DNA of 53,870 nt from a virus, in IMG/VR virus record IMGVR_UViG_3300043119_000046, positions 1 through 53,870 of that record; one strand, written 5' to 3'. Below the pieces are notes generated by a model. It did not search any database, was not told the origin of the DNA, and saw only the letters and a list, made by a program, of their open reading frames with translations. Each line of letters begins with the position of its first letter. Within the stretch, counting starts at the first letter, position 1. A program made the position numbers and the translations under genes. Shown piece by piece: positions 1-53,870 of the stretch.

Positions 1-127
1 CGTTCGGGTTCTTATTTTAATCTTACTGCTCTTACTACCACGCCAGATGCGGGGGTGACAGCAACCATTACTGACATTGGTGGGGGAAAGCGTAGATGCT
101 CTATAAGCCAGACAGTCGGTTCTACAG
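1..127. repeat. Left copy of 127-bp terminal direct repeat
   Basis: Bases 1-127 are identical to 53744-53870. An exact 127-base overlap is what a k=127 assembler leaves at the ends of a circular contig, so this is most likely an assembly overlap and not a biological terminal repeat. The genome is therefore 53,743 bp, either circularly permuted or truly circular. Headful packaging would fit the P22-like portal. Confidence 0.9.
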
Positions 128-918
128 CCACACGCTTTCCTGCAATTTTTACAGCTGCTGCTGGGAGCATAACCACGGTAGGGACGGGCGTTGAAGGTAT
201 CATTGTTCACAACTCTCAACTAGAGTTAGGCTCCACCGCCACAGCCTACCAGAAAGTCACCACGCAATACGATGTGACCGAAGCTGGGGTGCAGTCCCTG
301 TCTTACCTATCCTTCGACGGTGCTGCTACCTTCATGGTCACAAATACGATCACGCCAGCTATCGACAAGGCTCAGATTTTTGCTGGGGTGCAGAAGCTGA
401 GTGATGCTGGCCAAAGAGTTGTTGCTGAGATGTCTGCGACTATTGCATCAAACGCAGGCGCTTTTGCTCTTACTGCTCCAAATAGTGCCGCCGCAAACTA
501 CAACTTCAGTAGTAAAGGCACAATACAGACAGATAATGTGGTCACAACTTACACAGCCCCAATAACGAGTGTTTTAAGTGGTCTTGGGGACATTGCTGGG
601 GCATCAAACTTAATCCGTGTAAATGGTACACAGATTGGCTCAACGCTTACTACACAAGGCACAGGCAATTACCTAGCCTACCCACTCTATATCGGCAGAC
701 GCGCAGGAACTACGCTGCCATTACACGGCCAGATTTATTCTCTGATCGTCCGCTTTGGGGCTAACCTGACCACTGATACGATCACATCGACTGAGACTTA
801 CGTTGGCGACAAGACGGGGATCAACATCCTTAACAACATCTCCCCTACGATATTCGCTAGAGACAACACTGCGGTGCTTGACCGCTTCAACGCAATAATT
901 GAACGGAGGGCCGTGTAA
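1..918 (+). CDS. Tail/virion surface protein, C-terminal part (continues from 53222)
   Basis: The frame is open from base 1 and is the continuation of the gene starting with GTG at 53222. Joined across the circle the protein has 479 residues. The C-terminal half, ending in a region with GQIYSLIVRFGANL, looks like the beta-sandwich (LamG/concanavalin-like) domain that phages use on tail appendages for surface binding. The stop overlaps the ATG of the next gene (TAATG). Role in adsorption is inferred from family resemblance and position; no enzyme motif is visible. Confidence 0.75.
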   Translation, partial: RSGSYFNLTALTTTPDAGVTATITDIGGGKRRCSISQTVGSTATRFPAIFTAAAGSITTVGTGVEGIIVHNSQLELGSTATAYQKVTTQYDVTEAGVQSLSYLSFDGAATFMVTNTITPAIDKAQIFAGVQKLSDAGQRVVAEMSATIASNAGAFALTAPNSAAANYNFSSKGTIQTDNVVTTYTAPITSVLSGLGDIAGASNLIRVNGTQIGSTLTTQGTGNYLAYPLYIGRRAGTTLPLHGQIYSLIVRFGANLTTDTITSTETYVGDKTGINILNNISPTIFARDNTAVLDRFNAIIERRAV

Positions 919-1550
919 TGGCTTACATATACGACATCGCTGACACATGGAATGCCTCTGGCACTACCTTCACTGCCATCAAGATGAACGTGACTGATAC
1001 AGCTTCTGCTGCTGGCTCCCTGCTGATGGACTTGCAGGTTGGTGGGGCGAGTAAGTTTAGTGTGAGAAAAGACGGAGTTTTGCTAGTAAATAACTCAGGT
1101 ATAGGTAGCGGCATATCTGCAAACGGTAACACAGGTAGCGAATTCAACATTTCTACAACATCTGGTAGGCTGCGAATTCAAGGAGACCTTGTTTCTGCAT
1201 ACTCAGGGGTTTTTCAGTTACAAAGCACGGCTGTTTTGGGGTGGGACGGGTCTGGCGACAATAGACTCGGCTCTTCAGACCTTATTCTCCGCCGAGACGC
1301 AGCCAACACCCTCGCCCAACGTAATGGTGTGAATGCGCAGACCCAACGCCTCTATGGCACATACACTGACGCCTCAAACTACCGCCGTCTGACCAGGACC
1401 ATGAGCACTGGCGGTGTGGCTGAGATTAAGCCTGAAGGCGCAGGCACTGGGGCATCTGGTAACGTGTTGCATATCTCTGGACTGCCGACATCAAATCCTG
1501 GCGCTGGCATTTTGTGGAATAACCTTGGCACTGTTGTAGTAGGAACGTAA
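918..1550 (+). CDS. Putative tail fibre / virion appendage protein (210 aa)
   Basis: Begins on the overlapping TAATG of the preceding tail gene, so the two are translationally coupled. The sequence is rich in Gly, Ser, Thr and Asn. It has the motif GGASKFSVRKDG and a later stretch DNRLGSSDLILRRDAANTLAQRNG, a pattern common in phage fibre and appendage proteins with beta-rich folds. No catalytic residues are seen. It probably sits with the neighbouring 479-residue protein on the tail; a precise structural role cannot be assigned from sequence alone. Confidence 0.65.
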   Translation: MAYIYDIADTWNASGTTFTAIKMNVTDTASAAGSLLMDLQVGGASKFSVRKDGVLLVNNSGIGSGISANGNTGSEFNISTTSGRLRIQGDLVSAYSGVFQLQSTAVLGWDGSGDNRLGSSDLILRRDAANTLAQRNGVNAQTQRLYGTYTDASNYRRLTRTMSTGGVAEIKPEGAGTGASGNVLHISGLPTSNPGAGILWNNLGTVVVGT

Positions 1551-1551
1551 C

Positions 1552-1710
1552 ATGATTAAACTTGAACTCACTGAGCATGAAATCCAAGCCCTCGCGGGGT
1601 TACTGGATGCTGGCGTAAAGGCACTAGGTCTTCGCGCAGTAAAAGATGCCGCAACGCTTCTGGATAAACTAGAGGCAGCAACTCAATCACAGGAGCCTGC
1701 AAATGACTGA
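1552..1710 (+). CDS. Small acidic-helical protein, unknown function (52 aa)
   Basis: A short gene reading MIKLELTEHEIQALAGLL at its start. It is predicted helical, with no cysteines or membrane segment. It starts one base after the preceding stop and overlaps the next gene by 8 bases, which supports it as a real coupled gene of the late operon. Function unknown. Confidence 0.6.
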   Translation: MIKLELTEHEIQALAGLLDAGVKALGLRAVKDAATLLDKLEAATQSQEPAND

Positions 1711-1903
1711 TTACACTGTTACCATCGTTGCTGACTACGTGCAGCCCACCACTGAGATTGCCACTGACGATGACTATGTGGACATGGTTATGAACATGGC
1801 AGCTTTGTCTTACATGGCTCAGTATGGTGTCGCTACCCCAGAGGAAGGTATCTCTGCTGCTCGTGCTGCATTTAACTCTGGCATCCCTCCAGTAACTGAG
1901 TAA
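1703..1903 (+). CDS. Hypothetical late protein (66 aa)
   Basis: Small acidic protein starting MTDYTVTIVADYV. It overlaps the gene before it and is followed three bases later by the next. No recognised domain. The position among tail genes suggests a small virion or assembly protein, but nothing in the sequence shows this. Confidence 0.6.
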   Translation: MTDYTVTIVADYVQPTTEIATDDDYVDMVMNMAALSYMAQYGVATPEEGISAARAAFNSGIPPVTE

Positions 1904-1906
1904 GCT

Positions 1907-2287
1907 ATGAGGATTACAGCAGCAGCACCTGAAGCCCTGACCTACGAGTGCAATCAGTTGGCGATGTGCCTTGCCTACAGCATAGCTGACGGGGAAACCT
2001 ATGTCGGCCTCAACTGGCAGGACAGCAACGGGAACCTATACTCAGCAGCATCATGGGAAGCCTCAGAGGCATGGGTAGGGGGCGCGACACAGCCTCTTGT
2101 CAGACCCGCATGGGATGTTGACGAGGTTATCGACATGGATGCAGCAGCAACCGCTCAGGCTGCTCTGGTGTTCTCGTTGGAGACTGTAGCAGCAATGCCT
2201 GACAAGCTGACAGCCTTGGGTGGACCTGATGCAGTAGTAGCTCTAGCCGCAATGGGCCTAACCCCGAAGGAGTCTCTGAATGGCTAA
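1907..2287 (+). CDS. Hypothetical late protein (126 aa)
   Basis: Starts three bases after the preceding stop and overlaps the next gene by 8 bases. The N-terminal half has Trp/Tyr-rich strands (around VGLNWQDSNGNLY) and the C-terminal third is an Ala/Leu-rich helix. It resembles small chaperone-type proteins found next to tail fibres only in position; I do not recognise the family. Confidence 0.55.
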   Translation: MRITAAAPEALTYECNQLAMCLAYSIADGETYVGLNWQDSNGNLYSAASWEASEAWVGGATQPLVRPAWDVDEVIDMDAAATAQAALVFSLETVAAMPDKLTALGGPDAVVALAAMGLTPKESLNG

Positions 2288-2462
2288 GCCAACTACAAAA
2301 GCACAGGCCAAGATCGCTAAGGTTATGGCTGAGTTCAAGGACAAGAAGTTACACTCTGGCATTGACCCTAAGGGGCCAAAGAAAGCACGAGTTGTGAAGA
2401 GTCGTCAACAAGCAATCGCTATCGCATTAAGCGAAGCAGGCAAACTCAAAGGGAAGAAATAG
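2280..2462 (+). CDS. DUF6496-like small basic protein (60 aa)
   Basis: Lys-rich protein with KIAKVMAEFK, LHSG and the ending VVKSRQQAIAIALSEAGK. This is the pattern of a small phage/bacterial family I know as DUF6496 (function unknown; assignment by recognition, not by search). It overlaps the previous gene by 8 bases. The high positive charge would suit nucleic-acid or capsid-interior binding, which is inference. Confidence 0.65.
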   Translation: MAKPTTKAQAKIAKVMAEFKDKKLHSGIDPKGPKKARVVKSRQQAIAIALSEAGKLKGKK

Positions 2463-2464
2463 AC

Positions 2465-2605
2465 ATGATGTATGGTAAAGACAAAGCTATGGGTATGGCT
2501 AAAGGCGGAATGTCGGCTAAGGCTAAGCCTATGGCTAAGGGCGGTATGGTTAAGCCTGCTGCTAAGATGGCCAAGGGTGGCATGGTTAAGAAGGGAAAGA
2601 AATAA
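2465..2605 (+). CDS. MAKGGM-repeat mini-protein (46 aa)
   Basis: A 46-residue protein built almost wholly from repeats of AKGGM (three clear copies of MAKGGM) separated by AKAKP-type linkers and ending KKGKK. It starts two bases after the previous stop and lies two bases before the next ATG. It has no acidic residue apart from one Asp near the start and should bind acidic surfaces or DNA. The same short motif occurs inside two larger virion proteins (see findings). Confidence 0.6.
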   Translation: MMYGKDKAMGMAKGGMSAKAKPMAKGGMVKPAAKMAKGGMVKKGKK

Positions 2606-2607
2606 TT

Positions 2608-3174
2608 ATGGCTACCTTCAAGGAAACATTCGCTGCAAAGCGTAAAGAGTTGGGTGCAGGTAAAACCTTTACTTGGAACGGTAAGTCCTACACTACGGAC
2701 TATGCTACGGATAAAAAGTCTGCTCCAACTGCAAGTGACAAACCCAAGGCTAAGCCCGCTGGTTTGAACCCACAGTCTGGTGCTGCTCAGTCAGGTACTG
2801 CAGGTAAGGTAAAACCTTTTACTAAACCCTCTGGCTTTAAGGGTAAGTTTAATGACCCTAAGAGTGGGTACACTTATCAGAACCTGCCCGGAAAAGGCAG
2901 AGATACTCCAAAGGTTGCTCCAGCTACCTCTGGCGCTTCACGTAGCACTGCTGGTAAGGTTGCACCTAAGATGAGCATGATGGATAAAGCCAAGGCTGAT
3001 GCTACTGCTGCTCGTGATAAAGCCAAAGCATCTAACAAACCTAAGACACCTGCTACCCCAGCTAAGTCTGATGCTGCATACACCTCTAAGATTGGCCCAA
3101 AGAGAGAAACTACCTTTGAGCGCATGAAGCGGGCCTTGACTACCAAGGGTGGATTCTCGAAGTTCAAAGGTTAA
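2608..3174 (+). CDS. Low-complexity Lys/Pro/Ala virion-associated protein (188 aa)
   Basis: N-terminal block (about residues 1-35) has FKETFAAKRKELGAGKTFTWNGKSYTT, a motif I associate with phage structural proteins. The rest is a disordered-looking chain rich in Lys, Ala, Pro, Ser and Thr, ending in a basic helix (ERMKRALTTKGGFSKFKG). It is very basic overall. It lies between the MAKGGM mini-protein and a small beta-type protein in the late operon. Probably packaged or structural; function unknown. Confidence 0.6.
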   Translation: MATFKETFAAKRKELGAGKTFTWNGKSYTTDYATDKKSAPTASDKPKAKPAGLNPQSGAAQSGTAGKVKPFTKPSGFKGKFNDPKSGYTYQNLPGKGRDTPKVAPATSGASRSTAGKVAPKMSMMDKAKADATAARDKAKASNKPKTPATPAKSDAAYTSKIGPKRETTFERMKRALTTKGGFSKFKG

Positions 3175-3177
3175 GTA

Positions 3178-3543
3178 ATGGCCCTAGTATCTTCTGGTAA
3201 AGCTGCAAGAACTCGCAGTACATATGTAAGCTGCACGGTTAAGGATCAGGTGTACACTCTATACACTTGCCCAGCTAACTGTGTGGCTGAAATGTCCATG
3301 CTGCTTCTTGCTGGTGTGGTTGGTTCTCCTGACGTAGACGTACTATGGAACACTTCTATGGATGATGGTCATTGTCATATCTTTGGTGACAAGAACATTG
3401 GTGTAGGTCAGTATGTCCTTCTGACGGGAGCTACCTTAGTGCTTGCAGCAGGGGATACTCTTACGGTTAAGGCTAAGGTTCAGAACAATCCCCATCTGGA
3501 TGCTTCTTGTACCGTGACCGAAACATTTATTCCGATTGGATAA
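3178..3543 (+). CDS. Small beta-rich virion protein candidate (121 aa)
   Basis: Predicted mostly beta strands, with alternating Val/Thr and an ending that reads like a C-terminal strand (ASCTVTETFIPIG). It contains five Cys residues. It resembles another small late protein of this genome (52927-53211) in general composition, and both could be decoration or appendage proteins. No family name can be given with certainty. Confidence 0.55.
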   Translation: MALVSSGKAARTRSTYVSCTVKDQVYTLYTCPANCVAEMSMLLLAGVVGSPDVDVLWNTSMDDGHCHIFGDKNIGVGQYVLLTGATLVLAAGDTLTVKAKVQNNPHLDASCTVTETFIPIG

Positions 3544-3547
3544 GAAG

Positions 3548-3910
3548 ATGGCTAGGGAACTTACAGATAATCAACAGCGTTTTCTCTCCGTGCTTTTTGA
3601 TGAGGCACGGGGGGATTTTGTTCAAGCTAAGAAGCTGGCTGGCTACAGCGACAACTACTCGACCAAAGAGATTGTGAATAGTCTTGAGGATGAGATCGCT
3701 GACCTTACCAAGAAGTTTATTGCTCATGTGGGTGTCAAGGCTGCATTCAGTATGTTCGAGATTATGCAAGACCCCACTGCTCTTGGTAACAAAGAGAAGA
3801 TGACTGCAGCCAAGGATATCCTAGACCGTGGTGGCTTCAAGGCCAAGGATGAGATCAAGGTTGAGACTGATACACCATTGTTTATCCTGCCCGCTAAAAG
3901 CAGTGATTGA
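3548..3910 (+). CDS. terS: Terminase small subunit
   Basis: Starts LTDNQQRFLSVLF, then a helix-turn-helix segment with KKLAGYS, the usual TerS pattern for recognising the packaging site. A conserved GNKEKMTAAKDILDRGGF helix and a C-terminal LFILPAK tail follow. The ATG at 3548 is preferred over an in-frame TTG at 3536, because the upstream gene stops at 3541-3543 and homologues begin MARELT-like. It lies directly before the HTH/TerL pair, the normal place for TerS. It should form a ring that binds viral DNA and hands it to the large subunit. Confidence 0.8.
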   Translation: MARELTDNQQRFLSVLFDEARGDFVQAKKLAGYSDNYSTKEIVNSLEDEIADLTKKFIAHVGVKAAFSMFEIMQDPTALGNKEKMTAAKDILDRGGFKAKDEIKVETDTPLFILPAKSSD

Positions 3911-3935
3911 CAAACATAATAATATCTAGTATAAG
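3907..3935 (+). promoter_or_regulatory. Promoter, leaderless type, for HTH-terminase genes
   Basis: TTGACA at 3907-3912, a 17-base spacer and TATAAG at 3930-3935. Only six bases (TCACAC) separate the -10 box from the ATG at 3942, so transcription would start on or next to the A of the start codon. No Shine-Dalgarno sequence lies between. The -35 box overlaps the stop codon of terS. Confidence 0.65.
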
Positions 3936-3941
3936 TCACAC

Positions 3942-4382
3942 ATGGCAAAGATCAAAAGAGAATGGAAGCTACCTAAGCCCACAGATCATGGTGACCACTT
4001 CGAGTGGAAGCCAGTTGTTCGCATAGGTAGACAAGTACCCTTTGGGTATGTAGAAGATACTGAAGATAAGGATGTGCTGCTTCCTGTAGTCAAGGAACTG
4101 GAACTCCTAGAGCAAGCAAAGAAACACCTTAAGCGTTACTCCTATCGTGCAGTAGCAGCTTGGCTTAGTGAGCAGAGTGGCAGAGTTATCTCTCACGTTG
4201 GTCTGTATAAGAGGATTAAACTTGAGTACAAGCGTAAGACAGAAGCTGCAACACACAGATACTTCGCCCAAAGGTATCAAGAAGCCATTGCGAAAGCCGA
4301 AAAGCTCGAAGCCAGAGTTGGAGGAGCAGCCACAAGAGATCAAGCTGACAGTTCCAGCCCAACCGAAGCCAGCACCGATTGA
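3942..4382 (+). CDS. HTH-domain protein, probable terminase N-terminal/partner domain (146 aa)
   Basis: N-terminal KREWKLPKPTDHGDHFEW and PFGYVEDTEDKDVLLPV are followed by a resolvase-like helix-turn-helix (YSYRAVAAWLSEQSGRVISHVGLYKRI, about residues 67-89, given here as motif) and a basic helix. I have seen this module at or just before the large terminase in marine phages. The 3' end overlaps the terminase frame (+1 relative to it) by up to 215 bases. It may therefore be a separate DNA-binding packaging protein or the front half of a frameshifted terminase. Its mRNA may be leaderless (promoter at 3907). Confidence 0.7.
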   Translation: MAKIKREWKLPKPTDHGDHFEWKPVVRIGRQVPFGYVEDTEDKDVLLPVVKELELLEQAKKHLKRYSYRAVAAWLSEQSGRVISHVGLYKRIKLEYKRKTEAATHRYFAQRYQEAIAKAEKLEARVGGAATRDQADSSSPTEASTD

Positions 4383-5784
4383 CGTAAAGAAAGCCAGAGA
4401 GGTTATCTTTAAGCCTAACGATGGGCCACAGACAGCCTTTCTTTCTGCTGATGAACAAGAAGTTCTCTATGGTGGTGCTGCTGGTGGCGGTAAGTCCTAC
4501 GCAATGTTGGCAGACCCAGTACGCTACCTGAACAACGAACATGCTAAGATGCTCTTGGTACGTAAGTCTACGGAAGAACTTCGAGAACTTATCTCAGTTT
4601 CCAAAGTGTTGTATCCCAAGGCTATTCCCGGAATTAAGTTTCTAGAACGAGAGAAGACTTGGGTAGCCCCCTCAGGTGCAACACTCTGGATGAGCTACCT
4701 TGATGCAGATGATGACGTTACTCGTTACCAAGGTCAAGCATATAATTGGATTGGCTTCGACGAACTGACCCAGTGGGCTAGTCCCTTTGCTTGGAACTAT
4801 ATGCGTTCTCGTCTGCGTACTACCAAAGCGAGTGGCTTAAAGCTATACCAAAGAGCTACCACTAACCCCGGTGGTGCTGGACATAGCTGGGTGAAGAAAG
4901 CCTTCATTGACCCTGCAAAACCCAACAAGGCATTCTGGGCGATTGACCCAGATACAGGTGAAACACTAACGTGGCCTCATGGTCATGTCCGTGCTGGTGA
5001 GCCACTGTTCCAACGTAGGTTTATTCCTGCAACTCTTTATGATAACCCATACCTTGCTGAAGATGGGATGTATGAAGCTAACCTTATGTCCCTGCCTGAG
5101 TACCAGCGTAAGCAACTACTCGAAGGTAACTGGGATGTAGCAGAGGGTGCAGCCTTCGCAGAGTTCAACCGCAGACTACACACCATTGAGCCATTTGATA
5201 TCCCTAGTAACTGGCCCAGATTCCGTGCAGCAGACTATGGTTACAGTTCCTACAGTGGTATCTTGTGGTTTGCCATTGCACCTAGCGGACAGTTGGTAGT
5301 CTACAGAGAACTCTACGTGTCTAAGGTTCTTGCAGAAGACCTAGCTGACCAGATACTGGGACTAGAGTATGGAGAGAGGATACGTTATGGAGTGCTTGAC
5401 TCTTCCCTCTGGCACAAGCGTGGTGATACTGGTCCAAGCATTGCAGAACGTATGATCCTCAAGGGGTGTCGTTGGCGTCCAGCAGATAGAAGCAAGGGGT
5501 CACGTATTGCTGGTAAGAACGAGATACACAGGCTGTTACAAGTTGATGACTACACTGGTGAACCCCGTATGGTATTCTTCAACACATGCAGAAACCTGAT
5601 CTCTCAGCTACCCTCTATCCCACTCAGCAAGTCAAACTCTGAGGATGTCGATACGCACTCTGAGGACCACCTGTATGACGCCCTACGGTACGGTGTCCAG
5701 ACTCGCCCAAGCACTGGTATGTTTGACTCTGACAACAACACAAACAATGGTCATCAAATTTCTGACCCACTCTTTGGTTACTGA
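4318..5784 (+). CDS. terL: Terminase large subunit
   Basis: ATPase motor and nuclease that packages DNA into the prohead. Walker A is GGAAGGGKS (about residues 52-60 from this start) and Walker B is WIGFDE. The coupling motif is TTNPGG. The C-terminal RNase-H-like nuclease has ADYGY, GVLDSS and HLYDALRYG supplying acidic residues. The frame is open from 4168, but no ATG or ribosome-binding site precedes the ATPase domain. The choices are GTG 4168, TTG 4318, ATT 4378 or a +1 frameshift from the HTH gene. I use TTG 4318 as a conservative boundary. Confidence 0.85.
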   Translation: MEEQPQEIKLTVPAQPKPAPIDVKKAREVIFKPNDGPQTAFLSADEQEVLYGGAAGGGKSYAMLADPVRYLNNEHAKMLLVRKSTEELRELISVSKVLYPKAIPGIKFLEREKTWVAPSGATLWMSYLDADDDVTRYQGQAYNWIGFDELTQWASPFAWNYMRSRLRTTKASGLKLYQRATTNPGGAGHSWVKKAFIDPAKPNKAFWAIDPDTGETLTWPHGHVRAGEPLFQRRFIPATLYDNPYLAEDGMYEANLMSLPEYQRKQLLEGNWDVAEGAAFAEFNRRLHTIEPFDIPSNWPRFRAADYGYSSYSGILWFAIAPSGQLVVYRELYVSKVLAEDLADQILGLEYGERIRYGVLDSSLWHKRGDTGPSIAERMILKGCRWRPADRSKGSRIAGKNEIHRLLQVDDYTGEPRMVFFNTCRNLISQLPSIPLSKSNSEDVDTHSEDHLYDALRYGVQTRPSTGMFDSDNNTNNGHQISDPLFGY

Positions 5785-5802
5785 CCTATATAGGATATGA
5801 AG

Positions 5803-7869
5803 ATGAAAGAAGATACACTCTCTACCGATAGCACAAAGATGCTGGCTGTTGAAGACACCTCTGGTGATACTCCTACAGATAAGGCTGCGGGTAATATCGT
5901 ATCCTATGTCACGGAGCGTTTTAATAAAGCTGATACCGCACGACAGACAGAAGAGAATCGTTGGATCACTGCTTATCGAAATTATCGTGGCCTGTACAGC
6001 CCAGAGGTACAGTTTACCAACACTGAGAAGTCACGAGTATTCGTTAAGGTTACAAAGACTAAGGTTCTTGCTGCCTATGGTCAGATGTCAGAAGTACTCT
6101 TTGGTAATGGTAAGTTTCCTATTGTTATTGACCCAACTACTTTGCCTGAGGGTGTGGTTGAGTCAGTTCATATTGAAACCAATGATGATGTTAAGAAGGC
6201 TGAGAAGGCTGCTGGCATTGAGCCACTACTTCCCGGAGAAACCATGCAAGACTACCGTGAGCGTCTGGGTAGCCTGAAGAAAGACCTTGAGCCGATTGAG
6301 GATATTCGTCCCGGCCCCGGAATGACCCCCACACAGATCACCTTTGAACCTGCTATGATTGCAGCTAAGAAGATGGAAAAGAAAATCCACGATCAGTTGG
6401 AGGAATCCTCTGCGAATAAGCATCTGCGTTCTACTGCACTAGAGTGCGCTTTGTTTGGCACAGGTATTATGAAGGGTCCATTTGCTGTTGACAAGGAATA
6501 CCCCAAGTGGGATGATCAGGGTACTTACTCCCCTATCATTAAGACTGTCCCAATGGTGTCTAATGTGTCCGTGTGGAACTTCTACCCAGACCCAGATGCA
6601 CACAGCATGGAAGAAGCTGAGTATGTCATTGAGCGTCACAAGATGTCCTACAGCGAAGTCCGCAAGCTGGCTACTCGTCCCTTCTTCCGTGACAATGAGA
6701 TTAAGATTGCCCTTAAGAGTGGCCCTAACTACACCAAAGAGTGGTGGGAGCAGGCTATGGAAGACGACACACAGCAGATCAACACGGAACGCTTTGAAGT
6801 CCTAGAGTTCTGGGGCAACATTGAGAGAACCACGCTGGAAGCTCACGAGGTTGACATCCCTATAGAGCTTAAGGGTAAAGAAAACATTGCGGTAAACATC
6901 TGGCTGTGCAACGGGCGTATCCTACGCTTGGTCCTTAATCCATTTACCCCAACACTAATCCCATTCTATGTAGTTCCCTATGAAGTGAACCCATACTCCA
7001 TGTGGGGCATCGGTATTGCTGAGAACATGGACGACACGCAGACCCTGATGAACGGCTTCATGCGTATGGCTGTGGATAATGCTGCACTCAGCGGTAACTT
7101 GCTGATTGAGATTGATGAGACTAACCTAGTTCCCGGACAAGACCTTGCAGTATACCCCGGAAAAGTCTTTCGTCGTCAAGGTGGAGCGCCCGGACAGGCT
7201 ATCTTTGGCACAAAGTTCCCTAACGTGTCCAACGAGAATATGCAAATGTTTGACAAGGCTCGTGTCCTTGCAGATGAGTCTACTGGTTTCCCATCGTTTG
7301 CTTATGGTCAGACTGGTATCTCTGGTGTAGGTCGTACTGCTTCTGGTATCTCTATGCTTATGTCTGCAGCTAACGGTTCGATCCGTACTGTGGTCAAGAA
7401 CATTGACGACTACCTTCTGGCTCCACTGGGCAAGGCTTTGTTCAGCTTCAACATGCAGTTTGACTTTGATCCTGAGATTAAAGGTGACCTAGAAGTTAAG
7501 GCTGCTGGTACTGAGTCACTGATGGCTAATGAAGTACGTTCGCAGCGCCTGATGCAGTTCCTTGGTGTGGTTCAGAACCCAATCCTTGCACCTTTCGCTC
7601 GTCTGGACTACATTGTTCGTGAGATTGCCAAGTCAATGGAGCTTGACCCAGACAAGGTTGCTAACTCAATGCAACGTGCAGCCATTCAGGCTGAAATCCT
7701 CAAGACGTTCCAAGCAGCACAGCCTCAGCAACCACAAGCCCCACAGGCTCCAGCAGGAGTGCAGGCACAGGACACCACTGGCTCTGGTGGCGGTAACATT
7801 GGGACTGGCTCTGTGCCACTGCCTAATGAGCAGGGGTTTAGTGCCAACACTGGTGGAGGTATGCAGTGA
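5803..7869 (+). CDS. Portal protein (P22-like)
   Basis: A 688-residue protein, close to the length of P22-type portals (about 725). It forms the dodecameric ring at one capsid vertex that DNA enters and leaves through, and anchors the terminase and tail adaptor. Features include an N-terminal helical region, WNFYPDPDAHSMEEAEYVIERHKM-type core, WGIGIAENMDDTQTLMNGFMRMAVDNA and ATG-like SISMLMSAANGSIRTVVKN near the wing. The C-terminus (from about residue 625) is Gln/Pro/Gly-rich. ATG 5803 is preferred over 5797 because AGGA at 5792-5795 is then seven bases upstream. Confidence 0.85.
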   Translation: MKEDTLSTDSTKMLAVEDTSGDTPTDKAAGNIVSYVTERFNKADTARQTEENRWITAYRNYRGLYSPEVQFTNTEKSRVFVKVTKTKVLAAYGQMSEVLFGNGKFPIVIDPTTLPEGVVESVHIETNDDVKKAEKAAGIEPLLPGETMQDYRERLGSLKKDLEPIEDIRPGPGMTPTQITFEPAMIAAKKMEKKIHDQLEESSANKHLRSTALECALFGTGIMKGPFAVDKEYPKWDDQGTYSPIIKTVPMVSNVSVWNFYPDPDAHSMEEAEYVIERHKMSYSEVRKLATRPFFRDNEIKIALKSGPNYTKEWWEQAMEDDTQQINTERFEVLEFWGNIERTTLEAHEVDIPIELKGKENIAVNIWLCNGRILRLVLNPFTPTLIPFYVVPYEVNPYSMWGIGIAENMDDTQTLMNGFMRMAVDNAALSGNLLIEIDETNLVPGQDLAVYPGKVFRRQGGAPGQAIFGTKFPNVSNENMQMFDKARVLADESTGFPSFAYGQTGISGVGRTASGISMLMSAANGSIRTVVKNIDDYLLAPLGKALFSFNMQFDFDPEIKGDLEVKAAGTESLMANEVRSQRLMQFLGVVQNPILAPFARLDYIVREIAKSMELDPDKVANSMQRAAIQAEILKTFQAAQPQQPQAPQAPAGVQAQDTTGSGGGNIGTGSVPLPNEQGFSANTGGGMQ

Positions 7870-8060
7870 GTCTCAAGCTCCTTGTAAATGATCCAAAGCT
7901 GTGGCCTGAGTTCCTTACAGAACTTGACACAATGATTCAACTGTGCTATAAAACTCTAGAGCAGGTTAAAGACCCTGTTGAAATCTATCGCGCTCAGGGT
8001 GAGTTACTAGCACTACGCAAATTACAAAAACTTCGTGATAAAGTTAACGCAGGAGAATGA
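7866..8060 (+). CDS. Small helical protein after portal (64 aa)
   Basis: Starts with GTG overlapping the portal stop (GTGA). Highly helical, with LLALRKLQKLRDK at the C-terminus and one Cys. Constantly placed between portal and scaffold-type genes in related-looking operons, so a head-assembly role is plausible. Function unknown. Confidence 0.6.
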   Translation: MSLKLLVNDPKLWPEFLTELDTMIQLCYKTLEQVKDPVEIYRAQGELLALRKLQKLRDKVNAGE

Positions 8061-8061
8061 T

Positions 8062-9456
8062 GTGGACGAGCTAATGCAAGAAGGTGGGATGGCTGATGAT
8101 GGCATGTCTCAAGAACCTGTCACAGGTAACGATATCCCGCCCGGAGCTTTGGCTTCTGAGGTTCGTGATGATGTAGACGCCAAGCTGTCTGACGGCGAGT
8201 ATGTCGTTTCAGCAGACGTAGTGCGATACTTTGGTGTCAGCTTCTTTGAGGGTCTTCGGAATAAAGCCAAAGAGGGTCTTGCTGAGATGGAAGCCAATGG
8301 TCGCATTGGTGGCACACCCGTAGACGCACAGGGTGTACCCCTAGAAGACAGCATGGATGATCTTAGCCCCGAAGAGGAGCAGATGCTTCAACAGGCTCTA
8401 GGGTCCACTGGGATGGCTGAGGGTGGCGATGTGGTAGGCTTTGACCGCACACAGTTTAACCTGACCCCTTCTGCTCCAAGTAGCTTGACTACAAGCTCTA
8501 ACATTGAGACACGCCAATACTTCAACCCTTCTACTGGTGAAAAGCAGTCTATTCAGTTCAGGGATGGCATAGCTATTAGTGCTATCCCTGCAGGGTTTGT
8601 TCCTTGGTCACAGACCTTGGAGGACACCTACAAATCAACTAAACCTCGGAAGTCCTCTGGTAGTTCTTCTTCAGATATAACACCAACTACTTCTACTGGT
8701 GAAGGTTCTGGCCTCTTTAACTACACAAAATGGGCAGACAAAAACTATGATGCTATCAATGGTAATCCCTACGAGTTCGGGATGAAAGCACTTGACGACA
8801 CATCAGGTAATCTTGGTGCTAAGGGCTTGAGTATCCTTGGCCTAGCTTCTGGTATCTTCCCCCTAGCTGCTGCAGGCGGTGTTCTCTCTGCTTCCAACAA
8901 ACTGCAAAATATTGCAGAGGCTAATGCTGCTCTTAAGATTATGGAGTCAAGGGGTCTGGTTGAGAGTCCTGAGTATAAATCTTTGGCCACTAAAATCAAT
9001 GCTTACGTAGAGGACTTGCCCGCCCTTCAACAGGGTCTTGTGGCAAATAAAGTTGCAGCTACAGCCAATCAATATACTAAAGCCTTGGAAGCAAAAGCTG
9101 GGACTGCCCCTGTTTCCGCCACAGCTACTCCATCAGCTAACCCTACCTCAGCTACCCCTGCTCCAGCAAAGGCTCCCACAACAGCTAAGACAGCAACTCG
9201 TGTAGCTGTACCCAACGCCACTCCAACAAGCCTTGCTCCAGCTACAAGCCCTAAGCCAGTAGCTCGTCCTGCCTCGGTTACAACTACAGCTAAGCCTGTG
9301 GTCAATACTGTCAGACCTGATCTTCCCACCAAAACTGTAGCTAAACCTGTAGCTAAAGTATCTCAAGCCGCACGAGCAGGGTTTGAGGATGGTGGACTTG
9401 TAACTAAACCAAAGAAGACTACCCCCAAGTCAAAAGGTCTTGGCGGAAAACAATAA
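8062..9456 (+). CDS. Virion-associated protein with SDGEYVVSADVVRYFG motif (464 aa)
   Basis: The N-terminal domain contains ALASEVRDDVDAKLSDGEYV and ADVVRYFGVSFFEGLR, a conserved block I recognise from marine phage proteins next to the portal but whose function is unknown. Two copies of the GMAEGG/FEDGG type motif occur (around 8411 and 9380). A helical middle with an Ala/Gly-rich hydrophobic segment follows, and the last 130 residues are a Thr/Ala/Pro low-complexity tail ending KGLGGKQ. GTG 8062 is chosen because GGAG (8052-8055) is six bases upstream and the preceding gene stops at 8060. After the stop a short TCAGC/GCTGA hairpin (9463-9476) precedes the scaffold gene. Confidence 0.65.
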   Translation: MDELMQEGGMADDGMSQEPVTGNDIPPGALASEVRDDVDAKLSDGEYVVSADVVRYFGVSFFEGLRNKAKEGLAEMEANGRIGGTPVDAQGVPLEDSMDDLSPEEEQMLQQALGSTGMAEGGDVVGFDRTQFNLTPSAPSSLTTSSNIETRQYFNPSTGEKQSIQFRDGIAISAIPAGFVPWSQTLEDTYKSTKPRKSSGSSSSDITPTTSTGEGSGLFNYTKWADKNYDAINGNPYEFGMKALDDTSGNLGAKGLSILGLASGIFPLAAAGGVLSASNKLQNIAEANAALKIMESRGLVESPEYKSLATKINAYVEDLPALQQGLVANKVAATANQYTKALEAKAGTAPVSATATPSANPTSATPAPAKAPTTAKTATRVAVPNATPTSLAPATSPKPVARPASVTTTAKPVVNTVRPDLPTKTVAKPVAKVSQAARAGFEDGGLVTKPKKTTPKSKGLGGKQ

Positions 9457-9496
9457 GGCAACTCAGCTTTGGCTGACCCCACTATAAGGATAACAC

Positions 9497-10342
9497 ATGG
9501 CTATTACTCAAGTTTACGTAGACCCTAACTCTTCCAATCGGCGTAACCGTCAGCGTATTGCTGATGCAGAGCAGGAACTGAACGACATGATGCAGGGTAA
9601 AGAACCTGCAGAAGAGGAACCTGTAAAACCTGCTGTAGAGGTTGAGGCAGAACCTACAGACCCAGAAGAGCGTTCCTTCAAGAAACGTTATGGTGATCTT
9701 CGTCGTCATATGTCTGAGAAGGAGAAGGAGTGGGAGAAGAAGTTAGAGTCGCTAAAAGCTCAGCCCACGAACCAGACGATCCTTCCTCCTAAATCTGATG
9801 AGGATATTGCAGAGTGGTCACGTAAGTATCCTGATGTAGCTTCCATCGTGGAGACTATCGCAGAGAAGAAGGCCAATGAGAAGCTCTCTAAGTATGAACG
9901 TCAGTTCACTGAGTATGAACAACTAACCACTGAGACTGCTCGTAACAAAGCACTGAATGCAATCCGTGAGAGTCACCCTGACTTTGATGATCTGCGTAAA
10001 TCTGATGCTTTCCACAACTGGGCAGATGAACAACCTAAGTGGGTACAGGATGTACTCTATGAGAATGAAGAAGATGCTCGTGCAGTTGTGCGTGTCATTG
10101 ACCTCTATAAAGTAGACAAGGGTTTGAATCCTGCTGCAAAGAAGGCCAGCGCTAAGGAAGCTGCTTCTTCTGTCAAGACAAAGAATACCAATGGTGTTGA
10201 TCTTGATGGTGGCACTGACACTATCCGTGAGTCTGAGGTAGCCAAGATGAACATGGACACCTTCGCTAAGATGGAGAAGCGTATTCAAGCTGCAATGCAG
10301 GCTGGTACATTTGTCTATGATATGACTGGCGGCGCAAGATAA
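9497..10342 (+). CDS. Capsid scaffolding protein
   Basis: 281 residues, acidic and strongly coiled-coil. A Glu/Pro/Val-rich N-terminal segment leads to a heptad-rich helix (RHMSEKEKEWEKKLESLK), a second helical domain (NEKLSKYERQFTEYEQL) and a C-terminal helix-loop-helix with MEKRIQAAMQAG, a typical coat-binding end. It sits directly before the major capsid gene, where scaffolds are found. It would guide coat assembly and leave the prohead before packaging. AGGATAACAC precedes the ATG. Confidence 0.75.
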   Translation: MAITQVYVDPNSSNRRNRQRIADAEQELNDMMQGKEPAEEEPVKPAVEVEAEPTDPEERSFKKRYGDLRRHMSEKEKEWEKKLESLKAQPTNQTILPPKSDEDIAEWSRKYPDVASIVETIAEKKANEKLSKYERQFTEYEQLTTETARNKALNAIRESHPDFDDLRKSDAFHNWADEQPKWVQDVLYENEEDARAVVRVIDLYKVDKGLNPAAKKASAKEAASSVKTKNTNGVDLDGGTDTIRESEVAKMNMDTFAKMEKRIQAAMQAGTFVYDMTGGAR

Positions 10343-10345
10343 TCC

Positions 10346-10373
10346 TTGACATCTAAGACAAACTTCGTATAAC
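10346..10373 (+). promoter_or_regulatory. Promoter for major capsid gene
   Basis: TTGACA (10346-10351), 16 bases, TATAAC (10368-10373) followed by TAGAG. The identical string TATAACTAGAG recurs in the promoter at 49152-49180. The 242-base gap before the capsid gene therefore gives that gene its own strong promoter and an untranslated leader of about 200 bases. Confidence 0.7.
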
Positions 10374-10377
10374 TAGA

Positions 10378-10422
10378 GCAAGTAGCATCGGCCTCTCCCT
10401 GTAGACACCCTAAGCTACTTGC
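10378..10422 (+). repeat. Inverted repeat in capsid mRNA leader
   Basis: GCAAGTAGC (10378-10386) pairs with GCTACTTGC (10414-10422), a perfect 9-bp stem closing a 27-base loop. It lies at the 5' end expected for the capsid transcript, where a hairpin could protect the mRNA from 5' decay. It is followed by CTTCCCCCC, not a T run, so it is not an obvious terminator. The rest of the leader (10423-10570) holds no gene that I can support. Confidence 0.5.
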
Positions 10423-10584
10423 TTCCCCCCAAGTCTAAACTATAAATAAGACCCACCTGACAAGTACAGGCCCGTCTCTCAATGGTAGATCAACCTAAAG
10501 AGAAGATGCACCCTAGGAAAGACTCAGCCTCTTATAGCTCTGTTTAGCTTCTTATCAAAGCCAAATATCATAGGAGTATTTCTC

Positions 10585-11658
10585 ATGGCTTTCCCAGTCT
10601 CTAATAACTATGGCAACTTGCCTAATGGTAACTTCTCTTCGGTTATCTATTCTAAGAAAGTCCAACTTGCTTTCCGTAAGGCAACCATTGTTGGCGACAT
10701 TACCAATTCTGATTACTTCGGTGAGATCGCTGCTCAGGGTGACACCGTGCGTATCATCAAAGAGCCAGAGATTTCTGTCTCGTCTTATACCCGTGGTACT
10801 CAGGTACAGGCACAAGACCTGCAGGATGCTGACTTCTCGTTGGTGATCGACAAAGCTAACTACTTTGCATTCAAGATCGACGACATTGAAGAAGCTCACT
10901 CGCATGTCAACTTCATGGACTTGGCTACCAACCGTGCGGCTTACCGTTTGGCTGACCAGCATGACCAAGAAGTTCTGGGCTACCTGTCGGGCTACAAGCA
11001 GTCGGCTCTTCACGCGAATGCTGCTGCTGTCAATGATCAAGTGAACGGCACTAAGGCTATCACGACTGCTGGTTCTGACGAACTGTTGACCACGATGAAG
11101 CTCCGCAAGGACAGCTTCGGCAACATCACGACTTCAGGTAAAGCTGACCACTCGATTCCTGTGGCTGCTCGTCTGCCCGGTGCTACTGCTCTGCCTACTG
11201 AGTATGTGTCGCCTGTCATGCTGATCAACCGTATGGGTCGTCTGCTGGACCAACAGAATGTTGACAAGGCTGGTCGTTGGATCGTGATTGATCCAGTGCT
11301 GATGGAAGTCCTGATGGATGAAGACTCGCGTTTCCTGAATGCTGACTACGGTGATTCGGGCGCACTGCGTAACGGTCTGGCTCTGTCGAACTGGAACGGC
11401 TTCCGTGTGTATGTCTCGAACAACCTGCCTTCGGTTGGTACGGGTGCTGGTACGACTGGTGTTGCAAACCAGAATGCTAACTACGGTGTGATCGTTGCTG
11501 GACATGACTCGGCTGTTGCTACCGCTGAGCAGATCAACAAGACCGAAACCTACCGTGACCAAGACTCGTTCGCGGACATCATCCGTGGTATGCACTTGTA
11601 TGGTCGTAAGATTCTACGTCCAGAAGCTATTGCCACAGCAAAGTACAACCTAGCCTAG
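10585..11658 (+). CDS. Major capsid protein
   Basis: 357 residues. The start MAFPVSNNYGNLPNGNF, then IYSKKVQLAFRKATIVGDITNSDYFGEIAAQGDTVRI and ANYFAFKIDDIEEAHSHVNF, is the pattern of HK97-fold coat proteins of short-tailed phages that use a separate scaffold. Codon choice differs from the neighbours: it uses CTG, TCG and GGT heavily, as expected for the most highly expressed gene. GGAG lies 8-9 bases before the ATG. It has its own promoter and leader, and the next hairpin (11677) lies just after the stop. Confidence 0.9.
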   Translation: MAFPVSNNYGNLPNGNFSSVIYSKKVQLAFRKATIVGDITNSDYFGEIAAQGDTVRIIKEPEISVSSYTRGTQVQAQDLQDADFSLVIDKANYFAFKIDDIEEAHSHVNFMDLATNRAAYRLADQHDQEVLGYLSGYKQSALHANAAAVNDQVNGTKAITTAGSDELLTTMKLRKDSFGNITTSGKADHSIPVAARLPGATALPTEYVSPVMLINRMGRLLDQQNVDKAGRWIVIDPVLMEVLMDEDSRFLNADYGDSGALRNGLALSNWNGFRVYVSNNLPSVGTGAGTTGVANQNANYGVIVAGHDSAVATAEQINKTETYRDQDSFADIIRGMHLYGRKILRPEAIATAKYNLA

Positions 11659-11676
11659 TAAGTGGTTGATTCTAAA

Positions 11677-11698
11677 GAGTATCCCTTCGGGGTTACTC
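11677..11698 (+). terminator. Hairpin after capsid gene (UUCG loop)
   Basis: GAGTATCCC-TTCG-GGGTTACTC: a stem of 8 pairs with one T-T mismatch and a stable TTCG tetraloop, 19 bases after the capsid stop. No T tract follows, so it may act as a partial terminator or 3' stabiliser. A closely related hairpin lies at 12161. Confidence 0.55.
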
Positions 11699-11734
11699 AC
11701 TAACTCCGCCATATATCTAGGAAAGGATTATAAA

Positions 11735-12142
11735 ATGGCTCTCTCGCAATCCCTCCGTAACCGTGCTGTGCTTGTCGAAAAGTACGTGACGCTGGCTACT
11801 GCTTCTGGTACTGTTGTCGGTCCTACTGTTCAGGCTGGCACTGTTGTTCTGTCTGCTGGTGTAGAAGTTCTGACGGCAGTCCCTACTGTAACCACCTACA
11901 CGGTTGCTGCTTCGGACGGCACGACGACCTTCATGGCTGCTACTTCGATTAGTGCTGCTGCTGCTAACACGATCAAGGCTGGCGTTACCCCCGGCTTTAT
12001 CGCTGCTGCTGACACTGTTGACGCTGTGCTGGTTATCTCAGGTACTCCGGGCGCTATCCCTGCTCGTATCTGGGCTGTCATTGTCAATGTTGATGACTCG
12101 GTATTCCCTGCCGCAGAAGTTGACCGCGACACTCTGGCTTAA
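11735..12142 (+). CDS. Probable capsid decoration protein (135 aa)
   Basis: A 135-residue beta-rich protein full of Ala, Val and Thr, starting MALSQSLRNRAVLVEKYV; AGGA lies about eight bases before the chosen ATG at 11735. Codon use matches that of the capsid gene, implying similar high expression. Placed between the coat and the tail adaptor and bracketed by two related hairpins, it is probably a coat-decorating or head-fibre protein. I do not recognise a named family. Confidence 0.6.
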   Translation: MALSQSLRNRAVLVEKYVTLATASGTVVGPTVQAGTVVLSAGVEVLTAVPTVTTYTVAASDGTTTFMAATSISAAAANTIKAGVTPGFIAAADTVDAVLVISGTPGAIPARIWAVIVNVDDSVFPAAEVDRDTLA

Positions 12143-12160
12143 TTAGCTTAGGCTAACAAG

Positions 12161-12188
12161 GAGTATCCCTTAACGGGGGTACTCTTTT
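12161..12188 (+). terminator. Rho-independent terminator
   Basis: GAGTATCCC, loop TTAAC, GGGGGTACTC, then TTTT. It is the same stem sequence as the hairpin at 11677 but followed by a T run, so it should end transcripts carrying the coat and decoration genes. Confidence 0.7.
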
Positions 12189-12221
12189 AACTTTCTGATA
12201 ACCCCTGAGGGAATATAAGTA

Positions 12222-12914
12222 ATGTCTGCATATAATTTCCTAGGTTTAGTCAACGATGTGAATCGTCGTGCTAATGAAGTAGAACTAACTTCTGCCACAT
12301 TTGCAAATGCGTTAGGTTTCTACACAGCGGTTAAGGATGGGGTTAATGCTGCCATCTATGACATCAACCAGCAACAGTTTGAGTGGCCCTTTAACCATGT
12401 TAAAAAGAGTGAAGCACTCGTAGCTGGTACAGTGCGTTACAATATCCCAAGTGACGCCAAGACCCTTGACATGGATTCCTTTCGTATTGCACGGGATGAT
12501 GCACTGGGTAACGAGACGAAGAAACTTGAGATTATCTCTTACGAAGAGTACCTTGACAAATACCTAGACTACGAGTACAATACTGCAACAGGTGTTCGTA
12601 CTCTGCCACGCTTTGTATTCCGTACACCCTCACTTGAATATGGTGTTGTACCTTCTCCTGACAAAGCGTATCCCATTAAGTATGAGTATTACCGTTCAAT
12701 AACTCCTCTTGACCTATACTCTGATGTGCCAAGTGTCCCGCAAGATTTTCGTCATATTATTGTAGAGGGTGCAATGGTCTATGCCTCTGCTTTCCTTGCT
12801 GATAATGAAAGCTCTCAGCTTAGCCAGAGGAAGTTTGATGATGGTATCAAAGCTATGAGGACTCTGTACATTAACCGTTATGAGTACATCCGCTCGACAG
12901 TAAGGACTAGGTAA
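12222..12914 (+). CDS. Head-tail adaptor (P22 gp4 / T7 gp11 role)
   Basis: 230 residues, helical N-terminus (MSAYNFLGLVNDVNRRANEV) and a core that includes NIPSDAKTLDMDSFRI and a YEYYRSITPLDLYSDVPSVP segment, ending in a helical bundle. The pattern and position (after capsid, before the nozzle) match the ring protein that joins the portal to the short tail. The stop overlaps the next ATG (TAATG). It could be named either tail tubular protein A or gp4-like; the role is the same. Confidence 0.7.
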   Translation: MSAYNFLGLVNDVNRRANEVELTSATFANALGFYTAVKDGVNAAIYDINQQQFEWPFNHVKKSEALVAGTVRYNIPSDAKTLDMDSFRIARDDALGNETKKLEIISYEEYLDKYLDYEYNTATGVRTLPRFVFRTPSLEYGVVPSPDKAYPIKYEYYRSITPLDLYSDVPSVPQDFRHIIVEGAMVYASAFLADNESSQLSQRKFDDGIKAMRTLYINRYEYIRSTVRTR

Positions 12915-14452
12915 TGCCTTCACAGTGGCAAACATTCCCAATCGAGTTTGGTGGTGGCCTGATCTCTAATATGAGTGCGCTACAGCAGGGTCTTCAGAAG
13001 GTAGGATCAGCAACCTTCCTGCAGAACTTTGAGCCTTCCAAAGAGGGTGGCTACAAGAAGGTCTTGGGCTACGCAAAGTTTAGCTCTACGGTATTGGCTG
13101 GATCAGGTCCAGTGCTTGGTGTCAAGGTCTTGAACGAGACACAAGTTGTAGCAGTTCGTAAGAATGCCAGTAACCTCTCCCAGTATTATGTTAGTAGTGG
13201 TGCAGCATGGACTTCCTTAGGCACTGCAGCTTTGCTTGGTGGTCGTGTTCAGTCTGTATCCTATAACTTCAATGGTAATGATAAAGTGTTCTTTGTAGAT
13301 GGGGTGAATCATCCTGCTGTCTACAACGTCACTGCGAACACTATGAGCTTTACTACTATCAGTGCAGACTTGTTAGGTGCAGAAAGAGTTGCCCTCTTTA
13401 AGAACTCCATCTTTTGTGCTAAGGGTTCATTTCTTTATTTCTCTGCCCCATACCTTGATACAAACTTCAGTTCAGCTTCTGGTGGTGGTGTTATCAATGT
13501 GGGACAAACCATTGTTGGGCTGATTGTATTTCGTGATCAGCTTATTATCTTTACCAAGAATAAAATTAGACGCCTTGTTGGTAGCAGTGTAGCAGACTTC
13601 CAGCTTGTACCTATTACAGATGATATTGGTTGTTTGCACGGCGAGACTATTCAGGAAGTCGGCGGTGACGTTATGTTCATGGCTGCAGATGGCTTACGCC
13701 TACTCAGTGCGACTGAACGTATTGGTGACTTTGGTTTAGGTGTTGCTTCTTTCCCAATCAACAAGGATGCGATATCCTTTGTTAATAGCACCGAGGTCTT
13801 TACAAGCCTTGTGATCAGAGAGAAAGCTCAATACAGAGTATTCGCATACAGCCCATCTGTAAACGTAGATAACTCAAAGGGTCTTATTGGTACACAATTC
13901 TCTGATCAAGGTTCAGCTAATGTCAACTGGGCTACTCTTAGTGGCTTTAAGGTCTACGCTGCTGACAGTCGATATGTGGCTGGTGGAGAGTTTATTGTCT
14001 TCGCTAATGACACAGGTTATGTATATCGCATGGAGTTTGGTTCAAGCAGGGATGGGTCAACTATTGAGGCAAAGTATCGCTCGCCCTTTATGCCCATTGA
14101 TGATCCACAAATACGTAAGACCTTCTATAAGTTATCTTTGTATACAGAAGTTAATGGTATCTTCGAGGTTGACGTAAACCTCGACTTTGATATCTATGAG
14201 ATTTCTAACTACAATAAGAAATATGGTAATACGATACTGCTTGCTAGTTCTGGTACTGGTGTAACTATCTATGGAAGTACTTCCGCTATCTTTGGGACAT
14301 CTACCTACGGCGGTGTACTAGATGACGTGTATAATACAAATGTTGTGGGCAGTGGTAAAACTGTCTCTTTGCGCATTGAAGACAACTCAATGAATCCCTC
14401 ATTCAGCCTAGATACTGCTGTACTTGAGTATAAAGTAAACGGAAGAAAGTAG
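12914..14452 (+). CDS. Tail nozzle / DNA stabilisation protein (P22 gp10-like)
   Basis: 512 residues, starting PSQWQTFPIEFGGGLISNMSALQQG. The body is a beta-propeller-like protein with repeated GxxxxxYY and FFVDGVNHPAVYN strands and IGCLHGETIQEVGGDVMFMAADG. This is the layout of gp10-type plugs that close the portal channel at the end of the short tail. It is coupled to the adaptor gene by a one-base overlap. No enzyme motif is present. Confidence 0.7.
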   Translation: MPSQWQTFPIEFGGGLISNMSALQQGLQKVGSATFLQNFEPSKEGGYKKVLGYAKFSSTVLAGSGPVLGVKVLNETQVVAVRKNASNLSQYYVSSGAAWTSLGTAALLGGRVQSVSYNFNGNDKVFFVDGVNHPAVYNVTANTMSFTTISADLLGAERVALFKNSIFCAKGSFLYFSAPYLDTNFSSASGGGVINVGQTIVGLIVFRDQLIIFTKNKIRRLVGSSVADFQLVPITDDIGCLHGETIQEVGGDVMFMAADGLRLLSATERIGDFGLGVASFPINKDAISFVNSTEVFTSLVIREKAQYRVFAYSPSVNVDNSKGLIGTQFSDQGSANVNWATLSGFKVYAADSRYVAGGEFIVFANDTGYVYRMEFGSSRDGSTIEAKYRSPFMPIDDPQIRKTFYKLSLYTEVNGIFEVDVNLDFDIYEISNYNKKYGNTILLASSGTGVTIYGSTSAIFGTSTYGGVLDDVYNTNVVGSGKTVSLRIEDNSMNPSFSLDTAVLEYKVNGRK

Positions 14453-14456
14453 AGAC

Positions 14457-16412
14457 ATGACTGGATATATTCGTCAGGATACCTCAAACAACATCTCTAA
14501 CGGAAGTGTTATCAACGCTGATGACTTTGACAATGAGTTTGATGCTATTGAGGATGCGTTTAACGCTAGTGCTGGGCATGTCCATGATGGAACCTCTGGC
14601 AACGGCTCACCTATCCTTGTTGTAGGTCCAGCACAGGACGTTGTTATCAGTACCACAAGCGTGTTGCCAAAGACTGACAACGTGATAGACCTAGGTAGTT
14701 CCACCAAAGAGTATAAAGACTTGTGGATTGATGGTGTAGCTAACATTGACTCTCTCGTTGCTGATACTGCTGATATCAATGCTGGCACTATTGATGCTAC
14801 TGTCATTGGCGCTACTACTCCTGCTGCTGGTAGCTTCACTACGGTGAATGCCTCAGGCACTATCACTGGCGCTCTGACTGGTAACGCCACAACTGCCACT
14901 ACTCTGGCTACTGCACGTACAATCGCCTTGAGTGGTGATGTCGCAGGTTCTGTATCCTTTGATGGTTCAGCAAACGTAACGATCACCACGACTGTTCAGG
15001 CTGACTCAGTAGCACTGGGTAATGACACTACGGGCAACTATGTAGCTGGTGTTAGCGGTACGGCTAATCAGATCACTGTAACCTCTGGTACTGGTGAGGG
15101 TGTTAGCCCTGTGCTAAGCCTGCCTGCTACCATTGTGGTTCCGGGTACGCTTACGGTCACTGGTGCAGCAACAATCACTAGCGGGTCTATCACAGGGATC
15201 ACAGACTTAGCTGTAGCTGATGGTGGTACTGGAGCTTCTGATGCTGCTACTGCACGAACCAACCTTGGTCTTGGAACTATTGCCACCCAAGCTGCTTCTT
15301 CTGTAACTATTACAGGGGGTACAATCTCTGGTATCGCAGACTTAGCTGTAGCTGATGGTGGTACTGGAGCTTCTACCCTAACAGGTTACGTTAAGGGTGC
15401 TGGCACGACTGCACTAACTGCATCTGCAACAATCCCTAATACAGACATCACTGGCCTAGGCACAATGTCTACTCAGGCAGCAGCCTCTGTAACTATCACA
15501 GGTGGTTCTATCACAGGTATTACTGACTTAGCTGTAGCCGATGGTGGTACTGGGGCTTCTGACGCAGCTACTGCAAGGACTAACCTTGGTCTAGGTTCTA
15601 TTGCCACTCAAGCTGCTTCTTCTGTAACTATCACTGGTGGGTCTGTCACAGGTATTACTGACCTTGCTGTAGCCGATGGTGGTACTGGTGCTTCTACTGC
15701 TGCTGGTGCTTTGACTAACTTAGGGTTAACTGCTACGGCGGCTGAGCTTAACTACAGTGTGGGTGTCACCAGCGCAATTCAGACGCAGCTTGACGGCAAG
15801 CAGGCAACGGACGCTACGCTGACGGCTTTGTCTGGGCTGGACACCATTGCTGGCGGCGTGTTCCAGACTGGCACTGACACGTTTACCAAGCGCACGCTTG
15901 CAGGCACGGCAAACCAAATCACCGTGACCAATGGTGACGGTGTGGCTGGAGCGCCGACTATTGCCGCCGTTGTTGCATCGCAAGCGGAGGCAGAAGCAGG
16001 CACTGACAGCACGAAGCTGATGACGCCGCTGCTTTTGCGCAATGCGCTGAACGCAACTGGATCGGCCCCTGTTTATGGCGCTAGGGCGTGGGCGAACTTT
16101 GATGCTAGAAATCTTTTTACAGGATCATCAGCCCCAATCCGAGCATCTGGAAATATAGCAAGTATCGTAGACGCAGGTTCAAATATTTGGACGGTGAACT
16201 TTATAACCCCTATGCCAAATGCGAATTACGTTGTTATTGGAGGGGGAACTAACACTTCGGGGGAGCAACCTATTGTCGTAAGCACATTAATAAATGGTCC
16301 AAGTGGTCCATATACCTCTAAGACCACTACCTCTGTTAGAATTCAAACATCTGACACAGACACAAGTAGTAATCAAGACGCTTGGGATTGTAACATTGTA
16401 ATCTTTGGGTAA
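14457..16412 (+). CDS. Tail fibre with tandem repeats and replaceable tip (651 aa)
   Basis: The N-terminal 60 residues (VINADDFDNEFDAIEDAFN..GHVHDGT) are the conserved fibre-attachment module. The shaft (residues about 245-420) has four near-identical repeats of TGITDLAVADGGTGAS and TARTNLGLG. After residue about 430 the sequence changes to a GC-richer region with QAEAEAGTDSTKLMTPLLLR, a common fibre hinge. It ends in a tip starting GARAWANFDARNLF that probably binds the receptor. The base composition change from about 15780 suggests the distal part was exchanged. Confidence 0.8.
   Translation: MTGYIRQDTSNNISNGSVINADDFDNEFDAIEDAFNASAGHVHDGTSGNGSPILVVGPAQDVVISTTSVLPKTDNVIDLGSSTKEYKDLWIDGVANIDSLVADTADINAGTIDATVIGATTPAAGSFTTVNASGTITGALTGNATTATTLATARTIALSGDVAGSVSFDGSANVTITTTVQADSVALGNDTTGNYVAGVSGTANQITVTSGTGEGVSPVLSLPATIVVPGTLTVTGAATITSGSITGITDLAVADGGTGASDAATARTNLGLGTIATQAASSVTITGGTISGIADLAVADGGTGASTLTGYVKGAGTTALTASATIPNTDITGLGTMSTQAAASVTITGGSITGITDLAVADGGTGASDAATARTNLGLGSIATQAASSVTITGGSVTGITDLAVADGGTGASTAAGALTNLGLTATAAELNYSVGVTSAIQTQLDGKQATDATLTALSGLDTIAGGVFQTGTDTFTKRTLAGTANQITVTNGDGVAGAPTIAAVVASQAEAEAGTDSTKLMTPLLLRNALNATGSAPVYGARAWANFDARNLFTGSSAPIRASGNIASIVDAGSNIWTVNFITPMPNANYVVIGGGTNTSGEQPIVVSTLINGPSGPYTSKTTTSVRIQTSDTDTSSNQDAWDCNIVIFG
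15183..15718 (+). repeat. Intragenic tandem repeats of the fibre shaft
   Basis: Four in-frame copies of a unit encoding roughly GSITGITDLAVADGGTGAS, three of them followed by DAATARTNLGLG. They differ by a few silent bases such as GTAGCTGATGG against GTAGCCGATGG. Recombination between copies could lengthen or shorten the fibre. Confidence 0.8.
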
Positions 16413-16505
16413 AGAAAGTTTATGATGGAATACAATCCAGTGCCTAGATTAAGGAAAGACGATGGACGTAATGGCGTTTCTGGCCCACACTAAACCATAA
16501 AGAGG

Positions 16506-16532
16506 TTGCATAAACTTCCCTCTTAGTATAAT
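16506..16532 (+). promoter_or_regulatory. Promoter for internal virion protein operon
   Basis: TTGCAT (16506-16511), a short spacer of 15 bases and a perfect TATAAT (16527-16532), 27 bases before the TTG start of the next gene. The -35 box sits in the loop of a small AAGAGG/CCTCTT inverted repeat (16500-16524) that could also act as a weak terminator for the fibre gene. A 23-codon reading frame at 16423-16494 in this gap has no support. Confidence 0.5.
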
Positions 16533-16558
16533 ATAGAACAAACTTCTGGAGAGATACC

Positions 16559-18439
16559 TTGGACTTTACACCCCAACAGCAACACAGCTTGCTAACTCAG
16601 ATGGGCTACAACGGTCCAACAGACTCTAAGATGATGGAAGCATTCCTATCGTCCAACCCCGGTGCTGCTGCCCGTATAGGTAAGTTCAGCCGTGTCGTTA
16701 AGCAACGCGCAGGTATGGCTAAGGGTGGCACTGTCACTAAGCCAATCACAACTACTCAACCTGTAACACCGCCTGTGACCCCCCCAGTTACTACTCCCCC
16801 AGAACCTTCTGATGGGAACAAGCTCACTGAAGCTATCATCCAGAACCCTGCAGACCTTCTTGTGAAGCCTGAGGTAGCTAAGATAGAGGTTACCCCAGAC
16901 ACCCTACTTGACCCCACTGCAAGCCAAGTTGAGGCTGCACCTGTTGTAGACACTTCTACTATCACTGATGTTGGTCAGACTCAAGCACCTGTGAAGACAC
17001 CAGCAAGCCTGATTGAGTCAGTCACTATGGCAACCCCTGAGGTAAAAGCCGAGACAGATAAGCTCAAGGCTGTCACTGGCACTGTGTCTGAGGCTGCTCA
17101 AACTACTGCTGCTCAACAGACTGAAAGCTCCTTAGCTAACCTAAAGGCTGAGCAGGGTACTGGTATCCTGATGAACAACCCAGTGCAGCGTAAGGTAGAA
17201 GAAGGGGAGTTAATCTCTGGCTCTACTGTAGACGCCTCTAGGGTGAATGCACTAACTGAAAGCATCCAAGCAGCAGAGGCTACTCCCACTAAGCAGGCTA
17301 CTGTGCAGGGTCAGCTTGAGGGCTTGATGCAACAGTTCGAGGGTGGCAATACACCAGCATGGGCTGCAGGGGCTATGAGGGCTGCTAATGCCACTCTTGC
17401 TGCTCGTGGTCTTGGTGCATCCTCCTTGGCTGGACAGGCTGTCATTCAGGCTGCTATGGAGTCTGCTCTACCTATTGCTCAGGCTGATGCTAACACTCGC
17501 GCACAGTTCGAGTCACAGAACCTATCCAACAGACAGGCTACTGCAATCTTCTCTGCTCAACAACGCGCAGCCTTTCTGGGACAAGAGTTTGACCAGAACT
17601 TCCAGAGCCGTGTTCTGAACGCAGCTAAGGTTGCAGACATTGCTAACATGAACTTCACCGCAGAACAGAACATTGCGATGGAGAACAGCCGTATTGTCAA
17701 CACGGTTAACTTAGAGAACCTCAACAACCGTCAGTCGATGGTTATGGCTCAAGCTGCTGCTCTGGCTAATATGGATACTGCAAACCTGAATAATCGTCAA
17801 CAGGCTGCTGTACAGAATGCTCAGGCTTTCCTGCAGATGGACTTGACCAATGTGAATAACACACAGCAGACAGAGATGTTCCGCACTCAATCTAATATTC
17901 AGGCATTGTTGACTGATCAGGCTGCACAGAATGCTGCACAACAGTTTAATGCTGCGAGTGAGAACCAGACGAACCAGTTCTTTGCAGACTTGACAAGCAG
18001 AGCAAATCAGTTTAATGTAGAGCAAACCAATGCCATCAAGCAGTTCAATGCTGGTGAGACTAATGCTGCTGAGAAGTTTAATGCTCAACTCAAGGCACAG
18101 CGTGATCAATTCAATGCTACTAACTCTCTGGTAGTTGCACAAGCTAATGCTCAGTGGAGACAGAATACTTCCACGCTGAACACTGCTGCACAGAATGATG
18201 CTAACATGACTAACGCAGCAGCATCAAATGTCCTTACTGGTAAAGCCCTTGATCAAATCTGGCAGAACGAGCGTGATGTTATGGCCTTTGCTTTCACTGC
18301 ACTAGAGTCTAGCAAGGACCGTGCAGCAGACCTTATGCTTGCTGACAAGAGGGATGACCTTGTGAAGCTCCAAGCTAACCAAGCCGAAGAGTCCGCTAAG
18401 TTTGCAGTCTTGACTAAACTTATCTTCGGGGGTTTCTAA
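16559..18439 (+). CDS. Internal virion (ejection) protein, Asn/Gln-rich coiled coil (626 aa)
   Basis: Starts with TTG, with GGAGAG 6-8 bases upstream. The N-terminal domain (MDFTPQQQHSLLTQMGYNGP) is followed by the motif GMAKGGTVTKP, a Pro/Thr linker and a long helical region with repeated NNRQ, QNAQAFLQMD and QFNA units (residues about 320-560), rich in Asn, Gln and Ala. Such proteins lie after the tail genes in podoviruses and are carried in the head, then ejected to build the channel across the cell envelope. I recognise the NNRQ-repeat type but no enzymatic domain. Confidence 0.7.
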   Translation: MDFTPQQQHSLLTQMGYNGPTDSKMMEAFLSSNPGAAARIGKFSRVVKQRAGMAKGGTVTKPITTTQPVTPPVTPPVTTPPEPSDGNKLTEAIIQNPADLLVKPEVAKIEVTPDTLLDPTASQVEAAPVVDTSTITDVGQTQAPVKTPASLIESVTMATPEVKAETDKLKAVTGTVSEAAQTTAAQQTESSLANLKAEQGTGILMNNPVQRKVEEGELISGSTVDASRVNALTESIQAAEATPTKQATVQGQLEGLMQQFEGGNTPAWAAGAMRAANATLAARGLGASSLAGQAVIQAAMESALPIAQADANTRAQFESQNLSNRQATAIFSAQQRAAFLGQEFDQNFQSRVLNAAKVADIANMNFTAEQNIAMENSRIVNTVNLENLNNRQSMVMAQAAALANMDTANLNNRQQAAVQNAQAFLQMDLTNVNNTQQTEMFRTQSNIQALLTDQAAQNAAQQFNAASENQTNQFFADLTSRANQFNVEQTNAIKQFNAGETNAAEKFNAQLKAQRDQFNATNSLVVAQANAQWRQNTSTLNTAAQNDANMTNAAASNVLTGKALDQIWQNERDVMAFAFTALESSKDRAADLMLADKRDDLVKLQANQAEESAKFAVLTKLIFGGF

Positions 18440-19149
18440 TGGACTACGCACAGAATTACTTGAACACCTCTAGCCTAGCAGATCGTATCCGTCAGGGTGC
18501 TGCCTCTGGGCAAGTTGCTAAGGCTGGTGGTGGTCTTGCTGCTAGAGAGAAGCGTAGGGAAGTTGCTACAGAAGAACCAGACTTTGCGGAAATCCGTGCA
18601 GAATACTTCAACAGTGTACGCGATATGTTCTCCTCTATGGAAGACTCTGAGACTCCTGCTATGGATGCGTATAAGGAAGAAAAGCTAAACTATGGATTAC
18701 CTAAGGCTACCGTCTCTGGCGGTTCTGGTGAGTTGTCTATGGGTGGCAGTGACTTCCTGAGCAGCCTGATTAAGTCTGAGTCCTCTGGTAATGCACAAGC
18801 CTTCCGCACGAACAAGGATGGTGAAACCTATGCTGGTCTGGTTCAGATTGGTAAGGCTCGTATTGCTGACTACAACAAGGCTACTGGCTCTGATGTGACT
18901 CAAGCAGACCTTCTGCAGAACTCTGGGGTTCAGGCTGAGGTTATCAACTGGCATGTGGCTGACCTACGTAAACTTGCCACCAAGCTGTCTGAGACAAGCG
19001 GTATGGATGTTAATGGCTTGATTGCTGTTGGTCACTTGGGTGGTCGTGGTGGTATGACACAGTTTGCTAACACTGCTGGCAAATATAACAAACAGGATGA
19101 GCTTGGAACAAGTCTCTCCGACTATTATTCGAGGTTCAAAAGCAAATGA
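18439..19149 (+). CDS. Virion lytic transglycosylase-like protein (236 aa)
   Basis: An N-terminal helical part is followed by an SLT-type domain. LIKSESSGN holds the probable catalytic Glu (residue 114), followed by AFRTNKDGETYAGLVQIGKARIADYNKATG and the later HLGGRGGM. It would cut peptidoglycan locally so that the DNA channel can pass during infection. The ATG overlaps the previous stop (TAATG) and the gene overlaps the next (ATGAG). Its position among internal proteins argues for a virion enzyme, not the lysis endolysin. Confidence 0.8.
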   Translation: MDYAQNYLNTSSLADRIRQGAASGQVAKAGGGLAAREKRREVATEEPDFAEIRAEYFNSVRDMFSSMEDSETPAMDAYKEEKLNYGLPKATVSGGSGELSMGGSDFLSSLIKSESSGNAQAFRTNKDGETYAGLVQIGKARIADYNKATGSDVTQADLLQNSGVQAEVINWHVADLRKLATKLSETSGMDVNGLIAVGHLGGRGGMTQFANTAGKYNKQDELGTSLSDYYSRFKSK

Positions 19150-19667
19150 GAGAATTAAGTGGACCCATTCCCGGACAGTCCCTAACGACACCCCCTAAAG
19201 GTTTTCCTTGGGAACGTCCACCTGAGATCACTGATCCCGAAGAAGCAATCCAGATGCACCTAGCTCGTCTGTCTCAGCCAGATATGATGGATGCTTTGGC
19301 TCAAGCTATTGAACTACAAGACCTAGACATCAAGACAGTGACCAATGGTATCCTCCGTGGTGCTGTTGCTAGTGGTGTTCATAGTATTGATGTCAGCCTT
19401 CTGGTTGCTCCTGTCATCCACGAGTTTATCAAGCAGACCACCAAGGCGCTGGGCATTGAGGCTGATGACGGCTTTGTGGATAAGAAGGTTAAGGCTGCTC
19501 AGGATCAGGCTGTTATTGCCATGAGAGCAAAGAAGCAGCTTAAGGCTATGGGTGTGAACCCTAAGGAAGTTGCAAAGAGTGTTGAAGCTGCTGCTGTTGA
19601 GGCTACTGTTGAGGCTGAGCCAGCACCTGCTCCTTCTAAGGGTCTGATGTCAAGGGGTGCAATGTAA
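19146..19667 (+). CDS. Virion-associated protein with GPIPGQSLTTPPKG motif (173 aa)
   Basis: The start GPIPGQSLTTPPKGFPWERPP followed by a DPEEAIQMHLARL helix is one I recognise from proteins in the internal-protein block of marine phages. A central helical domain and an Ala/Val/Glu-rich C-terminus follow. It is coupled by overlap to both neighbours. Function not known; likely packaged. Confidence 0.65.
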   Translation: MRELSGPIPGQSLTTPPKGFPWERPPEITDPEEAIQMHLARLSQPDMMDALAQAIELQDLDIKTVTNGILRGAVASGVHSIDVSLLVAPVIHEFIKQTTKALGIEADDGFVDKKVKAAQDQAVIAMRAKKQLKAMGVNPKEVAKSVEAAAVEATVEAEPAPAPSKGLMSRGAM

Positions 19668-20659
19668 TGGGTTTCTGGCAGGGACTAAACGAGGGTCTTA
19701 CCTACGTGATGGAAGAGAAGGCTCGTAAGAAAGAGCTTATGGATGCTAAGCAAGAACGTATGGATGAACGTGCTGCTGCTCAGGCAGAGCGGGCTGCTGA
19801 CCGTGCTGCTGCTAGAGAAGAGAATCTAGCTAGGACTAGGGCGGCAGGTATCGCAGCTTTTGCTCCTTTGGTTATGGAGTATGCAAACCAGAATAAAGCC
19901 TCTGGGGCAATGTTGACTAAACAGTCTGACCTACTGAAACGCCTTGGTGATACTGTGGACCCAGAAGACCCAAAGGTTAAGGCATTGATGGCTGATCCTT
20001 TTCAGGCTGCTGCTCTTGAAGATCAAATTCGTACAGCAGAGTTAAAGAGGCAAGAGGGTGGTATTAGTGATGACAGTATCTTCAGGGGGCAAAGCCTCTT
20101 AGATATTGCAGTTGGCATTACCCCTGCAGGTGAGGCTGTGGTTTTCCCAGACCCATTTGAAGTATTGTCCCAGATAGATTTTTCTGACCCTATTGCAGTG
20201 GCTAAAGCACAGTCTTCATTCTCTGTTCCAGAAAGGGTTCTAGATGTACGTCTTGACCCTAAGGTGTATTTCACTGCAGACCCTGAACTCTTGAAAGAAG
20301 GTCGTAAGACTTTTGATCAGATTCTCTTAAAAGATGTGCAGAGAAAACTCCTTGATCCAAATCTTCCTGTTGCTGAGAAAGCTAACCTGCTAGATGCTGC
20401 TGATAAGTATAGTAAGGGTGACCTTGCTGCACAGATACAACTGCAGGACCAGTATGGTTATACAGCATTCAAGGGGCTTGTGGGTATGAATAGCGCATAT
20501 ATCTCAGACGCAAAGAATGACCCACAGTTTACAACCTACGTTACTCGTTATACAGAAGAATTAAAGGTTCAAACTCAAGCCTTAATAGATAGCCCAACCG
20601 CCTCACAGGCAGATAAGAATAAAGCAATAGCTCTACGCAGAACTTGGGGATTGGACTGA
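19667..20659 (+). CDS. Internal virion protein, charged coiled-coil N-terminus (330 aa)
   Basis: The first 65 residues are a long, highly charged helix (ARKKELMDAKQERMDERAAAQ), followed by a mixed domain and a C-terminal helical part. The gene is joined by one-base overlaps to the genes on both sides. Placement in the block of ejection proteins suggests the same role. No enzyme motif. Confidence 0.65.
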   Translation: MGFWQGLNEGLTYVMEEKARKKELMDAKQERMDERAAAQAERAADRAAAREENLARTRAAGIAAFAPLVMEYANQNKASGAMLTKQSDLLKRLGDTVDPEDPKVKALMADPFQAAALEDQIRTAELKRQEGGISDDSIFRGQSLLDIAVGITPAGEAVVFPDPFEVLSQIDFSDPIAVAKAQSSFSVPERVLDVRLDPKVYFTADPELLKEGRKTFDQILLKDVQRKLLDPNLPVAEKANLLDAADKYSKGDLAAQIQLQDQYGYTAFKGLVGMNSAYISDAKNDPQFTTYVTRYTEELKVQTQALIDSPTASQADKNKAIALRRTWGLD

Positions 20660-23600
20660 TGGCAGACACCTATGAGGAAATGCTCAAGAGACTAAATGGT
20701 AATCAGCCTACTGCCCCTGAGGTAGCAGCACCAGTTGCTGTAAGTGAATACGATCAGATGATCAGTAGGTTAAACGCCACTGAACCTACACCAGAGGTTG
20801 TTGCCACAGGGGAAACACCTGTAGTAGAACCTTTACCCTTGGCTGAGACTAACTACTCTGAGAGTGACCTGATACAGGACCAGTTCTTCTTACCCATCCA
20901 GAACTACATGGTGGATCGCTTTGGTGAACACATGCGTGAGGCTGATCGCGCTGATGTCATTGAGAAATACACCAACAACATGAGAGGCTTTGAGGGGGGT
21001 AACTCTGTCAGGACTGTCAATGAGGTTATGTATCTTAATGAGATCAGTGACGACGAAAACCGTATGTCTACTGCTGGGGAAGCCTATAAAATCTATCAGG
21101 GTATGCAGGGTGTGTTTGGCGACACCACTCTTGGCGAGAAGGCTGAGGCTGTGTGGGACTTCACTAGGTCCACAGTAGCTGATCCCGTAAACTTGATTGG
21201 TCTTGGTATTGGTAAGGTTGCCACTGGTACAGGCTTTCGTCTGGGTTCTCAGGCTGCACTGATTGCAGCTAAACGAGCCTTTGAGAAGGAACTCGCTGGT
21301 GGAGCCGTAAGAGAAGCAGCCCAAGCAGCAGGACAAAAAATCTTTGAGCAGGAAGTCACTGAAGCTACTGCAAAGACTGTGGCAAGGATTACCCAGCGTC
21401 AGGCTGTTGAGCAGGGAGCTAAGACTACGCTACAGCGTATGACAACCAGCATTGCACTCAAAGAAGCTGCAGTTGTTGGAACCTTTGAGGCTGCTGTGGC
21501 TGCTGGCACTGACTACCTGTATCAGGATGTGATGCTTCGCACTAAGGTGCAGGATGAGTACAACGTATACCAAACAGGCTTGTCTGCTGTTGTAGGTCTG
21601 GTTGCTGGTGGTATTGCTGGTGCTGCTAGTAACGTGGGTACGGGTAGGACTGGCTTGAAGGTTCCTCCTGAACTTAAAAACGAGATTCCAAAGGGTAATA
21701 AAACCCTAGGTAAACTTGTCAACCAAACTTCACTATCACCCAACCCAGACCTGCCTGAGGGTAACTGGCTGGCAGATATTGCCGATGGTAAGGACTTGTC
21801 CAAGCAGGACATAGAGTTCTTTATTAAGATGCAGTTAGGAGACTCAGACAAGGGTATCAAGGGTCTGGCTCAGATTGCCCTTGAAGAGGGTTACACTTGG
21901 GCTAGAACTGGCCCAGATGGTAAGGTCTCTAACTGGATTGGGGATGTTATCAAGCAGGCTGACCCAGCAGATGCTAAGCAGTTCCTTGCAGACTTCACAA
22001 AGGTTACTGGCATCACTAAGGTAGACGGTAAGAAGATTACTATAGAGGCTCTGGGCGACACCTTCAAGAAGAGGATGAGGGAAAGCGCACAGAATATGAA
22101 CGCTGCCAGACAAATCTCAGACATCCTTGGGGGTAACCTTAAGGGTCGTACTGTGGATGACTATGTTGGCGCAGTTATGGACGGTGGTGTACCAGAGACC
22201 TCTTCTGTCGTTAGGGAAGCTATTGGTAAGTTCACTGGTGACCTACTTAACCGTGACCTACCAGACTTGCAGAATAATATCATTCGTCTTATGGTGGCGA
22301 ATCCTTCGACTACCCTGATGAACGTCACTGGTTATGCTGCAATGACTGGACTAAACAGTGCCACAGATATTGCTCGTGCTGTTCTCTTTGGTGGGAAGGC
22401 TGGGCTTTACCTTGCTTACAAACCCGCTGAAGCCAAGAAGGCTGGGATCACTGCGCTCAACCTGCTACAGAACCAAGTGGTAAAAGCACGTAGTATCCTA
22501 GACATCAACACGACCTATGACCAGTTCCTGCTATACTCCAAAGCTCGTCCACAAGTTATGGACAAGTTGACTGCCGTTCTTTCTGGTGGCGTAGAGAAAG
22601 CAGACACCGCAATCAAGGGCTTTGACCCTGACACACCCCTGCTAACCCTCCGTGCAAACCAAGTGTCAGACCTAGCACAAACAGTAGCACTGGGCAATGC
22701 TCAGGATGGGGCAACTAAGGCTATTGAGTTTTTTGCACAACTAGACAAGTTGATCCGTCGTCCCCGTGAAGAGGGTGGCTATGGCATGTCATACGCAGAC
22801 TTTATTTCTGACAAGGCTGGGGATAAAATCCACCCTGCTGCAAAGATGATGTCTGAACGCTACGTAAAACTGGAAGCAAAGGCTGTCGATGAAACGCTGA
22901 AGGCTACCTTTGGTAAGTCTTACAAGGGTCAGGGCGCATTGGGTGAGGTTGCTGGTGCTATTGAGGATGCACGTAAGATTCCCGGAATTGGTTTGCTTGT
23001 ACCCTTTGGCAGGTTCTTTAACAACACAGTGGCTTTGATGTACGAAACGACTGCGGTTGGTCCACTCTTTAGCCGACTTATAGGTAAGGATGATAGACCC
23101 TTTGAGGAAATCTTTGTACGTGGTGCTGTTACTTGGGGTTTGATTGGGACACTTGCACAGAGAGAAGCAGGCTACCTTGACATGGGTCTTAGCTGGAGTG
23201 AGGAGATAGACGAGAATACTGGTGCTGTTCTGGACGAGAAGTATGAGTTCCCATACGGACTGTATAAAGCAGCAGCTAGGGCTTCGGTTCATTTATACAG
23301 GGATGGGGGCATTCCACCAGAACTAGTCACACAGCTTAGGGATCAATTTGGTCTAGGTCAGCTTACTCGTCAGCTTGAGACTGCGGGGGAAGACACAAGC
23401 AAGATCATAGATGCTTTGTTGTCAGAGGATGGGCCTTCGTTTGCTAAGATGTTGCTGAACACAATGGGGGGTGTAGCGTCACAGGCTGTCTCAGGTATCA
23501 CAAGACCTCTTGAGCCTATCAATGCTATTGTTGGTTTAGGTCGTGATGAGGAGTTCTATGTCCCTGACCGTAAGCAGGGTCCAAAGGCTTTCAATCAAGC

Positions 23601-24168
23601 TCTGCGCTACATGGATCAGTTGCAGGCTGTGGTAGTTGGGGGTAACACCATGCCACCCCTGTACTCAGCAGTAGAGGGACAGCCCAGACAGAACATCTCC
23701 AAGTTAATCTCAACAACCCGTGAGTCTCGTCTTACTGCTACTGAACAGGTAATGAATGCCATTGGCAGACCTAGCTACAAGGCTGGCATGTCCTCTGAGT
23801 CTGACGTTGCTGACAATCGTTACAATCAGTTGTTCGATCAGATGGTGGAGGAAGAAGCAAAAGTCTTGCGGGCAACTAAATCCTTCAGAGAGGGTGATCT
23901 TGCATATAAGACAATGAGGGTGACTGATATCCTTAGTAAGGCCCGCAAGGCTACCAAGGCGTATATGGGTAGTATAGCCGCTAAAAGTGGTGATCGTGTC
24001 CTTGTTAAGATGATTGAGATATCCAACACACCCACCAAGACAATCCAGAGTGTGCTTAAAGACCTTAAGATTGACCGCAACTTAGATCAACTCTCTGAGG
24101 AAGAACTAGACACTGTGGCAAACACCATCAAGTATCGAGAAGAGATCGTAAAGCAGCGTAACGAATAA
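20659..24168 (+). CDS. Large internal virion / ejection protein (1169 aa)
   Basis: The largest gene in the genome and last of the late operon, in the place of T7 gp16-type proteins. The ATG at 20659 (MADTYEEMLKRLNG) overlaps the previous stop (TGATG). Two short repeats of (Y)EEMLKRLN / YDQMISRLN occur near the N-terminus. Further on are Ala-rich hydrophobic helices (around VVGLVAGGIAGAASN), LLVPFGRFFNNTVALMYETTAVGP and a C-terminal helical bundle. No transglycosylase motif is seen; that function sits in the separate protein at 18439. It probably forms the DNA channel in the membrane. Confidence 0.7.
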   Translation: MADTYEEMLKRLNGNQPTAPEVAAPVAVSEYDQMISRLNATEPTPEVVATGETPVVEPLPLAETNYSESDLIQDQFFLPIQNYMVDRFGEHMREADRADVIEKYTNNMRGFEGGNSVRTVNEVMYLNEISDDENRMSTAGEAYKIYQGMQGVFGDTTLGEKAEAVWDFTRSTVADPVNLIGLGIGKVATGTGFRLGSQAALIAAKRAFEKELAGGAVREAAQAAGQKIFEQEVTEATAKTVARITQRQAVEQGAKTTLQRMTTSIALKEAAVVGTFEAAVAAGTDYLYQDVMLRTKVQDEYNVYQTGLSAVVGLVAGGIAGAASNVGTGRTGLKVPPELKNEIPKGNKTLGKLVNQTSLSPNPDLPEGNWLADIADGKDLSKQDIEFFIKMQLGDSDKGIKGLAQIALEEGYTWARTGPDGKVSNWIGDVIKQADPADAKQFLADFTKVTGITKVDGKKITIEALGDTFKKRMRESAQNMNAARQISDILGGNLKGRTVDDYVGAVMDGGVPETSSVVREAIGKFTGDLLNRDLPDLQNNIIRLMVANPSTTLMNVTGYAAMTGLNSATDIARAVLFGGKAGLYLAYKPAEAKKAGITALNLLQNQVVKARSILDINTTYDQFLLYSKARPQVMDKLTAVLSGGVEKADTAIKGFDPDTPLLTLRANQVSDLAQTVALGNAQDGATKAIEFFAQLDKLIRRPREEGGYGMSYADFISDKAGDKIHPAAKMMSERYVKLEAKAVDETLKATFGKSYKGQGALGEVAGAIEDARKIPGIGLLVPFGRFFNNTVALMYETTAVGPLFSRLIGKDDRPFEEIFVRGAVTWGLIGTLAQREAGYLDMGLSWSEEIDENTGAVLDEKYEFPYGLYKAAARASVHLYRDGGIPPELVTQLRDQFGLGQLTRQLETAGEDTSKIIDALLSEDGPSFAKMLLNTMGGVASQAVSGITRPLEPINAIVGLGRDEEFYVPDRKQGPKAFNQALRYMDQLQAVVVGGNTMPPLYSAVEGQPRQNISKLISTTRESRLTATEQVMNAIGRPSYKAGMSSESDVADNRYNQLFDQMVEEEAKVLRATKSFREGDLAYKTMRVTDILSKARKATKAYMGSIAAKSGDRVLVKMIEISNTPTKTIQSVLKDLKIDRNLDQLSEEELDTVANTIKYREEIVKQRNE

Positions 24169-24173
24169 AAAGA

Positions 24174-24194
24174 GGGAGCCGAAAGGCTCCCTTT
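24174..24194. terminator. Terminator between convergent arms
   Basis: GGGAGCC-GAAA-GGCTCCC followed by TTT on the plus strand, with AAAA just before the stem (TTTT on the minus strand). It lies six bases after the last late gene and 27 bases before the end of the minus-strand operon, so it can stop transcription in both directions. Confidence 0.85.
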
Positions 24195-24220
24195 AAGTTT
24201 ATCACGGGGTGTTCTTGTTG

Positions 24221-24475
24221 TTAGTCTTCAAGCATAAAGTCGGCCCAGTCCTCTGCCTCACGCTTGATCTCTTCCCTACGCACTAGACCCGTAGACCTAG
24301 ACAGCAGGGCATTCATTGCCATCCCAATAAGATAGATACGGGATGTCATAGGCTTAGGTGGTCCACTGTACTTCTTCTTAGCGGTGAACTGCTTGGCTTC
24401 TTCTTCAAGCATTGCATTTACTTTAACCACCTCAGGAGACTTCTCAGTAGGTTTTATCAGTGTGGTCTTCCTCAT
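24221..24475 (-). CDS. Hypothetical protein, last gene of early arm (84 aa)
   Basis: Basic N-terminus, helical C-terminus ending EDWADFMLED. GGAGGTGGAGT precedes the ATG. It overlaps the DUF3310 gene by 32 bases. No recognised family. Confidence 0.6.
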   Translation of the reverse strand: MRKTTLIKPTEKSPEVVKVNAMLEEEAKQFTAKKKYSGPPKPMTSRIYLIGMAMNALLSRSTGLVRREEIKREAEDWADFMLED

Positions 24476-24857
24476 ACTCCACCTCCTGAACCAGTTTGTT
24501 TAGATACCATTGTGCTTTCTTCAAGTCCTCTAACCCGTTCTTGTAGCGCCAACGGTGCAGATACTTCGCAATGTTACCACGAAGATACCCTACGTATTCT
24601 TCTTTTGTAAGAAAGTCTTCGATGTAGTCAATGCACTCAATACTGCCGTTACCAGTGTAGTGCTTTGGGCTGTTAACATTGTCGTATTTACTCTTATCCT
24701 GTATCACCTCTTCTACAGGCTCCTCTGTCCAATATGCGGGCATAGGGTCATACTTCGAAGCCCTACTGATATTAGCCATAGCGTGTTGAAGTCCGTCTGT
24801 ATCCCACTTAGCCATTACATCATCCTTTGGTTCTTCGTGATCCCAACTGGCCATCAC
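24444..24857 (-). CDS. DUF3310 protein (137 aa)
   Basis: The C-terminal half carries the DUF3310 signature: VNSPKHYTGNGSIECIDYIE, then GYLRGNIAKYLHRWRYKNGLEDLKKAQWYLNKL. The same domain occurs at the C-terminus of T7 gp1.7, a nucleotide kinase, so a nucleotide-metabolism role is plausible. The N-terminal 55 residues are acidic and not recognised. It overlaps phoH by four bases (ATGA). Confidence 0.8.
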   Translation of the reverse strand: MMASWDHEEPKDDVMAKWDTDGLQHAMANISRASKYDPMPAYWTEEPVEEVIQDKSKYDNVNSPKHYTGNGSIECIDYIEDFLTKEEYVGYLRGNIAKYLHRWRYKNGLEDLKKAQWYLNKLVQEVEYEEDHTDKTY

Positions 24858-25558
24858 AACTTCTCCTCTTCAAAAGCAATAATCCACTGCTTACAGATGT
24901 CACTACGAACGATATCATCCACACCAAACTCAATGGTTGGGATGTTCATGTTATACTTCTTGGCAAGATGTAGAATCTTGCTGAGTCCACTCTGTTCCTT
25001 AATGTCACTCTGCTTGATATCACCATTGATAACAATAGTACACTCTTTACCTACACGAGTCAAGAGCATTTTCATTTCGTGAACAGTTAGGTTCTGTGCT
25101 TCATCCACAATAATGAAAGCTCTGTTGAAACTACGCCCACGCATAACAGACAGAGGAACCATCTGGATATTCCCAGACTTCATCCCCGTCTCGACCACGC
25201 TCTTACCCAGTTGCTGCTCCAGTACGTCAAGCACTGGCATGATCCACGGGGTGTACTTCTCTTCCAAGGTTCCCGGAAGGTAACCCAAGTCTTTACCCAC
25301 AGCTATATTAGGTCGAGTGATAATGATGCGGTCAATGCGGCGATTAGCATAAAGGTTCGCTGCGTGGGATGCAGCAATGAAAGTCTTACCCGTACCACTA
25401 AAGCCTGTGACAATGATCTGACTGTGTGTGTTAAGCGCAGCGATATATCGTTGTTGTGCATCATTCATAGCTACAAGGTTGACAGTGCGGACCTTAGCCT
25501 CTTCTCCTGCGTTCTTGTAGCGGGTCACTCGTTTGCCCTTAGGCTTGCCTTCATCCAT
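24854..25558 (-). CDS. phoH: PhoH-like ATPase
   Basis: 234 residues. Walker A is GFSGTGKT, followed by FIAASHAANLY; then RIIITRPNIAVGKDLGYLPG, the Walker B-type FIIVDEAQN and GDIKQSD, all typical of phage PhoH. The family has an ATP-binding fold similar to superfamily 1 helicases and is frequent in marine phages, where its role (RNA or phosphate related) is still open. It overlaps the glutaredoxin gene by 8 bases. Confidence 0.9.
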   Translation of the reverse strand: MDEGKPKGKRVTRYKNAGEEAKVRTVNLVAMNDAQQRYIAALNTHSQIIVTGFSGTGKTFIAASHAANLYANRRIDRIIITRPNIAVGKDLGYLPGTLEEKYTPWIMPVLDVLEQQLGKSVVETGMKSGNIQMVPLSVMRGRSFNRAFIIVDEAQNLTVHEMKMLLTRVGKECTIVINGDIKQSDIKEQSGLSKILHLAKKYNMNIPTIEFGVDDIVRSDICKQWIIAFEEEKL

Positions 25559-25781
25559 TAGATGGTTCCTTGAAGTATGCTTCTAGTTCCGTGTAGCCAC
25601 CGATAACCTCTGTCTGGTGTATGATCAGGGGGACTTTACGATAGCCACCCTTCATCATAATAGCTGCTACCCAGATGTTCTCGTGTAGGTCTACGTAGTG
25701 GTATTCCTTCTTCTTGTCCTTAAGCAACTGCTTAGCTTTGTCGCACCAAACGCAGTCAGGTCTTCCAATAATTGTATACAC
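25551..25781 (-). CDS. grx: Glutaredoxin
   Basis: 76 residues with the active site CVWC near the N-terminus, the cis-Pro segment KVPLII and the C-terminal GGYTELEAYF. It is a small thiol reductant. Given that nrdJ is the gene just upstream in the same direction and has a C-terminal Cys pair needing reduction, its likely job is to recycle the reductase. The 191-base gap up to nrdJ has the terminator at 25932 and otherwise nothing I can name. Confidence 0.85.
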   Translation of the reverse strand: MYTIIGRPDCVWCDKAKQLLKDKKKEYHYVDLHENIWVAAIMMKGGYRKVPLIIHQTEVIGGYTELEAYFKEPSNG

Positions 25782-25931
25782 GTTACCCCCTTGTGTTCTG
25801 TTGCAGAGGAGGACGAGGGGCGCTGTAACCCTAAGCCTTGCCAGCTTATCCTATTCCCTTGTAGGGGATCAATCCTACTCACTGTGTAACATCCACAGGT
25901 TCCGCATTTCTGCGTGGTAAACGCTTATAAA

Positions 25932-25962
25932 ACCTAGGACAGGATTAGCTTTTGTCCTAGGT
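25932..25962 (-). terminator. Hairpin after nrdJ
   Basis: ACCTAGGACA (25932-25941) and TGTCCTAGGT (25953-25962) form a perfect 10-bp stem with an 11-base loop, 10 bases beyond the nrdJ stop; on the minus strand it is followed by TTATAAG. Likely a terminator or a 3' processing barrier that sets nrdJ apart from grx and phoH. Confidence 0.6.
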
Positions 25963-25972
25963 ATTGTAACAG

Positions 25973-27901
25973 TTAAGTCAAATCAACAATCTCACAAGAA
26001 CCAGAGACACAGCTTAGTGTCTGAGAACCTGATGTATTGTCTTCTTGTTCATACCCTGAAAGTTTAGCCCAATCAATAGATTTAGGCATAACAGCTAGAA
26101 GATTATCGTAGTCACTTTTACCAATCTCTTGATAAGGCGCTTGTTGATAGGTATGCTCATTGTATGGCAAAAAGGACACGCCAGACATTTCATCAAAGTG
26201 CTTGTAGACAAAAGCACCAACCTCAAACCATTCATCACTACGGACGTTAATAGTAACAGATGGCTTATGCTCACACCAACTACGTTGATAGGCCAACCAC
26301 ATCTCTAGCTGGTCAATAGCACTCAGGTCAGACGTAACCACTGCACCCTCTGGAGCCTTCATTGGGAAACTGAACACGGTGGTCTGTGTAGGCTTCATCA
26401 CATCAGGTTCAGATGGGATACCTTGGTCCTTCATAAACTGCGTCAGAGGGTCTTTGTTATCACCTCTAACAGTTCTAATGTAATAAGCACTATGGCGAGC
26501 ATGGATACCTGACGCTGAGTCAACAAGTTGCGAGACGGTTCCAGATGGTTTAACACAAGTAATGGCAGCAGCAACAGGGATACCAAGACGATCAGCCCAT
26601 TCAGCGTTAGTAGTAATAGCGACATTCTTTAGATGCTCCAATGTTTGAGATAGACCTGCGTTCTTAGTGGTCATCAGTGGGTTGTCCATGATCCCCGTAA
26701 GAGATACGCCTAGCAGACGCTCTTCTTCTGTGTTGGTTTGCCAAATCTTACGCAGGTAGGGGAACTTGGTGTAGGTAGACTGGATCGTACCCAAGATGGT
26801 AGCAAGGCGAACCTTCTCTTCCAACGTCTTAAGTGTATCAGTAGAGCGAACAACTACTTCCGTTAGATTACAAAACTGATAGGGACGCAAGATTATCTCT
26901 GAGCAGGGGTTGGTCCCAAAGTCGTAGTCAGTCTTGCGGCGACCATTCTTAGCTGCTTGCTTCTTGGAAGCCTGACGGTTGAAGATGCCACGCTCACCTG
27001 AACCACTCTCAACAAGTGCAGTCCACTCACGCATGAAGCTGACAGCATCTGGCTTCTCAGTGTAGCTCACAGAGTTGTTAGCCAGACCACGCTGAGGGTT
27101 GTTCTCCCACCAGTTACCAGACTTAGCATAGCGCATACGATCATCTGACAGGTTGGACAAAGAGATCATAGCACTACGGCGGACACCACCAACTACAACC
27201 ACTTCACCGATCTTACACATGATGTCATGGCACTCAAGGGAGGACAGCTTGCGACCCTTGGCTTCCTTAAACTTCCCAGTAACAAACTGGAACAAGTCAA
27301 TCAGTGGGGCTGGACCAGATGCACGACCACCAAAGGTCTTCAGCTTAGCACCAGCAGGACGCACCAGAGAGACATCCCACTTAGGGATTTCACCAGAGTA
27401 TAGCAGGGCGATAACTTGACGCAGTGCCTTGGCCCAACCCTCTTTGCTGTCCTTGACCACAACAGTGGTGTCAGACTGGAACATGACCTCTGGAACCTCT
27501 GGCAGCTTGCTGATGAACTGACGCTCTACAGAGAAGCCTACACCCGTGCCACAGAGCAAGATAAACATAGCTTCATCAAAGGACTTAGGGTCGTCTACAG
27601 GCATATAAGAGCAGTTGTAACCAGCAGTGTTGTCACGCTCTAGGGCAGGACCAGCAGTCATTACAGCCCGCATACTAGGCATAATTTCTAGGTTAAGGAT
27701 AGCTTGTTCGATAGCAATAGCCTCACCGCCTACATGGTCAATGCTTGCAAGAGACTTGTTCACAACATTGTCGATATAGCGAGAGACAGTCTCACCCCAG
27801 TTCTCACGACGACCCTCATCCTGCAACCAACGTGCGTAGCGAGAGGTCGCAATAAAGGACATATAATCCGTCATACCGTAGTTATTTCCCTTAGTCTGCA
27901 T
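25973..27901 (-). CDS. nrdJ: Class II (B12-dependent) ribonucleotide reductase
   Basis: Makes deoxyribonucleotides with adenosylcobalamin. From the ATG at 27901 it has 642 residues. Cys97 (GYNCSYM), the NPCSEI motif (Cys333 as thiyl radical, Glu335) and Cys344 (YQFCNL) match the active site of the monomeric Lactobacillus-type reductase. The C-terminal CVSGSC (Cys631, Cys636) matches its redox shuttle pair. It is shorter than that enzyme (about 740). ATG 27901 is chosen over the upstream ATG 27931 because TTGGAG lies seven bases before it; the two genes then overlap by only 11 bases. Confidence 0.9.
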   Translation of the reverse strand: MQTKGNNYGMTDYMSFIATSRYARWLQDEGRRENWGETVSRYIDNVVNKSLASIDHVGGEAIAIEQAILNLEIMPSMRAVMTAGPALERDNTAGYNCSYMPVDDPKSFDEAMFILLCGTGVGFSVERQFISKLPEVPEVMFQSDTTVVVKDSKEGWAKALRQVIALLYSGEIPKWDVSLVRPAGAKLKTFGGRASGPAPLIDLFQFVTGKFKEAKGRKLSSLECHDIMCKIGEVVVVGGVRRSAMISLSNLSDDRMRYAKSGNWWENNPQRGLANNSVSYTEKPDAVSFMREWTALVESGSGERGIFNRQASKKQAAKNGRRKTDYDFGTNPCSEIILRPYQFCNLTEVVVRSTDTLKTLEEKVRLATILGTIQSTYTKFPYLRKIWQTNTEEERLLGVSLTGIMDNPLMTTKNAGLSQTLEHLKNVAITTNAEWADRLGIPVAAAITCVKPSGTVSQLVDSASGIHARHSAYYIRTVRGDNKDPLTQFMKDQGIPSEPDVMKPTQTTVFSFPMKAPEGAVVTSDLSAIDQLEMWLAYQRSWCEHKPSVTINVRSDEWFEVGAFVYKHFDEMSGVSFLPYNEHTYQQAPYQEIGKSDYDNLLAVMPKSIDWAKLSGYEQEDNTSGSQTLSCVSGSCEIVDLT

Positions 27902-28367
27902 AGTCTTCTCCAATGTTTTTAGTTTGTCCATTCAAGGCCCGATATACCGTCATAGTGCTTACGCCAACTTCTTTTGCAATGTCGTGATAAAACAGACCCT
28001 CTTCTCGCATAACCCTACAAACATCAAACTGCTCTGGCGTGAGTTTCAGTAGGTGCTTTCCCTGTGGCATATTATATCGTGGCTTAAGGGTTCGGATAAG
28101 TTCTTGCTCTTTAGCACAAGCACCCTCTTTATTCATACCTGTAAAAATCAACTCTACCCAATCACTTGCATTAAAACCGTCTTGGGTCATATCTTCAAGA
28201 TGGTCTAGGTGAGGTTGACTACGAAGACAAGTCAATTTACTCCCGTGTATCCACGCTCTGCCCCGACACCCATGCCCTAGATAAATCAACTCATGTGTAC
28301 GGGGGTCAGTGTGTTTGTACACATAGTAGATGAAGGATTGATAGTCTGTAGGTAGGTAGTTGCTCAT
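27891..28367 (-). CDS. GIY-YIG homing endonuclease with C-terminal HTH (158 aa)
   Basis: The N-terminal YYVYKHTDP..LIYLGHG (about residues 14-34) is a GIY-YIG nuclease core, and KEGACAKEQELIRTLKPRYN carries the later conserved Glu. A resolvase-like helix-turn-helix (YHDIAKEVGVSTMTVYRALNG) near the C-terminus would read DNA. The gene lies directly before nrdJ and overlaps it, the usual place for an endonuclease that spreads with a conserved reductase gene. The last codons supply the ribosome-binding site of nrdJ. Confidence 0.8.
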   Translation of the reverse strand: MSNYLPTDYQSFIYYVYKHTDPRTHELIYLGHGCRGRAWIHGSKLTCLRSQPHLDHLEDMTQDGFNASDWVELIFTGMNKEGACAKEQELIRTLKPRYNMPQGKHLLKLTPEQFDVCRVMREEGLFYHDIAKEVGVSTMTVYRALNGQTKNIGEDYAD

Positions 28368-28576
28368 TAAAAGTACCCCATGATTGCACCAGCGGGTGGG
28401 ACCACGATACCCAACAGGCGTATCACTACCTCTGTAGCAGAAGTTACATCCATACTACGCAAGAGCGTGATAATGTTCCAGACATACCCATAGATCATCA
28501 CACCCCACAGGCCAACCACAGCAGCCAACATCAAGAGGCCACCAATAAGTGAACCTTCATCTTTCTTATTTAACAT
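28367..28576 (-). CDS. Small membrane protein, two TM segments (69 aa)
   Basis: Starts MLNKKDEGSLIG at ATG 28576, with GGGGGAAG just before it. It has two hydrophobic segments, GLLMLAAVVGLWGVMIYGYV and VVIRLLGIVVPPAGAIMGYF. It overlaps DUF1127 by 11 bases and abuts the GIY-YIG gene by one base. Unknown function at the inner membrane; not placed in the lysis cassette, so a holin role is unlikely. Confidence 0.65.
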   Translation of the reverse strand: MLNKKDEGSLIGGLLMLAAVVGLWGVMIYGYVWNIITLLRSMDVTSATEVVIRLLGIVVPPAGAIMGYF

Positions 28577-28766
28577 TCTTCCCCCGTCTTTCCAAATCAT
28601 GTTCTAACCAGATCAGTGTATCAATGTCACAGCGATTGATGCCAATGTCTCTCAGTGTCTTGTCGTCCAGAGCATTAAGCTCCTTGATGATCCTACGGTG
28701 TTCTCGCCAAGTATTAACGTAGCGTAGCCACCTGATCACCCAACTCTCTAGTAGTCGTTTCTTCAT
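28566..28766 (-). CDS. DUF1127 (YjiS-like) protein (66 aa)
   Basis: From ATG 28766: MKKRLLESW, then WREHRRIIKELNALDDKTL and RDIGINRCDIDTLIW. The Trp, Arg-Arg, Leu-x-x-Leu-Asp-Asp, Leu-x-Asp-Ile-Gly-Ile-x-Arg pattern is DUF1127, small proteins abundant in alphaproteobacteria and reported there to take part in RNA and stress regulation. The phage copy probably came from the host and could modulate host mRNA; that is inference. A longer frame to 28871 exists but adds an unrelated N-terminus overlapping the next gene. Confidence 0.8.
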   Translation of the reverse strand: MKKRLLESWVIRWLRYVNTWREHRRIIKELNALDDKTLRDIGINRCDIDTLIWLEHDLERRGKNVK

Positions 28767-28777
28767 CCTGACCCTTC

Positions 28778-28942
28778 TCAGTCGGTGATAATTGCAACAC
28801 GATGTGCCTGTACTAAGAGCCTGTTTATACTTAACTCCGCTACGGTAGCTGTAGGGTTCTGTATACTCCACTCGACTAATACCACAGGCACACTCTTGTC
28901 CTTGATGCTCTCCAGTTTACGGATAAGCTCTGCGACTGTCAT
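28778..28942 (-). CDS. Small hypothetical protein (54 aa)
   Basis: Starts MTVAELIRKLESIKDKSVPV at an ATG that overlaps the MazG stop (ATGA). Its first 20 residues look like a short helix followed by beta strands, a pattern seen in many small phage proteins of unknown role. Tight overlap supports coding. Confidence 0.65.
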   Translation of the reverse strand: MTVAELIRKLESIKDKSVPVVLVEWSIQNPTATVAELSINRLLVQAHRVAIITD

Positions 28943-29439
28943 GCTGTTTTCTCTTTACGAATATTACTACCTTCCAGCAGGTCTGTCAAGTAGGGTTTCT
29001 TGTAGTTTGGCCCCTTCAGAACCTTGCCATCCTCACGGAAGATAGGCTTACCATCGTCACCCAGCTTAGACATATTGCTGGCATGAACACGGCGGAAAGC
29101 TTCTCTAGTAGTCTCCTCCCCAAATGTATCTAGTGCGTGTTGAACTGCCTCGTCTACTTGGCTGGAGAGCTTTACCCAATCTTCTAGCTCTTCCTCTTGC
29201 AAGACACCTTGAGTAAGACCCCCACCTACCACAGCTATAAACCCTGCCTTAACGTAGAGAACATCACCAATCTCTTTGAGCATTTCCTCTCGGTCATTAT
29301 TTGTGACAGCTTCATTGTATTCCTCCACCTCCTCCTTGATGAGTTTAACCCAAAGGCGGGGGTCTAGCGAGGCTTTGAACACACGGACAAACTCCGTGAT
29401 CATCTTCAAGTCTTCATCCATATGTAATTCTTCTTCCAT
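28939..29439 (-). CDS. mazG: MazG-like NTP pyrophosphohydrolase (166 aa)
   Basis: All-alpha NTP-PPase fold: LIKEEVEEYNEAV followed by EMLKEIGDVLYV provides the metal-binding Glu and Asp residues. The C-terminus AFRRVHASNMSKLGDDGKP with VLKGPNYKKPYL is typical of phage members. It could hydrolyse non-canonical dNTPs or lower alarmone levels during infection. ATG 29439 is chosen over the GTG three bases upstream because it overlaps the previous stop as TGATG. Confidence 0.85.
   Translation of the reverse strand: MEEELHMDEDLKMITEFVRVFKASLDPRLWVKLIKEEVEEYNEAVTNNDREEMLKEIGDVLYVKAGFIAVVGGGLTQGVLQEEELEDWVKLSSQVDEAVQHALDTFGEETTREAFRRVHASNMSKLGDDGKPIFREDGKVLKGPNYKKPYLTDLLEGSNIRKEKTA
28961..28989 (-). 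promoter_or_regulatory. Possible minus-strand promoter inside mazG end
   Basis: On the minus strand TTGACA, 17 bases, TAATAT, placed to transcribe the 54-codon gene, DUF1127 and downstream genes. The match is good but it lies in coding sequence, so chance is possible. Confidence 0.4.
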
Positions 29440-29594
29440 CACTCTTCCAACACTTCTAAAGTTTCTAGTTTAAGGTCGTCGAGGTCCAGCATGGCTGCTT
29501 CAACAAGGCTGTAGACGTTATCCATTTCGTCGTCTGTCCCCGCGAAGTCAGCGTGTTTATCAACCTCGACAACCAGTGTGATCTCATACTTCAT
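29439..29594 (-). CDS. Small acidic protein (51 aa)
   Basis: Starts MKYEITLVVEVDKHADF; strongly acidic C-terminal helix ending LETLEVLEE. Overlaps the phosphoesterase stop (ATGA) and the mazG start (TGATG). Unknown function. Confidence 0.65.
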   Translation of the reverse strand: MKYEITLVVEVDKHADFAGTDDEMDNVYSLVEAAMLDLDDLKLETLEVLEE

Positions 29595-30367
29595 TTCAGA
29601 TAGGCTTTCATAATCTGCTCAAGTGACACAAACTCTGGCTCATACATACCGTTAGCCAACTCTCGTTTAACCACAACACCGTGCCACCAACCCTTGTTAG
29701 CCTGACCAGCCCAGTCTTCCTCTGCTCCCTTAAAACAACCAACAACAAGACCAATGTTACCGTGTGGTAGTGCAGAGTCCTTGAAATGTAGATCACGCTT
29801 GTGGGAATGTCCACAAGTAGCAGAGCAGCTTAGGTTCTGGATCACCGTGTGGGCATGGTGGATACCCCCAGTTGCAGTTGGCGAGTTACCAGAGGTGAAG
29901 TAGTGTGCATAAGCCACACCATCATACATAGCAACTGCTGGTCCAGAGTTTTCATATTCATGATAGTCATCGAACCAGTAGTTAGTGTCAAGGTGGCTGA
30001 AAGAGATACCGAACTTTTCCCCTTCGCTGCGTGGGTTCTTGGCTAGGTAGGACTTGATACGATGTTCGTGGTTTCCCTCGAAGCCTACCCAGTAGGGACG
30101 TTTCTTGTGATTACGCTTAAAGGGTTCCCGAAGATACTCTTGTGCTTGATTGTAGGAAACAATATCCTTCTCGTAGTTCTGCGAAGAGATTGCCTTAGGG
30201 GACTTGTCATCGTAGGTGTTAAGGGAACGCATGTCTGCACCATCACCCAGATCAAACACCATGTCTGGCTTCAAGTCATACAGGAACTGACCCAGTGCTT
30301 TGAAGCGAATGTTGCTAGTGTCTGGATCAGAGTGGGCGCAGGAATAGACTACTACTGTCTTAGACAT
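29591..30367 (-). CDS. Calcineurin-like metallophosphoesterase (258 aa)
   Basis: Conserved blocks in order: VVVYSCAHSD, FDLGDGAD, GFEGNHEHR, then HAHTVIQ and CGHSHKRD near the C-terminus. These are the GDxx, GNHE and GHxH metal-ligand motifs of the family. The first motif, normally Asp-x-His, reads Cys-Ala-His here. Substrate unknown; phage members may act on nucleic-acid ends or nucleotides. Overlaps the next gene upstream by 8 bases. Confidence 0.8.
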   Translation of the reverse strand: MSKTVVVYSCAHSDPDTSNIRFKALGQFLYDLKPDMVFDLGDGADMRSLNTYDDKSPKAISSQNYEKDIVSYNQAQEYLREPFKRNHKKRPYWVGFEGNHEHRIKSYLAKNPRSEGEKFGISFSHLDTNYWFDDYHEYENSGPAVAMYDGVAYAHYFTSGNSPTATGGIHHAHTVIQNLSCSATCGHSHKRDLHFKDSALPHGNIGLVVGCFKGAEEDWAGQANKGWWHGVVVKRELANGMYEPEFVSLEQIMKAYLK

Positions 30368-30650
30368 ATACTCTGTAATCCTTTAGGTTAAGTGGGAGTG
30401 GTTCAATGAACTTACGGAAGTGATCAACGATAGGCTTGGCATTTTCGTAATCCTCGAACCATGCTTCAATGTCAAACACTTCGCCATCTATTGCAATCTT
30501 TAAGTCCAGACGTACAGCAGTGTCAGGTACATCCAGTTCGTCTAGCTCTTCTTCACTAAGATCACTTGCAAAGATTGGACCCTTGATGACACTCCAGATT
30601 TCTGTCTTATGTTTGTCCTTGATGAACAAGTTTCGTAGCCAGTTAAACAT
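30360..30650 (-). CDS. Hypothetical protein with MFNWLRNLFIK start (96 aa)
   Basis: An N-terminal amphipathic segment, MFNWLRNLFIKDKHKTEIWSVI, is followed by an acidic domain (DLSEEELDELDVPD) and beta strands (LDLKIAIDGEVFDIEAWFED). The first 24 residues resemble the whole N-terminus of the 39-residue protein just upstream. Unknown function. Confidence 0.65.
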   Translation of the reverse strand: MFNWLRNLFIKDKHKTEIWSVIKGPIFASDLSEEELDELDVPDTAVRLDLKIAIDGEVFDIEAWFEDYENAKPIVDHFRKFIEPLPLNLKDYRVYV

Positions 30651-30762
30651 CTTGTTTCCACTTCTTTAGGATTTCCACATCATTTGGACTATGCCAACCA
30701 ATCACACTGCAAATCTTTAGTTCCTTAGGCTTCTTAAAGAGAGACTTCAGCCATTGTATCAT
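30643..30762 (-). CDS. Mini-protein, paralogue of downstream gene's N-terminus (39 aa)
   Basis: Reads MIQWLKSLFKKPKELKICSVI at its start and ends KKWKQDV. It overlaps its neighbours by 8 and 1 bases. It shares the pattern M-x-x-W-L-x-x-L-F-x-K and I-x-S-V-I with the 96-residue protein downstream, so the two probably arose by duplication. Confidence 0.6.
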   Translation of the reverse strand: MIQWLKSLFKKPKELKICSVIGWHSPNDVEILKKWKQDV

Positions 30763-31385
30763 CACATAAACCCTTGTCTAAGTCTTACCAAAAGCTTTTC
30801 CCCCTCATCTTCCCAAGTTCTGATTAGGTTAAGTAAAGACACAAACTCTACCTCTGTCATTTGGCCTTTACTGGCGTTTATTTTAGGAGAGGCTATGCAC
30901 AAATTTAAGAGTTCATTTAGACCACCCCTAAAAGGTGGTATCTTATGGTCGATGTGCATTTCCCACAGAGTCAACTCTTTTCCTGTATAGTAGCAGACCA
31001 ACGGTTGTGCCTCAAGCCAACTCTGTATTGCCGTTGTTGCAGGGGTTGTTGCCCGAAGTTCAGGGAACTTTCTTGCCCGGTTCAAAAGGCTCGACCTAAT
31101 AGCCCTTGCTTTCACAAGGTAAGGTTGTTCCTTTTTCAACTGGCTCTTGTGTAACTTGGCAGAGAACTTCTCCCTCTTATAATCACGGGGCTTTCTTCCA
31201 GACTTTTTGCAATCTCTACACAGAGAAGTTCTGCCTGTGTAAGACTTTGTTGCAATGTTAAAAGATTCCCAAGACTTAAACTCACCACACCCAGTGCATT
31301 CTCTGCCTTCATCTGTTATACTTGTCTTAAACTTCTTTAGGGTTTTTGGCTTCAAGGTTAACAGGGGTTTAGCTGCTCGTGTCAC
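30762..31385 (-). CDS. HNH homing endonuclease (207 aa)
   Basis: The N-terminal zinc-ribbon-like part has CTGCGEFK and CRDCKK. The HNH core is VCYYTGKEL, MHIDHKIPPFRGG and LNLCIASPKINASKG. It starts with GTG overlapping the exonuclease stop (GTGA). As a free-standing mobile endonuclease it lies between small genes and the recombination gene; no sign of a self-splicing intron. Confidence 0.8.
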   Translation of the reverse strand: MTRAAKPLLTLKPKTLKKFKTSITDEGRECTGCGEFKSWESFNIATKSYTGRTSLCRDCKKSGRKPRDYKREKFSAKLHKSQLKKEQPYLVKARAIRSSLLNRARKFPELRATTPATTAIQSWLEAQPLVCYYTGKELTLWEMHIDHKIPPFRGGLNELLNLCIASPKINASKGQMTEVEFVSLLNLIRTWEDEGEKLLVRLRQGFM

Positions 31386-32236
31386 TCAATCCACTCCGTT
31401 ACGCGAGGTTCATTGACGACATCAACAAGGAACACTGGCCCTGTGCTGTATAGAAAAGTTCTTGCCTCAGGCCAACAAACCTTACGAAAGTCGCAGTATC
31501 CACAAGTCGTAGATAGCTGAGTGTTCTCAGACGTTTTAGACTGGGGTACTGGGGATATCCTGTCCTCAGGAATAGGACCAACAACAAGACTTTGGACACG
31601 CTTGATCTCCTGTTCTTTCCCCTCAAGCTCTTCTGTAAAGTCGTAACGATCCAGACACAGCTTGAAACGATCCTTCTGAACTACAAGGAACGCACCCTCA
31701 GTCTTGTTAACAACCAGTGGGTCATCTTTCCCTGCGTAAACATAAGAGCTAAGCTGGCTGATATATCCGAAGGGGTCATCCTCACGAAGGTTATGGTTCC
31801 TGAACTTCTCGTAACCATACTTAGAGGCAGACTTAACATCAACTGTGACACCATCAATAACAGCATCACGTTGTCCGCTTACACCAAAGACATTCACCCT
31901 GTCCTGCATACCAGTTACTCTATGCCCTGCGGCTATAGCTAGTGATAGGATCAAGGCTTCGAGCAGATCACCATAGAAGAAAGTCCCTAGGGTTTCTGCC
32001 CGCAGTGGTTCAGAGTCTTGGCTTTGGTTGATCTTGTACCAGAGCTTTCGGTCGCAGGGTGAGCCAATGCCAGAGAGGCTTAGGTAGTCCCGTGGTACTT
32101 GCTTCTGGGAGAACCTAGCCTCTGCAACACTGGCAATAGCGGAGGACAGGAACGCTGTACATGCAGTATCCCATCCTCCTTTACCCTCGACAACCCTGTA
32201 AATATCGTCTACGAGTGTCTCCAGTGTTTTACTCAA
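31382..32236 (-). CDS. Cas4/RecB-like exonuclease with predicted Fe-S cluster (284 aa)
   Basis: PD-(D/E)XK nuclease: GQRDAVIDG and VTVDVKSASKYGYEK give the catalytic Asp, Asp and Lys, and QLSSYVYAG the later Gln. Cys residues at SPCDRKLWY and CGYCDFRKVCW are placed as in the 4Fe-4S cluster of Cas4 and AddB. It probably resects phage or host DNA ends during replication and recombination. Translation starts at TTG inside the SSB stop (TTGA), i.e. coupled to SSB. Confidence 0.85.
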   Translation of the reverse strand: MSKTLETLVDDIYRVVEGKGGWDTACTAFLSSAIASVAEARFSQKQVPRDYLSLSGIGSPCDRKLWYKINQSQDSEPLRAETLGTFFYGDLLEALILSLAIAAGHRVTGMQDRVNVFGVSGQRDAVIDGVTVDVKSASKYGYEKFRNHNLREDDPFGYISQLSSYVYAGKDDPLVVNKTEGAFLVVQKDRFKLCLDRYDFTEELEGKEQEIKRVQSLVVGPIPEDRISPVPQSKTSENTQLSTTCGYCDFRKVCWPEARTFLYSTGPVFLVDVVNEPRVTEWIE

Positions 32237-32772
32237 AATGGTATATCATCCTCGTCAATGGTCATAGGCTTAGGTGCTGGCTTGGCTGCTGCTTTAGGTG
32301 CAGCCTTGGGTGGTGGTGCATCCTCCTCGTCATCTTCGTCGGGGTTATACTCTACGTGGTTGGTAACCTTAACCTTTTCAAGGCGAGTACCCACGATACC
32401 CTTACGCTTCGTGTCGTAGACGTTGAGGATAATCTCTACGGTAGAACCGTTACCAATAGAACCATCCTCGTCGTAGTCCCAGACAGAACCATCTGCCTTG
32501 ACCACCTTAGGCGCACCGCCACCATACTCCTCGGTCCACTTACGGCGGAAGCGTACCCGTGTCAGGCTAGAGTCCTCTGGGCTTTCCTTGCCCTTGAGCA
32601 GTGACTTGCTCTGGTTCAGCTTGGCGATGCTTGCTGCATCCAAGTCAACGTCGATGGTACACTGACCACCAGACTCCTTGAGTGCATCCTCAAACCCTGT
32701 CAGGTCACGATTGTCCTCAAAGACTTTAGCCCAGTAGCCAATGCCAGTCAGCTTTACTTTACGTGTTCCCAT
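32233..32772 (-). CDS. ssb: Single-stranded DNA-binding protein
   Basis: 179 residues. An OB-like domain with FEDNRDLTGFEDA and VRFRRKWTEEYGG is followed by a Pro/Ala/Lys linker and an acidic tip IDEDDIPF, the classic SSB C-terminal hook that recruits replication enzymes. Located between polymerase and exonuclease. AAGGAGCTACAC precedes the ATG. The length and layout are closer to phage (T7 gp2.5-type) SSBs than to E. coli SSB. Confidence 0.8.
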   Translation of the reverse strand: MGTRKVKLTGIGYWAKVFEDNRDLTGFEDALKESGGQCTIDVDLDAASIAKLNQSKSLLKGKESPEDSSLTRVRFRRKWTEEYGGGAPKVVKADGSVWDYDEDGSIGNGSTVEIILNVYDTKRKGIVGTRLEKVKVTNHVEYNPDEDDEEDAPPPKAAPKAAAKPAPKPMTIDEDDIPF

Positions 32773-32808
32773 GTGTAGCTCCTTTGTGATGTGTAATAGT
32801 AACAGATA

Positions 32809-32961
32809 TTAGTTTGATTGTGCAAGAGGTTTCTCGCCTGCCACACGATATTTTCTCTGCTTCGAGTTGTCCCGAACCAACTCCTTACCCCCTGCTGCCA
32901 GACGCACAGGGATGCTGTTTGGCTTGGTCAACTTCTTCAAGCCCACGATTTTCTTTTCCAT
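32809..32961 (-). CDS. Small basic protein (50 aa)
   Basis: Starts MEKKIVGLKKLTKPNSIPVR at ATG 32961 with GAGGG seven bases before it; the longer frame to 33012 would overlap the polymerase end without a better start. Strongly basic. Lies between polymerase and SSB. Unknown function. Confidence 0.6.
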   Translation of the reverse strand: MEKKIVGLKKLTKPNSIPVRLAAGGKELVRDNSKQRKYRVAGEKPLAQSN

Positions 32962-32971
32962 GATCTTTCCC

Positions 32972-33505
32972 TCAATGAATGTCAGCGTATCGTACACCAA
33001 ACTGCACATCAATGTCCAGCTTAATATTTAGCTTGAGCTTCTCGTTCACCTTCTCAATGGCCCAACGGAGAACTGACTCATGTTCTTTCTCCTCACCCAC
33101 TGGAATGCGATTGATAGACTCGTCGTGAAACTGACCCACGATGTTTGGTCGTTTGGTCAGGTAGTGTGCCACCCACTGGTCGAAGCAGTATGCCCCAGTG
33201 GACTGGTTTAGCGTACTCCAAACATCCTTTTCAAACCGTAAGGAATACCAGAAACCGTTGACAGGATTTTTAACCCACATGTGTCCAGCTAGAGTTTTAC
33301 GTTCTGACTTCTTGGCCACTTCCTGCACTGCCCAGTTAATTTTCCAGAACGCCTCTAATAAACTAGCTGCCTCACCCTGACTCATGCCTGTAGTCCTAGC
33401 TAACTTTGCTTTTCCTACACCATACATTGCGCTATAGGTCACAACTTTTGCTTTCTTACGGATAGCATGTATCCTCTTATACCTCTGCTCTGGTGTCTCT
33501 GTCAT
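32972..33505 (-). CDS. DNA polymerase A, C-terminal fragment (motifs B and C)
   Basis: 177 residues carrying polymerase motif B (RKKAKVVTYSAMYGVGKAKLA) and motif C (VGQFHDESI). It is the fingers/palm end of a T7-like family A DNA polymerase. Motif A and the exonuclease are encoded by the separate gene at 33979-35331. Translation has its own start: AAGGAGAAAAT lies before ATG 33505, inside the end of the HNH gene. The two chains presumably assemble into one active enzyme, because both sets of motifs are intact. Confidence 0.85.
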   Translation of the reverse strand: MTETPEQRYKRIHAIRKKAKVVTYSAMYGVGKAKLARTTGMSQGEAASLLEAFWKINWAVQEVAKKSERKTLAGHMWVKNPVNGFWYSLRFEKDVWSTLNQSTGAYCFDQWVAHYLTKRPNIVGQFHDESINRIPVGEEKEHESVLRWAIEKVNEKLKLNIKLDIDVQFGVRYADIH

Positions 33506-34004
33506 ATTTTCTCCTTGTGTTCTCTGCTGGAGTTATCCATTGGCAGTTATCTGGGTGGTAGTTACCTTCTGGGTTTACCCTGTCAATAGATAACCCTTCT
33601 TTGTAACCATTTGTTGTGGCCCATACATAGAAGTTATGAAAATCCTCCCATTCAGAACATACAGACACTCCTTTGCCCCCGTAGTATTTCCACCTTTGGG
33701 AATTGGGGTTTGTACACCTCTGTTTCATTGACTGATACACAGCGTATAGTTTATGCTTATGTAGCCCATGTCTTGTAGGGTCACACCTGTTTTGTAATAG
33801 GGTCTCTTTCCTTAAACACCCACAAGATTTTACCGAATCTTCTCCAGTGATTCTGTAGGTAGCTAGTTGAATTGTCCCCCCACATTCACAAAGACATTCC
33901 CAGTAGTGCTTATTGTATTTACCTACCCCTAGGTAAGACTTAACAGTAAGACGACCTACCTGAAAACCTATAGGGTCACTAACTTTCTTTCTTGTAATTG
34001 ACAT
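33477..34004 (-). CDS. HNH homing endonuclease interrupting the polymerase gene (175 aa)
   Basis: N-terminal FQVGRLTVKSYLGVGKY and CLCECGGT..SCGC form the DNA-binding/zinc part. The nuclease part is LYAVYQSMKQRCTNP, YYGGKGVSVCSEWEDFHNFY and LSIDRVNPEGNYHPDNCQW. It overlaps the polymerase N-terminal gene by 26 bases and the C-terminal gene by 29, leaving no room for intron structure. It is therefore a free-standing endonuclease whose insertion split the polymerase. Confidence 0.85.
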   Translation of the reverse strand: MSITRKKVSDPIGFQVGRLTVKSYLGVGKYNKHYWECLCECGGTIQLATYRITGEDSVKSCGCLRKETLLQNRCDPTRHGLHKHKLYAVYQSMKQRCTNPNSQRWKYYGGKGVSVCSEWEDFHNFYVWATTNGYKEGLSIDRVNPEGNYHPDNCQWITPAENTRRKYDRDTRAEV

Positions 34005-35331
34005 AGAAATTATAGTCCTCCTCTGAAATCATTCCTGCTACCACTGCCAGCTTAAGGTGTGGGTCATAGTCACTTCTCGATTGTTCTGCCACATAGTCAG
34101 GATCATAGGGGTAGATGAAGTGACGCTTAGTGGTATCCTCAAGAGACACCATGTCAGCACCACACAGGACTGTACCCTCGTCAGCAATAAGCGCACCACG
34201 GATTTCCTTACCCCAAGGTTTATCAACTCCGGGAAGATTAACCAGTGGCTTCTTATGCTTGAAGCGTAGTGTGTTGGTTAGGCCAGCAACTTCTGCACTG
34301 ACATACCCATCAACCTCTGACTCAAGCATACCCTCGAAGATAGACTTGCGGTGCTGCAAGACGGTAAGCCCATCAAGAACACCAACCTCTGGGTGATCCT
34401 CAATGAGTAGCTTAACAGAAGGTGCAAGCTCACCATCCTTGCGGACCTGTGGGACTAGCCTCTCGCTACCATCATCGTTGGTCTTGTAGTCAAAGGTGCA
34501 TGGCTCCCACCCGAAGGAGAACAGCCAGTCCTTGACCTGATCAGGTGAGTTAGGGTTAGCCTTCTCCTTGCTCTTGACTATAGTAACATCATCTTCGTGG
34601 AACAACGGTAGGTCATTATCTTCAAGTATCTTGAACCAGTCCAGTGCAGCCTTGCTATGTGACCCGTCCTTAATGGTCATCTTCTCAGGCTTGGACTTGG
34701 TGGTATACTTGACCACATCAGGCATGACACTACGTAGTTCCTCGACCTTCTCAACCTGCAACTTCTCTAGGGTAGCCAGAGATTCAGTTACAAGTTTCTT
34801 GTCGATGCGCCAGCCAGCAGCACTAGCCTTGTGTGCCACACGCATCTTGAATGTGAGGTACTGGAAGAACTTCTCCATGTTGTCTGTGTCCTTGCCATAC
34901 AGCATCTTGTAACGCTTGCTCAGGTTCTGCCACAGCATCCAGTTGATCTTAACATCTTCCTCACAACGATGCTTATACTCCTCATAGGTTAGGCCAACCC
35001 AGTCCGTAACCACAGGCTTAGGGATACCAAAGTCTACACCGAAGGACTCAAGCCCGTGTATCCCTCGGTCGGTGTTGATTACCCAAGACATGGGCAGTGT
35101 GTCATAGAGCTTAGCCTTGATGGTGATACCAAGGAGCTTCTCTAGAACAGGGATATCGAAGCGACAGATATCGTGGCCAATAAGACTGTCAGCCCCACTG
35201 AGTATGTCACGCATATCACCGTAGTTATTGGTGGAGTTGATCGACTTGCCATCCGTTGTCCACGAGAGAACATGGACTTTCGTTGCTTGCCGTAGCAGCC
35301 CGTCAGTCTCCGTGTCGAATAAGATCATCAT
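33979..35331 (-). CDS. DNA polymerase A, N-terminal fragment (3'-5' exonuclease and motif A)
   Basis: 450 residues. The exonuclease has DTETDG at the start (Exo I), IGHDICRFD (Exo II) and YKHRCEEDVKINW (Exo III, here CEEDV). The polymerase part goes as far as motif A (CGADMVSLEDTTKRHF) and ends NYKKES. The missing motifs B and C lie in the next gene downstream. Replicates the phage genome with the gp4-like primase-helicase. The start codon follows GGAAGTATG; either of two adjacent ATGs may be used. Confidence 0.88.
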   Translation of the reverse strand: MMILFDTETDGLLRQATKVHVLSWTTDGKSINSTNNYGDMRDILSGADSLIGHDICRFDIPVLEKLLGITIKAKLYDTLPMSWVINTDRGIHGLESFGVDFGIPKPVVTDWVGLTYEEYKHRCEEDVKINWMLWQNLSKRYKMLYGKDTDNMEKFFQYLTFKMRVAHKASAAGWRIDKKLVTESLATLEKLQVEKVEELRSVMPDVVKYTTKSKPEKMTIKDGSHSKAALDWFKILEDNDLPLFHEDDVTIVKSKEKANPNSPDQVKDWLFSFGWEPCTFDYKTNDDGSERLVPQVRKDGELAPSVKLLIEDHPEVGVLDGLTVLQHRKSIFEGMLESEVDGYVSAEVAGLTNTLRFKHKKPLVNLPGVDKPWGKEIRGALIADEGTVLCGADMVSLEDTTKRHFIYPYDPDYVAEQSRSDYDPHLKLAVVAGMISEEDYNFYVNYKKES

Positions 35332-35398
35332 ACTTCCTTACAATATCTGGTAGTGTTTCGCGTAGTTCACTAGATATAGGTTGGTTACGTGGGCCATC

Positions 35399-35878
35399 TT
35401 AGAAACCTTCTTTGTTACCTTTTCGGATGTTAGCTTTTGCTTCAAGTATCTGTAAGTTCCAAGGGACATTGAGTCCACATACATTCTTACCTTGAAGGGG
35501 TATGATATGATCTACGTGATACTTCTCTGGGATAAGTTTCTCTAACTCTCTACAATACTCATGTAGTTTTGTCATGCTTTCAAGCTGCTCTTCTGTAAGC
35601 CAGCTTGGGGTAGCCTTCATCCTACTGTAACGATACTTAGCTTTGTATGAAGAAGACTTCTCTGGGTTTTCTTTATGCCACTTATTGACATTATCCCTAG
35701 ACTGTTCTTTGTTTCTTTCTCTCCACTCTTTTGCCCTTAGTTTGTTAGTCTCTCGCTTACCTTCGTCAGCAATCCTACGTTTATGTTCTGCCTGTTTTTT
35801 ACAGGTGACATTACAGAAGACAGCGTGACTTCTCTTACCCTCTGCTAAAGGTTCTCCACAGTTTTTACATAGCCTCAT
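35399..35878 (-). CDS. HNH homing endonuclease (159 aa)
   Basis: The N-terminal zinc ribbon has CKNCGEPL and FCNVTCKK, followed by a long basic helix with repeated KWHKEN-type units. The C-terminal HNH core is KYHVDHIIPLQGKNVCGLN and WNLQILEAKANIRKGN. It is transcribed from its own promoter (35908-35936). Inserted between primase-helicase and polymerase, two conserved genes, as mobile endonucleases often are. AGGAGA precedes the ATG. Confidence 0.82.
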   Translation of the reverse strand: MRLCKNCGEPLAEGKRSHAVFCNVTCKKQAEHKRRIADEGKRETNKLRAKEWRERNKEQSRDNVNKWHKENPEKSSSYKAKYRYSRMKATPSWLTEEQLESMTKLHEYCRELEKLIPEKYHVDHIIPLQGKNVCGLNVPWNLQILEAKANIRKGNKEGF

Positions 35879-35907
35879 GGTAGTCTCCTGAAAAAGCCGA
35901 TTCGCAA

Positions 35908-35936
35908 GTTATACTGGGAGAACCCTATCTTGTCAA
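35908..35936 (-). promoter_or_regulatory. Minus-strand promoter before HNH/polymerase genes
   Basis: On the minus strand TTGACA, 17 bases, TATAAC followed by T, a full match to the phage promoter form. The -35 box begins two bases after the primase-helicase stop. It should drive the HNH gene, both polymerase parts, SSB and exonuclease. Confidence 0.7.
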
Positions 35937-35937
35937 G

Positions 35938-37509
35938 CTAAAAAGTTTCTCGTAGTATGGTACTTTCTGGATCATAATAAAGGGAACCTGCGTCACCCAA
36001 CTTAGCAAAGGGCCTATTCTTTGAAACTTTAAAGTTAGTGGTATTCTGTTCCACCTCATCCTCACTTTCAACATCCCTTGCAATCTCCAAGCAGATGATA
36101 GCTTCTTCTTCCAATGCACCAGCATACTTAGTACGACCATCATCGTTGACCTGACTGATGAAGATCACACCAATGTTCAACTCCTTAGCAAGCTGTGCCA
36201 TCTGTGCGCCCAGTGAGGTAAGCGTCGAGGTTGCACCATCTACACCAGCATTAGATAGGTAGGCTAGACGCTGCACATGGTCAATGAACAGATACCCTGC
36301 ACCATACACAGACGCAGCCATACGCACATACTCAAGCAGCTTCATGGGGTCATCATGTACCCGCATCTCGAAGATGATTGTACGCTCTGCTTTGGTGGCT
36401 TTCTGTGCAGCCTTGATGACATCCTCTTCGGTGACCCCGTTATCACGAGCATCATCCTTTGTACGTACATTAACACCCAACTCGTAGGTAGCCATAGCAC
36501 GATAGGTTGTGGACTTCATCTCTTCCATGTGTAGTAGGGCAATGCGTTCATCAGGATCAGCCAACATAGCCATCTCAAAGAAGCGCACAACCTCTGTCTT
36601 ACCCATGCCACGGGGTGCTTTGATGAAGGTTAGGCCACCCTTGACCAAGCCACGACACTTCTCGTCGATGCCAGTATGACCAGTTGGGACATAGCTGTAT
36701 GGGTTCTCCTTGCGGATAGCCTCGTCAACTGCATCATCAGAGCAGAAGAAGTTGTCTGGCGTATAGCGTTGTGGTTTAACTGCTGCCCACTTGAGGGTGT
36801 CACCAGCACCAGCCATTAGGAACTCATTGGCGTCCTTATACTGGGACATAGGGACATACCAGAAGTTCTTAGGGAAGGCTGCATATAGAACCTCTGCTGC
36901 CCTACGCCCTGCTTCATCAAGCTCACCAGCATAGATGATATCCTGAAACGTGGACAGATACTTGTAGTTCTTCTTGATGAACTTGTCACCAATACTGGCA
37001 CTGGGTAGTGACTTGACTGGATAGGTCTTGCCTAAGATTTGATACAAGGATGCAGCATCAAACTCGCCCTCGGTGATGAAGATTTTCTTTGAGGTTCCAG
37101 CATTGAAGTCAGGACCAAACAGATCATCAAAGGGTTTACCCTTCTCCTTCGTCCAGAATACCTTCTCGTCATAGCCACGATACTTGACGTTATCTGTATG
37201 CTTGAACGCATAGCGCACAGGCTTACCGTCAGCACTAAGCTGTAGCTGGATGCCATACAGCTTGCATACGTCTGGGTCAATGCCCCTGATCTCATCGTAG
37301 GTAGACCCTGAGATTGGGACAGACTTAATATCAACTTGCTCTTTCACGGGATACCTCTCTCTTGCCCAATTCTTTAACCCTCTCATACCCTTAGGTGGGT
37401 AGCTACTGTTACACGAGTAGCACTTACCAAACCCGTTGTCGTTCCAAGCAAATGCGTCAGAACTTTTACATGCCTCGAAGGGACATGCCTGATGGGGATG
37501 CTCACCCAA
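35938..37509 (-). CDS. Primase-helicase (T7 gp4-like)
   Basis: 523 residues. A zinc-binding domain with Cys9, Cys14, Cys30 and Cys33 recognises primer sites. A TOPRIM primase domain has TEGEFDAASL (146-155) and ELDEAG (196-201). The RecA-like helicase has Walker A APRGMGKTE (298-306) and Walker B YLFIDHVQ. It unwinds DNA ahead of the polymerase and makes primers. Translation starts at TTG 37509 with GGAG seven bases upstream. It completes the T7-type replisome with the split polymerase and SSB. Confidence 0.9.
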   Translation of the reverse strand: MGEHPHQACPFEACKSSDAFAWNDNGFGKCYSCNSSYPPKGMRGLKNWARERYPVKEQVDIKSVPISGSTYDEIRGIDPDVCKLYGIQLQLSADGKPVRYAFKHTDNVKYRGYDEKVFWTKEKGKPFDDLFGPDFNAGTSKKIFITEGEFDAASLYQILGKTYPVKSLPSASIGDKFIKKNYKYLSTFQDIIYAGELDEAGRRAAEVLYAAFPKNFWYVPMSQYKDANEFLMAGAGDTLKWAAVKPQRYTPDNFFCSDDAVDEAIRKENPYSYVPTGHTGIDEKCRGLVKGGLTFIKAPRGMGKTEVVRFFEMAMLADPDERIALLHMEEMKSTTYRAMATYELGVNVRTKDDARDNGVTEEDVIKAAQKATKAERTIIFEMRVHDDPMKLLEYVRMAASVYGAGYLFIDHVQRLAYLSNAGVDGATSTLTSLGAQMAQLAKELNIGVIFISQVNDDGRTKYAGALEEEAIICLEIARDVESEDEVEQNTTNFKVSKNRPFAKLGDAGSLYYDPESTILRETF

Positions 37510-37521
37510 TTCTACTCTCCT

Positions 37522-37728
37522 TTAATATCCGCTTGGAAGCCCATAGAAATCTACAAGATTCCTGTGTGATCTCTTCATGGCCTTAAGGTCTTTCTCTGTC
37601 CAAAACTCTGGTAACTTCCCAAAAGTTTCTTTACGCTCCTCTACTTCCTCTATTAGTTCTACGAAGAGTTCAATAGCAATCTGTGCCTTCTGTTCAGCAT
37701 CAAGTCCACGCCAGTTTACTTCAGTCAT
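37522..37728 (-). CDS. Small acidic helical protein (68 aa)
   Basis: Contains IELFVELIEEVEERKETFG, a charged coiled-coil-like helix. Overlaps thyX by 8 bases. Unknown; ordinary small early gene. Confidence 0.6.
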   Translation of the reverse strand: MTEVNWRGLDAEQKAQIAIELFVELIEEVEERKETFGKLPEFWTEKDLKAMKRSHRNLVDFYGLPSGY

Positions 37729-38428
37729 AGCTTTCTCCTGTTAATGCTACCCAACTTACGGGAAATAGGGGTTTGATGATATCACCTACCATACGAGCAA
37801 GGTCTTGAATCTCTTTCTGTGCATGAGGATCGGTTCGCTTATTGAAGAAGTTGGCATAGGCATAGAGAGAGCCTGTCCAAATCCACTGGACCTCACAGCC
37901 TTGGGGGAGAACAAAGCGGGCCTGTTCAGGACACATACCGTCAGCAATCATAGTCTCGTATAACTTGATGGCTTCGAGACACACCCGCTCGTATTGACCA
38001 AGCCAGTGATCACTCTTAGGGTGGACATCCCCACTACCCTGCTTGATTGAACCCTCAGGCTTAGCTCGGAAAGTGTCAGGTAAGAACAAGACTGGCGTTG
38101 TGTTGATGTATCGACGGCTCTCTTCGTTCTCAACAAACCCCTGCTTGTGCTTAAAGCACTGTGTTCTGATTGGTATAGGGGCTTGTATCCGTAGCTTGAT
38201 GTATGAGTGTGCGTAGGGTGTCCAGTGATCATGCTTGGCGAGGTAACGGATCAACTTTGCATCTGATTCTGACAAGTGTGGACCTAAGGAAAGATCATAG
38301 GTCAATCCGTAATCATCCGTGACTGTCTCACGGGGATACTCCCAGTCACTCTCTTTGGAGAAGCTAACTCTTGCATCATTTACAACAGCAAGGTCATCAC
38401 CCATATGGTTGATATACGCTACAATCAT
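37721..38428 (-). CDS. thyX: FAD-dependent thymidylate synthase
   Basis: From ATG 38428 (MIVAYINHMGDDLAVVNDARVS) it has 235 residues. The ThyX motif reads CFKHKQGFVENEESRRY, a phage-type version of the RHR-x7-S signature with Lys-His-Lys in the first part. It methylates dUMP to dTMP with FAD, feeding phage DNA synthesis together with NrdJ. Longer frames to 38497 would overlap the upstream gene by 70 bases; the ATGA overlap at 38425-38428 supports the chosen start. Confidence 0.88.
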   Translation of the reverse strand: MIVAYINHMGDDLAVVNDARVSFSKESDWEYPRETVTDDYGLTYDLSLGPHLSESDAKLIRYLAKHDHWTPYAHSYIKLRIQAPIPIRTQCFKHKQGFVENEESRRYINTTPVLFLPDTFRAKPEGSIKQGSGDVHPKSDHWLGQYERVCLEAIKLYETMIADGMCPEQARFVLPQGCEVQWIWTGSLYAYANFFNKRTDPHAQKEIQDLARMVGDIIKPLFPVSWVALTGESYD

Positions 38429-38652
38429 TTCCAGAAATCCTTTGGACAAGTCATAAGTGTTACAAGAAATAGTAGGGGTCCACCTATTAAACCACATAGG
38501 AAGAATGGGATATGACCCACATCATAGATAGGGTCGGACTCTTTGAACATACTGGGGTATTCTCTAATCAGTGACCGTCTGATTGCAAAGATAGCATGAA
38601 AAGCGCCAGCTATCCCAAGAAGTTCCCACACGAGAATAATAAACCAGATCAT
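38425..38652 (-). CDS. Small membrane protein (75 aa)
   Basis: Two hydrophobic stretches (MIWFIILVWELLGIAGAF and FFLCGLIGGPLLFLVTLM) flank a charged loop with the basic RRSLIRE. Overlaps thyX and the next gene upstream by four bases each. Unknown function. Confidence 0.65.
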   Translation of the reverse strand: MIWFIILVWELLGIAGAFHAIFAIRRSLIREYPSMFKESDPIYDVGHIPFFLCGLIGGPLLFLVTLMTCPKDFWK

Positions 38653-38948
38653 TCCTTCAACCCCTTGATTAAAAATAACCCCCCTGCCCTACACATAGAA
38701 GGGTAGTCCAACTTTTTTAGTCTGTACATACTGCCAGCCATCAAGTCATCTACCTCAATCAAGTATTTGTGGATATGCTCTACCTGATCCCACTTAAGTA
38801 GCAACTCCTTTGACAGAGCATCGTAGTATTCATCAGAGAACATACTCTCGTTCTCGTGGTAGTACAAGTAGCTTGCCATAAGAAACCAAGGGATCATAAG
38901 GTTTGGCTTCACTGCGATAAACTCTTGGGCTTTCTTATCTAGGTTCAT
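38649..38948 (-). CDS. Hypothetical helical protein (99 aa)
   Basis: Contains NLMIPWFLMASYLYYHENESMFSDEYYDALSKEL, a block I recognise from phage hypothetical proteins; the SDEYYDALSKEL part recalls the N-terminal motif of NAD-dependent DNA ligases, but the rest of a ligase is absent. Function unknown. Confidence 0.65.
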   Translation of the reverse strand: MNLDKKAQEFIAVKPNLMIPWFLMASYLYYHENESMFSDEYYDALSKELLLKWDQVEHIHKYLIEVDDLMAGSMYRLKKLDYPSMCRAGGLFLIKGLKE

Positions 38949-38981
38949 TCTACGGTTCCTTTCGTAACACTGCGCCCACAG

Positions 38982-39323
38982 TCATGCCAATGCCCTCACG
39001 ACTGCTAGGAAGAGCGCATCTTTCTTGCGCTGAAATTCTGGCAGTTTGCTATACGGGACCATGCAGGGATGTGTCTTCTTCTCTAGGTCTTTGGTAGGTC
39101 CGTAGACCCACCCGTCTGCAATCTTGTCGGCCATCCAATTCTGGTGGCTCTCTTCTGGCGTGGCGTCTGGATACTTCAGCGCGTATTCTACGCCGTCAAT
39201 GGCGCTGTTGACTTGCCAGTCTAGGGCATCCCCCCATGTTGGTTGGCTGTAGTCATCGTTGGCCATGCACCAAGAGCGATTAGCATCGTGGCACACCTTA
39301 GCAATCAGGCTGATGTTCTTCAT
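38982..39323 (-). CDS. RyR-domain protein (113 aa)
   Basis: Almost the whole protein is one ryanodine-receptor (RyR) repeat: IAKVCHDANRSWCMANDDYSQPTW, DWQVNSAIDGVEYAL, DATPEESHQNWMADKIADGWVYGPTKDLEKKTHPCM, then YSKLPEFQRKKDALFLAVVRAL. Bacterial and phage RyR domains have been proposed to bind nucleotide-derived signals such as cyclic ADP-ribose. A single free-standing copy in the early arm could sense or sequester such a signal. This function is inference. Confidence 0.8.
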   Translation of the reverse strand: MKNISLIAKVCHDANRSWCMANDDYSQPTWGDALDWQVNSAIDGVEYALKYPDATPEESHQNWMADKIADGWVYGPTKDLEKKTHPCMVPYSKLPEFQRKKDALFLAVVRALA

Positions 39324-39551
39324 TTACTCAATCCTAAACGCAACAAAGTCTTCTGGCTTGAACATTAGGGTCCAGAAAGATACATGCCGACCACCCTGAT
39401 CAATCGTATCGAAGATATCATTGACAATATCCTCTAGCTTACTGATGTCATCCATAAGGATAGGTGTCAGCAAGACCCAGCCAGCTTGGCTACGGGGTAA
39501 GCCATACAGATGCTTAGTGATTAACTCAGGCATAACTTTTAAGTCTGTCAT
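39324..39551 (-). CDS. Hypothetical protein (75 aa)
   Basis: Starts MTDLKVMPELITKHLYGLPR at ATG 39551, one base after the stop of the gene upstream. It contains GWVLLTPILMDDISKLEDIVNDIFDTID. Its stop is adjacent to the RyR gene start. No recognised domain. Confidence 0.6.
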   Translation of the reverse strand: MTDLKVMPELITKHLYGLPRSQAGWVLLTPILMDDISKLEDIVNDIFDTIDQGGRHVSFWTLMFKPEDFVAFRIE

Positions 39552-39552
39552 G

Positions 39553-39762
39553 TTACCAGTTCTTTCTTGTTTTCCAGTAGGCCCAACACTCCAAGCAGTG
39601 ACTCTCACCAAAGAAGTAGTCGATCACTACGCAGAGGTTGGGCAGTTCATTACGCTGCCACTCATAATTCCTAGCACTGAACGTCTGGTTGTTGTCACCT
39701 CCAAGGATAACATTAAGCAATACGCTCAGTGCAACAATGATACGGTGAAAGTAGCGATACAT
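39553..39762 (-). CDS. Possible membrane-anchored small protein (69 aa)
   Basis: An N-terminal hydrophobic segment (IIVALSVLLNVILGG) precedes a Trp/Cys-containing domain with CVVIDYFFGESHCLECW. The ATG overlaps the integrase stop (TGATG). Could be a membrane-tethered Cys protein; role unknown. Confidence 0.6.
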   Translation of the reverse strand: MYRYFHRIIVALSVLLNVILGGDNNQTFSARNYEWQRNELPNLCVVIDYFFGESHCLECWAYWKTRKNW

Positions 39763-40841
39763 CAGGTCTTGTTCCCCTTTCGGATACCTTGTGCTGTCTT
39801 AGCACCGTTGTATGTGTGCCTCATGTATGGGTTGAGGCTACTGATGTTCTTATGCCCGGTCACCTGCATTATTCCAATACTATCCACGCCCGCTGCCACG
39901 AACTCATTGATAGCTGTCTTACGCAAGTGACCTATCTTCAAATCTTCTGGTAGCCCACACGCCACCTTGATAGAGCGAAGTATAGGACCAAAGTATACTG
40001 GTGTCAACGGAACATAAGCTCCGTCAGCTATACGATGGTGTGGGACCACTAACTTTTGGAACCCCCAGTCATCCTGTTGCTGCTTGAGCATACTCAACAG
40101 GGGTTCATCAATAGGTAGGAACACCTCGGCCCCACGCTTGGACTGCTTGATGGATACCCTAGCCGCAGTCAGGTCAACCTTGTCCCATGTCAGGTGGCAG
40201 ATGTCAGTAGGTCGTTGCGCCCACTCGTAGCACATCATCACGAGAAGCCCTACGTTTCTCCATTTGAAATCTTTGAAAGCTGTATCAAGGAACAACTCAA
40301 CCTGATCCTGTTTCCAGATGGGTGTCACTGGTTCGTGCTTGAGTTTCTTAACCTTTCCCATTGGGTTATCGTTCACAAGGTCTAGTGATCTGGCATAGTT
40401 TAGCACCACAGAGAATAGCCTAGCACGTTCATTGGCCTTAGCCACAGAGTGTTCAGATACCCACAGCTCATACGCCTCGTGGCACAGCTTGGCGGTCAGC
40501 TTGTTGATAGGTAGGTCACCTACCCACATGCCCGAAACCTTAAGTAACTCAGTCTCATATTTGATCTGAGAACTACTAGCAAGGGAAGCATACTGCTTGG
40601 ACAACAGGTAGTAGTTGATGATGTGTTTGACCTTGGACGTTGGCCCTACATTACCCTCTTTGATATAACCTTTACGGTATGCTGCTATCTTTTCGAGTAG
40701 TCGGGGTATCTCATAACGTGCAGCCCTACCATCCTCAAAGGTTTGAGAGCTAACAACACCAGCCTTCCTGACTTCCTCTGGTGGACTAAACCTATAGACA
40801 GTTGACCCATCCTTTAGGGTAACCTTTTTTGTATACTTCAT
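39762..40841 (-). CDS. int: Tyrosine recombinase / integrase
   Basis: 359 residues. A core-binding domain lies at about residues 70-165. The catalytic domain has Arg210 (EWAQRPTD), a Lys in IKQSKRG, His305-x-x-Arg307 (GHLRKT), His330 (TGHKN) and Tyr339 (NPYMR), the full set for the family. It would join the phage and host chromosomes at an att site and suggests a temperate or formerly temperate phage. The leader has an 11-bp inverted repeat (40859-40899) and TACTTAAGT boxes. Confidence 0.88.
   Translation of the reverse strand: MKYTKKVTLKDGSTVYRFSPPEEVRKAGVVSSQTFEDGRAARYEIPRLLEKIAAYRKGYIKEGNVGPTSKVKHIINYYLLSKQYASLASSSQIKYETELLKVSGMWVGDLPINKLTAKLCHEAYELWVSEHSVAKANERARLFSVVLNYARSLDLVNDNPMGKVKKLKHEPVTPIWKQDQVELFLDTAFKDFKWRNVGLLVMMCYEWAQRPTDICHLTWDKVDLTAARVSIKQSKRGAEVFLPIDEPLLSMLKQQQDDWGFQKLVVPHHRIADGAYVPLTPVYFGPILRSIKVACGLPEDLKIGHLRKTAINEFVAAGVDSIGIMQVTGHKNISSLNPYMRHTYNGAKTAQGIRKGNKT
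39979..40007 (-). promoter_or_regulatory. Possible minus-strand promoter inside int
   Basis: On the minus strand TTGACA, 17 bases, TATACT within the integrase gene, placed to transcribe the RyR-thyX block without the integrase. Close to consensus but inside coding sequence. Confidence 0.35.
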
Positions 40842-40858
40842 GGTGTTTCCTTTTGTGT

Positions 40859-40899
40859 GAGGGTAGCACTTGCATAAGTCATCATCATGTGCTACCCTC
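40859..40899 (-). repeat. 11-bp inverted repeat in integrase leader
   Basis: GAGGGTAGCAC (40859-40869) and GTGCTACCCTC (40889-40899) with a 19-base loop, ending 18 bases before the integrase ATG on the minus strand. It could be a terminator separating int from rIIA/rIIB transcripts, an attenuator, or part of an attachment site. Confidence 0.55.
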
Positions 40900-40914
40900 T
40901 ATCTCTTTATGTAT

Positions 40915-40955
40915 TACTTAAGTTATTATCTCTTAAAGATAAGATACTTAAGTTA
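40915..40955. repeat. Paired TACTTAAGTTA direct repeats upstream of integrase
   Basis: Two identical 11-base copies at 40915-40925 and 40945-40955, exactly 30 bases apart, flank the inverted repeat TTATC-TCTTAAA-GATAA. A spacing of about three helical turns suits cooperative binding by an integrase, excisionase or repressor. Confidence 0.5.
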
Positions 40956-41162
40956 AACATAAGGTGTCTCTTTAGGCATAATCATAGAGAGAACCTTATC
41001 TGTGTGTAGTATATTACCACTTGCGTCTTGCACTGCATGGTAGATGGTGATACTATTACCCTCTAGGCTTTCTTCTCTGCCAAAGGAGACAGCCTCAGCC
41101 AACCCATCAAGGATTGACCTAGCTACCACACCTACTTCATCTCTCACGATAACACTATACAT
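40953..41162 (-). CDS. Small hypothetical protein (69 aa)
   Basis: Starts MYSVIVRDEVGVVARSILDGL, then beta/alpha with NSITIYHAVQDASGN. AGGACAGGAAG precedes the ATG. Last gene of the rII block before the integrase leader. No recognised domain. Confidence 0.6.
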   Translation of the reverse strand: MYSVIVRDEVGVVARSILDGLAEAVSFGREESLEGNSITIYHAVQDASGNILHTDKVLSMIMPKETPYV

Positions 41163-41171
41163 CTTCCTGTC

Positions 41172-41243
41172 CTATGCAAAGATCATCAGGAATACTGCTG
41201 CAAAGAACATTATCCCTAACACTTCTGGAAGTATTGCCAACAT
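41172..41243 (-). CDS. Possible 23-residue membrane peptide
   Basis: Reads MLAILPEVLGIMFFAAVFLM and three more residues, almost wholly hydrophobic, enough for one membrane span. The ATG overlaps the rIIB stop (TGATG), as is usual between real genes here, and it fills the gap before the next gene. Confidence 0.4.
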   Translation of the reverse strand: MLAILPEVLGIMFFAAVFLMIFA

Positions 41244-42109
41244 CAGTTCGCACACCAGCAGTCTGGATCACCACACTTACCAGCATCATCCTCTTCATCA
41301 TCCCAGAAGTCGGTATCTTCTTCATCAGGGTAGTTGAAGTCATCCTCAAGAGAGTAGTAATCCCCATACATCTCACTGTCAAGGATTTCTGGGATACGTG
41401 CTGGCTCAATCTCCTCGACCACCTTATACTCACACACCCGCATCTTAGCAAAGTTGTAGTCGTAGGGAACCGCAACCACATTGGCAGGGTTAACCTCAAC
41501 CACCACCGTGCGGGACTTGGCTGCGTCAGCGAAGTGGGTCAGATACTGATCAGCACATACGTGTAGGCCAGAGGAACAGGTGTGCTGTGGGTCGTCGTCA
41601 ACCTTCGCACGGTCCATCTGAACCACAGTGCCTACGCTGTTATCCATAGTCCCAGAGTGAATGTCCTTCCAGTCCTGACGGATACGCTTGAAGGCAATGA
41701 AGTTACCCTCTGGTGTAATCGGTGCGTTGAAGTTCTCTAAGAAACCGAACAGGCATTCCCGTGAACGGAAGGATGGGTTCAGCATCAGCTTCTCAAGGAA
41801 CTTGACCCACGGTGTAGCATCGAAGCCACCATCAAGTAGGTTCAACAGCTTGTTGGTCAAGGCATTGTTAAGCTCTTGATTCTCATAGTATACCGTGCCG
41901 TGGATGATCTCGACCTTAGAACCAGCAGCAGAGTCACGGATGTTCTGTTCACGATCTGCCAACTTGACGATCTTCACAGGATCATGCTCGGACCCTCGAA
42001 GGTGTTCACACAGCAAGTCGAAGTTCTTATGTCCAGCGAGGACAGTTAGCATCTTACCACCAGCAAAGACGGTGATGCTATCGGGGGAGAGAGTATATGG
42101 AATACGCAT
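41243..42109 (-). CDS. rIIB: rIIB-like protein
   Basis: 288 residues. Shared features with T4-type rIIB relatives: FDATPWVKFLEKLMLNPSFRS, FLENFNAPITPEGNFIAFKRIRQDWKDIHSGTM, VDDDPQHTCSSGLHVCADQYL. The N-terminus has the SITVFAGGKMLTVLAGHKNFDLL block. A long acidic C-terminus ends in CGDPDCWCAN with three Cys. It follows rIIA with a 9-base gap. In T4 the rII proteins protect against prophage-encoded exclusion; the mechanism remains unclear. Confidence 0.85.
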   Translation of the reverse strand: MRIPYTLSPDSITVFAGGKMLTVLAGHKNFDLLCEHLRGSEHDPVKIVKLADREQNIRDSAAGSKVEIIHGTVYYENQELNNALTNKLLNLLDGGFDATPWVKFLEKLMLNPSFRSRECLFGFLENFNAPITPEGNFIAFKRIRQDWKDIHSGTMDNSVGTVVQMDRAKVDDDPQHTCSSGLHVCADQYLTHFADAAKSRTVVVEVNPANVVAVPYDYNFAKMRVCEYKVVEEIEPARIPEILDSEMYGDYYSLEDDFNYPDEEDTDFWDDEEDDAGKCGDPDCWCAN

Positions 42110-42118
42110 GGTTGCTCC

Positions 42119-44062
42119 TTATGCGTTGTCGATGAGGTTGACGTAGGTTAGGAAGTGATGCTTGATCTTATCACTCCCATCGTATAACTTCAACAGGGGA
42201 TACTTGTCAAGAATTTTACTGTATTCTTCAAGAACCTTGTCGTTGTTAATTACTGGTAGACCAAGGCGCTGGAACTGTTTGTCCCACACACTACGACCTA
42301 ATCCCATAAACTGGGTGTTAGCTGATCCTTCTGTCAGGCAGGAGAACTGTCCAAGCAGACCTTTACTACTACCCATTCCGCACAGCTTTGTGAAAGGGTA
42401 TTGAGCATACTGGTTTCCCAATACGATCTGTGCTGGTGCATGATACTGCTTAACCATAGCGTCTACCTTTAGCATTAGCAGCTTCCATTGTGTTGCAGCC
42501 TCAAACTTCTTCCACATGGGCTTAGGCACGAGGATGATTGGCATACCCAACTGCTGCTCAATGAAGGTCCGCATTTGCATAAGGGTTTCAGGGTAAGCTC
42601 CACCTTCCATGTGGTAGTAGTATCCACCCCTGTCGAAGTCCTCAGCGGATAGGTCATGGTCAACCCTACGATCCCTATTAAGAGTAGACACAGACAGCTT
42701 ACCTCGTGCTGCTGACTTAACTGGGCCAGTGTCAGGCAAGTCCTTGACGTATACTACTGGGTAGTCAACCTCGTGGATCAACTGGTCAAGGCTGGACTTC
42801 TGCGTTGGGTCAGACATATCTGCCTTCACCCAGATATAACGCTCACCACCCTTGATGTTAGAAGCAATACGGGTGGCTGCTCGTGCGTTAGTCTTCTTGT
42901 CCTTCAAGTCCTGCACATAGATGTAATAGTCATACCCTGCGTAGACTTCCTTATCAAGGCCAAAGCCAACACTCTTACCATAGTAGCTCTTGCTACCCAC
43001 ATGGAGAGATAGCTTGGGATACGTCAGATCGGTAGCCTTGATCTTAATAGGGTTGCCACCCCACTTAAGTGTGACATCACCCAAGACCCGAAAGAACTTT
43101 ACTGCCAGCTTGTTAGCACGAAACAGTGTAGGCTGAGCGTCAAGCTCCTTCTGTGCAGTGTCCACCATACCCTGCTTGACTACCCGAAGTTTCTTCTCAA
43201 GGCTCTTAACTGTGGGATCGTTAGCACCATAGCTTAGTGACTCACGAGAGGCAGTGACTTCCAGATCACCAATGTCAAACTCATAGATGATGTTGCGATT
43301 GTTACTTGGCAATAGACCCGTAGGGATAGAAGCACTAGAGATAGGATAGAGAACACACCCCATCTGTGCATAAGGTCCATTCAGTCGGCTGTCCTTGTAG
43401 AAGTAGTAGCCATCACCACTGAGGCTCTTCTCAATGGGTTGGAACTGCTTCTCCTGCGAGTTCTTTACCTTAGGTGGAACCTTGAAGCCGTAGGACACAA
43501 CCTCTGCTGCACGTTGGAACAGTGGGATGTCCTCACGCTTGACGGGGAAGGATACCTCAAGCCCATCAGGCTCATTGGTTGGCATAGGTTCAGACAGAAC
43601 GTGAAGCTGCGGTGATCCATCAGGTCCAAGCTGGATGGAGTAGTATGCCACCATGCCCTTGTGACGGGACACTACAGAGAACGTATCGGTGTATGACATG
43701 GGTGACATACGGCCCACACCCCACTTGCCTACAGCCTTGTTGGTGTCCTCCTTGGTGGAGTGACCAAGCACCGTGTAGAAACCCTCCATGTTCTCATGTG
43801 CTATGCCTGCACCGAAGTCACGGCATGAGAACGTAGGGGTCAATGATGTGGGGAAGCTGACCTCGAAGGGAACATCCTGCTTGCCAATCATTGAGTGTGC
43901 ATCAAAAGCATTTGACCAAATCTCACGAGTGATTGACTGTGGCTTGTTTGAGTAGAGGCCAGAGATAACCATGTGAAACATCTTGCCTGATGCTTGGATC
44001 GTGAAGTCCTTAGATGAGTGGCTGTTGTTATCAACCACACGAAGATTGGTGTTCGTCTGCAT
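42119..44062 (-). CDS. rIIA: rIIA-like GHKL ATPase
   Basis: 647 residues. The GHKL fold is shown by SITREIWSNAFDAH (N box), FSCRDFGAGIAHENMEGFYTVLGHSTKED (G1 box) and GKWGVGRMSPMSYTDTF (G2 box) in the first 130 residues, then an S5-like and long helical/beta region. This is the layout of phage rIIA proteins. With rIIB it probably forms a pair acting at the membrane or against host/prophage defences. A 17-bp palindrome lies in its leader (44094). Confidence 0.87.
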   Translation of the reverse strand: MQTNTNLRVVDNNSHSSKDFTIQASGKMFHMVISGLYSNKPQSITREIWSNAFDAHSMIGKQDVPFEVSFPTSLTPTFSCRDFGAGIAHENMEGFYTVLGHSTKEDTNKAVGKWGVGRMSPMSYTDTFSVVSRHKGMVAYYSIQLGPDGSPQLHVLSEPMPTNEPDGLEVSFPVKREDIPLFQRAAEVVSYGFKVPPKVKNSQEKQFQPIEKSLSGDGYYFYKDSRLNGPYAQMGCVLYPISSASIPTGLLPSNNRNIIYEFDIGDLEVTASRESLSYGANDPTVKSLEKKLRVVKQGMVDTAQKELDAQPTLFRANKLAVKFFRVLGDVTLKWGGNPIKIKATDLTYPKLSLHVGSKSYYGKSVGFGLDKEVYAGYDYYIYVQDLKDKKTNARAATRIASNIKGGERYIWVKADMSDPTQKSSLDQLIHEVDYPVVYVKDLPDTGPVKSAARGKLSVSTLNRDRRVDHDLSAEDFDRGGYYYHMEGGAYPETLMQMRTFIEQQLGMPIILVPKPMWKKFEAATQWKLLMLKVDAMVKQYHAPAQIVLGNQYAQYPFTKLCGMGSSKGLLGQFSCLTEGSANTQFMGLGRSVWDKQFQRLGLPVINNDKVLEEYSKILDKYPLLKLYDGSDKIKHHFLTYVNLIDNA

Positions 44063-44093
44063 GATTTACTCCATCGACATATCATTGCGTTAA

Positions 44094-44110
44094 GGTTAAC
44101 AGTGTTAACC
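44094..44110. promoter_or_regulatory. Palindromic operator candidate before rIIA
   Basis: GGTTAACA-G-TGTTAACC, a perfect 17-base palindrome with its centre 40 bases before the rIIA start. It shares GTTAAC with the palindrome at 48259. No clear promoter was found nearby (TTGACC with a weak TTAACA at 16 bases is possible), so operator function is a guess. Confidence 0.45.
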
Positions 44111-44126
44111 TATTGTTATCTGCTGG

Positions 44127-44828
44127 TCAAGGCCTTTTGTTTGCCTCGAAGACAGCTTGTGCAAACCCTCGTGGGGTAGCACTACGAATGTTCTTGGTCT
44201 TCATACTCTTGCCACCCAACTTGCGGTGCTGTGTGCTGTATCCTGCCTCAACGACAACAGGCATAGGAGTGGGCATCTTGAACCCACCACCTACCCACAG
44301 GCAGGTCTTCTTGGGATAGGCATCACGGGGTGCAATATAGTCAGGCCATGTGGGATGCTCTACCTCATCCTCTGGGATATACCCACCATACTCATAAGGG
44401 TTGAACATATGGTCAGGCCTACGCCATAAGGTAGACAGCACAGACACAGGGTTCTCCACAAAGAATGGCACACGTAACTTACTAAAGAAACTAGAGCAAA
44501 GCATAGCGTGCCATACTGCTTTCTTTTGGAAGTCAGGGTCAATCTTACGCTTTGCCTCGAACCATGCAGCACCAGACACAGCCATGTCAGTGCATACTGG
44601 GAAGGCCATGCCAAACACCACAGGTTTGTGGAGGTAACTCTGGCAGAGGTCGCCAGTAGCCTTGTAGTTATACAGGTCAGCATGGAGGTAGTGGATAGAC
44701 CCACCACTAGGGAAGCGGTCACCCTTAGTGCCATCATGCTGGATGTCATAGCAGTGGCACTCATAGCCAGCCTTAGCCCAAGGCTTCACTGCCTCACCAG
44801 TGTAATCATATAGGGATATTACTATCAT
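44127..44828 (-). CDS. Cytosine-C5 methyltransferase-like protein (233 aa)
   Basis: VISLYDYTGEAVKPWAKAGYECHCYDIQHDG resembles SAM-binding motif I, and FFVENPVSVLSTLW is the ENP-type motif. MAFPVCTDMAVSGAAWF stands where related proteins have a Pro-Cys catalytic pair, here Val-Cys. The end RSATPRGFAQAVFEAN is typical of this phage family. It may modify phage DNA against restriction or be a divergent binding protein. GAGGAAAG before ATG 44828 decides the start over an upstream ATG at 44867. Confidence 0.7.
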   Translation of the reverse strand: MIVISLYDYTGEAVKPWAKAGYECHCYDIQHDGTKGDRFPSGGSIHYLHADLYNYKATGDLCQSYLHKPVVFGMAFPVCTDMAVSGAAWFEAKRKIDPDFQKKAVWHAMLCSSFFSKLRVPFFVENPVSVLSTLWRRPDHMFNPYEYGGYIPEDEVEHPTWPDYIAPRDAYPKKTCLWVGGGFKMPTPMPVVVEAGYSTQHRKLGGKSMKTKNIRSATPRGFAQAVFEANKRP

Positions 44829-44838
44829 CACACTTTCC

Positions 44839-45186
44839 TCACTCTCGGTAGAACACATGGTTTCCATAGCTGCCCAGCTTAGTCATATGCTTGGCCCAGT
44901 AGGGTGTCACTGACTTAGCATGATAGTAGGTAGCGTCACTGCACATGATGCACCCATTGTCGATTATGTCAGAGGCTAGGACATAAGCCTCATAGAATGC
45001 CCCTGAGTCGTTTATAGTTAAGTCCTTATCGTTTGTCCAGCTAAATTGTCTAGGCTCAAATACTGTGGCACAGATGTCACTACCCCTATTGAGAGTAACC
45101 TCGGCCACCAGTATCTGCCCGTCAACAGGCTCACCCCTTGCCTCGAAGTATATGTTAGATGCTAGGCATAGGGCTGCTAAGATCAT
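44839..45186 (-). CDS. SleB-like cell wall hydrolase (115 aa)
   Basis: NIYFEARGEPVDGQILVAEVTLNRG and PRQFSWTNDKD are the hallmark of the Hydrolase_2/SleB family (lytic transglycosylase-type cell-wall enzymes); the Glu in YFEARGE is the likely catalyst. The first residues, MILAALCLAS, are hydrophobic but too short for a confident signal peptide. It lies in the early arm 6 kb from the lysis cassette, coupled to a membrane-anchored protein gene (ATGA overlap). Confidence 0.8.
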   Translation of the reverse strand: MILAALCLASNIYFEARGEPVDGQILVAEVTLNRGSDICATVFEPRQFSWTNDKDLTINDSGAFYEAYVLASDIIDNGCIMCSDATYYHAKSVTPYWAKHMTKLGSYGNHVFYRE

Positions 45187-45488
45187 TCTGTTTTCTCCAT
45201 CAGTTCAACCTCAAGTTCTCTGACACGGGATCGAAGTCCTTCAAGCAACTTGAAGGTGACATCGCTATGATAATCAACACCCCATTTGATACGCTTGGTC
45301 AACTCTGTGATAGGTGTGTGTTCGTCACCCATGCCAGCACCAAGATATAGTGCCAGTGCAGATAGTTCCTCACGGATGTCATTGATGTCTGCCTTAGTCA
45401 CTTCGTTATCGGTCCACTCGTAGATGATCCCAAGGCAAACCCCGATCACCAATGCAGCAACCAATAGTAGGATGTATGGTAAGGTCAT
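45183..45488 (-). CDS. Membrane-anchored coiled-coil protein (101 aa)
   Basis: An N-terminal TM segment (YILLLVAALVIGVCLGIIYEW) is followed by a charged helical region ending LRSRVRELEVELMEKTE. A topology like that of an i-spanin or membrane tether, placed directly before the SleB-like hydrolase. Function not established. Confidence 0.65.
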   Translation of the reverse strand: MTLPYILLLVAALVIGVCLGIIYEWTDNEVTKADINDIREELSALALYLGAGMGDEHTPITELTKRIKWGVDYHSDVTFKLLEGLRSRVRELEVELMEKTE

Positions 45489-45826
45489 TCTGCTTTCTCC
45501 AGTTCATCGAGAAAGTCTTTGGCGGTATCTAAAATGATGTGCCATTCGTTGTCGTCTTCATTGCCGTCTGGAGCAATGGCGACCATACAAGCAATGACAT
45601 TGAAGGCTTGACCTAGCTTGGAATCTGCGGCATCTTCGCGCTTACGCCAAAACTCCTCGCATTCCCCTTTCCAGCGGTGGTTATCACTCACCAACTGCTC
45701 GTTAGTCGCAACAAGTTGCTCAATGCGGTCGGCGGCAAGCCCTTCTAGTGATTTAGTCAAAAATGTTCTATCACGCAGCGCCTTTATCAGTTCTTCATCG
45801 TTAAGCGCAGCTTCACTGCTAGTCAT
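45485..45826 (-). CDS. Coiled-coil hypothetical protein (113 aa)
   Basis: The helical middle DRIEQLVATNEQLVSDNHRW is a motif common in Ead/Ea22-like and other small phage proteins of unknown role. It ends with an acidic helix. Overlaps both neighbours by four bases. Confidence 0.65.
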   Translation of the reverse strand: MTSSEAALNDEELIKALRDRTFLTKSLEGLAADRIEQLVATNEQLVSDNHRWKGECEEFWRKREDAADSKLGQAFNVIACMVAIAPDGNEDDNEWHIILDTAKDFLDELEKAE

Positions 45827-46176
45827 TTCTTCTCTCCAATCAGTGCTAGGATTGCGTGATTTATATTAACAGCAACAAATAACCTTGACTGCCAATCACG
45901 CTTTTCTTTTTCATCTTTGGCGTTACGCATTCCCTCGCCAAGAACATCAGACACACGCTGTGCCACTGCCGCAGCCTCACGCAGCGCAGCATTGCGAATA
46001 GCAATCTTATCAGCTTCCCTGACCTCACGGATGAAGGCTATTTCAGGTTCAACAAGATCAGCACGGATATATTCTGATGCTAGATCAAATGGAAACTTTT
46101 TAAGTCCGCCTGATACCACTTCATATTCAGTGTCATACCAAGCCCAAATACGATCTGGATGGTTATTCATTCCCAT
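45823..46176 (-). CDS. Hypothetical protein (117 aa)
   Basis: Starts MGMNNHPDRIWAWYDTEYEV, includes SEYIRADLVE and an Ala/Arg-rich helix (NAALREAAAVAQR). This pattern occurs in accessory proteins of many phages of alphaproteobacteria. Function unknown. Overlaps its upstream neighbour by 10 bases. Confidence 0.65.
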   Translation of the reverse strand: MGMNNHPDRIWAWYDTEYEVVSGGLKKFPFDLASEYIRADLVEPEIAFIREVREADKIAIRNAALREAAAVAQRVSDVLGEGMRNAKDEKEKRDWQSRLFVAVNINHAILALIGEKK

Positions 46177-46301
46177 ATCCCCGCCTCTATTGCATAAGTT
46201 TCATAGTGCTTATCTACTTGCACCTGATACCATGCCTGTGCTTGTGGCACAAGGTTAAGCAAGAGGTAAAGGATGATAGTAATGTCACGAAGTTTAGTCA
46301 T
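46167..46301 (-). CDS. Small secreted peptide candidate (44 aa)
   Basis: MTKLRDITIILYLLLNLVPQ followed by AQAWYQ: a basic start, a hydrophobic stretch and an Ala-Gln-Ala cleavage site, i.e. a good type I signal peptide. The mature part would be only about 21 residues with several aromatic residues. GGGGAGAAAGCT precedes the ATG. Overlaps the next gene by 10 bases. Confidence 0.55.
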   Translation of the reverse strand: MTKLRDITIILYLLLNLVPQAQAWYQVQVDKHYETYAIEAGIWE

Positions 46302-46313
46302 AGCTTTCTCCCC

Positions 46314-46514
46314 TCACTGATAAAAGGTTGATGGATAGTCGATCACACAGAACAGGTCATAGCTTTCCCATTCCTCTAGCACAGAGTCCTCACTCTCTGC
46401 CGCAAGCATCACCCAATCATGTGGTGTCATAAGGTGTGGATCAGTGTCAGTCTCTACCTTAGACTGCGTGACTTCACCATCAGCACCAGCCCAAACTACA
46501 AAATATTCACTCAT
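46314..46514 (-). CDS. Small acidic protein (66 aa)
   Basis: Starts MSEYFVVWAGADGEVTQSKV; acidic, with several Trp and Tyr. AAGGAGAGACAAC precedes the ATG. Unknown function. Confidence 0.6.
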   Translation of the reverse strand: MSEYFVVWAGADGEVTQSKVETDTDPHLMTPHDWVMLAAESEDSVLEEWESYDLFCVIDYPSTFYQ

Positions 46515-46525
46515 GTTGTCTCTCC

Positions 46526-46693
46526 TTAATCACAGGTTGAATAGCGGCTTGCATCACAAACCCACACATCTTTGGTTGCATTATAGTATACTCGATAGCT
46601 AGGGTTATAGCCCCATCCCCAAGCAGTCTTGAACGTCTCACCTTTAGACTTTGCATCAAGGCTTGTCAAGTGTTCTGTTTCTTCATGTATCAT
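46526..46693 (-). CDS. Small hypothetical protein (55 aa)
   Basis: Reads MIHEETEHLTSLDAKSKGET at the start, then WGWGYNPSYRVYYNATKDVWVCD and ends SRYSTCD. The ATG overlaps the upstream stop (ATGA), and the stop is followed by a GGAG for the next gene. Aromatic-rich with two Cys. Confidence 0.6.
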   Translation of the reverse strand: MIHEETEHLTSLDAKSKGETFKTAWGWGYNPSYRVYYNATKDVWVCDASRYSTCD

Positions 46694-46893
46694 TCTGTCA
46701 CCCCTTGTGCAATCAGCATCTGTTGTTCAGCGTAGGTGATAGCACCCACCCCAATGACACCCTTTGGCGGATTATGCAGCGCCCCAAAGTAAACCTTGGC
46801 CAGCTTGGCTAGGTTATCCTTATCATCTTGGGGTAGACTACCCCATGCACCAGCCGCAAGTGATAGGTCTTTTACATTATGGTAAAACATCAT
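46690..46893 (-). CDS. Small hypothetical protein (67 aa)
   Basis: Start chosen at ATG 46893 (MMFYHNVKDLSLAAGAWGSL) because GAGAGG lies eight to nine bases upstream; a longer frame would overlap the GP88 gene without a binding site. Has GAWGSLPQDDKDNLAKLAK and an ITYAEQQMLIAQG ending. Its leader carries a 13-bp hairpin and a 16-base box shared with the GP88 leader. Confidence 0.65.
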   Translation of the reverse strand: MMFYHNVKDLSLAAGAWGSLPQDDKDNLAKLAKVYFGALHNPPKGVIGVGAITYAEQQMLIAQGVTE

Positions 46894-46907
46894 AGTAATG
46901 TCCTCTC

Positions 46908-46954
46908 GGTTGGTTGCCTTATCATTGCACCCTAAGACTAGCCTAAGGTGCAAT
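46908..46954 (-). promoter_or_regulatory. mRNA leader: hairpin plus GATAAGGCAACCAACC box
   Basis: On the minus strand a hairpin (46924-46954; outer stem ATTGCACC/GGTGCAAT, extended by G-U pairs to about 13 pairs with a 5-base loop) is followed directly by GATAAGGCAACCAACC (46908-46923) and then the ribosome-binding site. The same 16-base box follows a different hairpin at 47683-47729. Confidence 0.6.
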
Positions 46955-46960
46955 AATCTG

Positions 46961-47668
46961 TCAACCGATAACAAAACCGCTTGTATCCTTGCGCGCCTTA
47001 CCTTTGGCATACAAGGCAACTATCACACCCTTGGGATCAAGGAACCGCAGATCATCCTTGTCGCCATCAACCACAGGCAAGCCCAAGTATTCCTTGGGGA
47101 TCATGTCAGCCTTGCGCCATACCACAGCGATATTCAGACCATTAACCTTGGCGATAGCGTGTTGCTTGGCATAGGCATCACTTGCCCCGCTATAAGACCA
47201 TGTAAGGTGATAGTTAGGCACAGACACCTTGCGGTTGGCGATCTTAGTATAGTCATAGAATTGCACCATAGGGAATGCGGCAAAGATACTCGCAAAGCCA
47301 TTCACCTTGATCAATTCCCAACGAATATCACTTGTGCCATTGAGGCGCACACAAGGCGTCACCCCTAGCTTGTCACAGAACCGCACAAAGGATGCTATAT
47401 CCTTATACAGTTGATCCATAAACCCCAAGCGATCACTAGCAAACCATTGTGTTTTCCTGGCACGACCAGCTTGCACAGAATTGAATGCACCCCGACCAGC
47501 ACTATTCAAGCACCCCTCGATACACCCCGCTTGTTCAGCCATAGGGCATACATTGATCCCCGCAGATTTCCAAGGCGTCAGATACATGATAGCCGTGACG
47601 TATTCAGACCCGTCCCCTTTGCGTGTCTTTGCGTTAGACCCCGCGCTTAACAAATTACCTTTCCACAT
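46961..47668 (-). CDS. GP88-family protein (235 aa)
   Basis: Contains NAKTRKGDGSEYVTAIMYLTPWKSAG, NVCPMAEQAGCIEGCLNSAGRG and ARKTQWFASDRLGFMDQL. This is the pattern of the Gene Product 88 family known from mycobacteriophage L5 and many other phages, function unknown. The cluster of three Cys (C-x6-C-x3-C) may bind metal. ATG 47668 is preferred to an in-frame TTG at 47674, as AAGGGG then lies seven bases upstream. It has its own structured leader. Confidence 0.75.
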   Translation of the reverse strand: MWKGNLLSAGSNAKTRKGDGSEYVTAIMYLTPWKSAGINVCPMAEQAGCIEGCLNSAGRGAFNSVQAGRARKTQWFASDRLGFMDQLYKDIASFVRFCDKLGVTPCVRLNGTSDIRWELIKVNGFASIFAAFPMVQFYDYTKIANRKVSVPNYHLTWSYSGASDAYAKQHAIAKVNGLNIAVVWRKADMIPKEYLGLPVVDGDKDDLRFLDPKGVIVALYAKGKARKDTSGFVIG

Positions 47669-47682
47669 AGTCAAACCCCTTT

Positions 47683-47729
47683 GGTTGGTTGCCTTATCTG
47701 ATTACACTAGGGGAGGAGCTAGTGTAATC
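47683..47729 (-). promoter_or_regulatory. GP88 mRNA leader: 11-bp hairpin plus GATAAGGCAACCAACC box
   Basis: On the minus strand GATTACACTAG, loop CTCCTCCC, CTAGTGTAATC (47700-47729, perfect 11-bp stem) is followed by the box GATAAGGCAACCAACC (47683-47698). The box is identical to that at 46908, while the two hairpins differ in sequence, so the arrangement and not just a copied block is kept. Confidence 0.65.
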
Positions 47730-47731
47730 AT
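47702..47731 (-). CDS. Possible 9-residue leader peptide MITLAPPLV
   Basis: ATG at 47731 preceded at eight bases by a perfect AGGAGG (47740-47745); stop TAA at 47702. The reading frame coincides with the hairpin of the GP88 leader, whose loop CTCCTCCC could pair with that same AGGAGG. An attenuator-like leader is possible, unproven. Confidence 0.35.
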   Translation of the reverse strand: MITLAPPLV

Positions 47732-47769
47732 TAAATCAACCTCCTATACTTTAGGGTATAATCCCTATG

Positions 47770-47988
47770 CTATCCCGCAAAGTGACGCAAGCGGCGAATC
47801 GTTGCGTTATGTTCAAAGTAAATCGAACGCTTGCCCATATGGATTGCTGTCATGCAATCGTCATGCTTGATAGACCAAGGCAAAGACTTCACCTTGCGCT
47901 TACGGGTCAATCCCTTTTGTCCCATAATGTTGAAGCGGAACCCCTTGGTGCGATCATTCAAGGGTTTGGTTGCGAAGATAACAAACAT
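47770..47988 (-). CDS. Small basic protein, first gene of early arm (72 aa)
   Basis: Starts MFVIFATKPLNDRTKGFRFN at ATG 47988, with AAAGGA six bases before it (a second ATG six bases upstream is too near). Very basic, with HDDCMTAIHMGKRSIYF. As the first gene of the rightmost minus-strand operon it may be an early host-takeover protein, but no family is recognised. Confidence 0.6.
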   Translation of the reverse strand: MFVIFATKPLNDRTKGFRFNIMGQKGLTRKRKVKSLPWSIKHDDCMTAIHMGKRSIYFEHNATIRRLRHFAG

Positions 47989-48029
47989 GGTCATTCCTTT
48001 CAGGTTATCATACTAAGGTGTATGGGATG

Positions 48030-48045
48030 CTATCCCAAAGGATAG
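48030..48045. repeat. Hairpin CTATCC-CAAA-GGATAG upstream of first early gene
   Basis: A perfect 6-bp stem with a 4-base loop. An alternative hairpin TGGGAT-GCT-ATCCCA overlaps it, so the leader can adopt two folds. It is the first of several CTATNC/GGATAG hairpins scattered over the next 900 bases. Confidence 0.5.
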
Positions 48046-48258
48046 ACACCGATATACCCTAGGCTATAGACTTTGCCCCTAGTGATCTAGGAATCTATAG
48101 CTGCACGTTTACCTAGCAATCTTCGGCGCATGGTGTTGCACCCTTTTATTTATGCGGCTTGCATAGCGACCGCAGATTGAAACCTACACCATACCACACA
48201 GCGCAATCACGCCAACCTTGTCAGGGTCACATCATCGGGCAAGCCCTAGTGATGCAGT

Positions 48259-48270
48259 ATTGTTAACAAT
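48259..48270. promoter_or_regulatory. Palindrome ATTGTTAACAAT
   Basis: A perfect 12-base palindrome in the divergent region. On the minus strand TTGACA lies at its edge. Shares GTTAAC with the palindrome before rIIA. Possible operator. Confidence 0.4.
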
Positions 48271-48510
48271 GTCAAAGAGCATGGCCGATAATCAACGGGC
48301 CGTATACGTTGGTCGTATCATCAGGTTAGTGTCACGTTGGTTGTTCGTCAACCTATCCTGTAGTATAGTCGTTGGATTGTTCAGGCCCAACACTTCGTTA
48401 TCGCATGAAGTCATACGCTAGAGTATCTCGACCCCAATCAAATTGTGGCCCCGTATCCTAGAGGCTAGTAACCTTGCGGCTATCGTCGCTTAGTGAATTA
48501 ACCTTAGTCG

Positions 48511-48528
48511 CAGTCAGTCAGTCAGTCA
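48511..48528. repeat. (CAGT)4.5 simple repeat
   Basis: CAGTCAGTCAGTCAGTCA: four and a half tandem copies of a tetranucleotide, in non-coding DNA. Length may vary between isolates by slippage. Confidence 0.8.
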
Positions 48529-48797
48529 AGCTATTCTTTCGGATAGTCACTAGGGCTTGCTTACACCCAGCTAGGGCTTATCGGCTTGCTGCATCTTGGT
48601 CAAACCCGCAGGTCGTTCCGTTCAGTCTTGCTTGCCGTCTTTCGATGTTTCCAACAAACAGGATAACCAAATGGAAATCAAGGGAAAGAAAGCATAGGGT
48701 AAAACTACACGAAAGGATAGGTCCGAGATTGGCGATATGAGGAGATAGATAACACGCGAGTGTGCGCGTAGGTGCGCGTGTATGTGTGCGCGAGTGA

Positions 48798-48867
48798 GGA
48801 TATACTTTCGGGTAGCTAATGAGGGATAGGATAGCCTTTGGGATAGGGGGATATACTTTCGGGTAGC
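48798..48867. repeat. 19-bp direct repeat pair
   Basis: GGATATACTTTCGGGTAGC occurs at 48798-48816 and again at 48849-48867. Each copy contains a short TACT-TTCG-GGTA hairpin. Between them lies another copy of the family (GATAGCCTTTGGGATAG). Confidence 0.8.
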
Positions 48868-49151
48868 ATTGCGTATGGGGGATATGATACATCTTTCTGC
48901 TGCTATACGTTCGGATAGGGTGATCATTGCGGTTCCTAGGCGATTCCCGCAAATTCATAAAGATTCATTCTGTATTTTGCATAGTGTTATCAACGTGTTA
49001 GCCTAGTGAATCCTAGGAATCCCACGGCATAGCGCAAAGCTATAACTACAAGCAGGCATAGGGGGGCGGGCATGGACCACACGGGGGTGGGGGGTTAGCG
49101 TATACCAGCTCTGCCAGAAATTAGGAAAATCATAATATGGGTCATGGGGTA

Positions 49152-49180
49152 TTGACAAAGATGGGCCACCGTGTTATAAC
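49152..49180 (+). promoter_or_regulatory. Promoter for rightward HNH gene
   Basis: TTGACA (49152-49157), 17 bases, TATAAC (49175-49180) then TAGAG, the same -10 region as the capsid promoter. It lies 26 bases before the gene start, leaving a leader of about 20 bases with a good ribosome-binding site. Confidence 0.75.
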
Positions 49181-49205
49181 TAGAGGACACCTTAAGGAGA
49201 CTAAC

Positions 49206-49838
49206 ATGACGATGAGCATGGATGAATGGTATGAAGAACGTGTTGCAAAGCCTAAACAAGAGTGGGCAAAAGTATCTCACGCAGCTAAACTCACAAAGCT
49301 AAGGAATAAGATGTCCAAACGGGATATTGAGAGGGAAGTGCGTATTGAGGAACTGGGAGGTAAACCTATTGAGATTCGTTATGGAGTACCCCTAGAGGAG
49401 GACCAAAGAAAGCTACGTATGGAAATCGAGTGGGACTTTAAGTACCCGAATCGTAAAGATAAAAAAGTCCCTGTGGTACGTAAGCCTAAACCTTTTATCT
49501 CTGCTACAGGCTCAAAGAGAAGCAAAGAGCAGTTTATCTACAACGCACTTATGGGTGCAAAGACAAGAGCAAAGCTGAAAGGTGTACCTTTTGAGATATT
49601 AGCTTCGGATATACACATACCAGACAAGTGTCCTGTACTTGGGATACCTTTAGTCTGGGGTGAGCGTCTCACCAACAATACCCCTTCAATAGACCGTGTT
49701 ATCCCAGAGAAAGGTTATGTGAAGGGTAACTGTGTGGTCATATCTATGAAGGCCAATAGGCTTAAGAATAATGCCTCTGAGGAGGACTTAAGGGCAATAC
49801 TTAAGTATGTTACCAATCACACTGACTTTATCTCATAG
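49206..49838 (+). CDS. HNH endonuclease-like protein (210 aa)
   Basis: ATG 49206 with AAGGAG seven to nine bases upstream. The C-terminal half has CPVLGIPLVWGERLTN, TPSIDRVIPEKGYVKGNCVVISMKANRLKN, a phage HNH-type nuclease pattern with Cys-Pro, Asp-Arg and Asn-Arg landmarks. The N-terminal half is helical with REVRIEELGGKPIEIRYG, which may recognise DNA. First gene of the rightward arm, with its own strong promoter. A homing role is likely but it is not next to a replication gene. Confidence 0.75.
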   Translation: MTMSMDEWYEERVAKPKQEWAKVSHAAKLTKLRNKMSKRDIEREVRIEELGGKPIEIRYGVPLEEDQRKLRMEIEWDFKYPNRKDKKVPVVRKPKPFISATGSKRSKEQFIYNALMGAKTRAKLKGVPFEILASDIHIPDKCPVLGIPLVWGERLTNNTPSIDRVIPEKGYVKGNCVVISMKANRLKNNASEEDLRAILKYVTNHTDFIS

Positions 49839-50133
49839 GGTGATCTAACTTTTTGTGAACCACACACCTTTTATGTTGAGGTATAACTTTCGCCTTGCTA
49901 TATGGGGTAATATGATACCACAGTTGTAGAAGCCCTAGGAGACACCCTACAGAGCCTCTACATCTCTCCGCTACCCTGACCTAGAAAAACCCGCAGACCC
50001 ATCTCAGCGCCTCTCTCCGTGCGTCTTTTAGCTATCTTGAGGCTGTACACCAGATGGCGGGGGATTCAGCAGGGTCCGAGCTTAGGTATCCCCTGTATTT
50101 TTGATTATCCTTAAATAAATAATAGTTAGGGTC

Positions 50134-50162
50134 TTGACAAAAGGTTGAATTGCGGGTATCTT
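50134..50162 (+). promoter_or_regulatory. Promoter-like element before 12-bp repeats
   Basis: TTGACA (50134-50139), 17 bases, TATCTT (50157-50162). A TACTTAAGTA/TTAAGTATACTTAA palindrome (50162-50178) covers the expected transcription start, a natural place for a repressor. Confidence 0.5.
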
Positions 50163-50186
50163 ACTTAAGTATACTTAAAGCTAAAC

Positions 50187-50258
50187 ATAATGAGATACAT
50201 AATGAGATACATAATGAGATACATAATGAGATACATAATGAGATACGTAATGAGACAC
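50187..50258. repeat. Tandem 12-bp repeats (iteron-like)
   Basis: Five perfect copies of ATAATGAGATAC (50187-50246) followed by a degenerate sixth (GTAATGAGACAC). No unique spacers, so not a CRISPR array. Resembles iterons bound by initiators, or an array of integrase/repressor sites. Confidence 0.85.
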
Positions 50259-50492
50259 ATAGTGATCTCTTTATGCTACTCTAAGCTACCTAAGGCTACC
50301 TTATGCTTTCATAATGATACCTTAAGTATTACTTATATTATTATAAATATAAAGTAAAAGCATAAGGAAGCATAAGGTACAACATGATGTATCTCTCTAT
50401 GTATCTCTTTAAGTATATACGTAGGTAGGAGAAAGAGAATTTCAAGTACCCCCTAGAAAATAATTTCTTCTGTAGTTCAATCAAGAATATGC

Positions 50493-50520
50493 TTGACTAT
50501 GGAGGAACTTGGAGTATAAC
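50493..50520 (+). promoter_or_regulatory. Promoter for lysis/late operon, leaderless type
   Basis: TTGACT (50493-50498), 16 bases, TATAAC (50515-50520). The ATG of the next gene is at 50526, five bases after the -10 box, so the mRNA would begin at the start codon. A GGAG at 50511-50514 could serve only transcripts initiated further upstream. Confidence 0.65.
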
Positions 50521-50525
50521 TACAC

Positions 50526-50768
50526 ATGAAGTATTTCGCTGATGAAGACGTACTTGGACAATTCTACAAGGCACTAGCTGCTGGTGATGAGAAAGTCCTA
50601 CAGAGGGTTCATATACCTAGGTCTGATGTCTTCTATGTACGTGAGGCAATCCATCAAGCTACTGGTGTAAGATACACACTGGATCGTGTTGAGAGGGCTA
50701 TGTTCTTAGAGAATCACTTAAGAAAACAAGATGTCTTCGAACCAGATCGCAAGAGGGAATGGGAATGA
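50526..50768 (+). CDS. Small hypothetical protein before endolysin (80 aa)
   Basis: Starts MKYFADEDVLGQFYKAL; the middle HIPRSDVFYVREAIHQATGVRYTLDRVERAM looks like a small helical DNA- or protein-binding domain. Its stop overlaps the endolysin start (ATGA). Being the first gene after the main late promoter, it might regulate the operon; that is speculation. Confidence 0.65.
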   Translation: MKYFADEDVLGQFYKALAAGDEKVLQRVHIPRSDVFYVREAIHQATGVRYTLDRVERAMFLENHLRKQDVFEPDRKREWE

Positions 50769-51166
50769 GTCTAAGCCTTGGGCCAACATCACTTAAGAAC
50801 CTTACTGGTGTTCACCCAGACTTGATCGCTGTGGTCAAGAAGGCTATCACCATCACCACTCAAGACTTCACCGTGGGTGAGGGTATGCGTACCCTAGAGC
50901 GGCAGAAGAAGTTGGTAGCTAGTGGTGCTAGTCGGACGATGAACTCTAGACATCTCACTGGTCATGCTGTAGACTTACACCCATATCCTTACAAGGGTGA
51001 TCACGATATGGATGGTATCCCTAACTCAGACGATTGGGATGCCTACAAGCCTATCTATGAGGCTATGAAGCAGGCTGCTAAAGACCTAGGTATTGCTATG
51101 GTACATGGCTGGGACTGGGGTTGGGACGCGCCGCACCACGAGTTGTCTGCTAAGGTCTACAAGTGA
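50765..51166 (+). CDS. Endolysin, M15-type L-alanyl-D-glutamate / D,D-peptidase
   Basis: 133 residues. Zinc site: SRHLTGHAVDL supplies His63 and Asp70, and the C-terminal APHHEL the third ligand. TVGEGMRTLERQKKLVASGAS is the usual N-terminal block of phage M15 endolysins. It cuts peptide bonds in peptidoglycan to release progeny. ATG 50765 is chosen over 50759 since GAGGG then has a normal spacing. No signal peptide, so export depends on the holin genes that follow. Confidence 0.88.
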   Translation: MSLSLGPTSLKNLTGVHPDLIAVVKKAITITTQDFTVGEGMRTLERQKKLVASGASRTMNSRHLTGHAVDLHPYPYKGDHDMDGIPNSDDWDAYKPIYEAMKQAAKDLGIAMVHGWDWGWDAPHHELSAKVYK

Positions 51167-51399
51167 TGGGTGAAGAAGATACCCTCCGTCGAGTAGAGAG
51201 ACTTGAAGAAGAAATCTCTAGGCTCTGTGCAACCATCAACGAGCTTAACCTAACCATTGTTGTCTTAAATAAAACTGTAGAAAACATGAGTGCTGCTGAA
51301 AAGCGTAGGACAGAGTTTCGTGACAAGTCGATTTTGTTTGTTATTGGTGGTTTTATCTCTGCTGTTATCTTATGGGTTATTAATGGCGGTCTAGCATGA
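51166..51399 (+). CDS. XhlA-like coiled-coil/TM lysis protein (77 aa)
   Basis: The N-terminal coiled coil LRRVERLEEEISRLCATINEL is followed by AAEKRRTEFRDK and one TM segment (SILFVIGGFISAVILWVI). This is the layout of the haemolysin XhlA family, often found beside holins. The ATG overlaps the endolysin stop (TGATG). Confidence 0.7.
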   Translation: MGEEDTLRRVERLEEEISRLCATINELNLTIVVLNKTVENMSAAEKRRTEFRDKSILFVIGGFISAVILWVINGGLA

Positions 51400-51653
51400 A
51401 GACTTACAAGAGGGAAATCGCTGTAGCCCTCTTGATCTGGTTGGCTTATGTGGTTGAAGTGAAGGATGCTAACATTGTCGAAGTCCTCGTTTGGCCAATC
51501 TTTACGTTCGTTGCTCTTGCTTTTGGCTTGGACTGGTGGAATAAGTCTGGTAACGGGGTGCAGCAACCTACCAATGAAGCTCCTAACAGGGGGCGGACCA
51601 TACGTAGCGGCCAACACCCAAGTAGCGAAGACAGCCACCCAGACAGTCGGTAA
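51396..51653 (+). CDS. Holin candidate (85 aa)
   Basis: Two hydrophobic segments, EIAVALLIWLAYVVEV and NIVEVLVWPIFTFVALAFGL, then a hydrophilic tail rich in Pro, Ser, Arg and His. Such small membrane proteins next to the endolysin form the lesion that lets it out. Overlaps the XhlA-like gene by four bases; most of its 3' half also encodes the start of the u-spanin gene in another frame. Confidence 0.7.
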   Translation: MKTYKREIAVALLIWLAYVVEVKDANIVEVLVWPIFTFVALAFGLDWWNKSGNGVQQPTNEAPNRGRTIRSGQHPSSEDSHPDSR

Positions 51654-51900
51654 GACAGTAGCCACAGGTGACCAAAAGATTGACAAGATTGAGGGTCATG
51701 CTGTCAGAGTTGAGCAGATTCAATCTCAAGATAGCAAGGTTAAAGCTGAAACTGTAGAGAAAGTTGTCATCAATGAGACTCCACCTTGGGTTATCTTGCT
51801 ACTTCTACTAGGATGGCTACTCCCAACACCACAAGATATCGGAAACAGGATTTACTTATGGCTGTCCCACCTCGTATCAAAACTAAAATGGCGGAACTAG
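51466..51900 (+). CDS. u-spanin candidate nested in holin gene (144 aa)
   Basis: The N-terminus LRSLLLLLAWTGGISLVTGC is a lipoprotein signal with lipobox VTGC, giving an outer-membrane lipoprotein. A periplasmic stretch with GGGPYVAANTQVAKTATQTVG and helical QKIDKIEGHAVRVEQIQSQD follows, then a C-terminal TM segment (PPWVILLLLLGWLLPTP). A lipid anchor at one end and a TM at the other is the definition of a unimolecular spanin, which fuses inner and outer membranes at the last step of lysis. 188 bases overlap the holin gene in another frame. Confidence 0.75.
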   Translation: MLTLSKSSFGQSLRSLLLLLAWTGGISLVTGCSNLPMKLLTGGGPYVAANTQVAKTATQTVGKTVATGDQKIDKIEGHAVRVEQIQSQDSKVKAETVEKVVINETPPWVILLLLLGWLLPTPQDIGNRIYLWLSHLVSKLKWRN

Positions 51901-52151
51901 GCGTTTCTGGTGTAAATAAACCCAAGAAGACCCCTTCTCATGCAACTAAGTCCCATGTTGTTGTTGCAAAAGAGGGTGACAAGTACAAGGTTGTACGTTT
52001 TGGACAGCAGGGTGTGGTAGGTGCAGGTGATAACCCTAAGTCTGCTGCTGACAAAGCACGAAAAAAGAGCTATTATGCTAGACATGATGCTCAGGGTAAG
52101 CCCACCACGAAGCTATCTGCAAAATTTTGGTCGCATAAAATTAAATGGTGA
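51858..52151 (+). CDS. Small basic conserved phage protein (97 aa)
   Basis: From ATG 51858 (AGGA seven bases upstream): MAVPPRIKTKMAELGVSGVN, then TKSHVVVAKEGDKYKVVRFGQQGV and KKSYYARHDAQGK. I recognise this as a recurrent small phage protein whose function is unknown. Overlaps the u-spanin gene by 43 bases. Very basic; may be packaged or DNA-binding. Confidence 0.7.
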   Translation: MAVPPRIKTKMAELGVSGVNKPKKTPSHATKSHVVVAKEGDKYKVVRFGQQGVVGAGDNPKSAADKARKKSYYARHDAQGKPTTKLSAKFWSHKIKW

Positions 52152-52155
52152 GTCT

Positions 52156-52545
52156 ATGACAATGCTTGGACTAATGATTCCTGAAGAAAAGATTCCTACT
52201 GCTAAAGAGAATAAAGATACCACTGCTTGGTTGATGGAATACTGGTCGCTTGGCCCAGAGGTTGGCTCTGAGAAGCCTGACGACAATGAACCCTTCTGGT
52301 CAGAGATTGCTAAGGTCTGGGATGTTGATGAGGATCAGGCTCGTCGTCAGCTTTGTGCTAACTGCGAGTACTTCGTGGACACACCCAAGATGCTCAAGGC
52401 TCTGGAGCAAGTACCATTCAACGAGTTTGATGCCACTGGTGGTGGTCGTGGTTACTGCAAGAAGTTTGACTTCATCTGCCACAACCTGCGTGTCTGCCAA
52501 GCATGGGAAAACTGTGATCCTATGGCTGAGTATGAGGAAGAGTAG
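52156..52545 (+). CDS. Cys-rich protein, possible metal or Fe-S site (129 aa)
   Basis: The C-terminal half carries CANCEYFVDTP, GYCKKFDFICHNLRVCQAWENC: six or more Cys in a conserved spacing. The N-terminal half is acidic. Similar Cys-rich proteins occur in other phages next to structural genes. The start at ATG 52156 follows five bases after the previous stop. Role unknown; a small metal-binding protein is likely. Confidence 0.65.
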   Translation: MTMLGLMIPEEKIPTAKENKDTTAWLMEYWSLGPEVGSEKPDDNEPFWSEIAKVWDVDEDQARRQLCANCEYFVDTPKMLKALEQVPFNEFDATGGGRGYCKKFDFICHNLRVCQAWENCDPMAEYEEE

Positions 52546-52547
52546 CT

Positions 52548-52937
52548 ATGGGACGCACCAACGAAGCTCTTTGGGAAAAGTCTAAAGCCAAAGCTAAGGC
52601 TAAGATGGGTGGGGAACATTCTGCTAGGGCTATGCAGCTTGCAGGTAAACTCTACAAGGACGCTGGCGGTAAGTACTCTGGGGAAAAGACAACAGCCCAG
52701 AAGTCTCTCTCTAAGTGGGCCAAAGAAGACTGGGGTACGAAGAGCGGTAAGCCATCCAACAAGACTGGTGAACGCTACCTCCCAAAGAAAGCTCGTGAAG
52801 CCCTAACAGACGCTGAGTATGCTGCTACCACTAAAGCTAAGCGCAAAGGCACAGCAGCAGGTAAGCAGTTCGTGAAACAACCTAAGGCTATCGCAGCCAA
52901 AGTCTCAAAGATCAAAGGACGGTCCAATGCCAAGTAA
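52548..52937 (+). CDS. DUF5872-like basic protein (129 aa)
   Basis: Contains QKSLSKWAKEDWGTKSGKPS, GERYLPKKAREALTDAEYAATTKAKR and GKQFVKQPKAIAAK, a conserved pattern I know as DUF5872 (name from memory, not searched). Very Lys-rich. Starts two bases after the previous stop and overlaps the next gene by 11 bases. Function unknown. Confidence 0.65.
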   Translation: MGRTNEALWEKSKAKAKAKMGGEHSARAMQLAGKLYKDAGGKYSGEKTTAQKSLSKWAKEDWGTKSGKPSNKTGERYLPKKAREALTDAEYAATTKAKRKGTAAGKQFVKQPKAIAAKVSKIKGRSNAK

Positions 52938-53211
52938 TCCATTCCAACGCGCACTACAGACTAATCCAACAGGCTTGATCCGTAACTGGATTCCTGTAAC
53001 TACTAGCGACAGTGCTGACAACGTGGGTACGGGTAACGTAGCTATTGGACTCTATGTCACTGTTGGTGGTACTGTCTCTTGGGTTGACTATGATGGGGTC
53101 ACCATTGGTCCTGTCACTGTACCCAGCAACTTCTACATCAACTGCTCTGTGACTCGTGTACGGGCTACAGGTACTGCTGCTACTGGTATTTTCGCCCTGA
53201 TCTCTGCTTAA
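52927..53211 (+). CDS. Small beta-rich virion protein candidate (94 aa)
   Basis: NPFQRALQTNPTGLIRNWIPVTTSDSADNVG then strands such as AIGLYVTVGGTVSWVDYDG and VPSNFYINCSVTRVRATG. Looks like a small beta-sandwich, similar in style to 3178-3543. Lies immediately before the tail surface protein. Probably a spike or decoration component. Confidence 0.6.
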   Translation: MPSNPFQRALQTNPTGLIRNWIPVTTSDSADNVGTGNVAIGLYVTVGGTVSWVDYDGVTIGPVTVPSNFYINCSVTRVRATGTAATGIFALISA

Positions 53212-53221
53212 GGTTAGTTCA

Positions 53222-53870
53222 GTGTCCAGTATATCCTTAACCCTCTCCCTACGTGGTAGGCTTCTGTCTAGCAGCAGGGGCGGTGCATTCTCCCCATCAT
53301 CCCTCTTTGCTGCCTCAGAGCAAGGCGTATGGTATGACCCATCTGACCTGACCACACTGTTCCAAGACCACACAGGGGACACGCCTGTGACTGCCGCTGG
53401 ACAGACTGTTGGGAGAATGTTGGACAAATCTGGACGAGGCAACCACGCCACACAAGCCACCACGGCAAGCAGACCTACCTACGGGGTAGTGCCACTGGGT
53501 GGGCGTAGGAACTTGCTGACGTTCACTGAGCAGTTTGATAATGCTGTTTGGGGTAAAAACGGAGCTATTGTATCAGGCAGTGCTGGATCACAGAAGCTTG
53601 TCGAAGCTGCAATTACAGGGGAGCATCTAATATATGTCAATGCTGGGATATCCACGACCTCTGGGCAAAGCTATAAGTTCTTTGCAGATGTCACATCCGC
53701 AGAAAGAACTCAATGTTATTTTTCATTTACCACGTCGGGGCTTCGTTCGGGTTCTTATTTTAATCTTACTGCTCTTACTACCACGCCAGATGCGGGGGTG
53801 ACAGCAACCATTACTGACATTGGTGGGGGAAAGCGTAGATGCTCTATAAGCCAGACAGTCGGTTCTACAG
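53222..53870 (+). CDS. Tail/virion surface protein, N-terminal part (continues at 1-918)
   Basis: Starts with GTG 53222 (AAGG nine bases upstream). The conserved block GVWYDPSDLTTLFQD..GQTVGRMLDKSGRGNHATQAT is a module I know from phage tail-associated proteins, followed by GRRNLLTFTEQFDNAVW at the start of the binding region. The frame stays open to the window end and through the 127-base repeat into 1-918. Full length 479 residues. Confidence 0.75.
   Translation, partial: MSSISLTLSLRGRLLSSSRGGAFSPSSLFAASEQGVWYDPSDLTTLFQDHTGDTPVTAAGQTVGRMLDKSGRGNHATQATTASRPTYGVVPLGGRRNLLTFTEQFDNAVWGKNGAIVSGSAGSQKLVEAAITGEHLIYVNAGISTTSGQSYKFFADVTSAERTQCYFSFTTSGLRSGSYFNLTALTTTPDAGVTATITDIGGGKRRCSISQTVGST
53744..53870. 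repeat. Right copy of 127-bp terminal direct repeat
   Basis: Identical to bases 1-127; see the left copy. It falls inside the coding frame of the tail surface protein and both copies keep the frame, as expected if the window is a linearised circle. Confidence 0.9.

Follow-up and report, generated by a model that had tools for sequence, protein, structure and literature searches.

The DNA analysed here, referred to as the window, is the whole of the virus record IMGVR_UViG_3300043119_000046, a viral contig of 53,870 bases (53.9 kb). On its minus strand the first part of a DNA polymerase gene, an HNH gene and the second part of the same polymerase gene follow each other in three different frames (Table 1). 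An earlier note on this DNA had placed the exonuclease and motif A in a 450-residue part and motifs B and C in a 177-residue part, and both ORFs are found with these motifs. Part 1 has all the exonuclease motifs (DTE, GHD..FD and EEDV) and motif A (GADMVSLED, residue 391), and part 2 has motif B (RKKAKVVTYSAMYG) and motif C (FHDE). With these motifs, and with the fold of T7 DNA polymerase in the model of an intact homologue, the divided gene is that of a T7-like family A DNA polymerase. The parts match the PHROG 17 profile colinearly, part 1 at profile positions 672-1055 and part 2 at positions 1060-1233. From this it follows that nothing is missing between them, and the two together cover the whole intact protein without loss at the junction.

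The 473 nt between the polymerase parts are HNH coding sequence throughout, and both ends of the HNH gene overlap polymerase coding sequence. The overlaps with the first and second part, given in the note as 26 and 29 nt, are exact when recomputed, and the AAGGAG said to head part 2 is present at the end of the HNH gene. The only DNA polymerase found in the 53.9-kb contig, which may be incomplete, is this one of family A, with none of family B; the other intact polymerase gene that the note had named as counter-evidence was not found in it. A search of bacterial and archaeal genomes with the polymerase returned no relative.

Table 1. Features of the divided polymerase locus in the window, and polymerase loci in three pieces in related contigs
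Feature	Position	Strand	Content	Evidence
DNA polymerase part 1, 450 aa	33979..35331	-	3'-5' exonuclease domain, thumb, first palm portion with motif A	ORF; PHROG 17, E 3.4e-63
Motif A of part 1	34135-34161	-		motif position
HNH endonuclease, 175 aa	33477..34004	-	putative inserted homing gene	PHROG 374, E 6.4e-57
DNA polymerase part 2, 177 aa	32972..33505	-	fingers with motif B, palm with motif C	Pfam DNA_pol_A, E 4.6e-11; PHROG 17, E 7.1e-24
Motif B of part 2	33419-33460	-		motif position
Motif C of part 2	33116-33130	-		motif position
Shine-Dalgarno AAGGAG for part 2	33511..33516	-	within the 3' end of the HNH gene	5 nt before the part-2 ATG
Shine-Dalgarno-like AGGAGG	34017..34022	-	within the part 1 coding sequence	12 nt before the HNH ATG; sequence only
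Putative co-conversion tract	33212..34083	-	HNH gene with about 100 bp of part 1 and about 290 bp of part 2	breakpoints, conflicting trees, AU tests
Three-piece polymerase, L134	2209-4522
Three-piece polymerase, L135	2006-4141
Three-piece polymerase, L136	2-2525
Three-piece polymerase, L137	1945-4522

The protein encoded between the polymerase parts is of HNH type by its match to PHROG 374, with a Cys-rich N-terminal half and the C-terminal motif SIDRxNPxGNYxPxNCxWIT, and an alignment of eight HNH homologues has 36 invariant columns. The profile match to I-HmuI (1u3e) is weak (E 0.016), a Pfam search with the window protein gave no match, and its AlphaFold model is of low confidence (pLDDT 65), with no usable match in a fold search. 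A search with the HNH protein alone finds distant homologues of 37-44% identity, none of which has a recognised copy of this polymerase in its locus. The protein has no match in the intact relatives, and the site is polymorphic: empty and in frame in L001-L006 and L254, filled in the window, L029 and L134. From these sequences the protein would be expected to act as a nuclease, with the polymerase gene of a relative as its target.

Two more genes resembling HNH or endonuclease VII genes occur in the window, one at 35399-35878 between the primase-helicase and the polymerase, the other at 30762-31385 downstream of a PD-(D/E)XK nuclease gene; near relatives have other genes in these two slots (L001 4513-5004, L002 8700-9304). 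Further away lie an integrase-like gene (PHROG 1) at 39762-40841 and an rIIA-like gene (PHROG 612) at 42119-44062.

Position of the break among uninterrupted and split relatives

In viral contigs the two parts are fused in one frame in 311 locus rows with 200 distinct sequences, and split relatives account for 18 rows from nine contigs; the rows overlap, so that 311 and 18 are not independent counts. All nine contigs are split in the same loop as the window, by nucleases of three families, and two of them carry identical polymerase sequences from different samples. The split is therefore neither chance nor assembly error. Since splits are rare among the sampled relatives, some of the split alleles could be young and costly.

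The place of the break is given by the uninterrupted homologue L001, for which an AlphaFold model was made (mean pLDDT 89); the best PDB match of this model is T7 DNA polymerase (E 3.5e-26). The same flanks are here fused in frame, as the note had proposed to look for, and part 1 ends opposite L001 residue 449 in the alignment, within a loop (445-452) between helix 436-444 and helix 453-474, the latter bearing motif B (463-476). According to the model, then, the break lies in a fingers loop just before the O-helix, next to motif B. Across 51 uninterrupted representatives, no 12-residue stretch of residues 330-627 is less conserved than the one at 449, where 0 to 10 residues are present. The core of the note, the splitting of a T7-like family A polymerase by an HNH gene, is thus borne out by ORFs, profiles and uninterrupted homologues, while its placing of the split inside the palm has to be given up in favour of the variable loop before the fingers O-helix.

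Motif B itself differs between the two kinds of allele. It reads RKKAKVVTYSAMYG in the HNH-split alleles and RKKAKVVTYSATYG in L023; in the listed relatives without an interruption the Y is preceded by N (KxVNYSxxYG or similar), and the variant RKKAKVVTYSA occurs in no intact relative examined.

A divergent tract around the HNH gene

When the window polymerase is compared at the DNA level with its uninterrupted relatives L001 and L002, the identity is mostly 87-99% between codons 26 (approximately) and 400 and 97-99% over codons 551 onwards, most blocks of codons 26-400 and 551-627 reaching 90-99% against L001; in most blocks of codons 417-548 it falls to about 50-60%. The limits of this tract, at codon 417 and at codons 548-551, are sharp, and they enclose about 870 bp around the HNH gene, while the genes neighbouring the polymerase are about 91-96% identical to those of L002. 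A second lineage repeats the pattern: between L135 and the uninterrupted L254 the identity is 33-65% around the junction and 87-100% beyond it, and the limits of the tract almost coincide with those in the window. The allele closest to the window tract is that of the HNH-split L029. The donor allele was not found among the relatives, the nearest split allele (L029/L126) having only about 75% protein identity in the tract.

Trees of the tract and of the rest of the gene, the backbone, differ in the same sense. In the tract tree the window, L029/L126 and L134-L137 form one clade (SH-aLRT 98), to which L023 is sister (97). In the backbone tree the window goes with L001 (100), L134-L137 belong to a distant group near CRP-6, and L029 and L023 are found elsewhere. 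A single clade of HNH splits is rejected on the backbone by the AU test (p 4.8e-5) and the grouping of the window with L001 is rejected in the tract (p 2.4e-5), with groups that were named after the data had been seen and trees that were quick searches. The split and uninterrupted states require six changes on the backbone tree and three on the tract tree. From the conflict between the two trees it follows that the cassette has moved between polymerase backbones. A replaced tract in two lineages, conflicting trees and the AU tests together make the pattern of horizontal spread with co-conversion, and the low-identity tract is, as judged from these sequence comparisons, the footprint of homing with co-conversion of the flanks.

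A tract of this kind could also be produced by ordinary homologous recombination that happened to include the HNH gene, with no nuclease driving it. Phage replication genes are mosaic, and breakpoints near conserved coding blocks, as here, would favour recombination of any sort. Such an exchange is nevertheless an unlikely source of a tract that is short, surrounds the HNH gene with similar limits in two unrelated backbones and is common to all HNH-split alleles.

Other nucleases at the site and splits without a nuclease

The HNH genes of L029/L126 and L134 are of the same type as that of the window (55-60% identity). The nucleases of L023 and L151 are instead of the endonuclease VII type (Pfam PF02945; 66% identical to each other), a type that includes the known homing endonuclease F-CphI (PMC6083498), and that of L236 is an HNH_3 protein. 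Wherever this was checked, the ORF of the nuclease overlaps the polymerase part on either side. Part 2 of L023, L151 and L236 starts with a common leader, LTxEEMKxLxxxEQ, which by eye is absent from the uninterrupted genes examined, and because the three share it, a common junction with swapped nucleases is suggested.

In L135, L136 and L137 the HNH gene is cut down to its two ends. About 46 nt, ending ACACAAGGAGATCAAATG, remain from the last sense codon of part 1 to the ATG of part 2, and ACACAAGGAG is kept before this ATG, so that the Shine-Dalgarno sequence is retained. The parts are out of frame with a stop between them (TAA in L135, TAG in L136 and L137), and both chains remain open in all three nuclease-less contigs. 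From this it follows that splicing is not required, and since these relatives without the HNH gene still hold the polymerase as two ORFs, assembly in trans is strongly implied. Two chains that assemble and are active in trans are very probably the form of the enzyme in the window as well, and L135-L137 would be the strongest evidence that it works as separate chains. Between L135 and L136, which differ by few substitutions, dS and dN are 0.075 and 0.011 in part 1 (dN/dS about 0.15) and 0.065 and 0.012 in part 2 (dN/dS about 0.18); by this measure both chains are under purifying selection after loss of the nuclease. As a separate observation, the identity between L134 and L135 is 100% for 2.2 kb downstream of the deletion in the HNH gene and 95% in the N-part, and it changes at the HNH gene, as if the two had recombined there.

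Consider now the case where the polymerase gene is broken and decaying, and the phage relies on another polymerase, of the host or undetected. Split alleles are a small minority of the relatives, and since the contig may be incomplete a second polymerase could lie outside it. Decay is all the same quite improbable: every exonuclease and polymerase motif is intact, dS is 0.25 and dN 0.02 between the window and L001 outside the tract, selection persists in both halves of the nuclease-less genes, the same split is kept in several diverged lineages, and no other polymerase was found in the contig.

In L134-L137 the exonuclease domain is also encoded by a separate ORF, so that the polymerase is in three pieces: exonuclease, N-part and C-part (Table 1). 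The exonuclease ORF directly overlaps the polymerase part in L134, is followed by an 82-aa ORF before the N-part in L135, and is separated from the N-part by a DNA methylase gene of the N6_N4_Mtase family in L136 and L137. L254 and L255 have the same exonuclease split with an uninterrupted polymerase part.

There are two ways in which a single polypeptide could nevertheless arise. In the first, the HNH gene is carried by a group I intron and the spliced mRNA gives one chain, as in SPO1, PhiI/W31, Pf-WMP3 and JA-1, and HNH genes in phage family A polymerases are indeed often borne by introns (PMC3428280; JA-1). At E<=5, window positions 32500-35900 gave no match to a group I intron or to any other Rfam family that would be plausible, and six split loci gave nothing at the gathering cut-off; as a positive control, the permissive search finds the group I intron of JA-1 at E 2.4e-5, below the curated cut-off. 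The HNH coding sequence moreover fills the space between the parts and overlaps both, the known introns occupy highly conserved regions (PMC3428280) where the present site is the least conserved loop, and the 46 nt or so that are left in L135-L137 give no room for a ribozyme, although the parts there are still interrupted by a stop and out of frame. A spliced single chain is therefore highly improbable. An intein would lie in frame within a single open frame and bring splice blocks with it, and it is rejected because there are three different frames with stops between them; the note had excluded intron and intein alike, and both exclusions hold. The second way, translational bypassing or frameshifting as in T4 gene 60, where 50 nt are bypassed, can be dismissed almost entirely, for although the gap of about 46 nt in the nuclease-less relatives is near that length, it is 473 nt in the window, inspection by eye shows no matched take-off and landing codons (the end of part 1 reads ACC-stop in L135, AGT-stop in the window), and part 2 has its own Shine-Dalgarno sequence and ATG in every HNH-type split.

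Proposed mechanism and comparison with known split genes

Taken as a whole, an intronless HNH homing insertion with co-conversion that leaves a two-chain polymerase is held with high confidence. In this scheme an HNH homing endonuclease gene, with neither intron nor intein, would have entered a T7-like polymerase gene at its least conserved loop. The HNH endonuclease would cleave or nick the polymerase gene of a relative, and repair from the split donor would copy in the HNH gene together with about 100 bp of coding sequence upstream and about 290 bp downstream. From one mRNA, part 1, the HNH protein and part 2 would be translated through the overlapping start and stop regions, so that translation of the parts may be coupled, with the ribosome-binding site of part 2 supplied by the tail of the HNH gene. 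The two polymerase chains would then fold jointly to give a functional replicative enzyme. Because the two-chain polymerase may be kept when the nuclease gene is deleted, the split can be made permanent.

A further step can be proposed tentatively, with rather less than even confidence: the mobile unit may be a portable fission module, made of the HNH gene and co-adapted fingers segments with the motif B variant RKKAKVVTYSA, which makes any recipient polymerase work in two chains. A ratchet would follow, in which nucleases of different families are replaced or deleted while the enzyme stays split, in one lineage as three chains.

Splits by homing genes into parts that assemble in trans are already known, and so are split family A polymerases. 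In Aeromonas phage Aeh1, nrdA is split by the HNH gene mobE, and the split enzyme was shown to be active (PMC2988022). There, as in the window, the gene that is divided is essential and related to replication, and the HNH homing gene that divides it is free-standing, with no intron or intein; but the enzyme is a ribonucleotide reductase and the phage T4-like, where the window has a family A DNA polymerase, and the present system, unlike Aeh1, has spread repeatedly, has exchanged its nucleases and includes derivatives that have lost them. Gene 43, a family B polymerase, is split in Aeromonas phages 25 and 44RR, and in phage 25 its two chains co-purify and are active (PMC2988022). In these phages, too, two genes encode the replicative polymerase, and what lies at the split is either a homing endonuclease gene or a spacer that is not translated, but their polymerase is of family B and the nuclease seg-like, while the window has family A and an HNH gene, and it is in the relatives of the window, unlike phages 25 and 44RR, that the spacer-only form can be recognised as a deleted HNH gene.

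The note had called the split of a family A polymerase much less usual, which is too strong in view of MEP401/MEP402, MQM1 and the HNH intron of JA-1. The OM43 phages MEP401 and MEP402 have a split DNAP, for which their authors suggested an intron (PMC10580990). As in the window, this Zobellviridae family A polymerase is encoded by two ORFs with a small ORF between, but the split comes about 63 residues earlier, immediately ahead of motif A, and gp14, the 77-aa protein encoded between the MEP401 parts (L247 6111-8221), has no known homology and is not a recognisable nuclease; MEP401 is consequently not the same split, and marks a different place at which a family A polymerase is divided. The polymerase of Aeromonas phage MQM1 is encoded by three ORFs with an HNH gene between (PMC10410586); like the window it is a podophage Pol I-type polymerase interrupted by an HNH gene, and by the published description, on which the comparison is based, its parts are of 590, 115 and 56 aa. 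HNH genes are carried by group I introns of phage DNA polymerases in SPO1 (I-HmuI), W31 (I-TslI) and Pf-WMP3 (I-PfoP3I), in regions described as highly conserved (PMC3428280), and JA-1 has an HNH intron in its family A polymerase (PMC3670811), where the HNH gene interrupts the gene inside motif A. These four share with the window an HNH homing gene inside a polymerase gene, but theirs is spliced out, or inferred to be so, from highly conserved sites, and that of the window sits without an intron in the least conserved loop. Two other candidates are not this split: in Acinetobacter phi1_092033 the HNH gene comes after the polymerase, and in pAh6-C two ORFs overlap elsewhere in part 2. In the openly licensed papers searched no report was found, for a family A polymerase, of this site, of repeated cassette transfer, of nuclease exchange or of a nuclease-less two-chain stage.

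Steps in the fission of a gene by a selfish gene can be seen next to one another in these natural lineages: a site that is still empty, an insertion whose flanks are co-converted, a single site occupied by nucleases of different kinds, and a split that persists after the nuclease has gone.

For a homing gene to reside safely in an essential gene, an intron or intein is thought to be needed. In several of the present lineages that role falls to a variable loop in a replicative polymerase. The locus and its relatives are a source of natural T7-type polymerases in two and three chains, and they make it testable whether split subunits can have a neutral, ratchet-like origin and whether assembly depends on the converted flank.
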